Below, piece after piece: positions 1 to 64,000 of a stretch of 64,000 nt of DNA. Source of the stretch: Pontibacter mucosus (GTDB taxonomy: Bacteria > Bacteroidota > Bacteroidia > Cytophagales > Hymenobacteraceae); contig NZ_QBKI01000002.1 in assembly GCF_003054055.1 (NCBI RefSeq), forward strand, positions 248,001 through 312,000. The letters run 5' to 3'. A model generated the notes under the pieces. That model was not told the origin of the DNA. It did no database searches and worked only from the letters and a program-made list of their open reading frames with translations. The position numbers and the translations under genes were made by a program. How positions within the stretch are numbered: the first letter of the stretch is position 1; the number at the start of each line of letters is the position of its first letter.

Positions 1-878
<878 letters not shown>

Positions 879-886
879 GTATAAAA

Positions 887-1951
887 ATGTCAGAACAGCA
901 CGTTTTTCATTACCAACAAGAGTTTCAGCTGGAGTCCGGGGCTTTGCTGCCGGGCTTCCAGCTGGCCTATACCACCTATGGTACGCTCAACCCTGAGCGC
1001 AGCAATGTGGTGTGGGTATGCCATGCCCTTACCGGCAGCTCCGATTTTACCGATTGGTGGTGCGACCTTTTCGGGGAGGGCAAGCTGTACAACCCGCAGG
1101 AGTGGTTTATAGTTTGCGCCAACACCCTGGGCGGTTGCTACGGCTCCACAGGGCCGCTATCGGTTAACCCTAAAACACTGCAGCCATACTTTCAGGCGTT
1201 CCCGCAGCTCACCAACCGCGACATTGTGCGCGCTTTCGATTTGCTGCGTCAGGACCTGGGCCTGGAGCGGGTGCATACTTTAATCGGTGGTTCCCTGGGT
1301 GGGCAGCAGGCGCTGGAGTGGGTGTTGCAAAAACCTGCTGTTTTCGAGCGGCTGGTGCACGTGGCCAGCAACGCACGCCACTCGCCCTGGGGCATTGCCT
1401 TTAACGAGAGCCAGCGCATGGCTATCCGTCAGGACCCAAGCTGGGGCACCGACACACCGGATGCCGGCCAGCAGGGCCTGAAAACGGCCCGCGCCATTGC
1501 CATGCTCTCTTACCGCCACTACAATACCTACCAGCAGGCGCAACAGGAGCCGGGCCATAGCATCACCGACAACTTCCGGGCCGCCAGCTACCAGGTATAC
1601 CAGGGCGAGAAACTGGCGCAGCGCTTCAACGCCTACACCTACTGGCTGCTCTCCAAGGCGATGGACTCGCACAACGTGGGCCGCGGCCGGGGCAGCGTGG
1701 AAAAGGCGCTGGCGCAGGTAAAGGCCAAATGCCTTTTTGTGGGCGTGGATACCGACCTGCTGTTTCCGGTGGAGGAGCAGTATTACCTGCACGCCCAGGT
1801 ATCGGGCTCAACCTTTCACCTGCTCCGCTCTAACTACGGCCACGATGGCTTCCTGGTGGAGGTGGACCAATTAGCAGATGCCATCCGGCAATTTTATTTA
1901 AAGGAAAAAGTAACTGAAGAAGAACTCAACTATGAAAAGCAAGAGCGGTAA
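887..1951 (+). CDS. metX: homoserine O-acetyltransferase
   Basis: Cytoplasmic alpha/beta-hydrolase-fold enzyme that acetylates homoserine with acetyl-CoA, the committed step to methionine. The nucleophile elbow is IGGSLGG with Ser136; the charge-relay aspartate fits VGVDTD near residue 288 and the histidine is in YGHDGFL near the C-terminus. HALTG near residue 46 supplies the oxyanion region. At 354 residues it has the usual length. It starts 8 nt after metY and its last 20 nt overlap the start of homoserine dehydrogenase, so the three genes form a tight operon. Acetyl rather than succinyl specificity is inferred from the MetX fold and from pairing with MetY; Bacteroidota members with HDGFL are usually called MetX, but succinyl use cannot be excluded from sequence. 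Confidence 0.92.
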   Translation: MSEQHVFHYQQEFQLESGALLPGFQLAYTTYGTLNPERSNVVWVCHALTGSSDFTDWWCDLFGEGKLYNPQEWFIVCANTLGGCYGSTGPLSVNPKTLQPYFQAFPQLTNRDIVRAFDLLRQDLGLERVHTLIGGSLGGQQALEWVLQKPAVFERLVHVASNARHSPWGIAFNESQRMAIRQDPSWGTDTPDAGQQGLKTARAIAMLSYRHYNTYQQAQQEPGHSITDNFRAASYQVYQGEKLAQRFNAYTYWLLSKAMDSHNVGRGRGSVEKALAQVKAKCLFVGVDTDLLFPVEEQYYLHAQVSGSTFHLLRSNYGHDGFLVEVDQLADAIRQFYLKEKVTEEELNYEKQER

Positions 1952-3191
1952 ACGTATCGGGATATTTGGTTTTGGATGTGTAGGCCAGGGGCTGCATGAT
2001 GTGTTGCAGGAGAACCCACACCTGAACGTAGCCCGGATTTGCGTGCGCGACCAGGAAAAGCTGCGCACCCTGCCCAAGCATCATTTCACCTACGACGCGC
2101 AGGAACTGCTGCAGGACGATAGCATCGACCTCTACGCCGAGCTGATTAGCGACCCGAAAGAGGCGCTGCTGATTGTGCGGCAGGCGCTGCGGGCCGGCAA
2201 AACCATTGTGTCGGCCAACAAGAAGATGATTTCCGAAAACCTGACTGAACTGGTGGCACTGCAGGAGGAGTTTGGCGGTACCTTGCTGTATGAAGCGGCC
2301 GTTTGCGGCAGCATCCCGATTCTTAGAACGCTGGAGGCATACTACGGCAACGAGCCGCTGCTGGAAGTATCCGGCATTCTGAATGGTTCTTCTAATTATA
2401 TTCTTACAAAACTCGACGCGGAGGGAATCTCCTACAACGAGGCGCTGGCGCAGGCCCAGGCGCTGGGCTTTGCTGAGGCCGACCCAACCCTGGACGTGGG
2501 CGGTTACGACACGCTGCACAAAATCAGCCTGATTGCCGCGCATGCCTTTGGGGCGGTGGTGAAGCCGGAGCAGGTGCTTCGGGCCGGTATCCAGCACATC
2601 TCCCGCAAGGATGTGGCGCTGGCGCAGGCGCTGGGTGGCCGCATTCGGCTGGTAGCTACGGCCAAGCTCAACCAAAAAGACAAACTGGAGTTGCAGGTGC
2701 TGCCCACGCTGGTGTTCCCGGATTCAGAGCTATACTACGTGGAGGCCGAGTTTAACGGGGTGCAGCTGGAGGCCCGCTACGCTGGTGACCAGTTCCTGAA
2801 GGGACGTGGTGCCGGTAGCCACCCGACCGGTTCTGCCGTGTGGGCTGATGTATCGGCGGCGCTGGCTGGCTACAAGTATAGCTACCCTAAGTTCAGGCAC
2901 AACGAGGAGGGCGACTTGAGGCCAGTACCGGTAGAGGAAGACGATGAGCTGAAGATTTACGTGCGCTCTACCATGCCGGAGTTTCTGCCGCAGCTGCCGT
3001 GGCGCGAGCTGACTGTTTTTGGCGAAGGTAAAAGAGAAGTACAGCTGGTAGGCACCATCCGCCGCAAAGACCTGCTCTTGCACCTGTCCGCCCTGAAGCA
3101 GACAATCGCGTTTATAGCACAGCTTCCGGCGCACGTGTCGGCAGAACAGGTGGTGGCGGCATCATGCCTCACCCTTGAAGAGGCTGTTTAG
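1932..3191 (+). CDS. hom: homoserine dehydrogenase
   Basis: Reduces aspartate semialdehyde to homoserine, feeding the metX-metY genes just upstream as well as threonine synthesis. The Rossmann motif GIFGFGCVGQG is at residues 9-19; SANKKMIS near residue 94 holds the conserved lysine region, NGSSNYILT and GFAEADPTLDVGGYD are the family signatures. At 419 residues it is a stand-alone enzyme, not the ThrA-type fusion with aspartokinase; the C-terminal 90 residues do not obviously form an ACT domain, so feedback control is uncertain. The ATG lies inside the end of metX (20-nt overlap), implying translational coupling. No terminator is visible after the stop; the next gene has its own promoter-like box. 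Confidence 0.92.
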   Translation: MKSKSGKRIGIFGFGCVGQGLHDVLQENPHLNVARICVRDQEKLRTLPKHHFTYDAQELLQDDSIDLYAELISDPKEALLIVRQALRAGKTIVSANKKMISENLTELVALQEEFGGTLLYEAAVCGSIPILRTLEAYYGNEPLLEVSGILNGSSNYILTKLDAEGISYNEALAQAQALGFAEADPTLDVGGYDTLHKISLIAAHAFGAVVKPEQVLRAGIQHISRKDVALAQALGGRIRLVATAKLNQKDKLELQVLPTLVFPDSELYYVEAEFNGVQLEARYAGDQFLKGRGAGSHPTGSAVWADVSAALAGYKYSYPKFRHNEEGDLRPVPVEEDDELKIYVRSTMPEFLPQLPWRELTVFGEGKREVQLVGTIRRKDLLLHLSALKQTIAFIAQLPAHVSAEQVVAASCLTLEEAV

Positions 3192-3246
3192 AAGTGGGGT
3201 TAGAGTGGTACTATTTAAAGGGGGTGATTTGTAAAATATTGGTAGA

Positions 3247-3254
3247 TAGCTTTG
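3247..3254 (+). promoter_or_regulatory. putative -7 box TAGCTTTG
   Basis: Matches the Bacteroidota consensus TAnnTTTG. A TTTG at 3228-3231 could serve as -33 element but the 15-nt gap is shorter than usual. It would drive the lipoprotein starting at 3368. Not proven. Confidence 0.4.
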
Positions 3255-3367
3255 TAATTATATATTAATTACACTATGTAAATTTTTTAATTTACTGAAA
3301 ATGTAGCTATTGTCAAAGTCTCTGCGTACAAATAATCAGTTTGTCACTGAATTTTATTTGTATCAAT

Positions 3368-4084
3368 ATGAGACGCAAATCTTTACCAATACTCGCGTTT
3401 CTGACGGTGATCATGGTGCTGGCATCTTGCCGGCATGATGGAGCCTCACCGATCCGGAACATAAAAGCTGGCCCCACGCTCTTAAGGGCACAAGCTGGCA
3501 ATGGCTCCTGCGACAATTATACTTACTTCTATAACAACGAAGAGAGAAACCTGGGAAACGTTTTTACAAAACAAGTGCTGGTGGCTTTCGCCAGCGGAAT
3601 GAGTGCTGAACAGGAAGCCGAGGTGGTAGCCGCCTATGGCTTTGTGAAAGGACAAAGAGGACAGATTGGATCTAACTCTGCTCTGCTGCACAACCTGGAA
3701 CTGGTGGACGGGCTGAATTGCAGGCAGGTGGAAAAAGCAATGGAGTTCCTAGCTCAGGATCCTGCCGTTGCGTATGTGGCGCCCTACTTTATGAACGGTG
3801 ATGGCCTGCTGGGTATCAGCAACGAGGCGATTGTGACGATTGAGGCGGGAGCGGAAGATGCCCTAACTGCCCTGGCTGCCGAATATGGCGCGGAGGTGCT
3901 GATGCCGCTGAGTGGTCATACTTACCTGGTGCGCGTGGATAAGCACGCTAGTGGCAATGCCCTGGAACTGGCTAATTTCCTCAAAGGTAAAGCCGGAATC
4001 ACGCATGCCGAACCTGACTTTATCGTATCGGCAGATGTGCCGGTGGCGGACAGGAGGAACGGCGTCGGAAATCGATTGAATTAA
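3368..4084 (+). CDS. lipoprotein with subtilase-propeptide-like repeats, no protease domain
   Basis: Function unknown. The frame is open further upstream, but the start at MRRKSLPIL gives a proper lipoprotein signal ending in VLASC (Cys21), so I chose it. The mature part (about 217 residues) contains two related segments: one ending MEFLAQDPAVAYVAPYF (about residues 120-138) and one ending FLKGKAGITHAEPDFIV near the C-terminus. Such units, with a hydrophobic strand, a helix and a PxVxxAEPD-like strand, are typical of fervidolysin/inhibitor I9-type propeptides that chaperone or inhibit subtilisin-like proteases. No Asp/His/Ser protease follows in this or the next gene. It may be a free inhibitor or chaperone on the outer membrane. 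A strong terminator follows 14 nt after the stop, so it is monocistronic. Confidence 0.6.
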   Translation: MRRKSLPILAFLTVIMVLASCRHDGASPIRNIKAGPTLLRAQAGNGSCDNYTYFYNNEERNLGNVFTKQVLVAFASGMSAEQEAEVVAAYGFVKGQRGQIGSNSALLHNLELVDGLNCRQVEKAMEFLAQDPAVAYVAPYFMNGDGLLGISNEAIVTIEAGAEDALTALAAEYGAEVLMPLSGHTYLVRVDKHASGNALELANFLKGKAGITHAEPDFIVSADVPVADRRNGVGNRLN

Positions 4085-4098
4085 GTATTAAAAGTATA

Positions 4099-4136
4099 AA
4101 AAAGCCGCTCTGGGATTATCTAGAGCGGCTTTTTTA
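4099..4136 (+). terminator. rho-independent terminator
   Basis: Stem AGCCGCTCT / AGAGCGGCT with a 10-nt loop followed by TTTTTT. Ends the lipoprotein transcript; the A-run on the 5' side may let it work in the opposite direction as well. Confidence 0.85.
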
Positions 4137-4167
4137 TACTTTATACTTTTCATAACTCATTTCTATT

Positions 4168-4336
4168 GCTGGCGTGAGTTTGCAACTCGTGCCAGCTAAT
4201 GATGTTGGGTTTTCCCGATATGCTTCGGGACAGGGCATCCCAACTGGCTTGAAAAGCCATACCTTATACTTTTAAATAGCTGCTGTTTCGGACATCCTTG
4301 TCCGGAACTACTTCTGCTGCGGACTTCCAAGTCCAC
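4168..4336. repeat. cluster of short variable-arm palindromes
   Basis: Four consecutive palindromes: 4168-4196 (GCTGGC...GCCAGC arms with centre TTGC), 4204-4242 (GTTGGG...CCCAAC enclosing TCCCGA / TCGGGA), 4287-4306 (CGGACA-TCCT-TGTCCG) and about 4320-4334 (GGACTT-CC-AAGTCC). The same structural type with other arms recurs near 11582, 29819, 40971, 52413 and 52751. The inner CCCGA-ATGCTTCGGGACA segment recurs at about 52498. Confidence 0.75.
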
Positions 4337-4371
4337 GTATGATATACTTTTATACTTGAGTTTATACTTCC

Positions 4372-4588
4372 ATCGCCGCTGTTTCCTACCATTTGAACCA
4401 AGCTATCCTTGCTAGCTGCCGTTCATCCTCCAGTCTTACATAAGCTACTGTTGCATTTATACTTTCTGCCCTCCTAGGCCGGGAGGCCTCGCCTTCGGGC
4501 ATCGCGCTGCTTTCGCTTCCTTTGCTCCTACGTCGCAATGCCTTTCAGGCACCGGAACCTCTCGAGGCGCTCAACCCAAAGTCTGGGA
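4372..4588 (+). repeat. dispersed repeat, copy 1 of 2
   Basis: About 217 bp whose reverse complement is found at 29549-29766. The best-conserved block, a palindrome-rich stretch containing CCTAGGCCGGGAGGCCTCG, is identical over 24 bp; GAACCAAGCTATCCTT and AGCTGCCGTT are also shared. No ORF inside. Probably a degenerating non-autonomous mobile element. Confidence 0.7.
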
Positions 4589-4613
4589 ACAGAATCAATA
4601 GCCGCTGCCCCTG

Positions 4614-4685
4614 CTGTCATCTCGACCTTTGGGAGAGATCTGAATAGAATTCCCGATAGATCTCTCGCCCTGCTCGAGATGACAG
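4614..4685. repeat. MITE-like inverted repeat
   Basis: 72-bp near-palindrome: left arm CTGTCATCTCGAC...GGGAGAGATCT, right arm AGATCTCTC...CTCGAGATGACAG with a 16-nt centre. Such GTCAT-ended hairpins are a familiar intergenic type in Bacteroidota. Other, more decayed copies of related ends occur near 27551 and 51665. Confidence 0.7.
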
Positions 4686-4692
4686 TAGGAGT

Positions 4693-4800
4693 AGGAGAAC
4701 TCCCTCCCCAGTTTTAGGGGAAGATCGGGGAGGGGGTTATACCTGGCCAAAGGTGGTTGGACCAGGTGCTAAAAAAACTGGGGTTAACCCCTCCTAAGAG
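4693..4800. repeat. CCCCAGTTTT...AAACTGGGG inverted repeat
   Basis: Outer arms CCCCAGTTTTAGGGG and AAACTGGGGTTAACCCC enclose a second palindrome (ACCTGG...CCAGGT). Fills the gap downstream of lysA and belongs to the same broad class of C-rich/G-rich intergenic repeats as those near 8988 and 63007. Confidence 0.6.
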
Positions 4801-4841
4801 AGACTTAACCCCAGCTATAGTTCTATACTTTCAGAGCGATA

Positions 4842-5984
4842 CTACACATAAACAGCCTGCGCCCTGTCGCGGAGGTTGTAGGCCGAGGACATGACTTCCC
4901 CGTAGGCTCCCGCCGTGCGGATAGCGATCAGATCGCCGCGGTTGGTTTCCGGCAGCATCACCGCTTTGCCAAAGCAGTCGCTCGACTCGCAGATCGGGCC
5001 TACCACATCGTAGCGCACCTCCGGCTTCTGGCTCGTCAGGTTCTCTATTTTGTGGTACGACTGGTAGAGCGCCGGACGAATCAACTCAGTCATGCCGGCA
5101 TCCAGAATGGCGAAGTTGGTGGAAACGCCGTTTTTGATGTAGAGTACCCTCGAAACCAGCGTACCGCACTGCGCCACCAGCGCACGGCCCAGCTCAAAAT
5201 GCACCTGCTGCCCTGGCCTTAGCTCCAGAAATTGGTTAAACAAGCCAAAGTAGGCCTCAAAATCCGGAACTGGGTTCTCGTCAGGCTGGTAGTAATCTAC
5301 GCCCAGACCACCGCCCACATTCACGTGCTCCAGCTCTATGTTACGCGCCAGAAACCACTCCTGAAACTCGTTCACGCGGGTGCACAGGTTTTTAAATGCC
5401 GTCAGGTCGGTTATCTGGGAGCCGATGTGGAAGTGGATGCCGATGAGCTCGACATGTTTGAGTTGCTGCAGCAGTTCAAGCACGCTCTCCAACTCCCAAG
5501 AGTTAATGCCGAACTTGTTTTCCTCCAGGCCCGTGGTGATGTACTTGTGCGTGTTGGCGTTCACGTTCGGGTTGATGCGCAGGGCCACGCGGGCCACGGT
5601 GCCTTTCTTCTCCGCCAGCTCGTTTAGCACCTCTAGCTCATGCTTCGACTCGCAGTTAAAGCAGAAAATCTCCTGCTCCAGCGCATAGTTTATCTCCGCA
5701 TCCGACTTGCCCACGCCGGCAAAAACCACGTGCTTCGGCGAGAAACCGTTCTCGATAGCCGCCTTCACCTCGTTGCCGCTCACGCAGTCGGCCCCGAAGC
5801 CGTGCTCGCGCACCGCGTCCAGGACAGGGCTGTTGGCATTGGCTTTCAGGGCGTAGTGCACCTGAAAGTTATACTTCTCTGCCTCCTGTTTTGCCGCCTG
5901 CAGGGTCTGGCGCAGCAGGTTCAAATCATAGACATAAAACGGAGTAGCATGCTGCTGCAGCTGCTCCGGATTAAGGTTAAGCAT
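4842..5984 (-). CDS. lysA: diaminopimelate decarboxylase
   Basis: Last step of lysine synthesis: decarboxylates meso-diaminopimelate. Alanine-racemase-type barrel at the N-terminus with the PLP lysine in HYALKANANSP, then HIGSQ, the glycine-rich NVGGGLGVDYY phosphate loop and the C-terminal CESSDCFGK, whose cysteine completes the active site across the dimer. I prefer the start MLNLNPEQ, which gives an 8-nt ATGCTTAA overlap with the lysC stop; an in-frame ATG nine codons upstream (base 6011) would lengthen it to 389 residues and overlap lysC by 35 nt. Either way it is co-translated with lysC. Length is a little short for the family (about 400-420), as is usual in Bacteroidota. Confidence 0.92.
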   Translation of the reverse strand: MLNLNPEQLQQHATPFYVYDLNLLRQTLQAAKQEAEKYNFQVHYALKANANSPVLDAVREHGFGADCVSGNEVKAAIENGFSPKHVVFAGVGKSDAEINYALEQEIFCFNCESKHELEVLNELAEKKGTVARVALRINPNVNANTHKYITTGLEENKFGINSWELESVLELLQQLKHVELIGIHFHIGSQITDLTAFKNLCTRVNEFQEWFLARNIELEHVNVGGGLGVDYYQPDENPVPDFEAYFGLFNQFLELRPGQQVHFELGRALVAQCGTLVSRVLYIKNGVSTNFAILDAGMTELIRPALYQSYHKIENLTSQKPEVRYDVVGPICESSDCFGKAVMLPETNRGDLIAIRTAGAYGEVMSSAYNLRDRAQAVYV

Positions 5985-7308
5985 GGGCTTCGTTTCCGTT
6001 AAAGATGCCATCGTTCAGTTTCGTAAGGGCCTCAATTTTATCGCTTGTGTTTACCAGTACGCTGATGTTATTCTTGCTGCCACCATAGGAAATCATGCGC
6101 AGCGGGATGTTCTGCAGCGACTGGAATACGGCCAGTCCTGAACCACTGCGCTCGGCAATAAAGTCGCCCACCACGCAGACAATGGTCTGGTCCTGGTCTA
6201 CCTCTACCTGGCCGAATTCCTTCAGCTCCGCCAGAATCTCATTCAGGTGCTTGGCGTTGTCAATCGTCAGCGACACGGCCACCTCGGAAGTGGTAATCAT
6301 GTCGATAGGCGTTTTATACCTTTCGAACACCTCGAACACGCTGCGCAGAAAACCGTATGCGAGCAGCATTCGGCCGGACTTAATTTTGATGGCGATGATA
6401 CCATCCTTGGCGGCCACCGCCTTTATTTTACCGCTTTCAGTTTTGGTGCTGATGGTGGTGCCCTTGGCCTCCGGCTGCATGGTGTTGAGCAATTTTACCG
6501 GTATGTTCTTCTGCTTGGCTGGTTTTACGCTGCTTGGATGCAGGATTTTGGCGCCAAAGTAGGCCAGCTCGGCCGCCTCGTCAAACGAAAGCTCCGCAAT
6601 CGGGTGCGTGTTCTTCACGATGCGCGGGTCGTTGTTGTGCATGCCGTCAATGTCGGTCCAGATCTGAATCTCCTGTGCATCCACGGCCGCGCCTATCAGC
6701 GAGGCAGAGTAGTCCGAGCCGCCACGCTTCAGGTTGTCGATCTCCCCGAAAGCATTGCGGCAAATATACCCTTGCGTGATGAACAGCTCCACGCCCGGGT
6801 GCTTCTCCAGCTCTTTTTGTAACTGTTGGGCAATGTAGGCACTGTCCGGCTCCTCGTTCTCATCGACTTTCATAAAGTTAAGGGCCGGCAGCAGTACAGA
6901 CTTTTCGCCCTGCTCCTCCAGGTAAAACTGGAAAAGGGCTGTGCTCAGCAGCTCGCCTTGCGCCAGTACCGCGCGCTCCTCGTGAATCGTGAAGAGGTCG
7001 AGGGTAAAGGCGTTGAGGTACTCAAAATGCTGTTTCAGTAGCTCGTTTGCCTGTTTCTTTTTTTCGTCGGAGGTGTAGAGTTCCTCTACCACCTGTTTAT
7101 ACTTATCGTGAAGCGCCTGAATGAGCGCCTTTGCTTCGTCGTGTTTATTCTGGTACAGCGTTTCTGCTATCTGCACCAATGCGTTAGTAGTGCCCGACAT
7201 GGCCGAAAGCACTACAATCTTAGGCTCTCCGTTCAGGATGAGCGAGGCAACCGCCTTCATTCTCTCAGCTGACCCCACCGAGGTACCGCCGAACTTTAGT
7301 ATTTTCAT
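5977..7308 (-). CDS. lysC: aspartokinase
   Basis: Phosphorylates aspartate, first step of the lysine/methionine/threonine family. The start is set at MKILKFGGTSVG, the invariant N-terminus of the kinase; the frame is open 58 codons further upstream but that stretch is not kinase-like and contains a terminator hairpin. Kinase domain about 1-290 with GRGGSDYSA-like segment NLKRGGSDYSASLIG and WTDIDGMHNNDPR; two ACT domains follow (from about residue 300), expected to bind lysine for feedback inhibition. 443 residues, monofunctional. Overlaps lysA by 8 nt. No homoserine dehydrogenase fusion; that activity is encoded at 1932-3191. Confidence 0.93.
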   Translation of the reverse strand: MKILKFGGTSVGSAERMKAVASLILNGEPKIVVLSAMSGTTNALVQIAETLYQNKHDEAKALIQALHDKYKQVVEELYTSDEKKKQANELLKQHFEYLNAFTLDLFTIHEERAVLAQGELLSTALFQFYLEEQGEKSVLLPALNFMKVDENEEPDSAYIAQQLQKELEKHPGVELFITQGYICRNAFGEIDNLKRGGSDYSASLIGAAVDAQEIQIWTDIDGMHNNDPRIVKNTHPIAELSFDEAAELAYFGAKILHPSSVKPAKQKNIPVKLLNTMQPEAKGTTISTKTESGKIKAVAAKDGIIAIKIKSGRMLLAYGFLRSVFEVFERYKTPIDMITTSEVAVSLTIDNAKHLNEILAELKEFGQVEVDQDQTIVCVVGDFIAERSGSGLAVFQSLQNIPLRMISYGGSKNNISVLVNTSDKIEALTKLNDGIFNGNEAHA

Positions 7309-7392
7309 TAAGGTGATAGAAATGAGTGATGTTAAGCAGGTAAAAATAGCAAAAAATGATGGGAGTAAGGTGGTTAGGGCAAAAGGATGTGC

Positions 7393-7432
7393 AAAAAAAT
7401 GAGAACGACCGGATGAGGCACCCGGTCGTTCT
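7393..7432 (-). terminator. hairpin with U-run between ketoacyl synthase and lysC
   Basis: On the minus strand AGAACGACCGG / CCGGTCGTTCT forms an 11-bp stem, followed by CATTTTTTTGC. It lies 160 nt after the ketoacyl synthase stop and about 90 nt before the lysC start, so it may simply terminate the former or act as a lysC leader attenuator. I see no lysine riboswitch core. Confidence 0.7.
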
Positions 7433-7590
7433 GGTAAAGTATAAAAGATGTTTAGTATTTGTTGCATTTCTTTCAGATGCACTTGCTTTTTGTTCGCACC
7501 AATTAGTAAAAAGTCGCCGTGGTAAATGTTGGTAAGTAATTCAATATCATCAGATATGACTCATGCTGAAAGCCTAACACCGTCCCAACT

Positions 7591-8787
7591 CTAAGAAGCC
7601 ACGCCAACAATAACGCTGGCCGCATTGCCGCCAAAGCCGGCGGCGTTTACCATAATGCGGTTTATACGTGCGGGTGCCTGCTGCGGCAGGTGATGAGGAT
7701 AAGGGATAGAGGCAAACTGCTGCTGCTGCAGTACATGCAGCGCGTATTGCAGGCTAAGGGCTCCGGAGGCGCCAAGCGTATGGCCAAGCAGCCACTTATT
7801 CGTCGTGATGAGGGGGAGAATGTCTCCAAAAACAGCCTGAATCGCGGCCAGCTCGGCTTTATCGCCGGCGCGGGTGCCAGGGGTGTGGGTGATAATCAGG
7901 TCTACCTGGCGGTCATGTTCGGGCAATTGGGCCAGTGCTTGCCGCATCGACTTCTGAAAGTTGATACCTTCGGCCGAAATGCCTGTTTTGCTTACCAGCT
8001 TCTCAAAGCCCAGACCTACTCCTTCTACCACCGGAGTTCCCGGAGCCGGGTTTAATACTTGCTCCAGGGCAAAAACGGCAGCTCCTTCCCCCAGGGTAAA
8101 AGTATTCTGTTTTTCTGCGGCATAGGGTTGGCAGGGGTATGGGTGGTCGGCGAGCCTGGAGTAAATGCCCACTGCTTTCATCTGGGCGATGGTAAAAGGG
8201 GTGAGCGGGGCTTCGGTACCGCCAGCCAGGAAACGTTTGGCCATACCCGATTTCAGCCAGGCCACGCCGTTAGCAATGGCCATTAGGGCAGTACTGCAGG
8301 TAATCGAGTGGCTGATTTGTCCGCCGCCGGCATTCACCGCATGCGCTACCCAGCTCGACAGGTTCCCTAAGGTAGTGGTGGGGGAAGCGCTCGAGGATAG
8401 GTTCTCCTGCTGAAAAGCTCCGAAATGTTCTTCAAACAGACCCGTCGCACCCCTCGAAGAGCCAATGTTTACCGCCAGGTCATCATCTGTCGGGGCATTC
8501 TCATTTAGCCAACCTGCCTGCGCTGCCGCTTGCCTGGCCGCATATACCGCCATTTGCACCGAACGGTCGAGCTGCTTGTAGACGGGGTTTGCAAGAAGCA
8601 GCTGCTGCAATTGTTCCTCTGCCTCGGCTGGTAAGGCCGCTACCGGAGTCGGGATGCCCTGGTGAAATATGGTGTTAAAAGCCGGCTTACCGGAAGTATA
8701 AGCTGCTGCAGTAGAGGTGCTATCATGCCCTAACGGCGAAATAGCCCCCATTCCTTTAATGATGATATGTGCTTTCGCTACTTCCAA
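7591..8787 (-). CDS. beta-ketoacyl-ACP synthase (FabF-like) in the biotin locus
   Basis: Thiolase-fold condensing enzyme expected to extend acyl-ACP with malonyl-ACP in the cytoplasm. The Cys-His-His triad is visible: Cys164 in SITCSTALMA, His301 in THTPGTRAGD and His336 in LGHTLGASG. Length 398, close to FabF/FabB (about 410). It lies downstream of bioA in the same orientation, about 530 bp away across repeats. Known biotin pathways make pimeloyl-ACP by borrowing fatty-acid enzymes, and no bioC or bioH is visible here, so a dedicated role in pimelate assembly is plausible; a role in aryl-polyene or flexirubin-type lipids is an alternative. Function beyond condensation is inference. Confidence 0.75.
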   Translation of the reverse strand: MEVAKAHIIIKGMGAISPLGHDSTSTAAAYTSGKPAFNTIFHQGIPTPVAALPAEAEEQLQQLLLANPVYKQLDRSVQMAVYAARQAAAQAGWLNENAPTDDDLAVNIGSSRGATGLFEEHFGAFQQENLSSSASPTTTLGNLSSWVAHAVNAGGGQISHSITCSTALMAIANGVAWLKSGMAKRFLAGGTEAPLTPFTIAQMKAVGIYSRLADHPYPCQPYAAEKQNTFTLGEGAAVFALEQVLNPAPGTPVVEGVGLGFEKLVSKTGISAEGINFQKSMRQALAQLPEHDRQVDLIITHTPGTRAGDKAELAAIQAVFGDILPLITTNKWLLGHTLGASGALSLQYALHVLQQQQFASIPYPHHLPQQAPARINRIMVNAAGFGGNAASVIVGVAS

Positions 8788-8987
8788 AACGTGGGCAAAG
8801 GTACAAATTCTGAATCAGGATTTACAGGATTATGGGATGAACAGAATTGGGAAGAGTGGGAGAAGTAGCAACATACTTTACTGCTCCTTCGCTGTTTCGG
8901 ACACCTTTGCCTGCAACAGCAACTTTGTTAACATCTTAGCTATACTTTAAAACTCAAGTTACACTTTACTGCTTTTGTTTAGGTATT

Positions 8988-9297
8988 CACCCACCCCCGC
9001 CCCTCCAAGAAGGGGAATAAGATTACAATAAAGAAATCTCGCTGCAGGGAAGTAGGGAGGTTAAGTTCTACAAAACTGTCCCCTTGAGGACAAGTGAGAT
9101 GAGAGTCGAAACTTGCGACTAAGAGTCTATAGGGGTGTAAAGCCAGTTGCAAAAGTCTCTTGCTACATTCAACACCCCTCTAACTCCCCTCAAGGGGAGA
9201 ATTTTGCTTTTGCTATAACCGGCTTCGAAGGTAAGAGTGAGTGGATATGACAGAATATAACGGCCCTGCCTCCTTTAATGGGTTAGGGGTGGGTTAA
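8988..9297. repeat. nested intergenic repeats
   Basis: Outer element starts CACCCACCCCCGCCCCTCC and ends GGGTTAGGGGTGGGTTA, an inverted pair that is found in compact form at 63007-63088. Inside it (about 9061-9205) lies a second element starting AAGTTCTAC...TGTCCCCTTGAGG and ending CCCCTCAAGGGGAGAATTTT, which recurs at 11381-11516. The gap 8788-8987 before it holds no gene; it includes a fragment reading CAGGATTTACAGGATTATGG common in Bacteroidota spacers. Confidence 0.7.
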
Positions 9298-9321
9298 TCG
9301 AAACCTATACTTCATACTTGC

Positions 9322-10638
9322 CTAATCATGCAGCATAATCGAATCCGGACGCGGGTGCTGCCTTTTGCCCGCCACAATCTCCTGCATTCCTTTCAGGGTC
9401 TGGTATACCTGGTCCAACTGCTCGTCGGTGATGCAGTAGGGTGGGATGGCGTAGATGATGTTGCCCAGCGGACGAAGTATAACGCCGTTGTCCAGCCCGA
9501 AACTATAGAGTGTGTCACGCAGGTCGCTGAAGTAGGAGGTGGCGCCGTCGTAGAACTCAATGGCCAGGATGGTGCCCTGCTGCCGTACTTCCAGCACCTG
9601 TGGCAGGTCTTTTATACTTTGGGCAAAGGCGGTGTGGCGTTGCGCGATGCGGTTTATACTTTCCTGTGTCTCGGGTTGCAGCAGCAAATCCAAGCTGGCC
9701 AGGCCGGCGGCGCAGGCCACGGGGTTGGCCGTGTAGCTGTGGCCGTGGAAAAGCGTTTTACTGCGGTCGTCATGCAGGAAAGCCTCGTAAATTTTCTCGT
9801 TGCAGGAAGTGGCTCCCAGCGCCATCGTGCCGCCCGTTAGTCCTTTTGAAAGGCACACCATATCCGGTTTTTGCTGCAGGTAATCGGTGGCGAAAGTGCG
9901 GCCGGTGCGGCCAAAGCCAGTCATCACCTCGTCGGCAATGTTAAGGATGCCGTGCTGCTGGCAGATAGCCATAAGTTTATCAAGGACCTCCGGCTTGTAC
10001 ATTATCATACCCCCGGTGCCCAGCACCAGCGGCTCGTAGATAAAGGCGGCAATATCGCCTTGTGCAGCAAGCTCCTCCAGTTGTTTTATGCTTTCCGCCT
10101 CCTTGCCGGCGGTAGGTACATCTATAAACTCCACCTCAAACAAGAATGGCCAGAACGGAGCGGTAAAGGCGCTGCGGGCGCTCACCGACATCGCCCCGAA
10201 GGTATCGCCGTGGTAGCTGTCGCGGAAAGCGATGATTTTCTTTTTAGGCGTATCGAGGTTGTTCCAGTACTGGATAGCCATTTTGATAGCCACTTCCACG
10301 GCGGTAGAACCGTTGTCGGAGTAAAAAATGCGGCTTTGGCCCGCTGGCAAAATTTGCAGCAAACGCTCGGCAAAAGTAACGGCAGGTTCGTGCGTAAAGC
10401 CCGCAAAAATCACGTGCTCCAGCGTACGCAGCTGCTCGGCCACTTTTTCGGCAATGTAAGGGTGCGCATGCCCGTGCAGGTTTACCCACCACGAGGCCAC
10501 GGCATCAATATAGGCTTTGCCATCCTCCGAAAACAAAAGCGCGCCCTCGCCCCGCACTATCGGAACAGGCAAGGCGGCGGTTTTCATTTGCGTGTAAGGA
10601 TGCCAGATAATATGTTGGTCGCGTTCAGCTAAGTTCAT
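9322..10638 (-). CDS. bioA: adenosylmethionine-8-amino-7-oxononanoate aminotransferase
   Basis: Class III PLP aminotransferase that converts KAPA to DAPA with S-adenosylmethionine as amino donor. IWHPYTQM at residues 10-18 is the BioA substrate signature; DNGST at 108-112, SYHGDTFGAMS, Asp236 in IADEVMTGFGRTG and the PLP lysine Lys265 in LSKGLTGG are all present. 438 residues, normal length. It lies downstream of the HEAT-like gene (about 45 nt) and is separated from bioD by a repeat-rich gap; the ketoacyl synthase follows about 530 bp downstream. Loss of none of the key residues is seen. Confidence 0.95.
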   Translation of the reverse strand: MNLAERDQHIIWHPYTQMKTAALPVPIVRGEGALLFSEDGKAYIDAVASWWVNLHGHAHPYIAEKVAEQLRTLEHVIFAGFTHEPAVTFAERLLQILPAGQSRIFYSDNGSTAVEVAIKMAIQYWNNLDTPKKKIIAFRDSYHGDTFGAMSVSARSAFTAPFWPFLFEVEFIDVPTAGKEAESIKQLEELAAQGDIAAFIYEPLVLGTGGMIMYKPEVLDKLMAICQQHGILNIADEVMTGFGRTGRTFATDYLQQKPDMVCLSKGLTGGTMALGATSCNEKIYEAFLHDDRSKTLFHGHSYTANPVACAAGLASLDLLLQPETQESINRIAQRHTAFAQSIKDLPQVLEVRQQGTILAIEFYDGATSYFSDLRDTLYSFGLDNGVILRPLGNIIYAIPPYCITDEQLDQVYQTLKGMQEIVAGKRQHPRPDSIMLHD

Positions 10639-10682
10639 AACAAAAGAATTTTATATGGGTTGATGGGCAGGAAGTATAGGGT

Positions 10683-11246
10683 TTATACTTTGGAGACCTG
10701 CCTGAGTATCTTTTTGCCCCGGGCCAGCATGGCAGGGGAGCCATCCTGGAGGTAAAACTCCGTCTGCGCCTGCAGCTCTTCTTTAATCCAGGGGAAAGTA
10801 GGAGAGAAATTCAGGAGGATGTCCAGGCAGTTTACCCGTACAGCCACCGGCGTTTCGGGGTGGATGAGCCAGTCGAAAATCACCTCCACAATGCCTTCAT
10901 GGTCGGCTATACTTGCCAGCGCCTCGCGGCAGACTGCGGGTGCCTTAGGGCTGGTAAGGTGCATCAGAATTTTGGTGAAGCAACGCTGGCAGCTGGGGTT
11001 TTGCTGCTCGGCTAGCCGGCCGATGAAACCTGGGAAGTAGGGCAGAAAGCAGTGTGGGTACGAGAGCGCTGCATGCTCTAGCACCCAGGCTGCGCGAAAG
11101 GCGATAGTTGGAGCCTCCTTCAAGAAACTGATATCGAGTAAATCAGAAACAGGAAGCTTTGCTTCTCCTGCCAAAGCGGCCAGTTGCAGTACGTTGGTTT
11201 TAGAGAGGGTGGAAGACAAGGCCTCTAGCAAGGCTTCTCGGGTCAT
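10683..11246 (-). CDS. HEAT-like alpha-helical protein of unknown function
   Basis: I do not recognise a named family. The 187 residues are almost entirely helical, soluble, with paired helices resembling HEAT/ARM repeats (for example EAPTIAFRAAWVLEHAAL and TPVAVRVNCLDILLNFSP), no signal peptide and no catalytic motif. It sits between bioD and bioA on the same strand, 44 nt upstream of bioA, so it may be part of the biotin transcription unit or an adaptor unrelated to biotin. HEAT-like proteins generally bind other proteins. No terminator is visible between it and bioA. Confidence 0.65.
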   Translation of the reverse strand: MTREALLEALSSTLSKTNVLQLAALAGEAKLPVSDLLDISFLKEAPTIAFRAAWVLEHAALSYPHCFLPYFPGFIGRLAEQQNPSCQRCFTKILMHLTSPKAPAVCREALASIADHEGIVEVIFDWLIHPETPVAVRVNCLDILLNFSPTFPWIKEELQAQTEFYLQDGSPAMLARGKKILRQVSKV

Positions 11247-11380
11247 AGGCCGGTGCTATAAAGTATAAATCAAAGCAGCAAACACTTGCCTGTAGTTCAG
11301 GGCAGGCATGCCATACTTTAAACCAGGGAAAGAACGCAAGGTTTTAAAGTATGATGCCTATCTGTAGCTGGCAGGGCTAT

Positions 11381-11516
11381 TAAGTTCTACTGAAACTGTC
11401 CCCTTGAGGGGACCATAGGGGTGTGAAGCTACGGAGCTACCCACTTTTGCGAACAGAAACTGATGAATCTGCAGGTGTAAACACCCCTATAATCCCCTCA
11501 AGGGGATAATTTTACA
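11381..11516. repeat. TGTCCCCTTGAGG...CCTCAAGGGGATAA inverted repeat
   Basis: About 135 bp with terminal inverted arms around GTCCCCTTGAGGGG and CCCCTCAAGGGGAT, inner arms TAGGGGTGT and ACACCCCTA. It is the same element as the inner one at 9061-9205 (identical over TAAGTTCTAC.GAAACTGTCC-like sequence) and a left half recurs at 41116. Non-coding, MITE-like. Confidence 0.72.
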
Positions 11517-11581
11517 CTCTTTTAGGTGCTGCTCATGCTAAAAGACCCGAATCTGAAAAAGATATGGAACAGGATAAGGCA

Positions 11582-11681
11582 TCCACGCTCGTGACGGGCT
11601 ATCGTTGGGCCTGTGGCCCAGTCGGATTACAAATCCGACCTCATAACCAGACACGGGTTGCAAACCCGCGCCAGCAAGTGA
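11582..11681. repeat. variable-arm palindrome cluster
   Basis: Chain of palindromes: GTTGGGCC/GGCCCA, GTCGGATT-ACA-AATCCGAC, CGGGTT-GCA-AACCCG. A stretch of nearly 60 bp from TCCACGCTCGTGAC to AAATCCGACC reappears inverted at 52541-52610 with few changes. The rest of the 525-bp gap between bioD and the HEAT-like gene holds only AGTATAA words and the element above. Confidence 0.72.
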
Positions 11682-11771
11682 ATTTTAAAGTATAACGCCT
11701 CCCCTTTACCAGGCAGTCATGTCGTTGCAATAAAGTATAAATCCAGCGTAGAGTGTCTTCTATAGGCGATT

Positions 11772-12386
11772 TTATAAGTAACCTTCGAACTGCTTAGCGT
11801 ACTCCGCCACAGTATCCTTGCAGAAATCGGCTTCCTGGCGGATGGATGGCAGCAGGCGCAGACCGGTATACTTCACGATAAAGTCTTCGGAGGTGGCGTT
11901 TTCCTCGCCGTTAAAGATGATGCCGGCCACCGGGATTTTGCGGTAACGCAGCACCTCGGCGGTAAGCAACGTATGGTTTATACTTCCCAGGTAGTTTCGG
12001 GAAACAAGTATAACTTCCAGGCCCAGCTGCTGCACCAGGTCCAGCACCAGGTAGCGCTTGTTCAGGGGTACCATCAGGCCGCCGGCTCCCTCCACAATCA
12101 GGTTGTTTTGGGTGTCAGGAAGGCGCATGCCTTTCACGTCGATTTCGATGCCCTCGGCAGCGGCAGCCTTGTGCGGCGACGCAGCCATTTTGAGGCGGTA
12201 AGCCTCCGGGTGGAAAACCGAGCGCTCATTAGAAACCAGACTCTTTACAGTGTCTGTGTCGGTGAAGTCCAGGCCGCCTGCTTGCACAGGTTTCCAGTAG
12301 TCGGCCTGCAGGGCTTCGGTAAGTATGGCAGCGGCAACCGTTTTGCCCACATCCGTACCGATTCCTGTTACAAAATATCGTTTCAT
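11772..12386 (-). CDS. bioD: dethiobiotin synthetase
   Basis: ATP-dependent carboxylase that closes the ureido ring of dethiobiotin from DAPA and CO2. P-loop GIGTDVGKTV at 8-17 with Lys15, substrate loop WKPVQAGG near residue 31, and EGAGGLMVPL near residue 99 are the family hallmarks. 204 residues, slightly shorter than Escherichia coli BioD (about 225). The start overlaps the bioF stop by 4 nt (ATGA), so translation is coupled in the bioB-bioF-bioD unit. Confidence 0.94.
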   Translation of the reverse strand: MKRYFVTGIGTDVGKTVAAAILTEALQADYWKPVQAGGLDFTDTDTVKSLVSNERSVFHPEAYRLKMAASPHKAAAAEGIEIDVKGMRLPDTQNNLIVEGAGGLMVPLNKRYLVLDLVQQLGLEVILVSRNYLGSINHTLLTAEVLRYRKIPVAGIIFNGEENATSEDFIVKYTGLRLLPSIRQEADFCKDTVAEYAKQFEGYL

Positions 12387-13519
12387 GTACCTTTGGCTAT
12401 GGCCTGCACGAGGCCCTCAATTTCTTCTTCACTATTAAAAGCATGCACAATCACGCGCAGCCGTTCAGTACCCTGGGGCACAGTGGGCGGCAGCACGGGG
12501 CGCACGTCAAAACCTTGTTGTTGCAGCGCAGCCGCCAGCGCCTTGAGCCGCTGAGGCTGTTGCAGGAAAACAGAAAGTATAACACTGCCTTCCGGGGAGC
12601 AGCTGATGCTGCTTATGTTGTTCAGTTTTCGGTACAATAGGTGCGCCAGTTGCTTTACCTTTTCCCGCTCTTGATTTAGCTCGGGCAGTAAAGTATAGGC
12701 ACACTTCAGGGCCACCAGCGCGTGCGTGGGTAGCCCAGTGGTATAAATAAAAGCGCGGCTGTAGTTGATGAGAAACTCGCGGAGCACCTGCGGGCCCACC
12801 ACGGCAGCCCCGTGCAAACCCATGGCCTTGCCGTAGGTCAGTACCCGGGCAAATACCTCCTGCTCCAGCCCCAGGGCCGGGACAAGTCCTTCGCCTTTTT
12901 CACCATAGAGGCCCACGGCATGTGCCTCATCTACAATAAGTGCCGCCTTGTGCGCGTTACATACTTGTGCCAGTTCCCGCAAGGGCGACTGGTCGCCATC
13001 CATTGAGTATACCGACTCTACCAGCACGTATACTTGCCCGCTTGTCCGCTGCAGTTTTTGCCGCAAATCCTCCACGCTGTTGTGGCGGAAGGAATAGCTC
13101 TTGGCAAAACTCAGGCGCAGGCCGTCTTTCATGGAGGCATGGCTGGCCTCGTCGTACAGCACGGTGTCGCCGCGCTGGGGCAGAGCCGACAATAAACCCA
13201 CGTTGGCGGTGTAGCCGGAGTTAAAGAGCAGCGCCGCCTCCGCGTGGTGGTAGCGCGCAATTATACTTTCCAGCTCCTCAAACAGCGGGTGGTTTCCTGA
13301 TAACAGTCGGGAGCCGGTCGCGCCCAATGGCAAATGGTTATACTTTTCCTCCTCCTTGTGGATAAGTGCCCGCAGTTTTTCAGAGCGAGCAAGGCCGAGG
13401 TAATCGTTCGAGCAGAAGTCGGTAAGGCCGGAGGTGGTTTTGAGTGCTCGCAGGTTGCCCTGCGCCGCCCGCTCCGCCAGCTTCTGCTGTAGTTTTATCG
13501 ACAAAGGATTTTGTGACAA
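12383..13519 (-). CDS. bioF: 8-amino-7-oxononanoate synthase
   Basis: PLP alpha-oxoamine synthase condensing pimeloyl-ACP (or -CoA) with alanine. Motifs: CSNDYLGLA at 36-44, GATGSRLLSGNH at 67-77, HAS at 127-129, VDEAHAVGLYG at 197-206, and Lys231 in TYGKAMGLHG as the PLP lysine. 378 residues, normal. Overlaps bioD by 4 nt and follows bioB by 70 nt. That gap holds short CTTTTGTCTTA-like repeats. Confidence 0.94.
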   Translation of the reverse strand: MSQNPLSIKLQQKLAERAAQGNLRALKTTSGLTDFCSNDYLGLARSEKLRALIHKEEEKYNHLPLGATGSRLLSGNHPLFEELESIIARYHHAEAALLFNSGYTANVGLLSALPQRGDTVLYDEASHASMKDGLRLSFAKSYSFRHNSVEDLRQKLQRTSGQVYVLVESVYSMDGDQSPLRELAQVCNAHKAALIVDEAHAVGLYGEKGEGLVPALGLEQEVFARVLTYGKAMGLHGAAVVGPQVLREFLINYSRAFIYTTGLPTHALVALKCAYTLLPELNQEREKVKQLAHLLYRKLNNISSISCSPEGSVILSVFLQQPQRLKALAAALQQQGFDVRPVLPPTVPQGTERLRVIVHAFNSEEEIEGLVQAIAKGT

Positions 13520-13589
13520 AGGACAAAGGAGTTAAAAAGTAATACCTTAAAGTATAAGTCTTTTGTCTTATGTCAAACAGTCTTTTGTC

Positions 13590-14612
13590 TTAAGAGCAAA
13601 CGTGTTGCGTCTCTTCTTTAAAAGATTTTCTTGGGTTCAGGCCCAGCAGTTCGAACATGGCTTTGTCCGCGTCGAAATCCGGGTTGGGGGTTGTGAGGAG
13701 CTTCTCACCGGTGAAAATAGAGTTCGCGCCGGCCAGGAAGCAAAGTGCCTGCTCCGTTACGCTCATGCGCTCACGTCCGGCCGATAGGCGCACCATCGAC
13801 TTTGGCATCAGGATACGGGCCGTGGCAATCATGCGCACCATTTCCCATACCGATACCAGCGGCTGATGCTCCAGCGGCGTACCTTTTACCGGCACCAGCG
13901 CGTTTACCGGCACCGATTCCGGGTGCTGCTCCATGGTAGACAAAGTATGCAGCATTTTAATACGGTCTTCGTCCGTCTCACCTAAACCGATAATACCACC
14001 CGAGCATACCGAGATACCTGCCTTGCGCACGTTATGGATGGTATCCAGACGGTCGTCGTAAGTACGGGTGGTGATGATGCTGGCGTAGTTCTCCTCGGAG
14101 GTGTCGAGGTTGTGGTTGTAGGCGTAAAGGCCGGCCTCTTTCAGCTTCTCGGCCTGGTACTCGTTTACCATGCCCAGCGTGCAGCATACTTCCAGCCCCA
14201 GGTCATTTACGCCTTTCACCATGTCCAGCACCTTGTCGAAGTCGCGGTTGTCGCGCACCTCGCGCCAGGCCGCGCCCATGCAGAAGCGGGTAGAGCCTCC
14301 TTCTTTGGCACGCTGTGCCGCCGAAAGCACCTGCTCCTGGCTCAGCAGCTTGTGCACCTCCACACCGGTGTGGTAGCGCGCCGCCTGCGGGCAGTAGGCG
14401 CAATCCTCGGTGCAGCCGCCGGTTTTAACAGACAATAACGTACATACCTGCACCTCGCCGGTGGCCTGGTATTGCTTATGCACATTGGCCGCCTCTACAA
14501 TCAGCTCCAGTACGGGCTTGTTGTAAATGGCTTCAATTTCCGCCAGACTCCAGTCGTTGCGGAGAGCTGTGTTTTGTCCGTTCTGCATCATGGTACTCGT
14601 GTTTAGGGTCAC
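13590..14612 (-). CDS. bioB: biotin synthase
   Basis: Radical SAM enzyme that inserts sulfur into dethiobiotin. The [4Fe-4S] ligands are Cys67, Cys71 and Cys74 in [10 protein letters not shown]; the [2Fe-2S] site ligands fit [16 protein letters not shown] and [11 protein letters not shown] plus the arginine of [10 protein letters not shown]. 340 residues, close to the usual 345. An alternative ATG seven codons in is possible. First gene of the bio cluster, with a promoter-like TACTTTTG box 33-40 nt upstream. Radical SAM and SAM-consuming bioA link it to the methionine genes at the left end only metabolically. Confidence 0.95.
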
Positions 14613-14644
14613 GAAGGTAATTTGAAGATTTAGGATTTAAAAAT

Positions 14645-14652
14645 CAAAAGTA
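14645..14652 (-). promoter_or_regulatory. putative -7 box TACTTTTG for bioB
   Basis: Fits TAnnTTTG on the minus strand, about 33 nt before the bioB ATG. No clear -33 TTG. Note it coincides with a variant of the AGTATA word, so it may be chance. Confidence 0.35.
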
Positions 14653-14763
14653 TGGGCAGTTTCGGTGGATAAATAGTTAACTTGTTCAGCTTGTGCGGGT
14701 TCTTTGTGGATAAATTACTTTGTTGATTTGTTGAGAAAAATTGTTTAGCGGCTCGGGTGTGGA

Positions 14764-14794
14764 AAACAAAAAGCCCCTGCTGGCGGGCAGGGGC
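14764..14794 (-). terminator. rho-independent terminator after the DUF4349 gene
   Basis: Minus-strand stem GCCCCTGC / GCAGGGGC with 6-nt loop, followed by TTTTTG TTTTCC. Lies about 50 nt after the DUF4349 stop. Confidence 0.82.
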
Positions 14795-14841
14795 GGTATA
14801 GCTCAATGAAGTATAAAATGAGAGTAGGGAAGAGTTGAGGT

Positions 14842-15636
14842 CTAACTATGCGCCCGCTTTCTCCTGTATACCCTGAGTGCAATGAGCAGCGCGATTCCTA
14901 AAAGTATAAACGGCCATACATTGATAAGCGCGACAAAGAACCAAACTAAGTTATCCCATCCGTTTCGGAAGCCATCCGTAATTTGATGGTTAAACTCAGC
15001 CTGATATGGGATGCTCTTGTAAAATGTAAGGGTTAATGTGGAGTATGAAACCTGGTTTTGGAGGTACTTCAGGCGCCCTTCCATGGATTCTATGTCGGAG
15101 CGTAATTCACCGATCTGCTTTTCAATTTCGAGCATCTCGATTACATTTTTTGCCTGCTTGAGGAGTTCTAAATACCTGTTTTCAAGCTCCTTTTTTGTCT
15201 TTAGCCGCGCCTGAATGTCCAGGAACTCAGTAGTAACGTCGATGATTTTGATTTCTTTGCTGTCGAACCGCTTTACTCCTTTGGTAGCATCACTCAGGAA
15301 ATTGTCGAAATGATCTGCCGGAACCCGAACAACCATGGTGTTACTTTCCCGCTCCGGAGAATTTGACTCCTGATCTGATGAAACATAACCCTTGTACTTT
15401 TCTACAGCTTTCAAGATAGCTTGCCTGGTAGCATTCAGGTCATTAGTTTCAAACTCCACATCCCCTTCTTTGATCAGCTTTCTTTCTACTGTTTCAACAC
15501 CTCTATCTGGTGATGGGGGAGGAGCAAGCTGCACTTCCAGCCTTTCTACACTTGCATATTCTGCTTGCTCGCCGCCACCACAGGCGGTGAGCAGCAGTAC
15601 AAACCACACGTACTTTATCAATTCTCTCATATTCAT
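14842..15636 (-). CDS. DUF4349 lipoprotein with coiled coil and C-terminal membrane helix
   Basis: Conserved envelope protein of unknown function. Signal ending LLTAC (Cys19) marks a lipoprotein; a periplasmic alpha/beta region (about 50-135, RKLIKEGDVEFET and VVRVPADHFDNFL) is followed by a long coiled coil (about 140-195, TKKELENRYLELLKQ and onward), then a beta stretch ending SYSTLTLTFYKS and a membrane helix near 235-258, with a basic tail RVYRRKRAHS. This layout matches DUF4349. 264 residues, complete. It stands alone between terminators, upstream of bioB on the same strand. Confidence 0.8.
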   Translation of the reverse strand: MNMRELIKYVWFVLLLTACGGGEQAEYASVERLEVQLAPPPSPDRGVETVERKLIKEGDVEFETNDLNATRQAILKAVEKYKGYVSSDQESNSPERESNTMVVRVPADHFDNFLSDATKGVKRFDSKEIKIIDVTTEFLDIQARLKTKKELENRYLELLKQAKNVIEMLEIEKQIGELRSDIESMEGRLKYLQNQVSYSTLTLTFYKSIPYQAEFNHQITDGFRNGWDNLVWFFVALINVWPFILLGIALLIALRVYRRKRAHS

Positions 15637-15743
15637 GGTTAGTTTTAGAAACTAAGGAATAGGCCAGAAGCTACTATACTATCTGTCCGCTCTATTGCTC
15701 CGTCATTATATACTATACTTTAAATATAGCAAACTCTATCTAA

Positions 15744-15773
15744 ACAAAAAGAGCACCCGCTGCCAGGTGCTCT
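15744..15773 (-). terminator. rho-independent terminator
   Basis: Minus-strand stem AGAGCACC / GGTGCTCT with an 8-nt loop and a following TTTTTG. Ends the 15801-16436 transcript. Confidence 0.8.
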
Positions 15774-15800
15774 TCCAATGCTGCAATCATACTTTATACT

Positions 15801-16436
15801 TTACGATTCTTCTTTTTTCTCCTCCAGGTGCACGAGGTAGCGGGTTAGCTTGTCCCACTGCAGCTCCTGGAAGATGGCCCAGCCGCCCTCAGCCACAAAG
15901 GTGTTCAGCACGGCGCGGTTACCAGCGTCTTCGCCCTGGTTGTTGATGGCCTCGTTTTTACCGATTTCATACCCATGGATGGTGTTGCCCTGGCGCGTTA
16001 CCCGGAAGGTGCTGCTGGCCTCCTTCGCAAAAAAGTGCTTCACCTCCGCCTCGTCTTCGGCTATTTCTACTGGCTTCTCGCTCGGGTGCACGGTAAACTC
16101 AGCCAGGTTCTCCTCCTCCCGAATCTCCGTTACCTGCACCCAGTTCTCGATGGTGGAGGCCGGCAGGATGATCTTCATGTAATACCCGTGCTCCGGCTTG
16201 AGCGCCGAGGTGCGGCGTCCGCGGTTGTCGTATAGCTCAAATGTGGAGTTAACGCCGGATAGCTTGGTCCAATCGTTCACGTTAAAGAGCTTTTGCTTGG
16301 AGCGCTCAAAGGCCGCGATGGCTTCCTGTTCGGTAGGGTAAGTGTTCTCGTTCTGGTAGAGTTTGTCTTTCGTTTCCTCGCCCTGCAGCACTTTGGCCTC
16401 TTTTTTTACCTTGTTAAAAATATCCTTTATCGACAT
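15801..16436 (-). CDS. conserved hypothetical protein
   Basis: Not recognised. 211 residues, soluble, no signal peptide or membrane segment. N-terminus basic and helical (SIKDIFNKVKKEAKVL), middle mixed alpha/beta, C-terminus acidic/charged (HLEEKKEES). Contains no obvious catalytic motif. Looks intact, starts with ATG and is followed by a terminator, divergent from the large regulator gene at 16684. Likely restricted to Bacteroidota. Confidence 0.7.
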   Translation of the reverse strand: MSIKDIFNKVKKEAKVLQGEETKDKLYQNENTYPTEQEAIAAFERSKQKLFNVNDWTKLSGVNSTFELYDNRGRRTSALKPEHGYYMKIILPASTIENWVQVTEIREEENLAEFTVHPSEKPVEIAEDEAEVKHFFAKEASSTFRVTRQGNTIHGYEIGKNEAINNQGEDAGNRAVLNTFVAEGGWAIFQELQWDKLTRYLVHLEEKKEES

Positions 16437-16683
16437 AGCTGTATTTCGTTTTGGTGATGGGATTATGTATCCTCAGAAAAAGAATGTACGCGCAGCAGGG
16501 TCGGATGTTGGTTGATAATGTGGTTTAGGTATCTGTAAAGTATAAAAAAGAGGGTAGCTCATCAGAAAGTATAAAGGCCGGCGTTGAGGGGCAGTATCAT
16601 AAAAAGGGAATAAAATCAACCTTATATACTAGGTATTATATTGCTAACTTAGCACTTCAAGGTCAAGAACATAAAGAAGCTAG

Positions 16684-19587
16684 ATGATAGCGATACTGAA
16701 GGAAGGACAGCGGTGGCTTGTTTTGTGGCTGTTGCTGCTGGCAGCAGGGGCAAAGGCGACGGATGCCGGCAAACTTGGCTTCCCGTACATACAGAACTAC
16801 ACAAAACAGCAATACAAGGCCGGAAACCAGAACTGGTCGGTTGCGCGCGGTGCCGACGGGGTGATGTACTACGGTAACTCCAGCGGGTTGCTGGCTTTCG
16901 ACGGCAGCACCTGGCAACTGCACCGGATGCCCAACAACGTAATCGTGCGGGCCGTGGCCGCCGATAACAAGGGGCGTATCTACGCAGGGGGCTTCGGGGA
17001 AATGGGCTACTGGAGCCACGACAAGCAGGGGCGCTTCGGCTATACTTCACTGACAAACCTGGTGCCCGCCGCACACAAGCTCCCGGACGAAGTATGGAAA
17101 ATCTACGTGGAAGGCGACAAGGTATTCTTTCAGTCGTTTTCGGGTATTTATACTTACCAGGACGGTAAAATCAGTGTGATAAAGGCGCAGCGTCCGTTCC
17201 TGTTCCTGCACCAGGCCGGCAACCGCTATTTTGCGGAGGTTATCTCAGAGGGCCTCTTCGAGCTGAAGGACGGCAGCCTGCACTTTGTACCCGGCAGCCG
17301 GAAGCTGGGCGATTCGGGCATCCTGTGCATACTTCCCTACACCGATGGCAGCTACCTCGTAGGCACCGCTAAAAACGGCCTGTTTCTGTTTGATGGGCGC
17401 ACATTTATACCCTGGCAGAACGAAGCCAACGACTTTCTGAAGACTTACCAGCTCAACAACGGCACCCGCATCAACGACAGGCACTACGCCTTTGGTACGA
17501 TTCTGAACGGGGTAGTGGTGCTGGATGAGCAGGGCAGGCTCCTGCACCGCCTCAGCAAGTCCAACGGCCTGCAGAACAACACGGTGCTCAACCTCCTCGC
17601 CGATAGCTCCCAGAACCTGTGGGTGGGGCTTGATAACGGCATCGACAGGGTGGACGTCACCTCGCCTTTATACTTTTACTTCGATAAGGTGGGCAACTTC
17701 GGCACCGTGTACAGCAGCATCATCCACGGTGACAAAATATACCTGGGCACCAACCAGGGCCTGTACTACAGCAACTGGAGCCCCGGCAACCCCGACGCCA
17801 CCCAGCACCTGGACTTCCGGATGATCGAAAACTCGCAGGGGCAGGTGTGGGAGCTGAAAAAGATAGGAGGAGATTTGCTTTGCGGGCACAACGAAGGCAC
17901 TTTCAGGGTGGAGGGCAACAGGCTGGTGAAGATCTCCGGCGCGAAGGGCGGTTGGACGATAAAGAAGCTGCAGTCGGAGCCGGAGGTGTTGATACAAGGT
18001 ACCTATACCGGCCTGGCTGTGTACCGCAAAGATACCAGCGGCCACTGGGCATTCTCGCACATGGTGAGCGGCTTTGGGCAGCCGAGCAAGCACGTGGAGC
18101 AGGACCAGGATGGCCACCTGTGGGTGAGCCACGCCTACAAGGGTCTTTACAGGCTAACGCTGAGCCCGGATTTGCGGCAGGTAACCCATGCCCAGAGCTT
18201 CAACGAGAGCCATGGCTTGCAGGGTACCCACAAAGTATACATTTCGCGCCTGGCTAACCGGCTGCTCTTTTCCACCGGCACCGGCTTTTACCATTACAGC
18301 GAGGGCACAGGCCGGTTTTCACCGTACCAGGAGCTGAACAGTCAGCTAGGTCCTTTGGCCAGTGCCAGCCGTATACTTCCGGCCTCCGGTCAGAAGCATT
18401 GGATCATCAACCACGGCAAAATAGCGCTGGCAGACCTGTCCAGCCCGCAGCAGCCGCACATCAACACCAGCCAGTTCAGCATTTTGGACGGCCGCATGGT
18501 GCAGGAGTACGAAAGCATCAGCAAGATCAGCGACTCGGTTTACCTGATAAGTATAGACGACGGCTTTGTGGTCTATAACACGGAGGCAAGGCAGCCGCCA
18601 AGTATAAAATTGCCCCCGGTGCTTATCCGGAAGGTGGAGAACACGACCGGCAGCCAGCGCCTGCTGAGCGAAACAAACCGGCAGGAGACGTTGCTGGAGC
18701 TGCCCTTTAGCCAAAACAACCTGCGCATCTCTTACGCCCTGCCATATTTTAAACAGGCGCAGGTCGAGTTCCAGCACCTGCTGGAGGGGCAGTCCGGCAC
18801 CTGGTCGGCGTGGAGCAGCAATACCCAGACTGAGTTCACCAACCTGCGGCAGGGAGAGTATAAGTTCAGGGTGCGCGCGCGCATAAACGGGGAGGAGATA
18901 ACAGCGAATACCCTATACCGCTTTGTGGTGCTGCCGCCCTGGTACGCCACCTGGTGGGCCAACACGCTTTATACTTTGCTGGCGGTTGTGCTGCTGTGGC
19001 TGGGGCGCAGGCTATACTTCAAAAAGCTGCAGCGCGACCAGCAGCGCATACAGCAGCAACTGGAGCAGGAAAAGCAGGAGCAGCTGCGGCAGGAGGCACT
19101 GCTGCATGAGCAGAAGCTGGTGAAGCTGCGCAACGAGCAGCTCAAGGCCGAGCTTGCCAGCAAGAGCCGGGAGCTTGCCAGCACCGCCCTGAACATCGTG
19201 AACAAGAACGAGCTGCTGCAGAACATCAGCCACGAGGTGAACAAGCTGCAGGACGCAGAAGGCAACAGGCTGCCGGAGCGGCAGCTAAAGAAAATACAAA
19301 AAATCATCCTCGACGGCATGAGCTCCGAAACCGACTGGAGCCTGTTTGAGAAGAGCTTTAACGAGACCAATGCCAACTATTTCAAGAAGCTGAAAGAGGG
19401 CTACCCGGAGCTTACCCCGAATGATATGAAACTTTGCGCCTACCTGCGCATGAACATGACGAGCAAGGAAATCGCCTCGCTGCTGAACATTACGGTGCGA
19501 GGGGTGGAACTGCGCCGCTATCGCCTCCGCAAAAAGCTCAACATGGACCCCGATAAAAACCTGGTGGAGTTCTTTATGGAGATTTAG
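16684..19587 (+). CDS. membrane-tethered propeller/Y_Y_Y regulator with LuxR-type HTH
   Basis: Likely senses glycan fragments in the periplasm and activates the SusC/D genes that follow. Order: signal peptide (about 1-25), beta-propeller repeats of the two-component-regulator type (about 28-650; for example NTVLNLLADSSQNLWVGLDNG), Y_Y_Y domain (about 670-745), one membrane helix (about 750-775), a Gln/Glu-rich coiled coil, and a C-terminal helix-turn-helix with LTPNDMKLCAYLRMNMTSKE and RGVELRRYRLRKKLN. There is no histidine kinase or receiver domain, so it is a one-component relative of hybrid two-component systems. 967 residues, complete. Its own terminator separates it from susC, which has its own promoter region. 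Confidence 0.85.
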   Translation: MIAILKEGQRWLVLWLLLLAAGAKATDAGKLGFPYIQNYTKQQYKAGNQNWSVARGADGVMYYGNSSGLLAFDGSTWQLHRMPNNVIVRAVAADNKGRIYAGGFGEMGYWSHDKQGRFGYTSLTNLVPAAHKLPDEVWKIYVEGDKVFFQSFSGIYTYQDGKISVIKAQRPFLFLHQAGNRYFAEVISEGLFELKDGSLHFVPGSRKLGDSGILCILPYTDGSYLVGTAKNGLFLFDGRTFIPWQNEANDFLKTYQLNNGTRINDRHYAFGTILNGVVVLDEQGRLLHRLSKSNGLQNNTVLNLLADSSQNLWVGLDNGIDRVDVTSPLYFYFDKVGNFGTVYSSIIHGDKIYLGTNQGLYYSNWSPGNPDATQHLDFRMIENSQGQVWELKKIGGDLLCGHNEGTFRVEGNRLVKISGAKGGWTIKKLQSEPEVLIQGTYTGLAVYRKDTSGHWAFSHMVSGFGQPSKHVEQDQDGHLWVSHAYKGLYRLTLSPDLRQVTHAQSFNESHGLQGTHKVYISRLANRLLFSTGTGFYHYSEGTGRFSPYQELNSQLGPLASASRILPASGQKHWIINHGKIALADLSSPQQPHINTSQFSILDGRMVQEYESISKISDSVYLISIDDGFVVYNTEARQPPSIKLPPVLIRKVENTTGSQRLLSETNRQETLLELPFSQNNLRISYALPYFKQAQVEFQHLLEGQSGTWSAWSSNTQTEFTNLRQGEYKFRVRARINGEEITANTLYRFVVLPPWYATWWANTLYTLLAVVLLWLGRRLYFKKLQRDQQRIQQQLEQEKQEQLRQEALLHEQKLVKLRNEQLKAELASKSRELASTALNIVNKNELLQNISHEVNKLQDAEGNRLPERQLKKIQKIILDGMSSETDWSLFEKSFNETNANYFKKLKEGYPELTPNDMKLCAYLRMNMTSKEIASLLNITVRGVELRRYRLRKKLNMDPDKNLVEFFMEI

Positions 19588-19620
19588 CACCACATCATTA
19601 CTACATCATCTGCCTCTCAT

Positions 19621-19653
19621 GCCGCCGGAACTATGCTTCTGGCGGCTTTTTTT
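19621..19653 (+). terminator. rho-independent terminator
   Basis: Stem GCCGCC / GGCGGC (extended by partially paired loop bases) followed by TTTTTTTG. Ends the regulator transcript. Confidence 0.82.
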
Positions 19654-19782
19654 GCGTTTTGTCTTCATCCATAACACCAGCGCTCCGTATACAGAAGTAT
19701 GCACTTACCGGGCCTGATCTGTGCAATCCCGTAGGGGTAAGCACTCACTATTTTAGCGCATGATGTGGTAATGTAGTAGCTG

Positions 19783-19790
19783 TATTTTTG
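19783..19790 (+). promoter_or_regulatory. putative -7 box TATTTTTG upstream of susC
   Basis: Fits TAnnTTTG about 70 nt before the SusC-like start. No clear -33 partner; the regulator-binding site is not recognisable. Confidence 0.35.
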
Positions 19791-19859
19791 GGTGCTGAGC
19801 GGGAATTCCGGACTTTTAAATCAATAACCTAATCAAAATTAAAACCTATCATAAAACGT

Positions 19860-22826
19860 ATGAAGAGAAAATTTTTACTACTCGTCATGTGCCTACTGAC
19901 ATTCCACCTCTCCTTTGCCCAAAATACAATTACGGTGCAAGGCAGGGTGACGGATGCCGAGACAGGCCAGCCGCTGATTGGAGCGGGTGTGGTAGTGCAG
20001 GGAACCACCACCGGTGCACAGACCGACGCCGATGGTAATTATACTTTAAGTGCCCCCGCTGACGGTACGCTTACCTTTAATTACTTAGGGTATAAAGCCA
20101 CCTCGGTGCCGATAAACAACCGCACAAGTATAAACGTGCAGATGGAGACTGACGCCGCTACACTGCAGGAAGTAGTGGTAACTGGCTACGGCGTGCAGGA
20201 GAAGCGTGACGTGACAGGCTCCATCGCCTCAGTGAAAAGCGAAGAACTGGTACGGCAGGCCTCCCAGAACCCGGTTAGCTCGCTGCAGGGTAAAGTGGCC
20301 GGTGTTAATATCACCAACACAGGTCAGCCCGGTGCATCTCCCCAAATCAGGATACGCGGAACAGGATCAGCGCTAGGTAGTGCCGACCCGCTGTACGTTG
20401 TAGATGGTACTTTCGTAGATAATCTGAGTTTTCTGAACCCGGCGGATATTGAGTCGATTGAGATTTTGAAAGATGCCTCCAGTGCAGCCATTTACGGGGT
20501 GCGCGCGGCCAACGGCGTGGTACTGGTTACCACCAAAAGGGGGCGTTCTGGTGAGGCCACTGTAAACTACAACGGCTTTGTAGGGGTGCAGCGCGTTACA
20601 AACCAGCTTGAAATGACGAACGCCCGGGAGTATGCCCAGTTGGTAAACGAGAAAAACGGTTCTGAGCTAATCACCACCAACCTTCCCTCCACCGACTGGT
20701 ACGACCAGATACTGCGCACGGCCATGATCCATAACCACCAGGTTTCGGCCTCTGGCGGAACTGAAAAAGTAACTTATAGTGCCAGCGCCGGATACCTGAA
20801 TCAGGAAGGCATTATCGAAGGAAATGACTACCGTCGTATCACAGCGCGTTTGCAGACAGACTTTCAGATCAACGAAAACATAAAAGTAGGCTACAACGGT
20901 ATCTTCTACGACTATAAATCAAACGATATTCCAGGAGATATCTTCTACCAGGCTTATGTAGCCCCGCCCGTTATACCTGTGTTTAAAGCGAATGGCCGCT
21001 ATGGTGACCCTGTTGATTTCCCGGTAGGGAACTTTGCTAACCCGCAGGCGTCTTTGGACTGGTTCAACCAGGAATCCAGGGGGCAGCGCTTAACGGGCAA
21101 CGCCTTTGCCGAAGTGAACTTCCTGCAAAATTTTACTTTTCGCACCAGCCTGGGCCTTAACTACGGCATAGATGAATACCGCAACTACCGCTCCCGCGAC
21201 TCGCTGACCACGGTGCAGTTTGCATCCAGAAGTTTGCTCACGCAGCAGAGAAGCAAAACAAACATGTGGCTATGGGAAAATACTCTGACCTATGACAAGA
21301 CCTTTGGTGACCACGACCTGACGGTGCTCTTGGGTACATCTGCCCAGGAGGACAAGTCCAACTTCCTCACCGGCTTCGCAAATGATGTGGAGTTTAACTC
21401 AGACGCTAACCTGTACCTGGATCTGGGAGACCCCGAAACAGTACGAATTGAGGCGGGAGGTAACAGAGCAACCTTTGTGTCATATTTTGGTAGGGTAAAC
21501 TACTCTTTCCTGGATCGCTATCTACTCACAGCTACACTTCGATATGATGCCTCCTCCAAGTTTCCGAGGGGGGAGCGTTGGGAGTATTTCCCATCAATCG
21601 GCCTGGGGTGGAGGGTTATTGAGGAGGACTTCATGAGTAACCAGAACATCTTTGATAACCTGAAGCTACGTGCCAGCTGGGGTAGGCTGGGTAACAACAA
21701 CGTTCCTTCCAATATCTTTATACTGAGAGTGGCCACAGACGAGCGCTTTGGCGCAATTCGTAATGGAGTACTGTATCCAGGCTGGAACATCAACACCACT
21801 ACTCCAAGTACCCTCTTTTGGGAGGTAGTGGAAGAGTTTGACGCAGGTCTTGAAATGGGCTTCCTGGACAATAGGCTTACTGTGGAGGCAGACTGGTATA
21901 ACAGGAAAACGAAGGATGCGATTTTCGGTGTTACCCCACTTGGATACCTGGGCCTTGGAGGCCAGATACTGGGTAACTATGCCACTTTCCGAAACAGAGG
22001 TATGGAGCTGATCGCCAACTGGAACCACGATATTAGCCAGGATTTTAGCTACAGCATTGGGGCAAACTTCTCCAGAAATAAGAACGAGGTAACAGACGTA
22101 GCCATTGAAAATGCCACCTTCTATAACGGTAACCTGCCGGTAGGTGGTTATCAAGTAAGCGTTACCCGTGTGGGTGACCCTATTGGCTCCTTCTTCGGCT
22201 ATGAGGTAGAGGGCATTTTCCAAAACGAGCAGGAGATCGAGAACTCTGCCCAGCCTGGTGCCAGCCCCGGTGACTTCCGTTTCCGCGACCAGGACGGCAA
22301 TAATGTGATCGATGAACGTGATAAGCGAATCATTGGCAACCCTAACCCCGGCTTTACCTATGGCATCAACACCAGTTTCCGGTTCAGGAGCTTTGACCTG
22401 CAGATTGACATTCAGGGTGTAGCGGATGTGGATGTATACAATGGTAACCGTAATGTGCGGTATGGCAACGAGAACTACGACAAAGATTTCTACGACAACC
22501 GTTGGACTGGACCGGGTACCTCTAACTCCTATCCATCCGCCGACCTTACCGGCAGAAACCTTGACCCAAGTGACTACTATGTGGAGAAAGGCGATTATAT
22601 CAGGATCCGAAACCTGCAGTTGGGTTACAACCTGCCAGAGTCGGTAGTTAGCACTCTGAAAATGAGAAACCTGCGTGTTTACATCAACGCACAAAACCCG
22701 GTTACCTGGTTCAAATACAACGGCTTCTCGCCTGAGGTGGGAGGGGCACCGGTGAGCCAGGGTATCGACAGGAACGTGTATCCGCTGTCAGCAACCTATA
22801 ACTTTGGTGTAAATGCTACATTCTAA
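19860..22826 (+). CDS. SusC-like TonB-dependent outer-membrane transporter
   Basis: Imports oligosaccharides captured at the cell surface. Signal peptide (about 1-20), carboxypeptidase-regulatory-like beta domain (about 24-105, VQGRVTDAETGQPLIGAGV), then the SusC signature VVVTGYGVQEKRDVTGSIA, plug domain with RIRGTGS and IEILKDASSAAIYG, and a C-terminal 22-strand barrel ending SATYNFGVNATF. 988 residues, usual length. Followed 18 nt later by the SusD-like gene, as is standard. No N-terminal extension for anti-sigma factor interaction, in line with control by the one-component regulator upstream. Confidence 0.95.
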   Translation: MKRKFLLLVMCLLTFHLSFAQNTITVQGRVTDAETGQPLIGAGVVVQGTTTGAQTDADGNYTLSAPADGTLTFNYLGYKATSVPINNRTSINVQMETDAATLQEVVVTGYGVQEKRDVTGSIASVKSEELVRQASQNPVSSLQGKVAGVNITNTGQPGASPQIRIRGTGSALGSADPLYVVDGTFVDNLSFLNPADIESIEILKDASSAAIYGVRAANGVVLVTTKRGRSGEATVNYNGFVGVQRVTNQLEMTNAREYAQLVNEKNGSELITTNLPSTDWYDQILRTAMIHNHQVSASGGTEKVTYSASAGYLNQEGIIEGNDYRRITARLQTDFQINENIKVGYNGIFYDYKSNDIPGDIFYQAYVAPPVIPVFKANGRYGDPVDFPVGNFANPQASLDWFNQESRGQRLTGNAFAEVNFLQNFTFRTSLGLNYGIDEYRNYRSRDSLTTVQFASRSLLTQQRSKTNMWLWENTLTYDKTFGDHDLTVLLGTSAQEDKSNFLTGFANDVEFNSDANLYLDLGDPETVRIEAGGNRATFVSYFGRVNYSFLDRYLLTATLRYDASSKFPRGERWEYFPSIGLGWRVIEEDFMSNQNIFDNLKLRASWGRLGNNNVPSNIFILRVATDERFGAIRNGVLYPGWNINTTTPSTLFWEVVEEFDAGLEMGFLDNRLTVEADWYNRKTKDAIFGVTPLGYLGLGGQILGNYATFRNRGMELIANWNHDISQDFSYSIGANFSRNKNEVTDVAIENATFYNGNLPVGGYQVSVTRVGDPIGSFFGYEVEGIFQNEQEIENSAQPGASPGDFRFRDQDGNNVIDERDKRIIGNPNPGFTYGINTSFRFRSFDLQIDIQGVADVDVYNGNRNVRYGNENYDKDFYDNRWTGPGTSNSYPSADLTGRNLDPSDYYVEKGDYIRIRNLQLGYNLPESVVSTLKMRNLRVYINAQNPVTWFKYNGFSPEVGGAPVSQGIDRNVYPLSATYNFGVNATF

Positions 22827-22844
22827 TAAACAGGGAAAGGACTT

Positions 22845-24326
22845 ATGAAAAATATACTTTATAGCGTTAAGCGTAATTCATTTATACTTTTAAGCGCCCT
22901 CACGATTGGCGGACTGGCCGCATGCTCAGAGGATTTTTTGGATGTAGAGCCGGAAGGAGAGCCTGTTGGCGCGGATTTCTTTGTCACGCCTGAACATGCG
23001 ATACTGGCAGTTAACTCCATCTACGGAAACCTGCGCGAGTGGAACGTAATTGCCTTCGCGCACCTGGCTATTACCACCATCACCTCCGATAACGCTGCCA
23101 AAGGCAGTGTTCCGGGTGATGCCGGCTTCCTAGACGAATATGATAACTTTACCATTACCCCTACTGAGGGGCAGTTGAATGGCTATTGGAATGGTCAGTA
23201 TCAGGCCATCAACCTTACTAACCAGGTGCTTACCAATGTTCCGCTCATCAACATGGACGAGACGCTGAAGCAACGGCTGTTGGCTGAAGCTAAGTTTTTC
23301 CGAGCCTACCACTACTTTAACTTGGTCAGAACTTTTGGGGGGGTGCCGCTACGTTTAGCTGTTCCGGTGGTAGGGGAGCAGGAAGATCCTAGTACCCTTA
23401 ACCTGCCAAGGTCAAGTTCGGAGGAGGTTTATGCCCAAATTGTGAAGGATCTGACAGAGGCTGCAGCGGTGTTACCGCCTACGTACCCGACGGCAGAGCG
23501 AGGCCGTGCAACGCAGGGCGCTGCACTGGGTATGCTGGCTAAGGTACAACTCTATCAGCGCAACTGGCAGCAGGTGGTAGACCTGGCTAACCAAGTAGAG
23601 GGATTGGGCTACAGGCTGGTAGACGACTATTATAGCATATTCCGCATTGCAGGGGAGCATAATGCCGAGTCTATATTCGAAATTGAAGCTCAGACTATAC
23701 CTGGTAACTGCCCGGCCTCCAACAGCCAATGGGCGGAGGTACAGGGTGTTCGTGGGCAGTTTGGCTGGGGCTTTGTGGAGCCAACCGAGGATCTGGTAAA
23801 CGCTTATGAGGAAGGCGATGAGCGCCTGGATGCCACCATCCTGTTCAGAGGCGAAACCACGCCTGAAGGAGATTTAATCAACCCGAACGCGCCAAACCCA
23901 AGGTATAACCAGAAGGCCTATGTGCCTGGCTTCGTCACAAACGAGTGTGGTTACGCCAAGGATCAGAACGTGCGTATCCTGCGCTTTGCCGAGGTGCTGC
24001 TGATGCGTGCGGAGGCATCCAACGAGTTGGGTGATACGCAGCAGGCGCTGGCAGACCTGAACCGCGTGCGCGTAAGAGCCGGTCTGGATCCTATAGAGTC
24101 AGCAACGCAGGAAGAGCTGCGTAACTTGATTTGGCATGAGCGCCGGGTAGAACTCGCCCTGGAAAACGGAGACCGCTTCTTCGACCTGGTGCGACAGGGC
24201 AGAGCTGCAGAGGTGCTGCAGGCACAGGGCAAGCAGTTCCAGGCTGGTAAAAACGAGTTGATGCCGATTCCGCAGCAACAGATTATTCTCAGCGGTGGTA
24301 CCCTTACCCAAAACCCGGGTTATTAA
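22845..24326 (+). CDS. SusD-like surface glycan-binding lipoprotein
   Basis: Caps the SusC barrel and binds glycan. Lipobox GGLAAC gives Cys27, followed by the typical SEDFLDVEPEGEP start of mature SusD proteins. TPR-like helices include KFFRAYHYFNLVRTFGGVPL, and the C-terminal RagB/SusD domain contains LRFAEVLLMRAEASNELG and WHERRVELALENGDRFFDLVRQG, ending in MPIPQQ. 493 residues, complete. Same operon as SusC and the following hydrolases. Confidence 0.95.
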   Translation: MKNILYSVKRNSFILLSALTIGGLAACSEDFLDVEPEGEPVGADFFVTPEHAILAVNSIYGNLREWNVIAFAHLAITTITSDNAAKGSVPGDAGFLDEYDNFTITPTEGQLNGYWNGQYQAINLTNQVLTNVPLINMDETLKQRLLAEAKFFRAYHYFNLVRTFGGVPLRLAVPVVGEQEDPSTLNLPRSSSEEVYAQIVKDLTEAAAVLPPTYPTAERGRATQGAALGMLAKVQLYQRNWQQVVDLANQVEGLGYRLVDDYYSIFRIAGEHNAESIFEIEAQTIPGNCPASNSQWAEVQGVRGQFGWGFVEPTEDLVNAYEEGDERLDATILFRGETTPEGDLINPNAPNPRYNQKAYVPGFVTNECGYAKDQNVRILRFAEVLLMRAEASNELGDTQQALADLNRVRVRAGLDPIESATQEELRNLIWHERRVELALENGDRFFDLVRQGRAAEVLQAQGKQFQAGKNELMPIPQQQIILSGGTLTQNPGY

Positions 24327-24414
24327 TCAGTAAACATTTAAAGTATGGAGCCGCTGCAAAGTGTGGCTCCATACTTTCTTTTCTTTCAATCAAACCCCAC
24401 CCTTACCCCAAAGG

Positions 24415-26043
24415 ATGATAAACAAACAGCTTTGCTACTGTTGTCTGTTACTGCTATGCGCGCTGCTATCGTGTAAGCGTGAGCCGGATGAAGGGCAGCC
24501 TACGCCAGAGCCGACAGAGCCCGACACGCCAGCGGTGCCGACGGCTGCAGAAAACAGAGCCCTGCTGGACGAGGTGCAGGAGAGCACCTTCCGCTATTTT
24601 TGGGATTTTGCGCACCCTGCCAGCGGCATGGCCCGCGAGCGCAGCAGCTCCGGCGATCTGGTAACAAGCGGGGGCACCGGCTTTGGTGTGCAGGCTATAC
24701 TTGTAGGCGTGCATCGGGGATGGATAACACGCGAGCAGGCTGTAACGCGACTAAACAAACTTACCGATTTTCTGGCCCGTGCCGACCGCTTTCATGGGGC
24801 ATGGCCACACTGGCTTGATGGCAACACTGGTGCTACCATTCCTTTCAGCCCCAAAGACAATGGCGGTGACCTGGTGGAGACATCCTTTCTGATAAACGGA
24901 CTGCTGACAGCCCGCGCATACTTTGATGGCGGCGGGGCAGAGGCCGAGCTCCGGCAAAAGATCACCCGGCTCTGGGAGACGGTGGAGTGGGACTGGTACG
25001 CCTCGCGCGGCGACGGTAAGCTCTACTGGCACTGGAGTCCCAACTATGGCTGGGAGATGAACCTGCCGATACGGGGCTGGAACGAGTCACTAATCACATA
25101 CGTGCTGGCTGCCGCCTCGCCCACACATCCTATCTCGCCGGACGTATACCAGAACACCTGGGTTAGCGCCAACTTTGGGGCGGCCCAAAACTACGGTGGC
25201 TATACGTTGAAAATGGGACCGGCCTACGGTGGTCCGCTATTCTTTGCCCACTACTCCTTCCTGAGCCTGGACCCGCGACAGCTGGTGGATAACTACACCA
25301 ACTACTGGCAGCATAACCTGAACCACACCATGGTGAACCGCTCCTACAGCCTCAGCTCCGCGCCTAAAAACTACGGCTATACCGAGAGCTTCTGGGGACT
25401 TACGGCTTCGGATGATCCGGACGGGTACGCTGCGCACTCACCGGCCTACGATAACGGGACTGTGGCACCCACGGCGGCGCTGGGCTCTTTCCCGTACACG
25501 CCCTACTACAGCATGCAGGTACTCCGGAATATGTACAACGGCCTTCGCAGCAGGATGGTGGGGGAGTACGGCTTACGGGATGCCCATAACAAAGCACGCA
25601 ACTGGACCGCCACCGATCACCTGGCCATCGACCAGGGGCCTATTGTGGTGATGATAGAAAATTACCGCAGCGGCTTGCTCTGGGGGCTTTTTACCAACCT
25701 GCCGGAGGTACAAATCGGGCTTTCAAAACTTGGCTTCAGGCAACCGGCTTATGAAACCGGTTTCCCGCTGGTAACCCCCGACATCAGAACAAACCAGGTA
25801 GACCTGCTGCGCCACCCGGACAAGGATAACTACTTGATAGATGTGGCCACAAAAGAGGCAGGTAGTTATACTTTAAAACTGCTGAAAGAAGACGGCGCGG
25901 AGGTGAAAACCATCTGGAAAGAAGAGAGCAAAGGACCAGGCCTGGAGCAGGTGGCGCTGGGGCAGGAACTCGTACCGGGCAAGTATAAACTGGTGCTACA
26001 AGCGGGCGCTACATCCAGGGATCTTATGCTTTCCCTCCATTAA
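24415..26043 (+). CDS. GH144-type endo-beta-1,2-glucanase lipoprotein with C-terminal beta domain
   Basis: Predicted to cleave beta-1,2-glucan at the cell surface or in the periplasm. I chose the ATG giving MINKQLCYCC...LLSC, a lipoprotein signal with Cys20; the frame is open 18 codons further upstream but without a signal. After a Pro/Thr linker the (alpha/alpha)6 domain (about 45-440) shows RYFWDFAHP, GGTGFGVQAILVG, RFHGAWPHWLDG, YWHWSPNYGW, ESFWGLTASDDPDGY and IDQGPIVVMIENYRSGLLW, motifs shared with the two other paralogues here. A C-terminal extension of about 95 residues looks like a beta-sandwich. The family assignment is from memory of the Chitinophaga pinensis enzyme; older annotation would say glucoamylase-like. 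Confidence 0.8.
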   Translation: MINKQLCYCCLLLLCALLSCKREPDEGQPTPEPTEPDTPAVPTAAENRALLDEVQESTFRYFWDFAHPASGMARERSSSGDLVTSGGTGFGVQAILVGVHRGWITREQAVTRLNKLTDFLARADRFHGAWPHWLDGNTGATIPFSPKDNGGDLVETSFLINGLLTARAYFDGGGAEAELRQKITRLWETVEWDWYASRGDGKLYWHWSPNYGWEMNLPIRGWNESLITYVLAAASPTHPISPDVYQNTWVSANFGAAQNYGGYTLKMGPAYGGPLFFAHYSFLSLDPRQLVDNYTNYWQHNLNHTMVNRSYSLSSAPKNYGYTESFWGLTASDDPDGYAAHSPAYDNGTVAPTAALGSFPYTPYYSMQVLRNMYNGLRSRMVGEYGLRDAHNKARNWTATDHLAIDQGPIVVMIENYRSGLLWGLFTNLPEVQIGLSKLGFRQPAYETGFPLVTPDIRTNQVDLLRHPDKDNYLIDVATKEAGSYTLKLLKEDGAEVKTIWKEESKGPGLEQVALGQELVPGKYKLVLQAGATSRDLMLSLH

Positions 26044-26100
26044 CAACAAGTATAAAACAGTAGCAGAAATAAAGATTACAGAAATAAAAAAACACAAGAC

Positions 26101-27483
26101 ATGAAGCGAACCTTACTAGCCATACCTTTGCTGGCCGCCCAGCTTTTCTACGGTTGCCAGAACTCTTCCGAAACATCGACTACAACAACTGAAACGGCTG
26201 CCGATACGACCGCAATAGACGTCAAGCAACTATCGGATGAGGAGCTGCTGACAAAGGTACAGGAGCAGACTTTTCAGTACTTCTGGGATGGAACGGAACC
26301 AAATTCAGGGCTTGCCCGCGAGCGCATCCACATTGATGGCGAGTACCCGCAGAACGATCAGAACGTGGTTACTACCGGCGCCACCGGCTTCGGGTTGATG
26401 GCTATTATTGTGGGGATGGAGCGAGACTTTATTACCCGAGAGGAGGGAGTACAGCACCTGCAGAAGATGGTGAATTTCCTGGAGAAGGCCGACCGCTTTC
26501 ATGGCGCCTGGCCGCACTGGCTGCACGGCGAGACGGGTAAAGTAAAGCCCTTTAGCCCGAAAGACGATGGTGCCGACCTGGTGGAAACAGCCTTCCTGGT
26601 ACAGGGCATGCTAACCGTGCGGCAGTACCTGCAGGATGGCAATGAGCAGGAGAAAGCCTTGGCCGCCCAAATCGACAAGCTCTGGAAAGAGGTGGACTGG
26701 AGCTGGTTCCGAAACGGTGGGCAGAACGCGCTCTATTGGCACTGGAGCCCCAACCATGGCTGGGCCATGAACTTTCCGATACGCGGGTACGACGAGTGCC
26801 TGATAACCTATGTGCTGGCGGCCTCCTCGCCCACGCACGGGGTGCCTGCCGAAGTATACCACGAGGGCTGGGCCCGCAGCGGCGCCATTAAATCCGACGC
26901 GTCAAAGTATGGCCATGAGGTGGTGCTGAACCACAACGGGCACAAAGGCAGCGTGGGACCGATGTTCTGGGCACATTATTCTTACCTGGGCCTCGACCCG
27001 CGCGAGCTCACCGATAAGTATGCCGACTACTGGAAACTTAACCGCAACCATACCCTAATTCAGCACGACTACTGCGTGGACAACCCGAAAGGCTACAAAG
27101 GCTATGGCGAGAACGCCTGGGGACTTACCGCCAGCTACTCCGTGAACGGTTATTCGGGCCACAGCCCAGAAAACGACCTGGGCGTGATCACGCCGACGGC
27201 TGCCCTTTCGTCTTACCCGTATGCACCGGAGGAGTCCATGAAAGTTATCCGCCACCTGTACGAAGACTTGGGCGACAAAGTGATCGGCAAGTATGGACCA
27301 TACGATGCTTACTCGGAACAGGAAAACTGGTTCCCGCAGCGCTACCTGGGCATCGACCAGGGACCGATTGTGGTGATGATCGAGAACGGACGCACCGGTT
27401 TGCTATGGGATTTGTTCATGAGCGCCCCCGAAGTACAGGCTGGCCTGAAGAAGCTCGGTTTCCGGAGCCCGCAGCTGAAGTAA
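26101..27483 (+). CDS. GH144-type endo-beta-1,2-glucanase lipoprotein
   Basis: Second paralogue, closest in size to the characterised single-domain enzymes (460 residues). Signal ends FYGC (Cys19), then a Ser/Thr linker and one (alpha/alpha)6 domain with FQYFWDGTEPNSGLARER, TGATGFGLMAIIVGMER, RFHGAWPHWLHG, YWHWSPNHGW, NAWGLTASYSVNGY and IDQGPIVVMIENGRTGLLWD. All aromatic and acidic positions that are conserved among the three copies are kept, so it is probably active. It follows the first copy by 57 nt. Different linkers suggest the two lipoproteins act at different positions in the breakdown. Confidence 0.82.
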   Translation: MKRTLLAIPLLAAQLFYGCQNSSETSTTTTETAADTTAIDVKQLSDEELLTKVQEQTFQYFWDGTEPNSGLARERIHIDGEYPQNDQNVVTTGATGFGLMAIIVGMERDFITREEGVQHLQKMVNFLEKADRFHGAWPHWLHGETGKVKPFSPKDDGADLVETAFLVQGMLTVRQYLQDGNEQEKALAAQIDKLWKEVDWSWFRNGGQNALYWHWSPNHGWAMNFPIRGYDECLITYVLAASSPTHGVPAEVYHEGWARSGAIKSDASKYGHEVVLNHNGHKGSVGPMFWAHYSYLGLDPRELTDKYADYWKLNRNHTLIQHDYCVDNPKGYKGYGENAWGLTASYSVNGYSGHSPENDLGVITPTAALSSYPYAPEESMKVIRHLYEDLGDKVIGKYGPYDAYSEQENWFPQRYLGIDQGPIVVMIENGRTGLLWDLFMSAPEVQAGLKKLGFRSPQLK

Positions 27484-27550
27484 GTATAAAGTATAAAAGC
27501 TGGCGCGGGTGTAGATGCCGTGCCTGCTTATTTCTGGTCTGTTAAAATCT

Positions 27551-27624
27551 GTCATTCTGTAAAGAGACTTGGTGGAAGAAGCCTAAGCTTATGCTACTAG
27601 CTACTAAGATCCTTCCAGGATGAC
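27551..27624. repeat. decayed GTCAT-ended inverted repeat
   Basis: GTCATTCTG...ACTTGG at the left and AAGATCCTTCCAGGATGAC at the right, imperfect arms around GCCTAAGC/GCTTATGC-like centre. Same class as 51665-51764. It separates the second GH144 gene from the GH43-like gene. Confidence 0.6.
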
Positions 27625-27705
27625 ATAAAGAAAGGGCTTAGCAATCTGCATCAGCTAGCAGGAAAATATCAAATAGGAAGAGGAACAAAGTATAAAACCA
27701 TACTT

Positions 27706-29439
27706 ATGAGAAGAGCCTTACAAGCTATACTGTCACTGGCCATACTTTGGGGGAGCGGCACGGCGGCCCTGGCCCAGAGCACGCACATGAGCACGTACTG
27801 CAACCCGATCAACATCGACTATACCTATGCCGTGTACGATGCCTATAAGGACATTTCGTACCGTTCAGGCGCCGACCCGGCCGTAGTGGAGTTCCGCAAC
27901 GAGTACTACATGTTCGTGACCCGCTCGATGGGCTACTGGCACTCCACCGACCTGCAGAACTGGAACTTCATCAAACCGGAGAAGTGGTATTTTCAGGGAT
28001 CCAACGCACCGGCGGCTTTCAACTACAGAGACTCGTTGCTGTACGTGGCCGGCGACCCATCCGGCTCCATGAGCGTGCTGTATACCGACAATCCCAAGCG
28101 GGGCGACTGGCAAGCCACACCCGGCATTCTGGGCGATTTGCAGGACCCGGCCCTCTTCATCGACGACGATGGCAAAGCCTACATGTACTGGGGTTCCTCC
28201 AACACGTACCCGCTTCGGGTAAAAGAGTTGAACAGGAAAGACCGCTTCAAGCCATCAGAGAGAACGGTAGAGCTTTTTAAGCTGTATGGCGACAAGCATG
28301 GCTGGGAGCGCTTCGGCGAGAACCATTCTGATACCGTGCTGGCCGGCTATATGGAAGGCGCCTGGATGACGAAGCACAACGGCAAGTATTACCTGCAGTA
28401 TGCTGCACCGGGCACCGAGTTTAACGTGTATGGCGATGGCGTATACATAGGCGATTCCCCGCTCGGGCCGTTTACGTACGCGCCTAATAACCCCGTTTCC
28501 TATAAGCCGGGAGGCTACATGAACGGCGCTGGCCACGGCAGCACCGTGGTGGGTCCGGCAGGAGAGTACTGGCACTTTGGATCGGCTTCGGTATCGGTGA
28601 ACATGAACTGGGAGCGCCGCATCAACATGTTCCACACTACGTTCGACAAGGACGGGCTGATGCACGTGGATACTTACTTCGGTGACTACCCGCATTTTGG
28701 TCCGTCGGTGCCGGGCAAGATGGGCCAGTTTGCCGGCTGGATGCTGCTGTCCTACAAGAAGCCGGTGAAAGCTTCCTCTACGTTGGAGAGTTTTAAACCC
28801 GAGAACATGCTGGATGAGAGCACCAAAACCTTCTGGGTAGCCGAGCAAAACAACGACCAGCAGTGGGTGCAGATAGATCTGGAGAAGCCGGGCAAAGTAT
28901 ACGCCGTGCAGGTAAACTACCACGACTATAAATCCAACCTCTACGGCAAAGTGCCGGGCCTGTACCACCGTTACATGATGGAGGGCTCCACAGACGGCAA
29001 GAACTGGAAAACGCTGGTAGACAGGAGCGACAACTACCGCGACGTACCCAATGATTACGTCGAGCTGGGTACTCCGCAGACGGTGCGCTACATCCGTTAC
29101 CGCAATATCCATGTGCCGACGCCAAATCTGGCCATTTCCGGGCTGCGCATTTTCGGCGTGGGACAGGGCAAAGCGCCGGCCCGCGTGAAAAACTTTAAGG
29201 TAAACCGCCAGCAGGACCGCCGCGACGCGATGATCACCTGGGACAAGCAGGCCAATGCGCAAGGTTACAACGTGCTTTGGGGTATAGCTCCGGATAAACT
29301 CTACAGCTCCTGGATGGTGTACGAGGACAACAAACTGGACCTGAAAAGCCTGGGCGTAGACCAGGGTTACTACTTTGCTATCGAGTCCTTCAACGAAAAC
29401 GGCGTCTCAGAAAGAACGAAGCCGGTGAAGGTGGATTAA
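27706..29439 (+). CDS. GH43-like glycosidase with discoidin (CBM32-like) and Fn3-like domains
   Basis: Secreted or periplasmic five-bladed propeller hydrolase of unknown linkage. Signal peptide about 1-24. GH43 active-site acids: base Asp57 in SGADPAV, pKa modulator Asp147 in QDPALFIDDDG, acid Glu217 in MEGAWM; the barrel region extends to about 345. It is followed by an F5/8-type-C domain (about 350-490, KASSTLESFKPENMLDES, WVQIDLEKPGKVYAVQVNYHD) and a C-terminal Fn3-like segment ending SFNENGVSERTKPVKVD. 577 residues. A close paralogue with the same architecture lies at 36949. In this locus it may remove side groups or process other linkages in a beta-1,2-glucan; that is inference. Confidence 0.8.
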   Translation: MRRALQAILSLAILWGSGTAALAQSTHMSTYCNPINIDYTYAVYDAYKDISYRSGADPAVVEFRNEYYMFVTRSMGYWHSTDLQNWNFIKPEKWYFQGSNAPAAFNYRDSLLYVAGDPSGSMSVLYTDNPKRGDWQATPGILGDLQDPALFIDDDGKAYMYWGSSNTYPLRVKELNRKDRFKPSERTVELFKLYGDKHGWERFGENHSDTVLAGYMEGAWMTKHNGKYYLQYAAPGTEFNVYGDGVYIGDSPLGPFTYAPNNPVSYKPGGYMNGAGHGSTVVGPAGEYWHFGSASVSVNMNWERRINMFHTTFDKDGLMHVDTYFGDYPHFGPSVPGKMGQFAGWMLLSYKKPVKASSTLESFKPENMLDESTKTFWVAEQNNDQQWVQIDLEKPGKVYAVQVNYHDYKSNLYGKVPGLYHRYMMEGSTDGKNWKTLVDRSDNYRDVPNDYVELGTPQTVRYIRYRNIHVPTPNLAISGLRIFGVGQGKAPARVKNFKVNRQQDRRDAMITWDKQANAQGYNVLWGIAPDKLYSSWMVYEDNKLDLKSLGVDQGYYFAIESFNENGVSERTKPVKVD

Positions 29440-29548
29440 GGTGCTAAGATCAAGTATAAGAGATTATACTTTCTATACTTAAAGTTAAAAACCTTTAGGC
29501 TAGAATACACCCTGATCAAAGTATAAACCTGGAGGAGAACTAAGCCTT

Positions 29549-29766
29549 TCCCAGTTTTTCCAGGAGGCGCCTTGTGAGATCCTGTGCCCGTTAAGGGCAT
29601 GCCGAGCGACAGCGAGGCAAGGAGGGAACACAGCGCTGAGTGGGAAAACGAGGCCTCCCGGCCTAGGAGGGCACCAAAGCCAGAAATGAAACTGTAGGCA
29701 AGTGGGGCTGGAGGATAAACGGCAGCTAGTAAGGATAGCTTGGTTCAGGTTGCGGGAAGCAGCGGC
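29549..29766 (-). repeat. dispersed repeat, copy 2 of 2
   Basis: Reverse complement of the repeat at 4372-4588, with an identical 24-bp core around GAGGCCTCCCGGCCTAGG and common flanks AAGGATAGCTTGGTTC and AACGGCAGCTAG. No ORF. Surrounded by a dense run of AGTATAA words (29451-29815). Confidence 0.7.
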
Positions 29767-29818
29767 TAGGAAAGTATAAACTGGCAAGTATAAAAGTATA
29801 GCTAAAGTATAAATATGG

Positions 29819-29916
29819 CTTTTCAAGTCAGTTGGGTTACAAACCCAACACCCTAATTAGGCACGAGTTGCAAACTCGCGCCAGCAGGAAAAGAGGCACA
29901 AGCGGACGCTTGCGCC
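29819..29916. repeat. variable-arm palindrome cluster
   Basis: Three palindromes in series: GTTGGGTT-ACA-AACCCAAC (29831-29849), CGAGTT-GCA-AACTCG inside GGCA...CGCC (29860-29882) and GGCACAAGCG-GA-CGCTTGCGCC (29895-29916). It ends one base before an in-frame ATG of the next gene, an argument that the true start is the later ATG at 29968. Confidence 0.72.
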
Positions 29917-29967
29917 ATGGAAAGTATAGCCAAGTATAAATCAGAAAGTATAAACCAGCTAAGCACC

Positions 29968-32130
29968 ATGCGAAGTATACTTCTTTCCATCATTACCCTG
30001 TTGCACGCCACCAACCTGATGGCGCAGGAGATAACCTATACCAGGGTTTTCTTCGACAACAGCCTGATGGACAAGGACCATTTCTATACTTCGGCCAGCT
30101 ATACTTCGCCGAGCTGGGTGAAGAACAGCGGCGGCAAGCTGCCCGTGAGCCAGGAAGTATACTTTACCCCCGGCAACGCGCTGGAGCTGAAGTATAACTC
30201 CGCGAAAGGTGGGCAGTGGCAGGTGCAGGTGCTCTACCACCCCATCCGGGGTATGGATTTTTTCCGGCCACAGGAGAAGCTTGTCTTCAGGCTATACATC
30301 AAAACCAACACAGCGGCAACAGAACTTCCGGTACTGGCTATTGGCAAGCGGGAGGCGAAAGAGCTTTCCCAGTTCCTGCCGCTGCAAAACTACCTGCCTA
30401 ACTATAAAACCGGTGCCTGGCTAACGGTGGAGGTGCCGCTCAGCAGCTTCAAGGGCCTGAACTACAGCGATCCGAAAGAGGTGGATGTAGTGGTTTTTCA
30501 GCAGCAGGCAGAAGATGGAAAATGGCATGAGTTGTACCTGGACCAGGTGGAGATGCTGCCTTTGCAAGCCGGAGAAAGTATAAAGTCGGCCCCCAAGCTG
30601 CTAAGCGCTAAAGGCTACGAAAAGCACATCGACCTGACCTGGGAAAAAGTAGAAGACCCTGCCGTGCGTTACGTGCAGGTACACCGCTCCACCGATAACA
30701 AAAACTTCAGGCCTGTGGCGGTGCAGCTGCCCTCCATCAGCCGCTTCGCCGATTACGTGGACACCGTGGGGCAGACCTTCTACTACAAAATCAGCCTGCT
30801 GGATGATCGCTATCAGGAAACAGGGCAATCTGAAAGTATAAACGCCGTTACCCGGCCCATGACGGATGAGGAGTTGCTGACCATGGTACAGGAGGCGAAC
30901 TTCCGGTACTACTGGGAGGGAGCGGAACCCAACAGCGGCCTGGCGCTGGAGAACATTCCGGGCCGCCGGACGATGGTGGCCTCCGGGGCCTCCGGTTTTG
31001 GCGTGATGGCTTTGCTGGTGGGGATAGAGCGTGGCTGGATTACGAGGGAGCAGGGCGTGGAGCGCTTTCTGCAGATCGTGCGCTACCTGGATAAGGCCGA
31101 GAAATTTCACGGTGCTTTTTCGCATTTCATCAGCGGGGAGACGGGTAAGGCAGAGCCTTTTTTCGGCCCACGCGACAATGGTGGCGACCTGGTGGAGACG
31201 GCTTTCCTGGTGCAGGGGCTGCTGGCGGCGCGGGAGTATTTCACGGCAAACTCGCCGCAGGAAAAAGAGATCCGCAACACCATCACCACTATCTGGCGCG
31301 GTGTGGAGTGGGATTGGTACCGCAAAAAGCCAGAAAGCGATTTCCTGACCTGGCATTGGTCACCGGACCAGGCCTGGGTGCTGAACCACCAGCTTATCGG
31401 CTGGAACGAGACGATGATCGTGTACCTGCTCGGCATCGCTTCGCCTTCGCACAGCATACCGGCCAGCATGTACTACAGCGGCTGGGCCAGCCAAAGCGAA
31501 AAAGCGCAGCAGTACAGGGCAGCCTGGGGCCTGACCAAAGAGGGAATGATGTATACCAACGGCAATACCTACTTCGGCATTCCGCTGCCGGTGGGGGTGT
31601 CCAGCGGCGGACCGCTGTTCTTTATACATTACTCCTACATGGCAGCCGACCCACGCAAGCTCACCGATAAGTACACCAACTACTTCGAGAATAACCGGAA
31701 CGTCGCGCTGATAAATTACCGATATTGTGTGGAGAACCCGGAGAACCACCAGGGCTACAGCGAGAACAGCTGGGGCCTCACAGCCTCGGACGGCCCTTGG
31801 GGGTACGCGCCCAACGAGCCGGTGCCGCACGCCGATACCGGCAAGATGACGCCGACCGGGGCGCTGGCCTCGTTTCCGTATACGCCGGAGGAGTCGATGC
31901 GGGCACTGAAGCATTTTTACCGAGAGTATGGCCACTTTCTGTGGGGAGCCTATGGTTTCCGGGATGCCTTTAGCCTGGAGGAGAACTGGGTGTCGCCGCT
32001 GTACATGGGCCTGAACCAGGCTCCCATTACGGTGATGATCGAGAACCACCGCAGCGGCCTGATCTGGAACCTGTTCATGAAAAACAAAGAGATACAACAA
32101 GCCCTTAAAAAGATAGAGAGAACCCGATGA
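29968..32130 (+). CDS. multidomain GH144-type endo-beta-1,2-glucanase
   Basis: Third paralogue. The start MRSILLSIITLL gives a signal peptide ending MAQ; 17 upstream codons are open but overlap repeats. Domain order in the 720-residue product: beta-sandwich, carbohydrate-binding-like module (about 20-200, LVFRLYIKTNTAATELPVL, LTVEVPLSSFKGLN, ELYLDQVEML), a fibronectin-III-like module (about 210-300), then the catalytic (alpha/alpha)6 domain (about 310-720) with FRYYWEGAEPNSGLALE, ASGFGVMALLVGIERGW, ENSWGLTASDGPWGY and LNQAPITVMIENHRSGLIW. Not a lipoprotein, so probably periplasmic. The stop overlaps the SGNH esterase start by 4 nt (ATGA). Confidence 0.8.
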   Translation: MRSILLSIITLLHATNLMAQEITYTRVFFDNSLMDKDHFYTSASYTSPSWVKNSGGKLPVSQEVYFTPGNALELKYNSAKGGQWQVQVLYHPIRGMDFFRPQEKLVFRLYIKTNTAATELPVLAIGKREAKELSQFLPLQNYLPNYKTGAWLTVEVPLSSFKGLNYSDPKEVDVVVFQQQAEDGKWHELYLDQVEMLPLQAGESIKSAPKLLSAKGYEKHIDLTWEKVEDPAVRYVQVHRSTDNKNFRPVAVQLPSISRFADYVDTVGQTFYYKISLLDDRYQETGQSESINAVTRPMTDEELLTMVQEANFRYYWEGAEPNSGLALENIPGRRTMVASGASGFGVMALLVGIERGWITREQGVERFLQIVRYLDKAEKFHGAFSHFISGETGKAEPFFGPRDNGGDLVETAFLVQGLLAAREYFTANSPQEKEIRNTITTIWRGVEWDWYRKKPESDFLTWHWSPDQAWVLNHQLIGWNETMIVYLLGIASPSHSIPASMYYSGWASQSEKAQQYRAAWGLTKEGMMYTNGNTYFGIPLPVGVSSGGPLFFIHYSYMAADPRKLTDKYTNYFENNRNVALINYRYCVENPENHQGYSENSWGLTASDGPWGYAPNEPVPHADTGKMTPTGALASFPYTPEESMRALKHFYREYGHFLWGAYGFRDAFSLEENWVSPLYMGLNQAPITVMIENHRSGLIWNLFMKNKEIQQALKKIERTR

Positions 32131-32795
32131 AAAAAATCTACTTGTCCTTCGCCCTGCTGTTTATACTTCTGGCGCTGCCCACTGCACACGCCCAACAAAA
32201 TGATCCGCCCTTCTGGAACGAAATCCAGGCGTTTAAACAACAGGACAGCCAGCAGATGCCGCCCCGGGACGCCATACTTTTCGTGGGCAGTTCCTCCATC
32301 AAATTGTGGAATAACCTGCAGGAGATGTTCCCGAAGCATACAGTCATTAACCGAGGCTTTGGCGGCTCCAACCTCCTCGACCTAAAGCGCTACCTCAACG
32401 ACATCGTGATACCCTACCAGCCGAAGCAAATCGTGATCTATTCCGGTGAAAACGACATCGCCGGGGGCAACGTGCAGGCGCCGGAGGTGCTGGAGCGCTT
32501 TCAGGATGTGTTCCAAAGTATAAGACAGGAGCTGCCGCAGGTGCCGGTGGTGTTTGTGTCCATCAAACCCAGCCCATCCCGGCTGAAGTATAAACCCATT
32601 ATAGAAGAGGCTAACCTGTTGATAAAGGACTACTTGCAGACACAACCCAAGACTAAGTATGTGGATGTGTACAAGCCGATGCTGCAGCCGAACGGAAAAC
32701 CAAAGCCCGAGATTTTTACGCAAGACAGCCTGCACATGAACCAGCAAGGCTACCAGATCTGGAGGAAGAAGATAAAATCAAGCTTGATTAAATAA
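32127..32795 (+). CDS. SGNH/GDSL-family esterase
   Basis: Secreted hydrolase likely to remove ester-linked groups. Signal peptide about 1-23 (ending AHAQ). SGNH blocks: VGSSSI at 53-58 (nucleophile probably Ser56), GFGGSNLLD (Gly), SGENDIAGG (Asn) and DSLHMNQQGYQ (Asp and His). 222 residues, single domain. Translation is coupled to the multidomain GH144 by a 4-nt overlap, so it probably acts on the same polymer; bacterial beta-1,2-glucans can carry succinyl or other ester groups, which makes a deacylase role reasonable. Substrate is inference. Confidence 0.85.
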   Translation: MKKIYLSFALLFILLALPTAHAQQNDPPFWNEIQAFKQQDSQQMPPRDAILFVGSSSIKLWNNLQEMFPKHTVINRGFGGSNLLDLKRYLNDIVIPYQPKQIVIYSGENDIAGGNVQAPEVLERFQDVFQSIRQELPQVPVVFVSIKPSPSRLKYKPIIEEANLLIKDYLQTQPKTKYVDVYKPMLQPNGKPKPEIFTQDSLHMNQQGYQIWRKKIKSSLIK

Positions 32796-32811
32796 TTTAA
32801 CGATAGTATCC

Positions 32812-35169
32812 ATGAAACAAATCATACGCACAGCCCTGGTCATGTCTATCGGGTTGATGAGCACACAGTGTAATACAGCCCAGCAGCCTACCACCGCACA
32901 GCAAACCGAAACCGTGGAGCAGACACAAACGCCAACCGCCAGGGCCAGCAGCACAGCAGACCCGCGCATGCGCCAGTTTGTGGACAGTCTTCTCAGCCAG
33001 ATGACCCTGGAGGAGAAGATAGGGCAGCTGAACCTGGTGTCGGTGGGCTTCGATGTGACGGGGCCGGTGGTGAGCCAGAACGTGGACGAGAACATCCGCA
33101 AGGGCAACGTGGGCGGCGTGTTTAACACCTATACCCCGGTGGCTGCCCGAAAGCTGCAGGAGTTTGCCGTTAACAACACACGCCTCAAAATTCCGCTCCT
33201 GTTCGGCTACGACGTCATCCACGGGCACCGCACCATTTTCCCGATTCCGTTGGGCCTTTCGGCGAGCTGGGATCTGGAGGCCATTGAGCGCAGCGCCCGC
33301 ATTGCCGCCGACGAGGCCTCTGCCGATGGCCTGAACTGGGTGTATTCGCCGATGGTGGACATTGCCCGCGACCCGCGCTGGGGCCGTATTTCAGAGGGAG
33401 CCGGGGAGGATCCATACTTGGGTTCTGAGATAGCTAGGGCGATGGTGCACGGCTACCAGGGCGATGACCTGACCAAGGAAAACACCGTGATGGCCACCGT
33501 GAAGCACTTTGCCCTGTACGGCGCCTCCGAGGCCGGCCGCGATTACAACACTGTGGACATGAGCCTTAACCGCATGTTCAACGAGTACATGCCCCCTTAC
33601 AAGGCTGCCATAGAAGCCGGTGTGGGCAGTGTGATGACTTCCTTCAACGACATAAACGGCGTGCCGGCCACCGGCAACCGCTGGCTGATGACGGAGTTGC
33701 TGCGTGAGCAGTGGGGCTTCGACGGCTTTGTGGTGACAGACTATACCGCCATCAACGAGATGATCGCGCACGGAATGGGCGACGAAGCCAAGGTGGGCGA
33801 GCTGGCCCTGACAGCCGGATCGGATATGGATATGGTAGGCGAAGTATTTCTGAGGCACCTGAAGCAGTCGGTGGAGAAAGGGAACGTAAGCGAGGAGGAA
33901 ATCAACACGGCGGCGCGCCGCATCCTGGAGGCAAAGTATAAACTGGGCCTGTTCGAGGATCCGTATCGTTATACAGATGAGCAGCGCGCCAAAACTACTA
34001 TCATGAAACCGGAATACCGCGAGGCCGCCCGCGACATTGCCCGCAGAAGCATGGTGCTCCTGAAAAACAGCAAGCAGACGCTGCCGCTGAAAAAGTCGGG
34101 CACCATCGCCCTGATCGGCCCGCTGGCCAACAACCAGCGCGACCTGATTGGCAACTGGAGCGGCGCCGGCGACTGGAAGCAGGCCGTTTCGGTGGAGCAA
34201 GGTATCAAAAATGTGGCGGGTAACGGCGTGAAGATCAACTATGCCAAGGGGGCTAACATCACCGACGATGAGCAGATGATCAAGCGCCTGAATGCCCACG
34301 GCGGCGAGCTGCAGCTTGACAAGCGCACCTCCGAGCAAATGATTGCCGAGGCGGTGAAAGTAGCCCGTGCTTCTGATGTGATCGTGGCTGTGGTGGGTGA
34401 GTCACAGGGGATGAGCGGGGAGGCGGCAAGCCGCGCCGACATTGGCCTGCCCGGCAAGCAGCGCGAACTGCTGATGGCCCTGAAGAAAACCGGCAAGCCG
34501 CTGGTGGTGGTGCTGATGAACGGCCGACCGCTGACGCTGACCTGGGAGGACCAGAACGTCGACGCCATCCTGGAAACATGGTTTGCCGGCACCGAGGCGG
34601 GCAATGCCATTGCTGATGTGCTGTTCGGCAATTACAACCCATCTGGTAAAATTACGGCCACCTTCCCGCAGATGGTGGGCCAGATTCCGCTTTACTACGC
34701 CCACAAGAACACAGGCCGCCCTTTCAACGGCGATCTGCTGAACAAGTATACCACCCGTTACATGGACGTGACGAACGAGCCGCTGTACCCTTTTGGGTTT
34801 GGCCTGAGCTATACGTCGTTTACCTACTCCAAGCCGCAGCTGAGCAAGACCAGCATCAGCCCGAGCGAGAACCTGGAAGTAAGCGTGCAGGTGCAGAACA
34901 CCGGCAACTACGACGGCGAGGAAGTGGTGCAGCTGTACGTGCAGGACGTGGTGGCCAGCATCACGCGCCCGGTAAAAGAGCTTAAGGGCTTCCAGAAAAT
35001 CAACCTGAAAAAAGGCGAAAGCCGGACCGTGACTTTCACCCTGACGCCGGAGCACCTCAAGTTCTACAACAACGACCTGGACTTTGTACTGGAGCCCGGC
35101 GAGTTTAAAGTATACGTAGGCACCAACTCCCGCGACGTGCAGGAGGCCAGCTTTACGGTAACACAGTAA
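32812..35169 (+). CDS. GH3 beta-glucosidase (BglX-like)
   Basis: Releases glucose from beta-gluco-oligosaccharides, in this locus probably sophorose and longer beta-1,2 products. N-terminal signal with a weak lipobox (MSTQC), GH3 barrel (about 55-390) with the nucleophile in GFVVTDYTAI and RDPRWGRISEGAGEDPYLG, alpha/beta sandwich (about 410-640) with VVGESQGMSGEAASR, and a C-terminal Fn3-like domain (PFGFGLSYTSF onwards). 785 residues, normal for the periplasmic BglX type. It follows the esterase by 16 nt. A Bacteroides thetaiotaomicron GH3 near a GH144 gene is known to prefer beta-1,2-glucosides, which supports this reading. Confidence 0.9.
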   Translation: MKQIIRTALVMSIGLMSTQCNTAQQPTTAQQTETVEQTQTPTARASSTADPRMRQFVDSLLSQMTLEEKIGQLNLVSVGFDVTGPVVSQNVDENIRKGNVGGVFNTYTPVAARKLQEFAVNNTRLKIPLLFGYDVIHGHRTIFPIPLGLSASWDLEAIERSARIAADEASADGLNWVYSPMVDIARDPRWGRISEGAGEDPYLGSEIARAMVHGYQGDDLTKENTVMATVKHFALYGASEAGRDYNTVDMSLNRMFNEYMPPYKAAIEAGVGSVMTSFNDINGVPATGNRWLMTELLREQWGFDGFVVTDYTAINEMIAHGMGDEAKVGELALTAGSDMDMVGEVFLRHLKQSVEKGNVSEEEINTAARRILEAKYKLGLFEDPYRYTDEQRAKTTIMKPEYREAARDIARRSMVLLKNSKQTLPLKKSGTIALIGPLANNQRDLIGNWSGAGDWKQAVSVEQGIKNVAGNGVKINYAKGANITDDEQMIKRLNAHGGELQLDKRTSEQMIAEAVKVARASDVIVAVVGESQGMSGEAASRADIGLPGKQRELLMALKKTGKPLVVVLMNGRPLTLTWEDQNVDAILETWFAGTEAGNAIADVLFGNYNPSGKITATFPQMVGQIPLYYAHKNTGRPFNGDLLNKYTTRYMDVTNEPLYPFGFGLSYTSFTYSKPQLSKTSISPSENLEVSVQVQNTGNYDGEEVVQLYVQDVVASITRPVKELKGFQKINLKKGESRTVTFTLTPEHLKFYNNDLDFVLEPGEFKVYVGTNSRDVQEASFTVTQ

Positions 35170-35258
35170 ATTTGATAGGTTAGGTAGGTAGCTGCTGCCG
35201 GCCCTGAAAAGCCGGTGGCGGCAAACCTTCTTCTCATCTACTTAAAAAACCTGACACC

Positions 35259-36779
35259 ATGAACAATCCATACACGCTTAACAAGTGGCTGGTAAGTATA
35301 CTGGCGCTGCTGCTGTGGCTGCCCACCGCGGAGGCCCAAAAAAAGAAGCAGGCCAAGCCCATGAACGTCATCTTTATACTCAGTGATGACCACCGCTACG
35401 ACTTCATGGGGTTTATGGGCAAGGTGCCGGAGCTGCAAACGCCCAACATGGACCGTCTGGCCAAAGAGGGCGCGCACCTGCAGAATGCCTTTGTCACCAC
35501 CTCGCTGTGCTCACCCAGCCGCGCCTCCATCCTGACCGGCCAGTATGCCCACAACCACGAGATAGTGGATAACAGTGCGCCGCTCCCCGAGGGACTTGTC
35601 TTTTTCCCGCAGTACCTGCAGCAGCAGGGCTACCAGACCGGCTTTTTCGGCAAATGGCACATGGGCAACACCGACGACCAGCCGCAGCCGGGCTTTAACA
35701 AATGGGTGAGCTTTAAAGGGCAGGGCGTATACCATAACCCTACGTTTAACATTGATGGCAAAGAGGTAAAGCAGCCGGAGGACAGCTATACCACCGACCT
35801 GCTCACCGATTATACGTTGGAGTGGCTGCAGCAGCGCGACAAGAGCAAGCCATTTTTTGCCTACCTCTCGCACAAGGGCGTGCATGCCGAGTTTATGCCG
35901 GCCAAGCGCCACGAGGGCAAGTATAAAGACATCGAGGTTGTCAGCCCGCCCTCCATGTACCTCACCGCCACCGACTCCAGCAAGCGCTACGGCAGGGTGC
36001 AGGAGCCGAAGGGGCCGGTAAACGTGCGCGACATTCCTAAGTGGGTGAAGGCGCAGCGCAACAGCTGGCACGGCGTGGACGGCATGTATGACGGCGAGAT
36101 AAAGTTCGACGACTTTTACCGCCAGTACCTGGAAACCCTGCTGAGCGTGGACGAAAGCATTGGCCGCGTACTGGAATGGCTGAAGAAAGAGGGGCTGGAC
36201 AAGAATACGCTGGTTATTTACATGGGCGACAATGGTTTTCAGTTCGGGGAGCTGGGCCTGATTGACAAGCGCGACGCGTACGAGGCCTCTATTCGCGTTC
36301 CGCTGCTGGCCCGCGCGCCTGGCTTGATTAAGCCCGGCACCAAGGTAGAGCAGATGGTGCTGAACGTGGACATCGCCCCCACCATCATGGAGCTGGCTGG
36401 CATGGCGAAACCGGCGCAGATGCAGGGCTACTCGTTTCTGCCGCTGCTGCAGGGCCAGAAAATTCCGTGGCGCGACAAAATTTTCTATGAGTATTACTGG
36501 GAGTGGGCCTTTCCGCAGACACCCACTATTTTCGGCGTGCGCACCGACAGGTATAAGTACATCTACAACCACGGCGTCTGGGACATCAACGAGCTCTACG
36601 ACATGCAGAACGACCCCGAGGAGATGAACAACCTGATACGCAACCCGCAGTACGAGAAAATCGCCGGGGAGCTGAAGGCGGAGCTGTGGAACTGGCTGGA
36701 GACAACCAACGGGCTGCAGATACCACTCAAAAACGTGCCTTTCAAGCGCATCGACCTGCCCTATAAAGGAACTTTCTAA
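35259..36779 (+). CDS. FGly-type sulfatase
   Basis: Secreted arylsulfatase-superfamily enzyme of the S1 type. Signal peptide about 1-26; metal ligands in ILSDDHRYD (41-48), the maturation motif CSPSR at 84-88 with Cys84 to become formylglycine, GKWHMG, DNGFQFGELGLIDKRDAYEASIRVP and the C-terminal subdomain with RTDRYKYIYN. 506 residues, complete. It needs an anaerobic or aerobic FGly-generating enzyme encoded elsewhere. Its presence between the GH3 and GH43-like genes implies that the target glycan carries sulfate or a similar anionic ester. Some family members act on phosphoesters; the CxPxR motif favours sulfate. Confidence 0.9.
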   Translation: MNNPYTLNKWLVSILALLLWLPTAEAQKKKQAKPMNVIFILSDDHRYDFMGFMGKVPELQTPNMDRLAKEGAHLQNAFVTTSLCSPSRASILTGQYAHNHEIVDNSAPLPEGLVFFPQYLQQQGYQTGFFGKWHMGNTDDQPQPGFNKWVSFKGQGVYHNPTFNIDGKEVKQPEDSYTTDLLTDYTLEWLQQRDKSKPFFAYLSHKGVHAEFMPAKRHEGKYKDIEVVSPPSMYLTATDSSKRYGRVQEPKGPVNVRDIPKWVKAQRNSWHGVDGMYDGEIKFDDFYRQYLETLLSVDESIGRVLEWLKKEGLDKNTLVIYMGDNGFQFGELGLIDKRDAYEASIRVPLLARAPGLIKPGTKVEQMVLNVDIAPTIMELAGMAKPAQMQGYSFLPLLQGQKIPWRDKIFYEYYWEWAFPQTPTIFGVRTDRYKYIYNHGVWDINELYDMQNDPEEMNNLIRNPQYEKIAGELKAELWNWLETTNGLQIPLKNVPFKRIDLPYKGTF

Positions 36780-36948
36780 GTATAAGAGCCCCTGGTATTT
36801 CTCAAGTATAGCCTCCCGGATTTTCTGCTGCCAGCCCTGTTCGCAGCTGATTTTATACTTAGGAAGGGGCAACATAACCTGGCCACAGCAACTCGAAGGC
36901 CACGGGGTAGGGAAGTATAAAAAAATCGTCAGGCATCAAACAACCGGC

Positions 36949-38718
36949 ATGAAGTATAACCACAGGACAATCAGAAGTATAAAATTTAAAGTACAGCCCA
37001 AAGCTATACTTGCCGGGTTTATACTTTGGCTGCTGCAGGTAACGGCTTTGGCGCAGGGGCAGCAAACCTACTGCAACCCCATCAACATCGATTATACTTA
37101 TAGTATAGTACACGCCAGCCGGGGCGTGTCCTTTCGCTCGGGTGCCGACCCTGCCGTGGTGCCGTTCCGGGGCGAGTACTACATGTTCGTGACCCGCTCC
37201 CAGGGCTACTGGCACTCCAGAGACTTGCGCAGTTGGCAGTTCATCCGGCCGCAGAGCTGGTACTTTGAGTCTTCCAACGCGCCGGGCGCCTGGCCCATGG
37301 GCGATTCTGTGCTGATAGCGCTGGGCAACCCGGCATCGGTGCAATCGGTCATTTCTACTGATAATCCAACGGTGGGCACCTGGCGGGGAGCGCCGTCTGT
37401 GCTGCCGCTCACGCTGCACGACCCGGCACTGTTTGTGGATGACGATGGCAAAGTATACTTATACCACGAGCCCTCTAACACGCACCCGCTGCAGGGCGTG
37501 GAACTCAACCTGAAGCATTACTTTCTGCCGGTGGGAGAGAACAAGAAGCTCATTACACTCAATCCTGAGCAGCACGGCTGGGAGCGCTTCGGCGAAACGC
37601 ACCAGGACTCGGCAGCTGGGTTTCTGGAAGGGGCCTGGATGACCAAGTATAACAACAAATACTACCTGCAGTATGCTGCGCCCGGTACCGAGTGGAGCGT
37701 TTACGGCGACGGCGTTTATACTTCCGATTCACCGCTTGGCCCGTTTACTTACCAGGAATACAGCCCCTTCTCCTATAAGCCCGGCGGCTTTATCAGGGGG
37801 GCGGGGCATGGCAGCACCGTGCAGGACCCTTACGGCAACTGGTGGCACTACGCTACCATGGTGATTGGGGTGAATTTTAACTTCGAGCGCCGCATCGGGC
37901 AGTTCCCGGCAGGCTTTGACAGGGACGGGCAGCTTTATGCCAACACTGCCTATGGGGACTACCCGCACTACCTGCCCTCACAGGAGAACAAGAACCGTCA
38001 AAGTTTATTTACCGGCTGGATGCTACTATCTTACAAAAAGCCTGTGAGGGCCTCCTCGGTGCAGGAAAAGTATGGCCCGGAAAACACGGTGGATGAAAGT
38101 ATAAAAAGCTTTTGGGTGGCGCAGACCAACAAGCCCGGCGAGTGGCTGGAGGTAGACCTGGAGCAGGTGAGTGAGGTAAGGGCCGTGCAGCTCAATTACC
38201 ACGACCACAAATCGAACATCTTCGGCAAACCCGACACGCTCTACCACCAGTACCTGCTGGAGTACTCACTGGACGGGAAAAACTGGAAGACGCTGGTAGA
38301 CAAAAGGGAAAACCGGCAGGATGTGCCCAACGATTACGTGGAGCTGCCGCAGCCGCAGAAGGCCCGCTACATCCGATTTACCAATCACCATGTGCCCACG
38401 CCCCACCTGGCCATCTCGGGGCTACGGGTTTTCGGGAGAGGTGCGGGTAAAAAGCCCGCCTCACCGTCGCGCTTCAGCGTGAAGAGGGACGCAGACAGGC
38501 GACAGGCAAAACTGGCGTGGCAGCCGGTAAAGGGAGCGCAGGGGTACCACGTGTACTATGGCATTGCCCCCGATAAGCTTTACAACTCCGTGCTGCTTTA
38601 CCAGGACACTGCCTATGAGCTGAACGCCCTCAATGTTGCTCCTGCCTACTACTTTCAGGTAGAGGCGTTTAACGAAAACGGAATCAGTAAAAGAACCAAG
38701 GTTATAAAGGTGGAGTAG
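36949..38718 (+). CDS. GH43-like glycosidase with discoidin and Fn3-like domains, paralogue 2
   Basis: Same architecture as the product of 27706-29439, with long matching stretches such as YCNPINIDYTY and SYKKPV. Signal peptide with a longer basic n-region (about 1-36). Active-site acids: Asp67 (SGADPAV), Asp158 (HDPALFVDDDG) and Glu227 (LEGAWM). Propeller to about 355, discoidin domain about 360-500 (PENTVDESIKSFWVAQ), Fn3-like to the end (FNENGISKRTKVIKVE). 589 residues. It differs from copy 1 in the loop YHEPSNTHP in place of YWGSSNTYP, which lies near the active site and may change specificity. Upstream 169 bp contain several AGTATAA words and no clear promoter. Confidence 0.8.
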   Translation: MKYNHRTIRSIKFKVQPKAILAGFILWLLQVTALAQGQQTYCNPINIDYTYSIVHASRGVSFRSGADPAVVPFRGEYYMFVTRSQGYWHSRDLRSWQFIRPQSWYFESSNAPGAWPMGDSVLIALGNPASVQSVISTDNPTVGTWRGAPSVLPLTLHDPALFVDDDGKVYLYHEPSNTHPLQGVELNLKHYFLPVGENKKLITLNPEQHGWERFGETHQDSAAGFLEGAWMTKYNNKYYLQYAAPGTEWSVYGDGVYTSDSPLGPFTYQEYSPFSYKPGGFIRGAGHGSTVQDPYGNWWHYATMVIGVNFNFERRIGQFPAGFDRDGQLYANTAYGDYPHYLPSQENKNRQSLFTGWMLLSYKKPVRASSVQEKYGPENTVDESIKSFWVAQTNKPGEWLEVDLEQVSEVRAVQLNYHDHKSNIFGKPDTLYHQYLLEYSLDGKNWKTLVDKRENRQDVPNDYVELPQPQKARYIRFTNHHVPTPHLAISGLRVFGRGAGKKPASPSRFSVKRDADRRQAKLAWQPVKGAQGYHVYYGIAPDKLYNSVLLYQDTAYELNALNVAPAYYFQVEAFNENGISKRTKVIKVE

Positions 38719-38747
38719 GAACCACCGGAAAGTATAAATAGCGCGAC

Positions 38748-39560
38748 ATGATAAAGTATAAACACACCCTAACGTATAAATGCTCACTTGTAACACTCTT
38801 GCTCCTGTTGCTGGCAAGTATAACTACCCAGGCGCAGGGTGAACTGGATGCGTACGAGCGCCAGGTATACGTGCAGGGCAATGATACGCTGCCTTACCGC
38901 ATCCTCTACCCGAAAAGCTTCGATCAGAAGAAAAAGTACCCTCTGGTGCTGGTGCTGCACGGAGCCGGCGAGCGCGGCACCAACAACGAGGCGCAACTGG
39001 TGTATGGGGCCAAACGGTTTCTGGACGAACAGGAGCAATTCCCGGCCATTGTGGTGTTTCCGCAGTGCCCCAAGGACAGCTACTGGTCTAACGTGAACAT
39101 CGTGCCCAACGCGCAGGGGCAGCGTACCTTTAACTTTCAGGCAGGAGGGGAGCCTACCCGAGCGATGGCGGCGCTGATGGGACTGCTGAAGCAGCTGCGC
39201 AAAAGTGGGAACGTCGACAAAGATCGGGTGTATTTGGGCGGCCTTTCGATGGGGGGCATGGGCACCTTCGAGCTGCTGTGGCGTCAGCCCAAAACCTTTG
39301 CAGCGGCTTTCCCAATCTGCGGTGGCGGGGCGCCGGAGATGGCCCGCAAGTATGCCAAAAAGGTAGAAAGCTTCTGGATTTTCCATGGGGAGGAAGACGG
39401 AGTGGTGCCGGTGGAGCACTCCAGAATCATGGCCGGGGCCATCGAGAATGCCGGCGGCAACGTCAAGCTGACGGTATATCCGGGTGTGAACCACAACAGC
39501 TGGGATAATGCTTTCCGGGAGCCGGAGTTGCTGCGGTGGCTTTTCTCGCAGGAGAAGTGA
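38748..39560 (+). CDS. secreted CE1-like alpha/beta-hydrolase
   Basis: Probable esterase acting on glycan-linked esters. Signal peptide about 1-30, then an alpha/beta-hydrolase fold of the esterase-D / PHB-depolymerase type: LVLHGAGERGTNN oxyanion region, Ser167 in LGGLSMGGMG, Asp217 in HGEEDGVVP and His249 in GVNHNSWDNAF. 270 residues. Last gene of the glycan locus, 29 nt after the GH43-like paralogue and followed by a terminator. With the SGNH protein it makes two putative esterases in one locus. Feruloyl or acetyl substrates are both possible. Confidence 0.85.
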   Translation: MIKYKHTLTYKCSLVTLLLLLLASITTQAQGELDAYERQVYVQGNDTLPYRILYPKSFDQKKKYPLVLVLHGAGERGTNNEAQLVYGAKRFLDEQEQFPAIVVFPQCPKDSYWSNVNIVPNAQGQRTFNFQAGGEPTRAMAALMGLLKQLRKSGNVDKDRVYLGGLSMGGMGTFELLWRQPKTFAAAFPICGGGAPEMARKYAKKVESFWIFHGEEDGVVPVEHSRIMAGAIENAGGNVKLTVYPGVNHNSWDNAFREPELLRWLFSQEK

Positions 39561-39590
39561 AAGCGTAGCACTAAGTATAACGAAGGGGGA

Positions 39591-39615
39591 AAAGGCAGCA
39601 TTTGCTGCCTTTTTC
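39591..39615 (+). terminator. rho-independent terminator of the glycan locus
   Basis: AAAGGCAGCA / TGCTGCCTTT with a tiny loop followed by TTC. The 263 bases after it hold only a promoter-like box and one AGTATA word. Confidence 0.82.
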
Positions 39616-39823
39616 TTTGCCCGCCTGTGTAGGTGTAAGTGGCCTGACCTATAAAGATTTAGATACTTCGGAATGTTGGAGTAACAAAAAAATAACACGG
39701 GACGCTAAACCTCTGGCTCATTCTTAAGTATAGCAAAAACACTGATTAGATGCTTTCAGGATTCATTCACATTATTTTTAGAGACGTTGGCCCATAATCA
39801 GAAATATTTGTGATATTCTTGCT

Positions 39824-39831
39824 TAGCTTTG
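39824..39831 (+). promoter_or_regulatory. putative -7 box TAGCTTTG
   Basis: TAnnTTTG match about 48 nt before the small protein at 39879; TTTG at 39807-39810 upstream is closer than the usual -33 distance. Confidence 0.4.
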
Positions 39832-39878
39832 AACTTTAAGCACCTGCCGCTTGTCTATGATTTAGAATTATTTATACT

Positions 39879-40151
39879 ATGAAAGAACTGGAAAGAATCG
39901 AGAGTAGCTTGAAAAAGAGTAACACTTTACTTTACAAGCAGGATGATAAAGGGCTCGCCTGCTCCTTCGTTAATGGCGGTTTAGTAGTAGACTCCTTCGT
40001 TATCCAGGACGAGGTGATTGCCGAGGCGCTGGCCAAGAAGGGCACGAACGGCGTGGTAGAAGGGAGCACCTTCAACATGCTTCGCAGCAACTACGACTGG
40101 TTTTCGCTGCACGTAAAGTCGAAAAAGCTTTACGACACCCTGAAAAAGTAA
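39879..40151 (+). CDS. small conserved hypothetical protein
   Basis: Not recognised. 90 residues, cytoplasmic, mixed helix/strand with a charged N-terminal helix (MKELERIESSLKKSN) and a Tyr/Trp-containing C-terminal half (NYDWFSLHVKSKKLYDTL). Preceded by a promoter-like box and closed by a terminator 6 nt after its stop, so it is a bona fide monocistronic gene rather than a chance ORF. Confidence 0.7.
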   Translation: MKELERIESSLKKSNTLLYKQDDKGLACSFVNGGLVVDSFVIQDEVIAEALAKKGTNGVVEGSTFNMLRSNYDWFSLHVKSKKLYDTLKK

Positions 40152-40156
40152 CCTTT

Positions 40157-40182
40157 GAAAGCAGCCAAACGGCTGCTTTTTT
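40157..40182 (+). terminator. rho-independent terminator
   Basis: AAAGCAGCC-AAAC-GGCTGCTTTTTTGC. Compact 7-8 bp stem with T-run. Confidence 0.85.
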
Positions 40183-40199
40183 GCTTTTATAGCCTCCTG

Positions 40200-40865
40200 T
40201 TATACTTTCACTTTTACTTCCGAGGGCAGCTCTCCGGCCAAAGCTATCCGCAGCTTGGCAAACAGGCGCAGCGATACCTGGAAAACCGGGCTCAGGATGA
40301 GCGTGTACAGAAACGTGACCACATGGACCGGCCCACCCAGCAGTAAACCAATCACCAGCACCACGCTCTCCACCATAATCCTGGCCTTGCTAACCGAGAG
40401 TTTGGTGCGGTCTGCGATGGACAGCATAAAGCCATCGCGCGGACCGGCACCAATGCCGCCCGCCACATACAACCCGCCTGCCATCCCGACTATCAGGATG
40501 CCCAGCAGCAGCCACCCGTAATCAAACCAGGTATAACTGGCGCCGGGCAGGAAATCCAGCCACAGGAAAAAATCTACGAAGGGACCGATGAGCAGCGCGT
40601 TGAGGAAGGTGCCGATGTTGATGTACTTGCGGCTGATCAGGAGGGAGGAAAGTATCACCACCATGCCCACCAGCACGCTCCAGGTGCCGATGCTCCAGCC
40701 AAATTTGTCCGTGAGGGCCACGTTCAGCACATCCCAGGGGTGCAGGCCCAGGTGCCGTACCTTCACGGAAATGGCGATGCCAAGGCCGAATAAAACCAGT
40801 CCGAGGAAAAAGAAAGTATAGCGAATCGCCCAGTGGCGCAGGTTATCCATATTCAAAGAAGCCAT
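40200..40865 (-). CDS. YczE/YyaS-like integral membrane protein
   Basis: Five to six predicted helices in 221 residues (for example FFFLGLVLFGLGIAISV, GWLLLGILIVGMAGGLYV, IMVESVVLVIGLLLGG). The motif LGLHPWDVLNVAL after the first helix and GGIGAGPRDGFML in the fourth match YczE/YyaS family proteins. Function unknown; in Bacillus YczE is needed for some secondary-metabolite enzymes. An internal ATG five codons in is an equally good start. Convergent with the small gene on its left. Confidence 0.8.
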   Translation of the reverse strand: MASLNMDNLRHWAIRYTFFFLGLVLFGLGIAISVKVRHLGLHPWDVLNVALTDKFGWSIGTWSVLVGMVVILSSLLISRKYINIGTFLNALLIGPFVDFFLWLDFLPGASYTWFDYGWLLLGILIVGMAGGLYVAGGIGAGPRDGFMLSIADRTKLSVSKARIMVESVVLVIGLLLGGPVHVVTFLYTLILSPVFQVSLRLFAKLRIALAGELPSEVKVKV

Positions 40866-40970
40866 GCTGCAAGTTTAGTCATTCTGGCTGTTCCGCCCTA
40901 TGCTTTCGCTAAATTACCCCTGCTGCGCGGGATGCAATTTAGGATGACAGCCATACTATGATATGATATG

Positions 40971-41105
40971 CTCTTTCGGATTTACAATCCGAAAGTATAG
41001 GAACCGCGGATTTGTAATCCGCAGCGGCAGAGGCGGGAGCTACGGGCATTGGAGGCGGATTGCAAATCCGCTTTTAAAAAGCTCCGGATTGCAAATCCGG
41101 AGCAG
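40971..41105. repeat. four palindromes with different arms in series
   Basis: CTTTCGGATT-TAC-AATCCGAAAG, GCGGATT-TGT-AATCCGC, GCGGATT-GCA-AATCCGC and CTCCGGATT-GCA-AATCCGGAG. The core GGATT/AATCC is constant while the outer arm and 3-nt centre change. Confidence 0.78.
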
Positions 41106-41115
41106 CAGTGAGAAA

Positions 41116-41190
41116 ATTGTCCCCTTGAGGACAAACAAGAACGAGAGTTCGCTGTTTGCGAGCAGCGCTCAACAGGGGTGTAAAGCCAGC
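41116..41190. repeat. left half of the GTCCCCTTGAGG element
   Basis: TTGTCCCCTTGAGGACAA...AGGGGTGTAAAGCCAG matches 9076-9150, with a different internal palindrome. The right half is missing. Confidence 0.65.
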
Positions 41191-41222
41191 TGAAAGCTCC
41201 CTGCAGAAGTATAAATACTAAA

Positions 41223-41252
41223 CAAAAAAGCCCCGCCTTGTGCAGACGGGGC
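41223..41252 (-). terminator. rho-independent terminator
   Basis: Minus-strand stem GCCCCG / CGGGGC followed by TTTTTTG. Ends the TonB-dependent receptor transcript. Confidence 0.8.
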
Positions 41253-41284
41253 CTTAGGTAGGTAGTAGTTATACTTTCTGAGGC

Positions 41285-43789
41285 TTATAAGCCGCCGGCT
41301 CCGCCGTTGCCGTCGCCTTGCTTGGTGTCGTCGTTGCGGATGCTGCGCTTGCGGCGTGGCATCTTCTGTTTTTCCATCTTACCGAAGCGGTAGTCGAAGG
41401 TAACACGGGCGCCGCGGTTGTAGTTGTTGATGCGCATGCGCTGCGTGAAGTCAATGGCCTCCACGTCGTTGTTCATCTTCATGCTCTTGCGGAAGGGGTT
41501 GTCCAGGCCCAGACTCAGGCCGCCCTTGCCCTCGAACAGCTCCTTTTTAAAGGCCAGCGAGTGGAAGGAGAAGGAGGCAAACTTGCCCTGCAGCTGAATT
41601 CTGCGCGAGTTAAAGCCCCCGTTAAACTGGGCACTGAAGCCCTTGCCGAAGTCGTAAGAGGTGTTACCATTGATGTTGTACATCCAGCCGCTGTTCTCGT
41701 ACAGCGTGCTCTGCAGGTCTACATAGTAAATGTTGGAGCTGCCGCTTACCGTCCAGGCTTTCACAGGCTTAATAGAACCGAACAGGCTGACACCGTAGGT
41801 CTTGTTCTGGGCCACGTTGGCAAAAGTGAGGATGGTGTTGTCTCCCTCCAGGTCCGGCACTGTCTCGATGGCGTTGTCGGTTTCGCGCATGTACAGGTTG
41901 GCGCTGATAGAAGCTGTCTTGAAATAGGTGCTGTAGCCCAGTTCATACAGGTCAGTCAGCTCGGCATCCAGGCGAGGGTTACCGCGTACGATTGTTCCGG
42001 GTGCCTGCTCCTGGTCAAACGGGTTGAGGAAGAACAATGACGGACGCTGGATACGCTGCGTGAAGTTGGCCTTCAGCGTGTGCTTCTCCTTTAACGTATA
42101 AGACAAAGCTATACTTGGGATCAGGTTGTCGTAGCTGTCGGAGTACTTCTCGCGCTCCTCGCTGCCATTCTCCAGCACCTGGAAGTAGTCTCCGGCAATC
42201 TCGGTGTGCTCGTAGCGGGCACCTACTTTAAAGTTGAGTTTCTTGATGGCAAAGCCGTACGTAAAGTAAGAGGCGTACACATCCTGCGCATAATCGAAGT
42301 TCAGGTTGCTGTTAGCTGAGCCATTCTCTGCCACGAAAATATCGCGGTAAAAGCCATCACTCTTCACATCGCGGAAGATGGACTTAGCACCCAGCTCCAG
42401 GGTGGTTTTGTTCTCAAAAGGATGAACATAATCGGCCTGGAAAGTCAATTCGTTGTTAGCCCCGTCGTTGTTGTTGCGCTGCAGGTAAAACGGCTCCTCG
42501 CCGGCAGTATAACGGTCCTGGTAGTTGCGGGTATCGGTGTCCGTCATGGTATACTGCGAGAGAATCGCCAGCTCGTGGCCCTGCTTACCGAAGGTGTGCA
42601 CGTAGTCCAGGTTCAGATCGGTGCCCAAACGCTTGTTACGGTTCTCGATGTCGGTATTGAAAGTATAGGCCGGATCTTCCACACCATTCTCAGTGAAGCG
42701 CTGCGTCTGGTCGTTCTCCATTCTGAACTGACCGCCGTTGCGGCGCACACCGCCGGAAATGGTGTTTTTGGCGTTGATGTCGTAGTCGAAGCCAAGCTGC
42801 GCGTTCATGAAGGCGCCACGGATCTTGGTGTCGCCGTACTGCTCACGACGGTTCTGCACATCGCCCTCACTTCTGAAAGTGGTGATGTTGCTCATGTCGC
42901 CGTGGTTGTAGAAGTGCACCCCGCTGCCGGTGGCGTTGATGCCCAGCTTGCCGCGGCGCACGTTCAGGCTGGCGTTGCCGTTGCTGGCGCGCGTGCCTCC
43001 CGTAACCGCCACAGAGCCGCTCACACCCTCTATTCCACTGTCTTTTTTGGTAATGATGTTGATGATGCCGGCCGTTCCCTCAGCGTCATACTTGGCTGAC
43101 GGGCTGGTGATCACCTCCACGGTTTTGATCATGTCCGCCGGTATCTGCTTCAGGGCGTCTGCCACGCTGCCCGCCATGATGGAAGACGGCTTGTTGTTGA
43201 TGAGCACGCGTACGTTGCCGCTGCCACGCAGCTGCACGTTGCCGTCGGTGTCCACGCTCAAGGCCGGTACTTTCTGCAGCACGTCGGCGGCGTTGCCACC
43301 CGTATTGGTAATATCTTTCTCGGCGTTGTACACGGTGCGGTCGATTTTCTCCTCCACCAGCGGCTTCTCGCCGGTAACCACCACCTCGCTCAGTTTCTGG
43401 GCGTCGGAAGCCAGGGAAATGGTGCCCACATTTACCTCAGCATTATCAGAGCTGACCGTAACGTTCTCTACGGCCTGTTGCTGGTAGCCCAGGAACGACA
43501 CATTGAGCTTATACTTGCCGGCTGCTACTTTTTGTATCGTAAAGCGGCCTTTGTCGTCGGCCATGGTGCCATCTATTGCCTTGCCTGTGCTCATGTTAAT
43601 CAGGGCCACGGTAGCAAACTCGATAGGCTGCTTGGTATCAGAATCCAGCACCACCCCGCTAATCTTGGCATTGCCTTTTGGGGCGGGCATGGCGGCTTGT
43701 TGCTGTTGCGGGCTTGCCGGCTGCGGTGCCTGCGCCCATCCTGCCGTGGTGCTTAGCCCCAGCAGGATTAGTAGTAACTGTTTCTTCAT
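41285..43789 (-). CDS. TonB-dependent receptor with regulatory-like N-terminal domain
   Basis: Outer-membrane beta-barrel, 834 residues, not of the SusC type. Signal peptide about 1-19, Gln/Pro-rich linker, carboxypeptidase-regulatory-like domain (about 42-125, KISGVVLDSDTKQPIEFATV), plug (about 135-240, SEVVVTGEKPLVEEKIDRTVYN, LRGSGNVRVLINNKPSS), then an OMP_b-brl_3-like barrel ending with FDYRFGKMEKQK. Unusual basic/Gly-rich tail (PRRKRSIRN to GGAGGL) after the barrel. No SusD partner and no substrate hint; the family often handles metals, peptides or unknown ligands. Monocistronic. Confidence 0.88.
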   Translation of the reverse strand: MKKQLLLILLGLSTTAGWAQAPQPASPQQQQAAMPAPKGNAKISGVVLDSDTKQPIEFATVALINMSTGKAIDGTMADDKGRFTIQKVAAGKYKLNVSFLGYQQQAVENVTVSSDNAEVNVGTISLASDAQKLSEVVVTGEKPLVEEKIDRTVYNAEKDITNTGGNAADVLQKVPALSVDTDGNVQLRGSGNVRVLINNKPSSIMAGSVADALKQIPADMIKTVEVITSPSAKYDAEGTAGIINIITKKDSGIEGVSGSVAVTGGTRASNGNASLNVRRGKLGINATGSGVHFYNHGDMSNITTFRSEGDVQNRREQYGDTKIRGAFMNAQLGFDYDINAKNTISGGVRRNGGQFRMENDQTQRFTENGVEDPAYTFNTDIENRNKRLGTDLNLDYVHTFGKQGHELAILSQYTMTDTDTRNYQDRYTAGEEPFYLQRNNNDGANNELTFQADYVHPFENKTTLELGAKSIFRDVKSDGFYRDIFVAENGSANSNLNFDYAQDVYASYFTYGFAIKKLNFKVGARYEHTEIAGDYFQVLENGSEEREKYSDSYDNLIPSIALSYTLKEKHTLKANFTQRIQRPSLFFLNPFDQEQAPGTIVRGNPRLDAELTDLYELGYSTYFKTASISANLYMRETDNAIETVPDLEGDNTILTFANVAQNKTYGVSLFGSIKPVKAWTVSGSSNIYYVDLQSTLYENSGWMYNINGNTSYDFGKGFSAQFNGGFNSRRIQLQGKFASFSFHSLAFKKELFEGKGGLSLGLDNPFRKSMKMNNDVEAIDFTQRMRINNYNRGARVTFDYRFGKMEKQKMPRRKRSIRNDDTKQGDGNGGAGGL

Positions 43790-44020
43790 AGTTTAAGCGT
43801 TTAGTGGTCGGTTAAGTAAGGTGTAAGGCTTTTTCATACATGCGCTGCTATTTCTTCACGCTACAAAGTAATGCTGTAGATCTGTACTGAAAAAACAGAA
43901 TATACCAATGCACGGCATTTCTATATGAATAGCCTGTGGTTGCCGATAAGGCGTTGGTAGGTACAAAAGGCGGTTTTGTCGGTGTGGCTGGCGTAGCCGG
44001 AAATAAGTGACAGAAGGGAT

Positions 44021-44052
44021 GAAAAAAAGGCTGCCCCACTGCAGGGGCAGCC
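44021..44052 (-). terminator. rho-independent terminator
   Basis: Minus-strand stem GGCTGCCCC / GGGGCAGCC, 6-nt loop, then TTTTTTTC. Confidence 0.88.
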
Positions 44053-44058
44053 GGCATG

Positions 44059-45009
44059 TTAGAGCGTATCCGGAGACAGCCCGCTGATGTCTACGAAGTA
44101 GATGTTACCCAGCCCGTTTTCGTGGCTGAGCAACTCGCTTTCCACTTTCCTGGCATCGGCACGGGTAGCGCGAGGGGCTGGCTCTACGAGCCTGGCCGTT
44201 GTGAAGTACAGCGTCCTGGCGTCCGGCGAGATACCTGCCTGGCCTTCATTGCCGGGAGTGTTGATGTTGGCACCAAGCGCCTTGGGCTCACTCCACCCCT
44301 CGCCCTGCTTAAAACTCACATACAGGTCAGAGCCCGGGGTGTTGCCACGTCCCACGCTGCTAAAGATCAGCATGTTGCCTTTGGGGGAGATGATAGGGTC
44401 CAGGTCGCGCACCTGCGGGGAATTAAAGGGAAGCAACTCAGGGGCAGAGGCCTTGTTGCCTTCCACGCGGCATCGGTACAAATCAGAGTCACGGCCTTGG
44501 TTGGCGCTGAAGTATAAATACCCGTTCTCGTCGATGGAGGGATAGTAAACGGCACCCAGGTCGTTGATGGGGCCTTCCAGCAGCTGTGGCTCTCCCCATT
44601 TTCCTTGCTTCAGGTCGCAGAACCAGATGCTGTAATCGCCTGCTGCCTTTCCGGCACCGGGGCGGTCGGAGATAAAGTATAGCCTTTTGCCGTCTGGAGA
44701 GATAAACGGGTCGGTATCGCGGTAGATGCCGGAGAAAGAGGCCACCTGCGGAGCGCCCCAATTACCCCGTTTATCCTTGCGGCTCTCCATGATGGTAATC
44801 TGGCTCCAGTTGATGCGGGCCCGGGAGAAGTAGAGGGTGTTGCCGTCCGGGGTGAGGGTAACGTTAAACTCGTGCCCGCCGGCCGAGATAACGCCCGGAG
44901 CCAGCAGGGCAGGCTGAGGGGCCGCATTGGCTGTGGTGGTTGCCGGCGGACTTTGCGCCAACGCCAGGGCAGGGGCAGCAAGGGCCGCCAGTAAAAACAT
45001 TTTTTTCAT
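44059..45009 (-). CDS. PD40/TolB-like beta-propeller protein
   Basis: Secreted (signal peptide about 1-18), 316 residues, with repeated WD40-like PD40 blades: LTPDGNTLYFSRA, ISPDGKRLYFISDRPG, IDENGYLYFSANQGRDSDLY, ISPKGNMLIFSSVGRG and ISPDARTLYFTTAR. Such propellers bind proteins or peptidoglycan-associated partners in the Bacteroidota periplasm. No OmpA domain follows, unlike many relatives. Monocistronic between its own terminator and the divergent sulfur operon. Function not known. Confidence 0.8.
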   Translation of the reverse strand: MKKMFLLAALAAPALALAQSPPATTTANAAPQPALLAPGVISAGGHEFNVTLTPDGNTLYFSRARINWSQITIMESRKDKRGNWGAPQVASFSGIYRDTDPFISPDGKRLYFISDRPGAGKAAGDYSIWFCDLKQGKWGEPQLLEGPINDLGAVYYPSIDENGYLYFSANQGRDSDLYRCRVEGNKASAPELLPFNSPQVRDLDPIISPKGNMLIFSSVGRGNTPGSDLYVSFKQGEGWSEPKALGANINTPGNEGQAGISPDARTLYFTTARLVEPAPRATRADARKVESELLSHENGLGNIYFVDISGLSPDTL

Positions 45010-45171
45010 AGTTTATGGTTATAGGTCTTGTGGCCGCAAAGATGAAAAAAATAGCCTTACGCCAATCCCGGCCTGCAAAAGTTTTTCCCGGACTATCATT
45101 TCGTTGCCAGTTCTGCGCTGTAAGAGAGCAGGAAAAAAATGTCAGATGATATCCTTTTTGCAAATTTTGAG

Positions 45172-45179
45172 TACATTTG
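45172..45179 (+). promoter_or_regulatory. putative -7 box TACATTTG of the sulfite reductase operon
   Basis: Perfect TAnnTTTG, placing transcription start near 45186, about 30 nt before the SAM aptamer. TTTTTG at 45155-45160 is too close for a normal -33 element. Confidence 0.5.
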
Positions 45180-45212
45180 CCCTGAATAGTATTGCTGACC
45201 GCAAGAAATTTA

Positions 45213-45300
45213 TAGACGAAGAGGCGAGAGAACAGGCTCTGTGACCCTCTGGCAACCATCCTCCTTGGAAAGGTGCCAAGTCCTGCCCAACAACGGGAAA
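45213..45300 (+). promoter_or_regulatory. SAM-I-like riboswitch aptamer upstream of sulfite reductase
   Basis: Contains the S-box core in order: GAGGCGAGAG, ACAGGCTCTGTGACCC, TCTGGCAACC, then AAGGTGCCAAGTCCTGCCC. A second aptamer with the same core is upstream of cysH at 56213-56305. Expected to bind S-adenosylmethionine and lower expression when it is abundant. No terminator stem with T-run directly follows; instead a cysteine-rich leader ORF starts 18 nt downstream. Confidence 0.85.
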
Positions 45301-45317
45301 ATATAAATGACAACACC

Positions 45318-45419
45318 ATGAACACAACACAAAACATCCCTACATTCGGAAGCCCTTATTCCCGACACAGCTTTACCCTTGCTGCTGCGATGTGTTGTTG
45401 TTGCTGTTGTACCTGCTAA
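45318..45419 (+). CDS. cysteine-run leader peptide (33 aa)
   Basis: Short ORF ATG...TAA starting about 18 nt after the SAM aptamer. The last nine codons before the stop read Met, six Cys (TGT TGT TGT TGC TGT TGT), Thr, Cys. It has no relatives I know and the N-terminal part (MNTTQNIPTFGSPYSRHS) is unremarkable. A near-identical arrangement, seven Cys codons then Met-Cys-stop, precedes cysH on the other strand. I infer a ribosome-stalling leader that reports cysteinyl-tRNA supply to the downstream sulfite reductase genes, as shown for polycysteine leaders in mycobacteria. Translation itself is not proven. Confidence 0.75.
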   Translation: MNTTQNIPTFGSPYSRHSFTLAAAMCCCCCCTC

Positions 45420-45803
45420 AAATCATTCCTGATTTCGGCCTTCTACTTTTTTGCTGCTTTTGTAAGGCAGCTCTCCAGGCCATTTGTCTTCATTTTTTCA
45501 CGCGTCTGTAGCTGCAGCTATCCTTTTATAGTATGGCAGCCCGGGCGCTTTGTAGCACAGGTATGCGTACAGCAGCAAATACTCCGTTTTTATACTTTTC
45601 CCAAACATGGCCTCAGGCCCATTGTAGCTCCATACCAACATGTGCATGCTGTTGCCAGCAGTATGGTGGTATGCGTGCCTGTTAAGTATAACCTGCCTTT
45701 GTAGATTTCTTAGCCGCGCAGCCCTACCTGGCCGTGTCAGGCGTTCCCATACCTTTTTTATACTTCACGCCGCTTTGGTGGCTTTTATACTTCAAGAATC
45801 ATT
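45420..45803 (+). other. long untranslated spacer between Cys leader and sulfite reductase
   Basis: 384 nt without a convincing gene. It holds an inverted pair CATACCA (45631-45637) / TGGTATG (45667-45673), a small GGCC-TCA-GGCC hairpin near 45610, T-runs near 45446 and 45505, and four AGTATAA words. It should contain the expression platform that responds to the leader, but I cannot assign a definite terminator/antiterminator pair. Confidence 0.55.
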
Positions 45804-47894
45804 ATGCAAAGTTTCAGATCCGAAATAGAGAACCCGCTGGTAGCCAAAGACATTATTGAGCTGGAAAAGAAGATCCGGCTGTACCGAGAGGGCAAGCTGC
45901 AGGAAGACAAGTTCAAGAGCCTGCGCCTGGCCCGGGGCGTGTACGGGCAGCGGCAACTGGGCGTGCAGATGGTGCGCATCAAGCTGCCTTTCGGCAGGCT
46001 GACAACGCAGCAGCTGCTCCGCATCGCCGACATCTCCGACGAGTACTCAACCGGCAACCTGCACCTGACCACGCGCCAGGACATCCAAATTCACTTTGTG
46101 AGCCTGGACCGGACGCCGGAGCTTTGGGCCAAACTGGAAGAGGACGACATCACCATCCGGGAGGCCTGCGGTAACACCGTACGTAACGTAACTGCCTCGC
46201 CCGAGGCCGGCATTGACCCCGAGGAGCCGTTCGATGTGTCGCCCTACGCCGATGCCACCTTCCGCTATTTCCTGCGCAACCCGATTTGCCAGGAGATGGG
46301 CCGCAAGTTCAAGATGTCCTTCTCCTCCAGCGACTCCGACACGGCCATGTCGTATCTGCACGATTTGGGCTTTATCCCGAAAATAAAAGATGGCCAGCGC
46401 GGCTTTAAAGTACTGATTGGGGGCGGCCTGGGGGCGCAACCGGTACTGGCGCATACGGCTTTTGAGTTCCTGCCGGAGGATAAAGTTATACCTTTCATAG
46501 AGGGCGTGCTGCGTATCTTCGACCGCTACGGGGAGCGCAACAACCGCAACAAAGCGCGGTTCAAGTACCTGATTGGCAAACTGGGGCTGGAAGAGGTGCT
46601 GCGCCTGGTAAACGAGGAGTACAAGGCCCTCAAGTCACACAGCTTCGAAATCGATAAAAGTATAGATTTCAACGCCGCGCCACCTGCCGCCAGGGAGATT
46701 CCGGATTTTGTGCTGGAGGATACCGATAAGTATGAAAAGTGGTTAAAAACGAATGTGTTCCGGCAGAAGCAGGACGGCTTTTACGGCATCTACCTCAAAG
46801 TACAGATTGGTGACATCAGCACCACCACCGCCCGCCAATTGGTGCCCCTGGTGCGCGACTTTGCAGCCGACGAACTGCGCGTGACGCAGGGGCAGAACCT
46901 GCTGCTCAAGTATGTGCGCGAGGAGGCCCTGCCTTACGTTTTTGCCCGGCTCGATGATCTGGGCCTGGCTGAGCCGGGCTTTAATAGTACCGCCGACATC
47001 ACCACCTGCCCCGGCACCGACACCTGTAACCTGGGCATCTCCAACAGCACCAATATTACCAAAGTGCTGGAGCAGGTGCTAGTGCAGGAGTACCCGGAGA
47101 TGCTGTTCAACACCGACTTTAAAATCAAAATTAGCGGCTGTATGAACTCCTGCGGCCAGCACGGCATGGCCAACCTGGGTTTCCATGGCTCCTCGCTCAA
47201 GAGCGGTAAAAGTGTGCTGCCGGCCCTGCAGGTGCTGCTCGGCGGCGGCACGGTGCAGAACGGCGAAGGCCGCATCGCTCAGAAACTCCTGAAAGTGCCC
47301 AGCAAACGCGGACCAGAGGTGCTGCGCTACGTGCTCAACGATTACCTGGCAAACAAGCAGGAGGGAGAAACCTTCAACGCCTACTACGACCGCAACGGCA
47401 AAGACTATTTCTACCAGCTGCTGAAACCGCTGACGGACCTGACCACGCTAACCGCTCAAGACTTTGTGGATTGGGGGCACCAGGATGGCTTTCAGCCGGC
47501 GATAGGAGTGGGCGAGTGCGCGGGCGTGATGATTGACTTGGTAGCGACGCTGCTGTATGAGGCCGACGAGAAGCTGGAATGGGCGGCGGAGGCGCTGGAA
47601 GAGCAGCGCTTTGCCGATGCCATCTACTACGGCTACGCCGCCTTCATCAGCACGGCCAAAGCCCTGCTGCTCGACAAGAGCGTGAGCACCAACACCCAGC
47701 ACAGCATCCTGCAGGAGTTCGATACGCATTTTGTAGAGACGGGCCTTTTTTCGTTTGCGCCTGACTTTAAAAGTAGTGTGCTGCAAATTAACCAGCACGA
47801 GCCTAGCGAGGGCTTTGCAACAGAATACCTAAGCCAGGCGCTCTTGTTTTTGCAGCAGGCTAACCACTACAGGAAAGAAATTGTGAATGCGTGA
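45804..47894 (+). CDS. sulfite reductase hemoprotein with C-terminal HEPN-like domain
   Basis: Reduces sulfite to sulfide with siroheme and a [4Fe-4S] cluster. Two ferredoxin-like half repeats (about 45-110 and 330-395) and the siroheme/cluster ligands Cys402, Cys408 (TCPGTDTC), Cys446 and Cys450 (CMNSCGQ) are visible; substrate-binding TTRQDIQIHF is near residue 88. The catalytic part ends near 560 and an additional helical domain of about 130 residues follows (GECAGVMIDLVATLLYEADE, FADAIYYGYAAFISTAKALL), resembling HEPN/substrate-binding helical bundles. No CysJ flavoprotein is adjacent, so the electron donor is probably ferredoxin. First enzyme gene of the operon headed by a SAM aptamer and Cys leader. 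Nitrite reduction is a less likely alternative given the neighbours. Confidence 0.88.
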   Translation: MQSFRSEIENPLVAKDIIELEKKIRLYREGKLQEDKFKSLRLARGVYGQRQLGVQMVRIKLPFGRLTTQQLLRIADISDEYSTGNLHLTTRQDIQIHFVSLDRTPELWAKLEEDDITIREACGNTVRNVTASPEAGIDPEEPFDVSPYADATFRYFLRNPICQEMGRKFKMSFSSSDSDTAMSYLHDLGFIPKIKDGQRGFKVLIGGGLGAQPVLAHTAFEFLPEDKVIPFIEGVLRIFDRYGERNNRNKARFKYLIGKLGLEEVLRLVNEEYKALKSHSFEIDKSIDFNAAPPAAREIPDFVLEDTDKYEKWLKTNVFRQKQDGFYGIYLKVQIGDISTTTARQLVPLVRDFAADELRVTQGQNLLLKYVREEALPYVFARLDDLGLAEPGFNSTADITTCPGTDTCNLGISNSTNITKVLEQVLVQEYPEMLFNTDFKIKISGCMNSCGQHGMANLGFHGSSLKSGKSVLPALQVLLGGGTVQNGEGRIAQKLLKVPSKRGPEVLRYVLNDYLANKQEGETFNAYYDRNGKDYFYQLLKPLTDLTTLTAQDFVDWGHQDGFQPAIGVGECAGVMIDLVATLLYEADEKLEWAAEALEEQRFADAIYYGYAAFISTAKALLLDKSVSTNTQHSILQEFDTHFVETGLFSFAPDFKSSVLQINQHEPSEGFATEYLSQALLFLQQANHYRKEIVNA

Positions 47895-47982
47895 ATGAGC
47901 GAGTTTCAGGAAAGATAAAATCTGATTCTTTAACATCCACATTCACGCATCCACTCATTCACTCATTCAGAATTTAAACGAC
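47895..47982. repeat. GTGAATGCGTGAATGAG / CATTCACGCATCC inverted short repeats
   Basis: A patch of GAATG-type words after the sulfite reductase stop and its inverted partner 40 nt later, ending in CACTCATTCACTCATTCAG. A similar TGAGTGAATGAG patch lies before cysD at 55100-55137. Confidence 0.55.
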
Positions 47983-48810
47983 ATGGCATCAAGAAGAAAA
48001 ATAAAAAATACTGCACAACAGGCAATTACCCCAAAGTATAAACTGCCCAAACTTACGCTGGTTGGCGCAGGCCCCGGCGATGAAGAGCTCATCACCCTGA
48101 AAGGTGTAAAGGCACTGCAGCAGGCCGACGTGGTGCTCTACGATGCACTGGTGAACCCGGAGCTGCTAAAGCATGCCCCGGCCACGGCACCCAAAATCTT
48201 CGTGGGCAAGCGGCTGGGCAAGCATCACCTGACGCAGGACGAGATTAATAACCTGATTGTGGACTCGGCCTATGCGCATGGGCACGTGGTGCGCCTGAAG
48301 GGCGGCGACTCTTTTGTGTTTGGCCGCGGCTATGAGGAGCTGGCGCACGCCGACAAGTATAACATCCCGACGGCGGTGGTGCCGGGCATCTCCAGTTCTA
48401 TTGCGGTGCCCGAGCTGCAGCAGATCCCGCTCACTATCCGCGGCGTGAACGAGAGTTTTTGGGTTATAACCGGCACGACAAGCTCCGGAGAGGTATCTGC
48501 CGACGTTAGTTTGGCCGCTCAAACCAATTCGACAGTGATAATTCTGATGGGAGTGAGTAAATTAGCGCAAATTTCGGGAATCTTCGCAGCAGCCGGCAAA
48601 GCAGACACACCGGTGGCAGTGATTCAGAACGGCTCTTTGCCCGACGAAAAGATTGCTTTGGGCAATGTGCACAACATCGTGGAGCGCGTGGAGGCAAAGC
48701 AAGTAGGGGCGCCCGCGGTTATCGTGCTGGGAGAGGTAGTCAATTATCACCCTGCCCTGCGCTATACCCTGGATTTGCTGCAGCAGAAGCCTGTTGCTGT
48801 GGAAGTATAA
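47983..48810 (+). CDS. cobA: uroporphyrinogen-III C-methyltransferase
   Basis: SAM-dependent methylation of uroporphyrinogen III to precorrin-2, feeding siroheme for the sulfite reductase encoded just upstream. Family signatures VGAGPGDEELITLKG (53 residues would be cobalamin-type start; here about 27-41), VVLYDAL, VRLKGGDSFVFGRGYEE and VVPGISSSIAVP are present. 275 residues with a basic N-terminal extension of about 22 residues. It lacks the CysG dehydrogenase domain, which is supplied by the next gene. The gene ends with an AGTATAA word that contains the stop codon. The cofactor consumed, SAM, is also the ligand of the operon's riboswitch. Confidence 0.92.
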   Translation: MASRRKIKNTAQQAITPKYKLPKLTLVGAGPGDEELITLKGVKALQQADVVLYDALVNPELLKHAPATAPKIFVGKRLGKHHLTQDEINNLIVDSAYAHGHVVRLKGGDSFVFGRGYEELAHADKYNIPTAVVPGISSSIAVPELQQIPLTIRGVNESFWVITGTTSSGEVSADVSLAAQTNSTVIILMGVSKLAQISGIFAAAGKADTPVAVIQNGSLPDEKIALGNVHNIVERVEAKQVGAPAVIVLGEVVNYHPALRYTLDLLQQKPVAVEV

Positions 48811-48824
48811 AAACAATTGATTAG

Positions 48825-50366
48825 ATGGATAATCTCCAAGATAATAATCTGCCCGAGCCCGTAGTGGCGCAGGAGAATGGAGAAGTGAGCAATCCGCTGT
48901 TTCCGGTTTTCATGAAACTGGAGGACTTGCAGACCTTGGTCGTGGGAGGCGGAGCCGTAGGGTTAGAAAAATTGTCGGCTATACTTGCCAACAGCCCCAA
49001 GGCACAGGTGCGGCTGGTGGCCCCGGAGGTGCACACCGCTATCTGGACTTTGGCCGCCAGGCACCCACACGTGGAGGTGGTCGTGCGGGAGTTTCAGGAC
49101 GAAGACCTGGCGGGCGTGGATCTAGCCCTGATTGCCACAGACGATCATATTCTTAACAAGGCCATCCGCGATCTGGCCAAATCCAGGAAAATACTCACCA
49201 ACGTAGCCGATACCCCGGAGCAGTGCGATTTTTACCTGGGCTCGGTGGTGCAGAAAGGCAGCCTGAAGCTGGGCATCTCTACCAACGGCAAATCGCCCAC
49301 GGTGGCCAAGCGGGTGAAAGAGGTGCTCAACGAGGCCTTCCCCGACGAGATAGACCAGGTGCTGGGCAAGCTGGGTAAAATCCGCACACAGCTCAGCGGC
49401 GATTTCACGGAGAAAGTCCGGCAGCTGAACCACCTGACGGAGGGGCTGGTGAACCCGCTGCCCAAGAAGCGCTACCGCTACCGCTTTACCTACGTGCTGG
49501 CCACCCTGACAGCGGTGATTGCCCTGATGGTGACCGGCCATTTGCTCTTCAGCTACATTCCGCTGCAAACCATCGGCACCGTCGCCATGGACATTGCCTC
49601 CGAGGTCGACTCCGGCATCCTCATTTTTATACTTGCCGGCTTCGTGGCCCAGCTGATAGACGGTGCCCTGGGGATGGCCTATGGCGTGAGTGCCACCACT
49701 TTCCTGCTGAGCGTAGGGGTGAGTCCGGTGGCGGCCAGTGCCAGTGTGCATGCCTCTGAGATTTTTACCTCCGGCGTGTCGGGCTGGATGCACCTGAAGT
49801 TCAAGAACGTAAACAGCAAGTTGTTCAAAAGCATCGTGCTGCCCGGGGTGCTGGGGGCCATACTAGGAGCTTACCTGCTCTATGCCTTCGAGGATTACCT
49901 CTATGTCATCAAGCCGATTGTGGCCGCCTATACCATGTTTCTGGGCATTCTGATTCTGCGCAAAGTGTTGCGGAAGAAGACAAAGAAGAAGCCGGTGAAA
50001 AGACTTGGGTTTCTGGCCACAGCAGGCGGCTTCCTGGATGCCATTGGCGGTGGCGGCTGGGGGCCGATTGTGTCCTCCACGCTTATTGCCAAAGGCCGTA
50101 ACCCGATGTATACCATCGGCTCTGTGAACCTGGCTGAGTTTTTTGTGTCAGTGGCCAGCTCGGCTACTTTTGTGGCCTTTGCCGGTATTTCTCATTGGCA
50201 GATTATACTTGGCCTGATCCTGGGAGGAGCCATCGCCGCACCGCTGGGCGCGTACCTGGCCCGTAAGCTGCCGGTTAAAACGATGATGATCATCGTGGGC
50301 ATCGTGGTGATCATCGTGAGCCTGAGGCTGATGGTGCTGGCCTTGCCGTTTGATCTGCCTTGGTAA
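48825..50366 (+). CDS. fusion: precorrin-2 dehydrogenase (siroheme synthase N-domain) + TauE/SafE permease
   Basis: Two functions in one 513-residue chain. Residues about 28-200 match CysG-N/Met8: LVVGGGAVGLEKLSAILANSP NAD site, ATDDHILNKAI, NVADTPEQCDFYLGSVVQ and ISTNGKSPTVAKRVKEVL. After a basic linker (PLPKKRYRYRF) come 8-9 membrane helices of the TauE/SafE (DUF81) type, with GFVAQLIDGALGMAYGVSATTFLLS and GGFLDAIGGGGWGPIVSSTLIAKG as the two half-repeat signatures. The dehydrogenase makes siroheme from precorrin-2; the permease probably moves sulfate, sulfite or an organosulfonate. The reading frame is continuous, with no sign of a frameshift. 14 nt after cobA. Confidence 0.9.
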   Translation: MDNLQDNNLPEPVVAQENGEVSNPLFPVFMKLEDLQTLVVGGGAVGLEKLSAILANSPKAQVRLVAPEVHTAIWTLAARHPHVEVVVREFQDEDLAGVDLALIATDDHILNKAIRDLAKSRKILTNVADTPEQCDFYLGSVVQKGSLKLGISTNGKSPTVAKRVKEVLNEAFPDEIDQVLGKLGKIRTQLSGDFTEKVRQLNHLTEGLVNPLPKKRYRYRFTYVLATLTAVIALMVTGHLLFSYIPLQTIGTVAMDIASEVDSGILIFILAGFVAQLIDGALGMAYGVSATTFLLSVGVSPVAASASVHASEIFTSGVSGWMHLKFKNVNSKLFKSIVLPGVLGAILGAYLLYAFEDYLYVIKPIVAAYTMFLGILILRKVLRKKTKKKPVKRLGFLATAGGFLDAIGGGGWGPIVSSTLIAKGRNPMYTIGSVNLAEFFVSVASSATFVAFAGISHWQIILGLILGGAIAAPLGAYLARKLPVKTMMIIVGIVVIIVSLRLMVLALPFDLPW

Positions 50367-50412
50367 TCCCGACACCATACTTTATCTATACTAACCTTAT
50401 TACGCACGATAC

Positions 50413-51579
50413 ATGAAGGATAATGAGACTGGGGCGATTCGCCTGCAGGCACAACGCTCCCAGTACCGGGAGCACTCCGTACCCTTATACCTTACCTCCA
50501 GCTTCACGTTTGAGGACGCTGAGCAGGCACGCGCCGTTTTTGCCGAAGAGGAGCAGGGGCAGGTATACTCCCGCTACGCCAACCCGAACGTAGATGAGCT
50601 GCTCCAGAAGATGTGCTTCCTGGAGAAAGCCGAGGACGGTTTTGCCTTTGCCTCCGGGATGGGCGCTATTTTCGGTACGCTGGGGGCATTGCTGCAGTCC
50701 GGCGATCATGTGCTGGCCTGCCGTTCCGTATTTGGGTCTACGCACCAGCTGCTGGCCAATATTTTTCCGAAGTGGGGTATTAGCTATACGTATGCCGATG
50801 CGGCCAATCCGGAAGAATGGGAAAACCTGATCACGCCGGCTACCAAGCTTATACTTATCGAGACGCCCTCCAACCCTGGTCTGGAGCTGATTGACCTGGC
50901 GTGGCTGGGAGAACTGAAGCAAAAGCACAACCTGCTGCTGGTGGTGGATAACTGCTTTGCCACCCCAATCCTTCAAAATCCCACCGACTACGGCGCTGAT
51001 CTGGTAATACACTCGGCCACCAAGTATATCGATGGGCAGGGGCGCGTATTGGGAGGCATAACGGTAGGCACCAAAGAACTGATCGCGCAGATCCGCTTCT
51101 TTGCCCGCCACACCGGTCCGGCTATCTCGCCGTTTAATGCCTGGATCCTGTCCAAGAGCCTGGAGACGCTGCAATTGCGCGTGGAAAAGCACTGTGAAAA
51201 CGCCCTGAAACTGGCCGAGGCGCTGGAAAACCACCCGGCGCTGGAGAAGGTGAATTATCCGTTTTTGCCGTCCTTCCCGCAGTATGAACTAGCCAAAAAG
51301 CAGATGAAACAAGGCGGCGGCATCGTGACGCTGGAAGTAAAAGGCGGCTACGAGGCGGCCAAACGCTTTATCGATAACCTGCAGATGGCGAGCATCACCT
51401 CCAACCTGGGCGATACCCGCACCATCGTCACCCATCCGGCCTCTACCACCCACTCCAAACTGACCGAACAGGAGCGTCTGGCTACGGGTATCACGCCGGG
51501 TTTGGTGCGCGTTTCGGTGGGGCTGGAAAGTATAAGCGACATCATCGCAGACATACAGCAGGCGCTGGATCGGGTGTAA
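50413..51579 (+). CDS. metZ: O-succinylhomoserine sulfhydrylase-like PLP enzyme
   Basis: Cys/Met-metabolism PLP lyase of 388 residues that should use sulfide from the sulfite reductase to make homocysteine. Motifs: SRYANPN, ASGMGAIFGTLGALL, ETPSNPGLELIDL, the PLP lysine in HSATKYIDGQGRVLGG and HPASTTHSKL. HSATKYIDGQGR is typical of the MetZ group rather than cystathionine gamma-synthase. It is the last gene in the operon (46 nt after the fusion gene). A MetY-type enzyme is also encoded at the window's left end, so the cell has two routes or two substrate preferences. A cystathionine lyase role cannot be fully excluded. Confidence 0.85.
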   Translation: MKDNETGAIRLQAQRSQYREHSVPLYLTSSFTFEDAEQARAVFAEEEQGQVYSRYANPNVDELLQKMCFLEKAEDGFAFASGMGAIFGTLGALLQSGDHVLACRSVFGSTHQLLANIFPKWGISYTYADAANPEEWENLITPATKLILIETPSNPGLELIDLAWLGELKQKHNLLLVVDNCFATPILQNPTDYGADLVIHSATKYIDGQGRVLGGITVGTKELIAQIRFFARHTGPAISPFNAWILSKSLETLQLRVEKHCENALKLAEALENHPALEKVNYPFLPSFPQYELAKKQMKQGGGIVTLEVKGGYEAAKRFIDNLQMASITSNLGDTRTIVTHPASTTHSKLTEQERLATGITPGLVRVSVGLESISDIIADIQQALDRV

Positions 51580-51664
51580 TAGTTGTTAGTTATTAGTTGT
51601 TCGTTGTTAGAGCGGAAAATCTAACCTGCCTCTTCAAGAGCAGATCCGATTCATTTTCTTCGTT

Positions 51665-51764
51665 TTGTCATTCTGAAAGGATCTTGGTTGCATATAGCAG
51701 CAGCTTGACCTCCGGGGGTAGGGGCCCTCTTTCTCTACCAAGTTTCTTAACAGCATGTCAAAAC
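51665..51764. repeat. decayed GTCAT-ended inverted repeat
   Basis: Left end TTGTCATTCTGAAAGGATCT TGG, right end ACCAAGTTTCTTAACAGCATGTCAA, recognisable as degenerate complements. Preceded at 51582-51610 by TTAGT/TTGTTAG simple repeats. The remainder of the 339-bp gap holds nothing I can name. Confidence 0.55.
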
Positions 51765-51918
51765 TTAGATAGACCATAAATCAGAACTTAAGATTTTCTC
51801 TTTGGAGAAGGAAAGTGATGACAGCTATATTCAGTGAGATTTCTCAAGCCCACTCATCAAGTATAAATCTACTTTTACACCACCTGCAGCCATAGCTTGC
51901 AGGCAACAATTTAAACAC

Positions 51919-52335
51919 ATGGAAGTTAACCTTACACGCGTAGACGAGGATTTTCACTTTGTGGCAACAGGAGCCTCCGGAGTGGAAATTAACATAGACG
52001 GCTCACCGGAGATCGGTGGCCACAACGCCGGCGCCCGTCCGATGGAGATGTTGCTCATGGGCCTTGGAGGCTGCAGCGCCATCGATGTTATTCAGATATT
52101 AATAAAGAAGCGCCAGCAGATCGACTCCTTCAAAATTAACGTGAAGGCGGAGCGGGAGCAGGGGGAATTGCCTTCGGTATTTAAGCAAATCCACATCCAT
52201 TTTATACTTGGCGGGCCACTGGAAGAACTGAAAGTACAACAAGCCATCCAGCTGTCGATGGACAAATACTGCTCAGTGGCAGCCATACTTTACAAAACCG
52301 CCACGATCAGCTATACTTTTGAGCTGGAGAAGTAG
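51919..52335 (+). CDS. OsmC-family peroxiredoxin-like protein
   Basis: Cytoplasmic thiol protein of the OsmC/Ohr fold, 138 residues. The two conserved cysteines are Cys52 in LGGCSAIDV and Cys118 in DKYCSVAAIL; the latter motif is typical of the YhfA/OsmC-like rather than the Ohr branch. Members reduce hydroperoxides or handle persulfide-like species. It sits just outside the sulfur operon with an own leader of about 150 bases, and is closed by a terminator. A link to sulfur metabolism is inferred from position only. Confidence 0.87.
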   Translation: MEVNLTRVDEDFHFVATGASGVEINIDGSPEIGGHNAGARPMEMLLMGLGGCSAIDVIQILIKKRQQIDSFKINVKAEREQGELPSVFKQIHIHFILGGPLEELKVQQAIQLSMDKYCSVAAILYKTATISYTFELEK

Positions 52336-52361
52336 TCAAGGAAGGCACGAGCTGATTAAAC

Positions 52362-52397
52362 AAAAAGCCGCTGCAAGTATAAACTGCAGCGGCTTTT
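52362..52397 (+). terminator. rho-independent terminator with AGTATAAA in the loop
   Basis: Stem AAAAGCCGCTGCA / TGCAGCGGCTTTT with loop AGTATAAAC. Practically the same hairpin recurs at 52869-52905. Confidence 0.87.
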
Positions 52398-52412
52398 CTG
52401 TGAGCTTCGGTT

Positions 52413-52694
52413 CCCTCGCTCGCCTCCGGCGAGTGTGCGCTTTTCTGGTGGCGTCCCGCCACTTAATACTCATCTTTCATTTGCTGGCGCGGATTTCCCC
52501 GAAATGCTTCGGGACAAGGCACCCCGTGCCTTATTTATCAGGTCGGATTTGCAATCCGACTGGGCCAGAGGCCCAACTATAGCCAGTCACGAGCGTGGAC
52601 GCTCGCGCCATAAGAAAGAATGTAACGGCCCAGGTAAAGGGAAAAGCGGCCAGAGGCCAAACTATTACGCACACTCGCCGGAGGCGAGCGAGGG
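52413..52694. repeat. repeat block bounded by 27-bp perfect inverted repeats
   Basis: The 27-mer at 52413-52439 (CCCTCGCTCGCCTCCGGCGA...) is the exact reverse complement of 52668-52694. Each holds CTCGCC-TCC-GGCGAG. Between them lie GTGGCG-TCC-CGCCAC, a CCCGAAATGCTTCGGG hairpin shared with 4208, and at 52541-52610 an inverted copy of 11582-11640 (GTCGGATTTGCAATCCGAC, GGGCC...GGCCC, GAGCGT-GG-ACGCTC). No ORF. Confidence 0.75.
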
Positions 52695-52750
52695 CAAATG
52701 ATATCCATGCCGCAAGTTTAGTGACAGCGCAACTTGGGGCAGTTAATGAA

Positions 52751-52847
52751 GCCAGTTTGTAACTGGCGGAAGTATAAGTATGAACTGTGCCAGTTACAAA
52801 CTGGCTGCCATACTTCACCACCAGTTTCCGCTTCGCTTAAACTGGCG
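52751..52847. repeat. GCCAGTT palindromes
   Basis: GCCAGTT-TGT-AACTGGC (52751-52767), its reverse complement with ACA centre (52789-52805), and a looser CCAGTTTCCGC...TTAAACTGG (52821-52845). Arms differ from all other clusters but the plan is the same. Confidence 0.75.
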
Positions 52848-52868
52848 GTAGGAGAAGAAATAAAAGTA

Positions 52869-52905
52869 AAAAGCCGCTGCAAGTATAAACTGCAGCAGCT
52901 TTTTG
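52869..52905. terminator. bidirectional terminator with AGTATAAA in the loop
   Basis: AAAAAGCCGCTGCA / TGCAGCAGCTTTTT with loop AGTATAAAC, A-run before and T-run after, 27 nt beyond the cysN stop on the minus strand. The stem has one mismatch compared with 52362-52397. Confidence 0.82.
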
Positions 52906-52931
52906 TTTTTATAACAAGTATAAACTTGTGG

Positions 52932-54188
52932 TTAATACTCAATCTCGGCTACCATACCGGCACCTACTGTGGCAAACGAAGTCTCATCCACCAATATAAA
53001 ACCGCCGTTGGCGCGGTTGTCGGCATACTTGTCGAGCAGGAGTGGGGAGGCAGCTTTTATCTGCACACGGCAGATGTCGTTCAGTTGTATCTGGTCCACG
53101 TCCTCCAGGTGGTCGAGTGTGTTGATGTCGATTTTGTAATCGATGTTACGCACCACGCAGCGGGTTTCGGTGGAGTTGTGGCGGAGCAGCAGCTTGGCGC
53201 CGGGCTTCAGGGCCTTGTTGTGCATCCAGCATACCTCGGCCTCAAACTCCTGCGCTACTTCCAGGTTTTCAGCGGCTTTCACAATCATATCGCCACGGCT
53301 AATGTCCACATCGTCCTCCAGTTGCAGCACCACCGACATCGGGGCAAAGGCCTCTTCCAGCACCTGGCCGCCCAGTTCCACAGATTTAATGGTGGATGTC
53401 TGGCCTGATGGTTGTACCGTCACTTTATCACCGGCCTTATAGGTGCCGCTGATTACTTTGCCGGCATAACCGCGGTAGTCGTGGTGCTCGGCTGTGAGCG
53501 GGCGGATCACATACTGCACCGGGAAGCGCGCGTCCTCCAGGTTAAAGTCCTGCGACACGGGTACCTGCTCCAAATGCTCCAGCAGGCTGGGACCTTTGTA
53601 CCACGGCATGGTCAGCTCGGAACCTTCCACGATGTTGTCGCCTTTCAGAGCACTTACCGGGATAAAGGTGATTTCTTTGGCGCGCAGCTTTTTGGCAAAC
53701 TGCTTATAGTCCTCCACAATCTGGTTATATACCTGCTCCTCGTAGCCCACCAGGTCCATTTTGTTGATACAGATAACCAGGTGCGGGATGCCTAACAGCG
53801 AAGAAATGATAGAGTGGCGACGCGTCTGCTCCTGCACCCCTTTACGGGCATCTACAAGTATAATAGACAAGTTTGAATTGGACGCACCCGTTACCATGTT
53901 GCGGGTATACTGGATGTGGCCCGGCGCATCGGCGATGATGAACTTGCGCTTCTCGGTGGAGAAGTACTTGTAGGCCACGTCGATGGTGATACCCTGCTCG
54001 CGCTCTGCCTTCAGACCGTCTGTGAGCAAGGAAAGGTCCACCTGTCCGTCCTCATTCAATCGGCCGGAACTTTCAATGGCTTCCAGTTGGTCGGCAAATA
54101 TCTGTTTGGTATCATAGAGCAGGCGGCCGATGAGTGTGCTCTTGCCGTCGTCTACGTTGCCGGCTGTTATAAATCGTAGAATGTCCAT
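52932..54188 (-). CDS. cysN: sulfate adenylyltransferase, GTPase subunit
   Basis: GTPase that drives APS formation by CysD. EF-Tu-like: P-loop GNVDDGKST (10-18), switch II DAPGH near residue 88, NKMD near 141 and SALKGDN near 180, followed by two beta-barrel domains. 418 residues, no fused APS kinase (CysC) domain, consistent with an APS-reducing pathway in which PAPS is not needed. The ATG overlaps the cysD stop by one base (TAATG). Last gene of the cysHDN operon, ending at a bidirectional terminator. Confidence 0.95.
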   Translation of the reverse strand: MDILRFITAGNVDDGKSTLIGRLLYDTKQIFADQLEAIESSGRLNEDGQVDLSLLTDGLKAEREQGITIDVAYKYFSTEKRKFIIADAPGHIQYTRNMVTGASNSNLSIILVDARKGVQEQTRRHSIISSLLGIPHLVICINKMDLVGYEEQVYNQIVEDYKQFAKKLRAKEITFIPVSALKGDNIVEGSELTMPWYKGPSLLEHLEQVPVSQDFNLEDARFPVQYVIRPLTAEHHDYRGYAGKVISGTYKAGDKVTVQPSGQTSTIKSVELGGQVLEEAFAPMSVVLQLEDDVDISRGDMIVKAAENLEVAQEFEAEVCWMHNKALKPGAKLLLRHNSTETRCVVRNIDYKIDINTLDHLEDVDQIQLNDICRVQIKAASPLLLDKYADNRANGGFILVDETSFATVGAGMVAEIEY

Positions 54189-55096
54189 TAAAAATATCCT
54201 CCTTTCTTGCGGTCTTCCATTGCCGTTTCAGACAGTTTGTCGTCGATACGGGTAGCGCCACGCTCACTTATCTTTGACTCCAGAATCTCAGCGATTACCC
54301 CATCAATGTCGTGGGCTATACTTTCCACGGCAGCGGTACAGGTCATGTCGCCCACCGTGCGGAAGCGCACCTGCTTTTTCACCACCACATCGTCCGGCTC
54401 CTGGAAGATAAAGTCAGACCAGGCCATCAGTTTGCCGTCGCGCACCAGGCACTCGCGCTCGTGTGTGTAGTAAATATTGGGTAGTTCGATTTCCTCGCGC
54501 TTGATGTAGTTCCACACGTCCAGCTCCGTCCAGTTCGAGATAGGGAACACGCGCACGTTCTCGCCTTTGTGGACGCGGCCGTTGTAGATGTTCCACAGCT
54601 CAGGGCGCTGGCGTTTCGGGTCCCACTGGCCAAACTCGTCGCGCACCGAGAAGATGCGCTCCTTGGCACGGGCCTTCTCCTCATCGCGGCGGGCACCGCC
54701 GATACAGGCATCAAAGCCAAATTCCTCAATCGTTTCCAGCAGGGTATGCGTTTGCAGCGCGTTGCGGCTGGCATAGCGGCCCTTCGGCTCCGACAGGCTC
54801 TTTCGCTTGATAGTGTCCTCCACGTTTCGCACGATTAGCTTCTCGCCCAGGCGCTCTGCAAGCTCGTCGCGGTAGCGGATGGCCTCCGGGAAGTTGTGGC
54901 CTGTGTCGATGTGTACCAGTGGAAACGGGAACTTGCCCGGGCGAAACGCCTTCTCCGCCAGGCGCACCAGCGTAATCGAATCCTTTCCTCCTGAGAAAAG
55001 CAGGGCCGGCTTCTCGAACTGCCCCGCCACTTCGCGCATAATGTGGATTGCCTCTGCTTCCAGCTGATCGAGGTAGTCCAGGTATCTCTTTGTCAT
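54188..55096 (-). CDS. cysD: sulfate adenylyltransferase, catalytic subunit
   Basis: Adenylates sulfate to APS. PP-loop LLFSGGKDSITL near residue 30, HIDTGHNFPEAI, DACIGGARRDEEKARAKERIFS and the C-terminal VGDMTCTAAVESIA are all present. I start at MTKRYLDYLDQLE (302 residues); an ATG 14 codons upstream lies in a TGAATGAG repeat patch and is less likely. Overlaps cysN by one base. The 93-nt gap to cysH contains that repeat patch and a CTTTCTAACTCTCTAA tract but no terminator, so the three genes can be one transcript. Confidence 0.95.
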   Translation of the reverse strand: MTKRYLDYLDQLEAEAIHIMREVAGQFEKPALLFSGGKDSITLVRLAEKAFRPGKFPFPLVHIDTGHNFPEAIRYRDELAERLGEKLIVRNVEDTIKRKSLSEPKGRYASRNALQTHTLLETIEEFGFDACIGGARRDEEKARAKERIFSVRDEFGQWDPKRQRPELWNIYNGRVHKGENVRVFPISNWTELDVWNYIKREEIELPNIYYTHERECLVRDGKLMAWSDFIFQEPDDVVVKKQVRFRTVGDMTCTAAVESIAHDIDGVIAEILESKISERGATRIDDKLSETAMEDRKKGGYF

Positions 55097-55189
55097 ATCA
55101 ATTTTGAATGAGCGATTGAGTGAATGAGTGAATGACATTGCTTTGTCAAGCCTTCACTTTCTAACTCTCTAATTTTTTAACTTTCTAAC

Positions 55190-55909
55190 TTACTTGGCGT
55201 GCAGTCCGCACTCTTTTTTGGAGTTGTCTTCCCACCACCAACGGCCGGCGCGGAAGTCCTCGCCCGGCTGGATGGCGCGGGTACAAGGGGCGCAGCCAAT
55301 GCTGACAAAACCTTTGTCGTGCAGCGGGTTGTAGGGGATGTGCAGGGCCTTTACGGTAGCTAGCACCTCGTCCAAAGTATAATTTAGCAGCGGGTTATAC
55401 TTAATGAGCTGGTGCGCCTCGTCCCACTCCAGCAGCTGCAAGTCCTGGCGCGCACCCGATTGGTCGGCGCGGATGCCGGTTACCCATACCTGCACCCCCT
55501 GCAGGGCGCGGTTCAGGGGCTCCACCTTGCGGATATAACAACACTCCTTGCGGTCTTCAATAGAGTTGTAGAAGCTCATCGGGCCCTTCTCATTCACCAA
55601 CTGCTCCACGGCCTCGTGCTTCGGAAAGTATACTTCCATGTTCTTGCCGTAGTGCTTGTTGGTTTTGTGCAGCAGCGTGTAGCTCTCGTTAAAGAGACGG
55701 CCGGTGTCCAGGGTGAACACGCGCACGGGCAGGTTCTGCTCAAAGATGTAGTGGGTGATGAGCTGGTCTTCGATACCGAGACTGGAGGAGAAGGCGATGC
55801 TGCCCTCAAACTCCTTGGTGAGGCGGCGAAGGCCTTCGGCTGCCGGTAAACCCGCCAGTGCCGTACGCAGCACGTCGAGCTTGGCCAGTAGTTCCTGTGA
55901 TAAATCCAT
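55190..55909 (-). CDS. cysH: adenylylsulfate (APS) reductase
   Basis: Reduces APS to sulfite, the substrate of the sulfite reductase in the facing operon. SSSLGIEDQ PP-loop-like nucleotide site at 41-49; the [4Fe-4S] cysteines Cys123, Cys124 (KECCYIRK), Cys206 and Cys209 (GCAPC) mark the APS-type, iron-sulfur enzyme rather than the PAPS type; the catalytic cysteine is Cys234 in KKECGLH at the C-terminus. 239 residues, complete. First enzyme of the minus-strand operon, 147 nt after the polycysteine leader ORF and downstream of a SAM aptamer. Confidence 0.95.
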   Translation of the reverse strand: MDLSQELLAKLDVLRTALAGLPAAEGLRRLTKEFEGSIAFSSSLGIEDQLITHYIFEQNLPVRVFTLDTGRLFNESYTLLHKTNKHYGKNMEVYFPKHEAVEQLVNEKGPMSFYNSIEDRKECCYIRKVEPLNRALQGVQVWVTGIRADQSGARQDLQLLEWDEAHQLIKYNPLLNYTLDEVLATVKALHIPYNPLHDKGFVSIGCAPCTRAIQPGEDFRAGRWWWEDNSKKECGLHAK

Positions 55910-56056
55910 ACTTTATAAATAATCTCTTTTGAAGTCGGTTTCTGGTTCCGGGGCATTAACAGCACCTGTTCAGCGACTGCTGCAAGGCAATTGCTGTTTG
56001 TGCTATGGCTCTTAACATAAAGCCTGCCAAGCCGGAAAAGTTCGGGAGGTGCAATT
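55910..56056 (-). other. leader spacer between Cys ORF and cysH with alternative pairings
   Basis: On the minus strand AACAGCA (plus 55992-55998) can pair with TGCTGTT (plus 55958-55964) or with the TGCTGTT present in the cysteine codon run. That is the geometry of an attenuator. A second mini-ORF, MLRAIAQTAIALQQSLNRCC, also ends in two Cys codons (stop at about 55956). No classic T-run terminator is visible, so control may act on translation or via Rho. Confidence 0.5.
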
Positions 56057-56191
56057 TTAGCACATGCAACAGCAACAACAGCAACACTCCTGAGGCGGTA
56101 GTGCCGTATTGATGTGTAAAGTAGCCCAAACTGTGGTGTTGCCACAGCCTGTTGCTGTACATGGTGCCGGTTGGTTGTTGTAGGTTTGCAT
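56057..56191 (-). CDS. cysteine-run leader peptide (44 aa)
   Basis: ATG CAA ACC ... TAA on the minus strand, beginning about 22 nt after the SAM aptamer. It ends Glu, seven Cys (TGT TGC TGT TGT TGC TGT TGC), Met, Cys, stop, and has two more Cys at positions 11 and 16. The upstream part (MQTYNNQPAPCTATGCG) is not similar to the plus-strand leader beyond composition. Mixed use of both Cys codons argues against a simple triplet slippage tract. Read with the plus-strand copy, this is most simply a cysteine-sensing leader of the cysHDN operon. Reading another frame of the same bases gives a run of Leu, which I consider a shadow. Confidence 0.75.
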   Translation of the reverse strand: MQTYNNQPAPCTATGCGNTTVWATLHINTALPPQECCCCCCCMC

Positions 56192-56212
56192 CGCGTTATC
56201 CATTTATATGCC

Positions 56213-56305
56213 CCGGCCACGCCGGGATAGGATGTGGCACCTTACCTTGTCAGGAGGTTGCCAGAGGGTCCTGGAGCCTAGTCTCTCGCCTCTTCTCTAT
56301 AAACT
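56213..56305 (-). promoter_or_regulatory. SAM-I-like riboswitch aptamer upstream of cysH
   Basis: Minus-strand core: GAGGCGAGAGACTAGGCTCC, AGGACCCTCTGGCAACC, then AAGGTAAGGTGCCACATCC. Positions and core bases match the plus-strand aptamer at 45213-45300, with different loop sequences, which indicates a conserved structure rather than a recent duplication. Confidence 0.85.
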
Positions 56306-56341
56306 TCTACAGACGTTTCCGTCCTTTTAATATGAATGATG

Positions 56342-56349
56342 CAAAATTA
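56342..56349 (-). promoter_or_regulatory. putative -7 box TAATTTTG of the cysHDN operon
   Basis: TAnnTTTG on the minus strand about 37 nt before the SAM aptamer, mirroring the plus-strand operon. Confidence 0.5.
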
Positions 56350-56425
56350 AGGGTTTTTGTGAGAGATGTAAATTTTGTGTGTAAAATATTGGAAAACTTG
56401 CCGCCCGGCCGCGTTGGTTTTGAAC

Positions 56426-57145
56426 TCAGGCGGCAAGTTTGGTGACATATTTTACAAGCGAGCGCTTGGCAATGGGCAGCAGCGACTGCTCCAGGGGCAC
56501 CGGGAACCTGGACACCGCCGCGAAAGTGGCAGGGTTGGGCAACTCCTTGCGCTCTTTGATAAGCTGGATTTTGAGGTGTTCGTGGGTGAGCGTGAGGCCC
56601 CGCCGCACGGTTTGCAGGTGCTTGGTGTTGATGCCCCTATACTTCTCGTAAGTATTCTCAAAAACGGTGATGTGGTAGCTGTACACGTAGGTCTCCTTGC
56701 TCGCCGCGTGTTCCACAAACAGGTAGCCCTCGTCGTGGTAAATGGGCGTGATGCCCACCGGCGTAATCTCGAGGTGACGCTCCACGAAATCGTACAGTTC
56801 CTTGCCTTCGTTCAGGGCCGTGCTGAAAAGGGGAGTGGCGTACTGGATGATCTCCTCTATTTGCTCCATGGTCTCATCGTCCTGCACAATTTTCTCATAC
56901 ACGAGTTGCAGTTTCTCAAAATCGGCGCGGCTGATGCGTTGCGGAAAGGACTCGTATACCAGCTGTTTATGCTCCTTTACCTGCACCAGGTTGCGGTAGT
57001 GCATGATCAGGTCGGAGAAGACAGGGTAGAGGCGGTGCTGACTGAACTCGCCTTTCACGGCCTGCAGGTAGGCCAGCAGCAGGTACTTTTTATACTCAAA
57101 ATCCAGGAGCCCTTCGGTAAGCCAGTTGACAGGTAGGGTGTTCAT
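56426..57145 (-). CDS. conserved Bacteroidota protein of unknown function
   Basis: Not recognised by name. 239 residues, soluble, no signal. The N-terminus (NTLPVNWLTEGLLDFEYKKYLLLAYLQ) and the helical first half resemble a protein that is widespread in Bacteroidota genomes; the C-terminal half is beta-rich (YVYSYHITVFENTYEKY) and ends with a basic segment AKRSLVKYVTKLAA. It lies directly upstream of the cysHDN control region on the same strand, separated by about 75 nt, and probably forms its own unit. Confidence 0.7.
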   Translation of the reverse strand: MNTLPVNWLTEGLLDFEYKKYLLLAYLQAVKGEFSQHRLYPVFSDLIMHYRNLVQVKEHKQLVYESFPQRISRADFEKLQLVYEKIVQDDETMEQIEEIIQYATPLFSTALNEGKELYDFVERHLEITPVGITPIYHDEGYLFVEHAASKETYVYSYHITVFENTYEKYRGINTKHLQTVRRGLTLTHEHLKIQLIKERKELPNPATFAAVSRFPVPLEQSLLPIAKRSLVKYVTKLAA

Positions 57146-57295
57146 AAGCCATCAACTTAATTAGGTTAAACGTGTGCTATATAAACGAAAAAGGCAGGAA
57201 AATGGGTTATTCTTCCCGGTGCCTAAAACCTGAATGTGCAGCCTGGGCAAAGTATAAATTTTGCTCAGGCATTATGCGCTGGGGTGAGGTACAAC

Positions 57296-57625
57296 TTAGC
57301 TCGAACCATTTATCCCGGCAATCAGGCCAATCAGCAAAAGGAAAATGTACACCAGCACGCTGCTTACGTTAGCGAGTATTTTCTTCCAGCCGCCCTGGTG
57401 CCGCAGGTGGTCCATCATGTAGTAGAACAGGCCGCCAATGCCCCCAGAAACAGGCACCATGATGAGTGGCAGAATCATCCGTCTCCACCCAGCGTCGGGG
57501 TTGGGGTTTTTGCCCAGCAGCAGGAAAATGACAACTAAGATTAAAGCCAGCCCTGCGCCCTGCAGCACGCGTTTGTACAGGGGAGCGGCGTGTACGGGTT
57601 GTTCCAAATCTTCGGGGTTGGTCAT
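57296..57625 (-). CDS. small three-helix membrane protein
   Basis: 109 residues with three membrane helices (LQGAGLALILVVIFLLLG, LPLIMVPVSGGIGGLFYYMM, VSSVLVYIFLLLIGLIAG). Its middle (WRRMILPLIMVPVSGGIGG, then a short HLRHQGGW loop) is clearly related to the protein at 60965-61300 (RPLIVTPLAGAMGG...). Function unknown; the pair may be an old duplication. Followed by no terminator that I can see. Confidence 0.75.
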   Translation of the reverse strand: MTNPEDLEQPVHAAPLYKRVLQGAGLALILVVIFLLLGKNPNPDAGWRRMILPLIMVPVSGGIGGLFYYMMDHLRHQGGWKKILANVSSVLVYIFLLLIGLIAGINGSS

Positions 57626-57826
57626 GGGTTCGGGGGGTATACTATCACTAGCTTTATACTTGGAGAGAGGGTACTCAGTTCTCTATAAACCAATTTTTAC
57701 TTTGCTGGGTGATGATCAGGTGTAGTACAGTATAAGTTAATCCGTGTAGGGGAACTGCAGGAGTATATGCGAGAGAAGTATAAATTTAGCTGCCGAAGCT
57801 AGCTCCCGCCAAGGCCTCTGCATGAG

Positions 57827-59251
57827 CTATGGATTCAGCAATATTGCTGCCTGGGGTTCTGCACTTGTTTCTGCAACCTCTGTCTTCCCTTCTGATTTTA
57901 CCTTTGAAAGAATGGATTCCAGGACAGGAAGCATGTTGTTCAGACTATTCGTTTTGATTAGAAAATTCCAGATGGGTTCGAACTTCTTCCACCCTCCCGT
58001 GTAAAAGAAGTGTTTGAGCTTGTGTTTGTGAGATGGATGACTCAGGCTGGACTTGAAAATATTTGACCAGCTGTAAAACTCCTTATAAGCCCAGTCATGT
58101 CCATTTTTAAGCTCTTCTGCAGTCAGGTTTGTTGTCTGGTAAACTACGTTTCGGGTATCGTATAAGTCCCAGTTCCTCGTCAAAATGCGCCCTTGTTGTT
58201 CCATGTCCTTAAAAAGTTTTGTTCCTGGATATGGAGTTAAGATATGGTAGGTAGAAGTTGTGATGGCATTTTTGACACCCCATTCAACTGTTCTCTTAAA
58301 GACATCCCGATCATCTTCATCAAGGCCAAACACAAAGCTTCCATTTATCATGATGCCTAGCGAATGCAGCCGGTTTACGGCTTTCTGATAATCCTTCTCC
58401 AGGTTCTGTTTCTTGTTACTTTGCTTCAGGTTAGCCGGGGAGAAAGTCTCGAAGCCGACAAACAAACTTCTTAATCCGGCCTCCGCCGCTTTCTCAATTA
58501 AATTACCTCTCAGGATAGAGTCTACGGTTGCCGCACCCTGAAAGACTCTGTTCATCCCTTTCATGCCATCAAATAGCGCACCTGCAAATTTTGAGTTACC
58601 CAGCAGGTGGTCGTCCAGGAAGTATAAATGCCGGCCGGGCAGCCTGTCAATTTCGGCCAGAGCATCATCCACTACTTGCGTGTAGAAACCTTTGCCTCCC
58701 TCAAAGAAGGCATCCTTATAGCAGAAATTACAATGATGGGGGCAACCTCTTGTGACAACTATAGAGTTAGGAACCAAATACTTATTCCGTTTGATAAGGT
58801 CTCTTCTGATGGGTGGAATCTTATCAAGTGTTCTGATACTGGAGCTATAAACTTTCTTCGGGTTATTGTTTTTGAAGTCTTTTAGGAACTGGGGGAAAGT
58901 TTCCTCCCCAGGTCCCAGGAAAATGGTATCTGCATGTGGAGCAGCCTCGTGAGGCAGAGAGGTAACATGGAGCCCACCAAGTAAAACGTAAGCACCCTGC
59001 TTTCTGTAATGGTCCGCAATTTTATACGCCCGGTATGCATTCGTGATGTATACCTGAATGATGACGAGGTCTGGACTGTCGTTCAAGTTTAATTCTTCCA
59101 CATGCTGGTCCTGTAGATCAATCTCATCATCCGGAGACAAATAAGCAGCTAAGGTGGCGAGCCCAAGTGGCGGGAACAAAGAATACTTGATTGGCCGCCA
59201 AAACGGGCTTTCAGCCTCTGCGAGGGAGGGTAAAATCAGTTTTACTTTCAT
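57827..59251 (-). CDS. B12-binding-domain radical SAM protein
   Basis: 474 residues: N-terminal cobalamin-binding-like Rossmann domain (about 1-130, LILPSLAEAE start, LLGGLHVTSLPHEA, LGPGEETFPQFL), then radical SAM barrel with Cys170, Cys174 and Cys177 in TRGCPHHCNFC, followed by FLDDHLLGN, VGFETFSPANLKQSNK and FVFGLDEDDRDVFKRTVEWG. The helical C-terminal part ends in an acidic low-complexity tail. Relatives carry out methylations, ring contractions or hopanoid changes; the substrate here is unknown and no biosynthetic neighbour helps. Base composition looks more AT-rich than the flanks and it carries only one AGTATAA word, which suggests horizontal origin. Confidence 0.85.
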   Translation of the reverse strand: MKVKLILPSLAEAESPFWRPIKYSLFPPLGLATLAAYLSPDDEIDLQDQHVEELNLNDSPDLVIIQVYITNAYRAYKIADHYRKQGAYVLLGGLHVTSLPHEAAPHADTIFLGPGEETFPQFLKDFKNNNPKKVYSSSIRTLDKIPPIRRDLIKRNKYLVPNSIVVTRGCPHHCNFCYKDAFFEGGKGFYTQVVDDALAEIDRLPGRHLYFLDDHLLGNSKFAGALFDGMKGMNRVFQGAATVDSILRGNLIEKAAEAGLRSLFVGFETFSPANLKQSNKKQNLEKDYQKAVNRLHSLGIMINGSFVFGLDEDDRDVFKRTVEWGVKNAITTSTYHILTPYPGTKLFKDMEQQGRILTRNWDLYDTRNVVYQTTNLTAEELKNGHDWAYKEFYSWSNIFKSSLSHPSHKHKLKHFFYTGGWKKFEPIWNFLIKTNSLNNMLPVLESILSKVKSEGKTEVAETSAEPQAAILLNP

Positions 59252-59333
59252 TTATGATGTGCTTCAAAATTATAACCTGCCAACTATGGAGTAGAAGGGC
59301 GATGTACTAAGGAAGAATGTCAGGCCTTTCCCC

Positions 59334-59624
59334 CTAACTCCCCGCCAACGGCGACCCGAAGATGCCGACTGCGACTTCTGCCCAGATTAGCAGGAGTGCC
59401 GCCAGCACAAGCACAATGAGAGCGATGCGGTAATCGGGCCTGCGGACTTTTCTCAGTACCAACTCGCACAACAGGCCCGTGCCCAGCAGCAGGCCACCGG
59501 CAAGTATAAAGTCGAACAGGCCCCAGTTGAAACCTACTGAGAAAAGCGTTCCGAATAACGGGATGGACAGCAGCACTGCCACTGTAAGTAAAATGCGGGA
59601 AAGTCTTTTGTTGAGCGTTATCAT
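59334..59624 (-). CDS. small membrane protein
   Basis: 96 residues, three membrane helices (ILLTVAVLLSIPLFGTLFSV, FILAGGLLLGTGLLCELVL, IALIVLVLAALLLIWAEVAVG) and a basic loop LRKVRRPDYR. Not recognised as a named family. Last gene of the minus-strand membrane cluster, 47 nt after the large permease-like gene. Confidence 0.75.
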   Translation of the reverse strand: MITLNKRLSRILLTVAVLLSIPLFGTLFSVGFNWGLFDFILAGGLLLGTGLLCELVLRKVRRPDYRIALIVLVLAALLLIWAEVAVGIFGSPLAGS

Positions 59625-59671
59625 ACTTGTATCTCCTTATTTTAAAGTGTTTTATGATTTAATAATTCGCC

Positions 59672-60916
59672 TTACTTAAAGCCAAACAGCAGCGGGAAAA
59701 GGAAAACCACGACCACCACCCAGGCCACGTATACCGGAATATAGAGCACGATAAACCGCCCAACTTCGGTGATAGGGGCTTTCTTTGTGGCGGCCTTGTA
59801 GAGCATCACCGTTACGATCAGCAGGTGTATCAGCATCAGCATGTTGGCCCCCAGCACCGCCACCCGGTTTGGTGTAATACCCCACTCCGATATGCGGAAG
59901 GAGATGGCAGACAGCGCAATGCCATTTACCACCACCGTCACCACAGACAGTAACAGCAGCACCCACACGCTCCAGGCAGTTTTTTCCTCGGTGGAGCTTT
60001 CGGCCACGGAGAAGAAAATCAGGGCCATCACCCCAACCAGCAGCGCGTTAAACAGCATCAGGAACTCCCGGTCGTTGTAAGGGTCTTTGCCCGAATAAAT
60101 GATGGCGCCCAGGTAAATCACCAGCATGACGAGCACCAGCGGGCTGAACAGTTTGGCAATCACCGGTGATACCTTGTTGACCAGTTGCGGATTGGTTTGG
60201 GTAAGGTAGGTGGCCACGATGGGCACGGCAGGCAGACCAAACGCCACCACGTACTCAGCGTATAACTCCTCAATCTGAAAACCGATGAGCGCGAACAGCC
60301 CGATGGTGATGCCCGTCATCAGCACGCCGGCAATGACCAGGAGCGCCGTCATCACGGCCAGGTCGCCGTTGAAGCGCAGGAAGCCAAGGCGTTTTCTGTA
60401 GTTACTGAGATCATCGCCCACAAACGAGACCCCAAGTATAACCCAGAGCAGCAGCGGCAAGTGGATGCAGGCCAGCACCAGGGTATCGCTTTGCGGGTTA
60501 TTCGGCAGGAAGTTGATGTACAGCAGGCAGACAAGCGTCGCGAAACCCAGGAAAGCAGCTTTGCCCTCTGGTAATTTGTTTTTCCAGGCGAAGTAGGCAG
60601 CCAGGAACGGGAACACCAGAAAGCTGATGTTGCGGGGATAGTAGAACTCTTCGCTGATGGGGAAAATGGCCGGTAGTTTGGCCAATATACCCGCCACCAA
60701 AGAGGCAATCACCACGAACAGGAGCTCTTTTCGGGAGCCCCACGATATTTCCTCGGTCTCGTAGTGGAGCCTTGCGTACCAGAATTCGGCGAGGGCGTTG
60801 CCTCGTATCTCGGGGTAAAGTATGCTGAACTCCCGTTTAAAAGGCCCCTTGTTGCTGCGGTACAGTCTTTCGAGCTGGCCCGGGTCGTGCAGGTGGGAGA
60901 GGATCTCGTTTTTCAT
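59672..60916 (-). CDS. polytopic membrane protein (DUF4153-like)
   Basis: 414 residues with a soluble N-terminal about 65 residues (ILSHLHDPGQLERLYRSNKGPFKREFSILYPEIRG) followed by 10-11 membrane helices; the EW-type motif GNALAEFWYARLHYE precedes the first helix. Layout and sequence feel resemble DUF4153 proteins of Bacteroidota but I am not certain. It belongs to a run of envelope genes behind a winged-helix regulator with a candidate operator, so it may be part of the response controlled by it. Transport substrate unknown. Confidence 0.7.
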   Translation of the reverse strand: MKNEILSHLHDPGQLERLYRSNKGPFKREFSILYPEIRGNALAEFWYARLHYETEEISWGSRKELLFVVIASLVAGILAKLPAIFPISEEFYYPRNISFLVFPFLAAYFAWKNKLPEGKAAFLGFATLVCLLYINFLPNNPQSDTLVLACIHLPLLLWVILGVSFVGDDLSNYRKRLGFLRFNGDLAVMTALLVIAGVLMTGITIGLFALIGFQIEELYAEYVVAFGLPAVPIVATYLTQTNPQLVNKVSPVIAKLFSPLVLVMLVIYLGAIIYSGKDPYNDREFLMLFNALLVGVMALIFFSVAESSTEEKTAWSVWVLLLLSVVTVVVNGIALSAISFRISEWGITPNRVAVLGANMLMLIHLLIVTVMLYKAATKKAPITEVGRFIVLYIPVYVAWVVVVVFLFPLLFGFK

Positions 60917-60964
60917 GCGTTTATACTTTAAAGCTTATACTTCAGGATTTCCTGGATCTGATGC

Positions 60965-61300
60965 TCAATCCCACATGGTGCCAGCCAGCCCCAGCACAGT
61001 GCCCAGCCACAACCCGACAAAGTATACCACGATGCTCAGCAGTATGGCCACGGTACGGTTGAAGCCACGGGAGCTTTGATACTCCATAAAGGCATAGAAG
61101 GCGCCTCCCATGGCCCCGGCCAGTGGCGTCACAATCAATGGCCTGATCCTCCAGAACTTTCCCCACTCTGCAGGAGGGTTGTCCACCCCAAATACAAAGA
61201 ATGAGATGACAAGTAAGGCGATGCCTGCCCCTATGAGCATAGGTTTGACTACTGACAGAGAGTTGGTTGATTGATTTTGGGATTCGTTTTGCTGTGCCAT
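60965..61300 (-). CDS. small three-helix membrane protein, paralogue of 57296-57625
   Basis: 111 residues: polar N-terminus rich in Gln/Asn/Ser, then three helices (MLIGAGIALLVISFFVFG, PLIVTPLAGAMGGAFYAFM, VAILLSIVVYFVGLWLGTVLG). Shares W--R-LI--PL-G--GG-FY--M and the VY---L--G pattern with the other paralogue. Preceded 41 nt upstream by a copy of the ACTTTGAGTT.CAAAGT operator-like motif, and followed by the large membrane gene 48 nt later. Confidence 0.75.
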   Translation of the reverse strand: MAQQNESQNQSTNSLSVVKPMLIGAGIALLVISFFVFGVDNPPAEWGKFWRIRPLIVTPLAGAMGGAFYAFMEYQSSRGFNRTVAILLSIVVYFVGLWLGTVLGLAGTMWD

Positions 61301-61340
61301 GGTTTTATACTTTTAAGTTGATAAATGTTGTTTTGTGTCT

Positions 61341-61363
61341 AAAGTACTTTGAGTTGCAAAGTT
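61341..61363. promoter_or_regulatory. operator-like palindrome, copy 2
   Basis: AAAGTACTTTGAGTTGCAAA GTT; differs by one base from the copy at 62321-62343. Lies in the gap between the winged-helix gene and the next gene on the minus strand. Confidence 0.6.
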
Positions 61364-61378
61364 GGTGAGCAAAAAAAT

Positions 61379-61687
61379 TTAGTCTAACTGACGGTTGTTT
61401 AAAATTAACTGCTCCAGAGCGTCTAAATGACTTTTGAAGGCTTCTCGTCCAGCCTCGGTGGCATGGTAGGTGGTGTTGGGTTTGCGGCCCACAAACTGCT
61501 TTTCCACGCGCAGGTACTCGGCCTCCTCCAGTGCCCGCAGGTGGCTGGCCAGGTTGCCGTCCGTCAGCTGCAGGGTTTCCTTCAGGGTGTTAAAGTCCAC
61601 CTTGTCCTCCACCATCAGCACCGACATAATGCCCAGCCGCGCCCTGCTCTCGAAGGCCTTGTTTATATTTTCCAGGTACTCTTTCAC
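61379..61687 (-). CDS. winged-helix transcriptional regulator
   Basis: 102 residues, single winged helix-turn-helix of the HTH_34/ArsR-MarR-like type: SRARLGIMSVLMVEDKVDFNTLKETLQLTDGNLASHLRALEEAEYLRVEK gives helix-turn-helix plus wing (FVGRKPNTTYHATEAG). Small size means DNA binding as a dimer. It lies 6 nt downstream of a membrane-protein gene, a pairing common in Bacteroidota where the membrane partner may sense the signal. A perfect ACTTTGA-GTT-TCAAAGT palindrome stands at the operon's promoter and a near copy right after this gene, so autoregulation is likely. Confidence 0.88.
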   Translation of the reverse strand: MKEYLENINKAFESRARLGIMSVLMVEDKVDFNTLKETLQLTDGNLASHLRALEEAEYLRVEKQFVGRKPNTTYHATEAGREAFKSHLDALEQLILNNRQLD

Positions 61688-61693
61688 AGGTGG

Positions 61694-62317
61694 CTAGCGT
61701 TCGTATTTAAAGTACATCAAGGTACCATACACCATGTGCAGCACGCCAAACCCCACCGTCCAGGCAAGCAGGCCGTAACCGGTAAAAAAGCTGACCAGCA
61801 AGCCAAGTATAACTTCGCAAATGCCCAGGTACCGTATGTCGCCATACGTATACTTGCTCCCGTTTATCAAGGCAAGACCATAAAAAACGAGCATAGCAGG
61901 GGCTACCAAGTATAAAATGCCGTGGTAAAGCAGGATAGCACAGAAGATGCCGCCAGCCGCCAACGGAATGGCCAGGTTCACGAGCAGGCGCCTGGATTTG
62001 CTGTCCCACAGGCGGTGGTGGTTAAGCTTGGCCTTGCGCGCGGTAAAGTATAAGGCAGATCCAATAGCAAGGACGAGCACACCCAGGGCCACAGCCACCA
62101 TAAACTGGATGCTGGACCAGGTAAGGGTGGCGCCACTATCCTGGCTGTAAGTTACATTGTACTGGCTCAGGTGCCACTTTACAACAGCCGCCCCGGCAAG
62201 CGCCGACAGGCCCGCCGCCACCCCGGATAACCCGCTAAGCGAGATAAAACGGGAAGAGCGATCCATGATGTTGCGGATCTCGTGCAGGGCTTCTAACTGG
62301 TCTTGCTGCTGATTCAT
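61694..62317 (-). CDS. membrane protein paired with winged-helix regulator
   Basis: 207 residues, six predicted membrane helices (FISLSGLSGVAAGLSALAG, FMVAVALGVLVLAIGSALYF, LLVNLAIPLAAGGIFCAILL, ILYLVAPAMLVFYGLALI, ICEVILGLLVSFFTGYG, AWTVGFGVLHMVYGTLMYF). The N-terminus QDQLEALHEIRNIMDRSSRFISLSGLSG is typical of the proteins that accompany this class of small regulator. No catalytic residues; probably a sensor or a target. First gene of the unit; ATG lies only about 20 nt after the operator/promoter. Confidence 0.8.
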   Translation of the reverse strand: MNQQQDQLEALHEIRNIMDRSSRFISLSGLSGVAAGLSALAGAAVVKWHLSQYNVTYSQDSGATLTWSSIQFMVAVALGVLVLAIGSALYFTARKAKLNHHRLWDSKSRRLLVNLAIPLAAGGIFCAILLYHGILYLVAPAMLVFYGLALINGSKYTYGDIRYLGICEVILGLLVSFFTGYGLLAWTVGFGVLHMVYGTLMYFKYER

Positions 62318-62320
62318 GAT

Positions 62321-62343
62321 AAAGTACTTTGAGTTTCAAAGTT
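62321..62343. promoter_or_regulatory. operator-like palindrome overlapping a -7 box
   Basis: AAAGTACTTTGAGTTTCAAA GTT contains ACTTTGA-GTT-TCAAAGT. On the minus strand TAACTTTG (62337-62344) fits TAnnTTTG, so a bound repressor would cover the promoter of the membrane protein/regulator pair. Confidence 0.65.
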
Positions 62344-62592
62344 AATAGGGCTTTACGTAAAGTCAAGCATCAAGTATAAAAAATGTTGGAATAAATTATC
62401 GGCACTGATTATGCCGCGCAGTCAGCAAAATTGAGAGGCTTATACTTCGGGCAGGACTAACACAAGAACCGGAAGCGCAAGTATAAAACCTGTTTAACCA
62501 AACCCCCGGCCTTACGTTTAAATGGCAAACCAAGGGGCAGGAAGTAAAAACTATCCGTTCTGCCGCTTGTTATACTTGAAAACAGATAACCT

Positions 62593-62898
62593 ATGAACTA
62601 TACAGAGAACTACGAAGGCATAAAACTAGACGTACAGGCGGTTGATATTTCCATCTCGGATGCCCTGCAGCAGGGCGTGCGCGACGTGATAGACAAGGTA
62701 AAGCGCCACAACAAGAAGATAGATTCGGTGGATGTATACTTTAAAGAAGAGCCTAACCAGTCGACCAACACCAAGAGCGTGCGCATGCGCGTGGGTATTC
62801 CGGGCAACGATGTGTTTGCTCAGGATGAAGGCGATAACTGGTTTGAGCTGCTGAAAAACGTAGAAGACAAACTGAGGCGACAACTGGAGAAGCGCTAA
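62593..62898 (+). CDS. ribosome hibernation-promoting factor (HPF/RaiA-like, short form)
   Basis: 101 residues, beta-alpha-beta-beta-beta-alpha S30EA fold: LDVQAVDISISDALQQGVRDVIDKVKRHNKKIDSVDVYFKEE, then a basic-aromatic strand KSVRMRVGIPGNDVFAQDEGDNWFELLKNVEDKLRRQLEKR. Binds the small subunit near the decoding site in stationary phase. Short form, no C-terminal dimerisation domain. Monocistronic, with a terminator 23 nt after the stop. Confidence 0.87.
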   Translation: MNYTENYEGIKLDVQAVDISISDALQQGVRDVIDKVKRHNKKIDSVDVYFKEEPNQSTNTKSVRMRVGIPGNDVFAQDEGDNWFELLKNVEDKLRRQLEKR

Positions 62899-62920
62899 GC
62901 TGCCACCGGCCGTAAACCAC

Positions 62921-62960
62921 AAAACCCGCTGCACTTACCAAGATAAGGCAGCGGGTTTTG
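62921..62960 (+). terminator. rho-independent terminator
   Basis: AAAACCCGCTGC / GCAGCGGGTTTT with a long loop of about 15 nt, followed by GCG. Confidence 0.78.
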
Positions 62961-63006
62961 CGTTTGGCGCTTTTATAATTCGAATTTTAAAACCTAAGTT
63001 GCGATT

Positions 63007-63088
63007 AACCCACCCCCGCCCCTCCAAGGAGGGGAATTTCTAGAATTTTATTATGATTCCCCTTCTTGGAGGGGTTAGAGGTGGGTTT
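63007..63088. repeat. compact MITE-like inverted repeat
   Basis: AACCCACCCCCGCCCCTCCA...GGAATTTCTAG then ATTCCCCTTCTTGGAGGGGTTAGAGGTGGGTT, terminal arms about 30 bp with a 20-nt AT-rich centre. Uninterrupted version of the outer repeat seen at 8988-9297. Confidence 0.75.
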
Positions 63089-63167
63089 ACACTTCAGCGA
63101 AGTAGGCGTTAATATTTAAAGTATAGCAAAGTATAAATCATACTTCACAACTGCACTAAAGTATACC

Positions 63168-63944
63168 ATGAACCACACCTACTACCAGCACAAAAACATC
63201 CTGATTACGGGTGCCGCGCAAGGCATCGGGTTGGGCATGGCAGAGGCCTTTGCCAGGGCCGGTGCTAACGTCATCCTCACCGATGTGGACGAGGAGGCGG
63301 GCCTGCAGGCGCTGCAGCGGCTGAAAGGGCTGTCTGCGGAGTTTATACCTTGTGATGTAAGTATAGAAAGCCAGGTGCAGGAGCTGATGCGGCAAGTGGG
63401 GGAGAAGTATACTTGCCTGGACGCCCTCCTCAACAACGCCGGCATAGCCGACCCGTTTCAGGGGCCGCTGCAGGATCTAAGTATAACTGAATTTGATAAA
63501 GTGCTCTCCGTGAACCTGCGCGGCCCCTTGCTCTGCGCCAGGTATGCGCTGCCCCTGCTGCAGAAGGCCGCGCACCCCGCCATCCTGAATATTACCAGCA
63601 CCCGTGCCTTTATGTCGGAGCCGGATACCTTTGCTTACTCGGCCTCCAAAGGTGGCTTGGAGGCACTCACACACTCTCTGGCCGTTAGCCTGGGCAAGGA
63701 CGGTATCCGCGTAAACGCCATCGCCCCGGGCTGGATTGAGACCGGCAACTGGAAGAAGGAAAGCCAAACGTATGAACCCCGGCACTCTGAAGAAGACAAG
63801 CAGCAGCACCCGGTGGGCCGCGTGGGCCTGCCGCAGGACATCGCCGAGGCCGCCCTGTTTCTCTGCTCCGACAAAGCTGGCTTCATCACCGGCCAGAGCC
63901 TTTCCATCGACGGCGGCATGACCGTGAAGATGATCTATAGGTAG
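63168..63944 (+). CDS. short-chain dehydrogenase/reductase
   Basis: Classical SDR, 258 residues. Cofactor motif TGAAQGIGLG near 14-23, Asp38-like residue in LTDVDEE (suggesting NAD preference), NNAG near residue 90, catalytic Ser in NITSTRAF, Tyr and Lys in YSASKGG near 158-162, and PGWIETG. C-terminal SLSIDGGMTVKMIYR. The substrate is unknown; glucose-dehydrogenase-like and ketoreductase members are both similar. The upstream 80 nt have four AGTATA words in a row and the compact inverted repeat, so expression signals are obscure. Confidence 0.88.
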   Translation: MNHTYYQHKNILITGAAQGIGLGMAEAFARAGANVILTDVDEEAGLQALQRLKGLSAEFIPCDVSIESQVQELMRQVGEKYTCLDALLNNAGIADPFQGPLQDLSITEFDKVLSVNLRGPLLCARYALPLLQKAAHPAILNITSTRAFMSEPDTFAYSASKGGLEALTHSLAVSLGKDGIRVNAIAPGWIETGNWKKESQTYEPRHSEEDKQQHPVGRVGLPQDIAEAALFLCSDKAGFITGQSLSIDGGMTVKMIYR

Positions 63945-64000
63945 AGAGTTTGGGAGTTTAGGAGTTAGAGAGTTAAAGAGTTAGAAGGTTAGAAAGTTTG
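63945..64000. repeat. GAGTTAGAGAGTTA simple repeats
   Basis: Tract of GAGTTTGGGAGTTTAGGAGTTAGAGAGTT-type words right after the SDR gene, continuing to the window edge. Resembles CTAACTCTCTAATTTTTTAAC before cysD. Confidence 0.5.

What the first reader, a model, noticed from the sequence alone, without database searches (positions are those of the whole stretch)
45172..45804. SAM riboswitch followed by a polycysteine leader ORF in front of sulfite reductase
In order: TACATTTG box, SAM-I-like aptamer, 33-codon ORF ending Met-Cys6-Thr-Cys-stop, 384-nt spacer, sulfite reductase-siroheme-metZ operon. A run of six Cys in 33 codons at the very end of an ORF is far beyond chance and is what a ribosome-stalling sensor of cysteinyl-tRNA needs. 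Polycysteine leaders are established in mycobacteria; coupling one to a SAM aptamer in Bacteroidota would be a dual SAM/cysteine sensor that I do not know from the literature.
Basis: partly seen in the sequence, partly recalled or inferred. Interest (0 to 1): 0.93.

Follow-up and report, generated by a model that had tools for sequence, protein, structure and literature searches.

The report
SAM switch gating a cysteine meter
In this Pontibacter genome and in many other Bacteroidota, RNA switches of the kind that bind S-adenosylmethionine (SAM) sit directly in front of a tiny gene that ends in a run of cysteine codons, a pairing that likely lets the cell read SAM and cysteine together before it switches on its sulfur genes.

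Summary
The window holds two such leaders (the second at 56057-56305, minus strand, before cysH), and six of seven SAM-I aptamers in the genome precede an ORF with a terminal Cys run. Of 220 SAM-I aptamers read, 91 of 110 with a 'TATAA' P1 strand in the window's order have an ORF starting within 30 nt and at least 3 Cys in its last 10 codons, against 2 of 102 GATAA/GATGA-type aptamers, 1 of 30 cobalamin riboswitches and about 1 of 110 after shuffling. In these 110 loci all 90 TGY runs of three or more are in frame with the start codon. A capped scan of named genomes adds records from other Bacteroidota orders. P1 lies where a ribosome would start the leader, so the likely mechanism is serial: SAM decides whether the leader is read, cysteinyl-tRNA supply whether the ribosome stalls at its end. 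No general terminator was found behind the leader; the output step (perhaps Rho) is inferred. The parts are known separately (polycysteine leaders and riboswitch-controlled uORFs, both in mycobacteria); my searches found the combination nowhere in print.

The parts
45172..45179 (+). TACATTTG, Bacteroidota-type -7 promoter box (TAnnTTTG) 27 nt before the aptamer
   Evidence: sequence; the box lies within 100 nt upstream of 66 of 94 leader-type aptamers against 6.3 after mononucleotide shuffling; consensus TAnnTTTG as stated for Flavobacterium in PMC9723704 (passage seen); transcription start not mapped
45207..45309 (+). SAM-I riboswitch aptamer (RF00162)
   Evidence: cmscan 61.7 bits, cut-off 44.4
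45302..45309 (+). 3' strand of aptamer helix P1 (UAUAAAUG), 8 nt before the leader start codon; predicted translation-initiation region of the leader
   Evidence: cmscan alignment; start codon 6-11 nt behind the aptamer end in 85 of 91 leader loci
45318..45419 (+). leader ORF, 33 codons, MNTTQNIPTFGSPYSRHSFTLAAAMCCCCCCTC
45393..45410 (+). six consecutive Cys codons (TGT TGT TGT TGC TGT TGT)
   Evidence: sequence; pattern hits
45420..45803 (+). 384-nt spacer without a strong intrinsic terminator; predicted site of the output step
   Evidence: best hairpin followed by a T-rich tract only -6.0 kcal/mol, near the gene
45804..47894 (+). sulfite reductase (NIR_SIR domains)
   Evidence: Pfam PF01077/PF03460
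47983..48810 (+). tetrapyrrole methylase (uroporphyrin-III methyltransferase-like)
   Evidence: Pfam PF00590; the narrower name is by recall
48825..50366 (+). siroheme-synthase N-terminal part fused to a TauE/SafE exporter domain
   Evidence: Pfam PF13241, PF14824, PF01925
50413..51579 (+). Cys/Met metabolism PLP enzyme (metZ/metB-like)
   Evidence: Pfam PF01053; the narrower name is by recall
56342..56349 (-). TAATTTTG, TAnnTTTG promoter box 36 nt before the second aptamer
   Evidence: sequence
56201..56305 (-). second SAM-I aptamer
   Evidence: cmscan 67.1 bits
56057..56191 (-). second leader ORF, MQTYNNQPAPCTATGCGNTTVWATLHINTALPPQECCCCCCCMC; an in-frame ATG at 56201-56203 inside P1 could add four codons
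56066..56086 (-). seven consecutive Cys codons, followed by Met-Cys-stop
   Evidence: sequence; pattern hits
55190..55909 (-). cysH-type PAPS/APS reductase
   Evidence: Pfam PF01507
54188..55138 (-). cysD-type sulfate adenylyltransferase subunit
   Evidence: Pfam PF01507; the split into cysH and cysD rests on order and size, by recall
52932..54188 (-). cysN-type GTPase subunit
   Evidence: Pfam PF00009; the name cysN is by recall

Best explanation
It is a leader made of a SAM-I aptamer and, a few bases behind it, a small ORF that ends in a run of cysteine codons, and it is predicted to act as two sensors in series: SAM binding would close the start of the ORF, and lack of charged cysteinyl-tRNA would stall the ribosome at its end. 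Shown: aptamer, ORF, distance, frame, terminal position of the Cys run and its conservation in front of sulfur-assimilation and methionine genes. Inferred: with SAM bound, helix P1 pairs the stretch just upstream of the start codon, so the leader is not read and the downstream genes stay low. Inferred: with SAM scarce the leader is read; if cysteine is plentiful the ribosome runs to the stop codon and leaves, and transcription mostly ends in the spacer; if cysteine is scarce the ribosome sits on the Cys codons, shields the RNA behind it and the genes are expressed. The output step is probably premature termination that needs naked RNA (Rho) rather than a hairpin-U-tract terminator; this is the weakest step. 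In metY-type leaders Met codons next to the Cys run may add methionyl-tRNA as a further input.
For: Aptamers: RF00162 far above cut-off. Own genome: 6 of 7 aptamers carry a leader; the exception precedes metH. Comparative: 91 of 110 TATAA-type aptamers in the order against 2 of 38 GATAA/GATGA-type in the order and 0 of 64 outside it; 1 of 30 cobalamin riboswitches of relatives; shuffles 1.24 of 110. Frame: 90 of 90 TGY runs of 3 or more are in frame and before the stop, where one third is expected by chance. Codon-level selection: in cysH leaders the last 8 codons differ at positions 1/2/3 in 16/31/107 of 288 codon comparisons, codons 9-25 from the end in 413/326/417 of 612, so the run is kept as Cys and the rest drifts (other groups in the full report, some with less contrast). 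Cys is 57% of the last 10 residues and 1.7% elsewhere in 93 leaders chosen for terminal Cys. P1: start codon 6-11 nt behind the aptamer in 85 of 91, and in L146, L148 and L196 the same aptamer type stands 8-10 nt before the start codon of a long enzyme-like ORF, with no leader, which fits direct control of translation starts; Barrick and Breaker 2007 report that the RBS can lie in the P1 3' side of SAM-I riboswitches (PMC2258182, passages). Platform: non-leader aptamers show terminator-like hairpins (-7.35 against -3.89 shuffled in the order, n 36; -8.86 against -2.87 outside, n 64); behind the stop of 93 leaders the excess is small (-5.54 against -4.90). The 100 nt behind the leader stop are C-rich over G (ratio 1.49; 1.09 upstream of the aptamer) and a Rho RNA-binding domain is encoded.
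Against: No expression, binding or ribosome data. Of 110 TATAA-type aptamers in the order, 17 have no TGY run of 3 and 3 have no start codon in place; families f5 (1 of 4), f11 (0 of 2) and f19 (1 of 5) mostly lack the run although an ORF often starts at the same place. Spacers are poorly conserved (metY group) and vary in length; pairing of the Cys run with the spacer is not beyond a control segment by mean (z -0.40 and -0.40; medians -0.33 and -0.08), and C-richness is weak evidence for Rho. Terminator-like hairpins are not wholly absent: first scan -6.34 against -4.88, 32% against 20% below -8; second scan 24% against 14% below -9 behind the stop, and -4.58 against -2.97 (16% against 5% below -9) directly behind the aptamer. 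A hairpin inside metY leaders (modest covariation) and a TGCTGC motif behind the stop in 28 of 93 (6.3 in shuffles) hint that RNA structure may matter for some targets. The mycobacterial polycysteine leaders are called translation attenuation in PMC13236596 (passage), not Rho termination.
Confidence: 0.74

Rival explanations
1. The ORF encodes a working cysteine-rich microprotein (metal or redox binding, or a peptide precursor) that is merely co-regulated by the SAM riboswitch.
For: Cys runs can bind metals (recalled); the ORF looks translated by the frame test.
Against: Outside the terminal run the peptides show no codon-position signal of protein selection in the five groups compared; one genome carries six, different by eye, each in front of a different gene; the run sits at the last codons (Cys at 71-94% of each of the last five positions in 93 leaders chosen for terminal Cys).
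Confidence: 0.08
2. The SAM-gated leader works, but through a classical folding attenuator: ribosome position chooses between an antiterminator and an intrinsic terminator (or a sequestered start site) in the spacer.
For: Hairpin in metY leaders with 5 of 6 pairs changed on both sides at least once, 1 of 500 shuffles as high; some spacers have strong hairpins followed by T-rich tracts, such as L012 at -16.9; small excess of such hairpins over shuffles; TGCTGC motif behind the stop.
Against: Over 93 leaders terminator-like hairpins are only slightly above shuffles, metY spacers are poorly conserved, and long-range pairing of the Cys run is not special by mean.
Confidence: 0.25
3. The TGY repeats act as RNA or DNA sequence (pairing element, protein site, slippage product), not as codons.
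For: TGYTGY repeats are low in complexity; TGCTGC is also enriched behind the stop.
Against: 90 of 90 in frame; TGT and TGC mixed (334 and 211); interruptions keep frame (CCYSCCC in L003, CCCCMCC in L339); third-position excess.
Confidence: 0.03
4. The Cys run near the aptamer is a lineage accident of Pontibacter without function.
For: 80 of the 150 aptamers read from the order are from this genus.
Against: Outside the genus 28 of 42 TATAA-type or leader-bearing aptamers of the order carry it, and so do records of other orders among the 68 Rfam-confirmed loci of the named scan.
Confidence: 0.01

Closest known systems
Polycysteine uORF attenuators of mycobacteria (Canestrari et al. 2020, not held, seen only as cited in PMC9094748 and PMC13236596; predicted by Seliverstov et al. 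2005, PMC1262725, passages read)
   Same: Short ORF with a run of Cys codons near the stop, in front of cys operons; the 2005 authors saw no conserved terminator and suggested Rho; the 2020 title states a cysteine response.
   Different: There the short ORFs are leaderless (2020 title), and none of the passages I saw mentions a riboswitch; here a SAM-I aptamer precedes the ORF and sits on its start region; other phylum, other targets (metY, sir, cysH, transporters), Met codons in metY leaders. PMC13236596 calls the mycobacterial case translation attenuation.
M. tuberculosis B12 riboswitch with translated leader at ppe2 (PMC11260477, abstract and outline read)
   Same: A riboswitch-controlled uORF whose translation decides expression of the downstream gene.
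   Different: Abstract and outline do not speak of the uORF as an amino-acid meter; output by termination-reinitiation (section heading); another ligand and phylum.
M. tuberculosis Mbox with uORF and Rho-dependent termination (PMC12810186, abstract, outline and passages read)
   Same: Aptamer acts on a uORF through a translational platform, with Rho-dependent termination.
   Different: Mg2+ sensor; the passages describe a uORF peptide conserved at its N-terminus and of unknown role, and mention no run of codons for one amino acid.
SAM-I (S-box) riboswitch with direct P1 control of translation (PMC2258182, passages read)
   Same: Aptamer family; RBS in the 3' side of P1.
   Different: The start site under P1 belongs to a sensing leader, not to the enzyme gene.

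Membership tests
SAM-I riboswitch (RF00162) | aptamer sequence and fold above the curated score | tested here: met
   61.7 and 67.1 bits, cut-off 44.4
SAM-I riboswitch (RF00162) | binds SAM | not testable with these tools
   needs in-line probing or similar
Polycysteine leader attenuator | short ORF ending in a Cys run upstream of sulfur genes | tested here: met
Polycysteine leader attenuator | mRNA begins at the uORF start codon (leaderless), as in mycobacteria | tested here: not met
   a conserved aptamer of about 100 nt lies before the ORF and the promoter box lies upstream of the aptamer; transcription start not mapped
Polycysteine leader attenuator | downstream expression rises when cysteine is limiting and depends on the Cys codons | not testable with these tools
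   no expression data
Classical transcription attenuator (trp type) | intrinsic terminator between leader and gene | tested here: inconclusive
   -5.54 against -4.90 in shuffles over 93 leaders, 24% against 14% below -9 kcal/mol; -6.34 against -4.88 in a first scan
Classical transcription attenuator (trp type) | mutually exclusive conserved hairpins | tested here: inconclusive
   one hairpin with modest covariation in 20 metY leaders; no excess pairing of the Cys run by mean
Riboswitch-controlled uORF with Rho-dependent termination | an aptamer helix lies at the uORF start region | tested here: met
   position of P1 against the start codon; ligand dependence not tested
Riboswitch-controlled uORF with Rho-dependent termination | Rho-dependent ends in the leader | not testable with these tools
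   only composition and presence of rho

The most novel reading that the evidence does not exclude
Bacteroidota wired their sulfur regulon with a copied two-stage gate in which the SAM riboswitch does not act on a gene but licenses a second sensor: SAM decides whether a cysteine-codon meter is read at all, so genes come on only when SAM and charged Cys-tRNA are both low. In metY leaders the meter also reads Met-tRNA. The module marks unknown sulfur genes (an NhaC-type antiporter, a RimK-like ATP-grasp protein, an M14 carboxypeptidase and TonB receptors).
Probability: 0.5. Interest if true: 0.9.

Novelty: new variant of a known kind. Interest (0 to 1): 0.83.

Why it matters
If true, it is a natural serial gate between a metabolite aptamer and a tRNA-charging sensor, found in several orders of a major phylum whose expression platforms and attenuation are, as far as I recall, little studied. 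It would explain how these bacteria tell 'short of methionine/SAM' from 'short of cysteine' with one leader, gives a signature that finds sulfur genes of unknown role, and offers a ready design for two-input RNA control in bacteria that hardly use Shine-Dalgarno sites (the last point recalled, not from a call).

Tried and rejected
Intrinsic terminator behind the leader as a general rule: scanned twice with shuffles, small excess only. Pairing of the Cys run with the spacer as a general antiterminator: mean z -0.40, the same as a control segment. Conserved spacer structure in metY leaders: spacers align poorly; RNAalifold on nine close relatives gave a long-range pairing and several small hairpins; the hairpin inside the leader has modest covariation and is kept only as a lead. 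TGCTGC behind the stop is enriched (28 of 93 against 6.3), partly perhaps through kinship; unexplained. Microprotein, RNA-repeat and lineage-accident readings were set aside on frame, codon-position and breadth. Labels: the window genes and one example each of metY, metH, the antiporter, the TonB receptor, the ATP-grasp protein, the permease and the M14 carboxypeptidase rest on Pfam, with the narrower gene names by recall; metX-like is by eye; further loci were labelled by tblastn to these examples (fetched set of 94, metY 36, cysH 20, antiporter 10, ATP-grasp 8, sir 7, TonB 6, permease 2, one each of M14, metX-like and siroheme-TauE, none 2; named set of 69, metY 44, metX-like 6, metZ 5, sir 4, none 4, antiporter 2, one each of cysD, ATP-grasp, TonB, permease). 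The tools search for homologous proteins, structure prediction and the metagenome collection were not used.
Full report
OBSERVATION. The aptamer is a complete RF00162 match (45207-45309, 61.7 bits, cut-off 44.4). The ORF is 45318-45419 and ends Met-Cys6-Thr-Cys-stop. One search also showed a second SAM-I aptamer on the other strand (56201-56305), and reading on from it gave a second leader, 56057-56191, ending Glu-Cys7-Met-Cys-stop, 147 nt before a cysH-type gene. The two operons face each other across about 11 kb.

OWN GENOME. The assembly has seven SAM-I aptamers. Six are followed 6-9 nt behind their end by an ATG that opens a leader with Cys codons at its end (from CCC-Ser-Lys in L006 to Cys7-Met-Cys in L005): before metY, a TonB receptor, an Na+/H+ antiporter-family gene, cysH, an M14 carboxypeptidase and sulfite reductase (Pfam). 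The seventh precedes metH and has none; its P1 strand reads GATAAG instead of TATAA. A search of the genome for five TGY codons in a row gave 30 overlapping hits; by my merging of overlaps these are 22 places, of which four lie next to a SAM aptamer. At those four the matched codons end at most 4 residues before the stop of a start-codon-initiated leader. Of the other 18, three (L052, L056, L064) also have the run within 3 residues of a stop, in open frames of 9, 26 and 20 codons; I did not check start codons at these 18.

RELATIVES. I read 220 aptamers from 162 genomes. With the rule 'start codon 0-30 nt behind the aptamer, at least 3 Cys in the last 10 codons', the counts are 91 of 110 for TATAA-type aptamers in the window's order, 2 of 38 for GATAA/GATGA-type in the order, 0 of 64 for GATAA/GATGA-type outside it, 0 of 2 for TATAA-type outside it and 0 of 6 for other types. 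The two GATAA-type hits (L083, L176) end in CCCCWR and CCCC and precede metY. The rule picks the start with most Cys, which favours hits, but the same rule gives 1 of 30 for cobalamin riboswitches of relatives and 1.24 of 110 on average for dinucleotide shuffles, maximum 5 in 50 rounds. It also misses a few: counting any run of three gives 95 of 112 TATAA-type or leader-bearing aptamers, and L166, a GTG-started leader that I read by eye in the sequence printed, is missed by both. Kinship matters: 67 of 70 are from the window's own genus and 28 of 42 from the rest of the order. Ten family-level groups have at least one leader; f5 (1 of 4), f11 (0 of 2) and f19 (1 of 5) mostly lack the run while an ORF often still starts at the same distance. 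The genus is Pontibacter: contigs of same-genus genomes G010 and G014 have exactly the lengths of P. indicus and P. ramchanderi records.

NAMED GENOMES. All 80 were scanned with Rfam: 68 hold RF00162. One search finds, at all 68 and at L292 (no Rfam match above cut-off), a start-codon-initiated ORF behind the TATAAA that contains the run and stops at most 9 residues after the matched codons; at the 11 remaining hits, nine of them in other phyla and two labelled Bacteroidota, it finds none. Cys codons are there by construction of the pattern; start and stop are not. Some of the 68 are Pontibacter or other loci already among the 220. The records include Pontibacter, Hymenobacter, Fulvivirga, Cesiribacter, Nafulsella, Thermoflexibacter (Cytophagales by recall), Mucilaginibacter, Solitalea, Pararcticibacter (Sphingobacteriales by recall), and assembled genomes labelled Saprospiraceae, Lewinella, Haliscomenobacter, Chitinophagales, Crocinitomicaceae and Flavobacteriales. 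So the module is not limited to the window's order, although none of the 70 aptamers that I read from outside the order met the rule (these were mostly the strongest-scoring matches).

IT IS A CODON RUN. In the 110 TATAA-type loci of the order, 90 have a run of at least three TGY; all 90 are in frame with the start codon near +9 and before its stop (17 have no run, 3 no start). Right-aligned pairs of leaders from the genus differ at codon positions 1/2/3 as follows, last 8 codons against codons 9-25 from the end: cysH 16/31/107 of 288 against 413/326/417 of 612; sir 15/15/33 of 80 against 127/116/109 of 170; metY 593/478/788 of 1520 against 2203/2179/2085 of 3230; ATP-grasp group 65/57/75 of 224 against 342/292/299 of 476; second cysH group 12/17/24 of 48 against 81/66/73 of 102. 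The third-position excess is in the last codons in all five, weakest in the ATP-grasp group. Pairs are not independent, but the contrast is within the same pairs. Cys is 57% of the last ten residues and 1.7% elsewhere (93 leaders, chosen for terminal Cys). Met, for which nothing was selected, is 7.3% against 1.4%; at least two Met in the last 16 residues occur in 23 of 36 metY leaders and 6 of 57 others.

WHERE THE APTAMER ACTS. The start codon lies 6-11 nt behind the P1 3' strand in 85 of 91 leaders, inside a ribosome's initiation footprint (recalled). In three genomes (L146, L148, L196) the same aptamer type has no leader and stands 8-10 nt before the start codon of a long ORF that by eye resembles metZ or metX. 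This is what one expects if P1 controls whatever translation start follows it; Barrick and Breaker describe such P1 control for SAM-I (PMC2258182, passages). Non-leader SAM aptamers instead show terminator-like hairpins well above shuffles.

OUTPUT STEP. Behind the leader stop I find no general intrinsic terminator (-5.54 against -4.90 kcal/mol shuffled; -6.34 against -4.88 with a longer stretch), no excess pairing of the Cys run by mean and poor spacer conservation in the metY group. Directly behind the aptamer there is a weak excess (-4.58 against -2.97). The 100 nt behind the stop have a C/G ratio of 1.49 (leader ORF 1.36, upstream of the aptamer 1.09, first 300 nt of the main ORF 1.12), and rho is encoded. 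A Rho-type output, as the 2005 authors suggested, calling it weak, for the terminator-less cys leaders of mycobacteria (PMC1262725, passages), is therefore my choice, at lower confidence than the rest; a 2026 paper calls the mycobacterial case translation attenuation (PMC13236596, passage). Structures in metY leaders keep the folding attenuator alive as a rival.

PRIOR WORK. Searches for polycysteine leaders, SAM riboswitch with leader peptide, riboswitch with uORF, and Bacteroidota attenuation (listings, at most 30 titles each) in the open library gave the mycobacterial polycysteine uORFs (through citations), two M. tuberculosis riboswitch-uORF systems (PMC11260477, PMC12810186) and a remark on leader-peptide attenuation before amino-acid operons in Flavobacterium (PMC9723704, passages), but no SAM aptamer joined to a cysteine leader. 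The library lacks most subscription papers, so 'not in print' means not in these searches.

VERDICT. The parts are of known kinds; the serial joining, its spread through the order and into other orders of the phylum, and its likely two-input logic are new as far as I could search. The sequence evidence that the leader is translated and kept for its terminal cysteines is strong; sensing, stalling and output are predicted.

Noticed in passing
window 45307-45321 (+): A four-codon mini-ORF (ATGACAACACCATGA) starts inside P1 and its stop overlaps the leader's start codon, a layout that could allow termination-reinitiation; relatives not checked for it.
   Followed up: no
window 48825-50366 (+): One ORF joins a siroheme-synthase N-terminal region with a TauE/SafE sulfite-exporter domain.
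   Followed up: partly
L003 and L006 (own genome, contig C5, 287 nt apart): Two leader-type SAM aptamers stand back to back in front of a TonB receptor and an M14 carboxypeptidase, perhaps uptake of sulfur-containing peptides.
   Followed up: partly
L021, L031, L122a, L129, L130, L132, L142, L160: A RimK-like ATP-grasp protein of unknown role carries a Cys-run leader at eight loci in seven genomes of the genus (Pfam for L031), a candidate gene of sulfur metabolism.
   Followed up: no
spacers of 28 of 93 leaders, e.g. window 45452-45457 (+): TGCTGC, a copy of the Cys-codon sequence, is enriched behind the leader stop (28 of 93 against 6.3 in shuffles); no explanation.
   Followed up: partly
L016, L020, L071, L090, L169, L170, L193: ORFs at the leader's place with a decayed or absent Cys run, some still with scattered Cys or Met: possible loss or change of the sensed amino acid.
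   Followed up: no
window 45804-47894 (+): Borderline HEPN-domain match (22.2 bits, cut-off 22) near the C-terminus of the sulfite reductase ORF.
   Followed up: no
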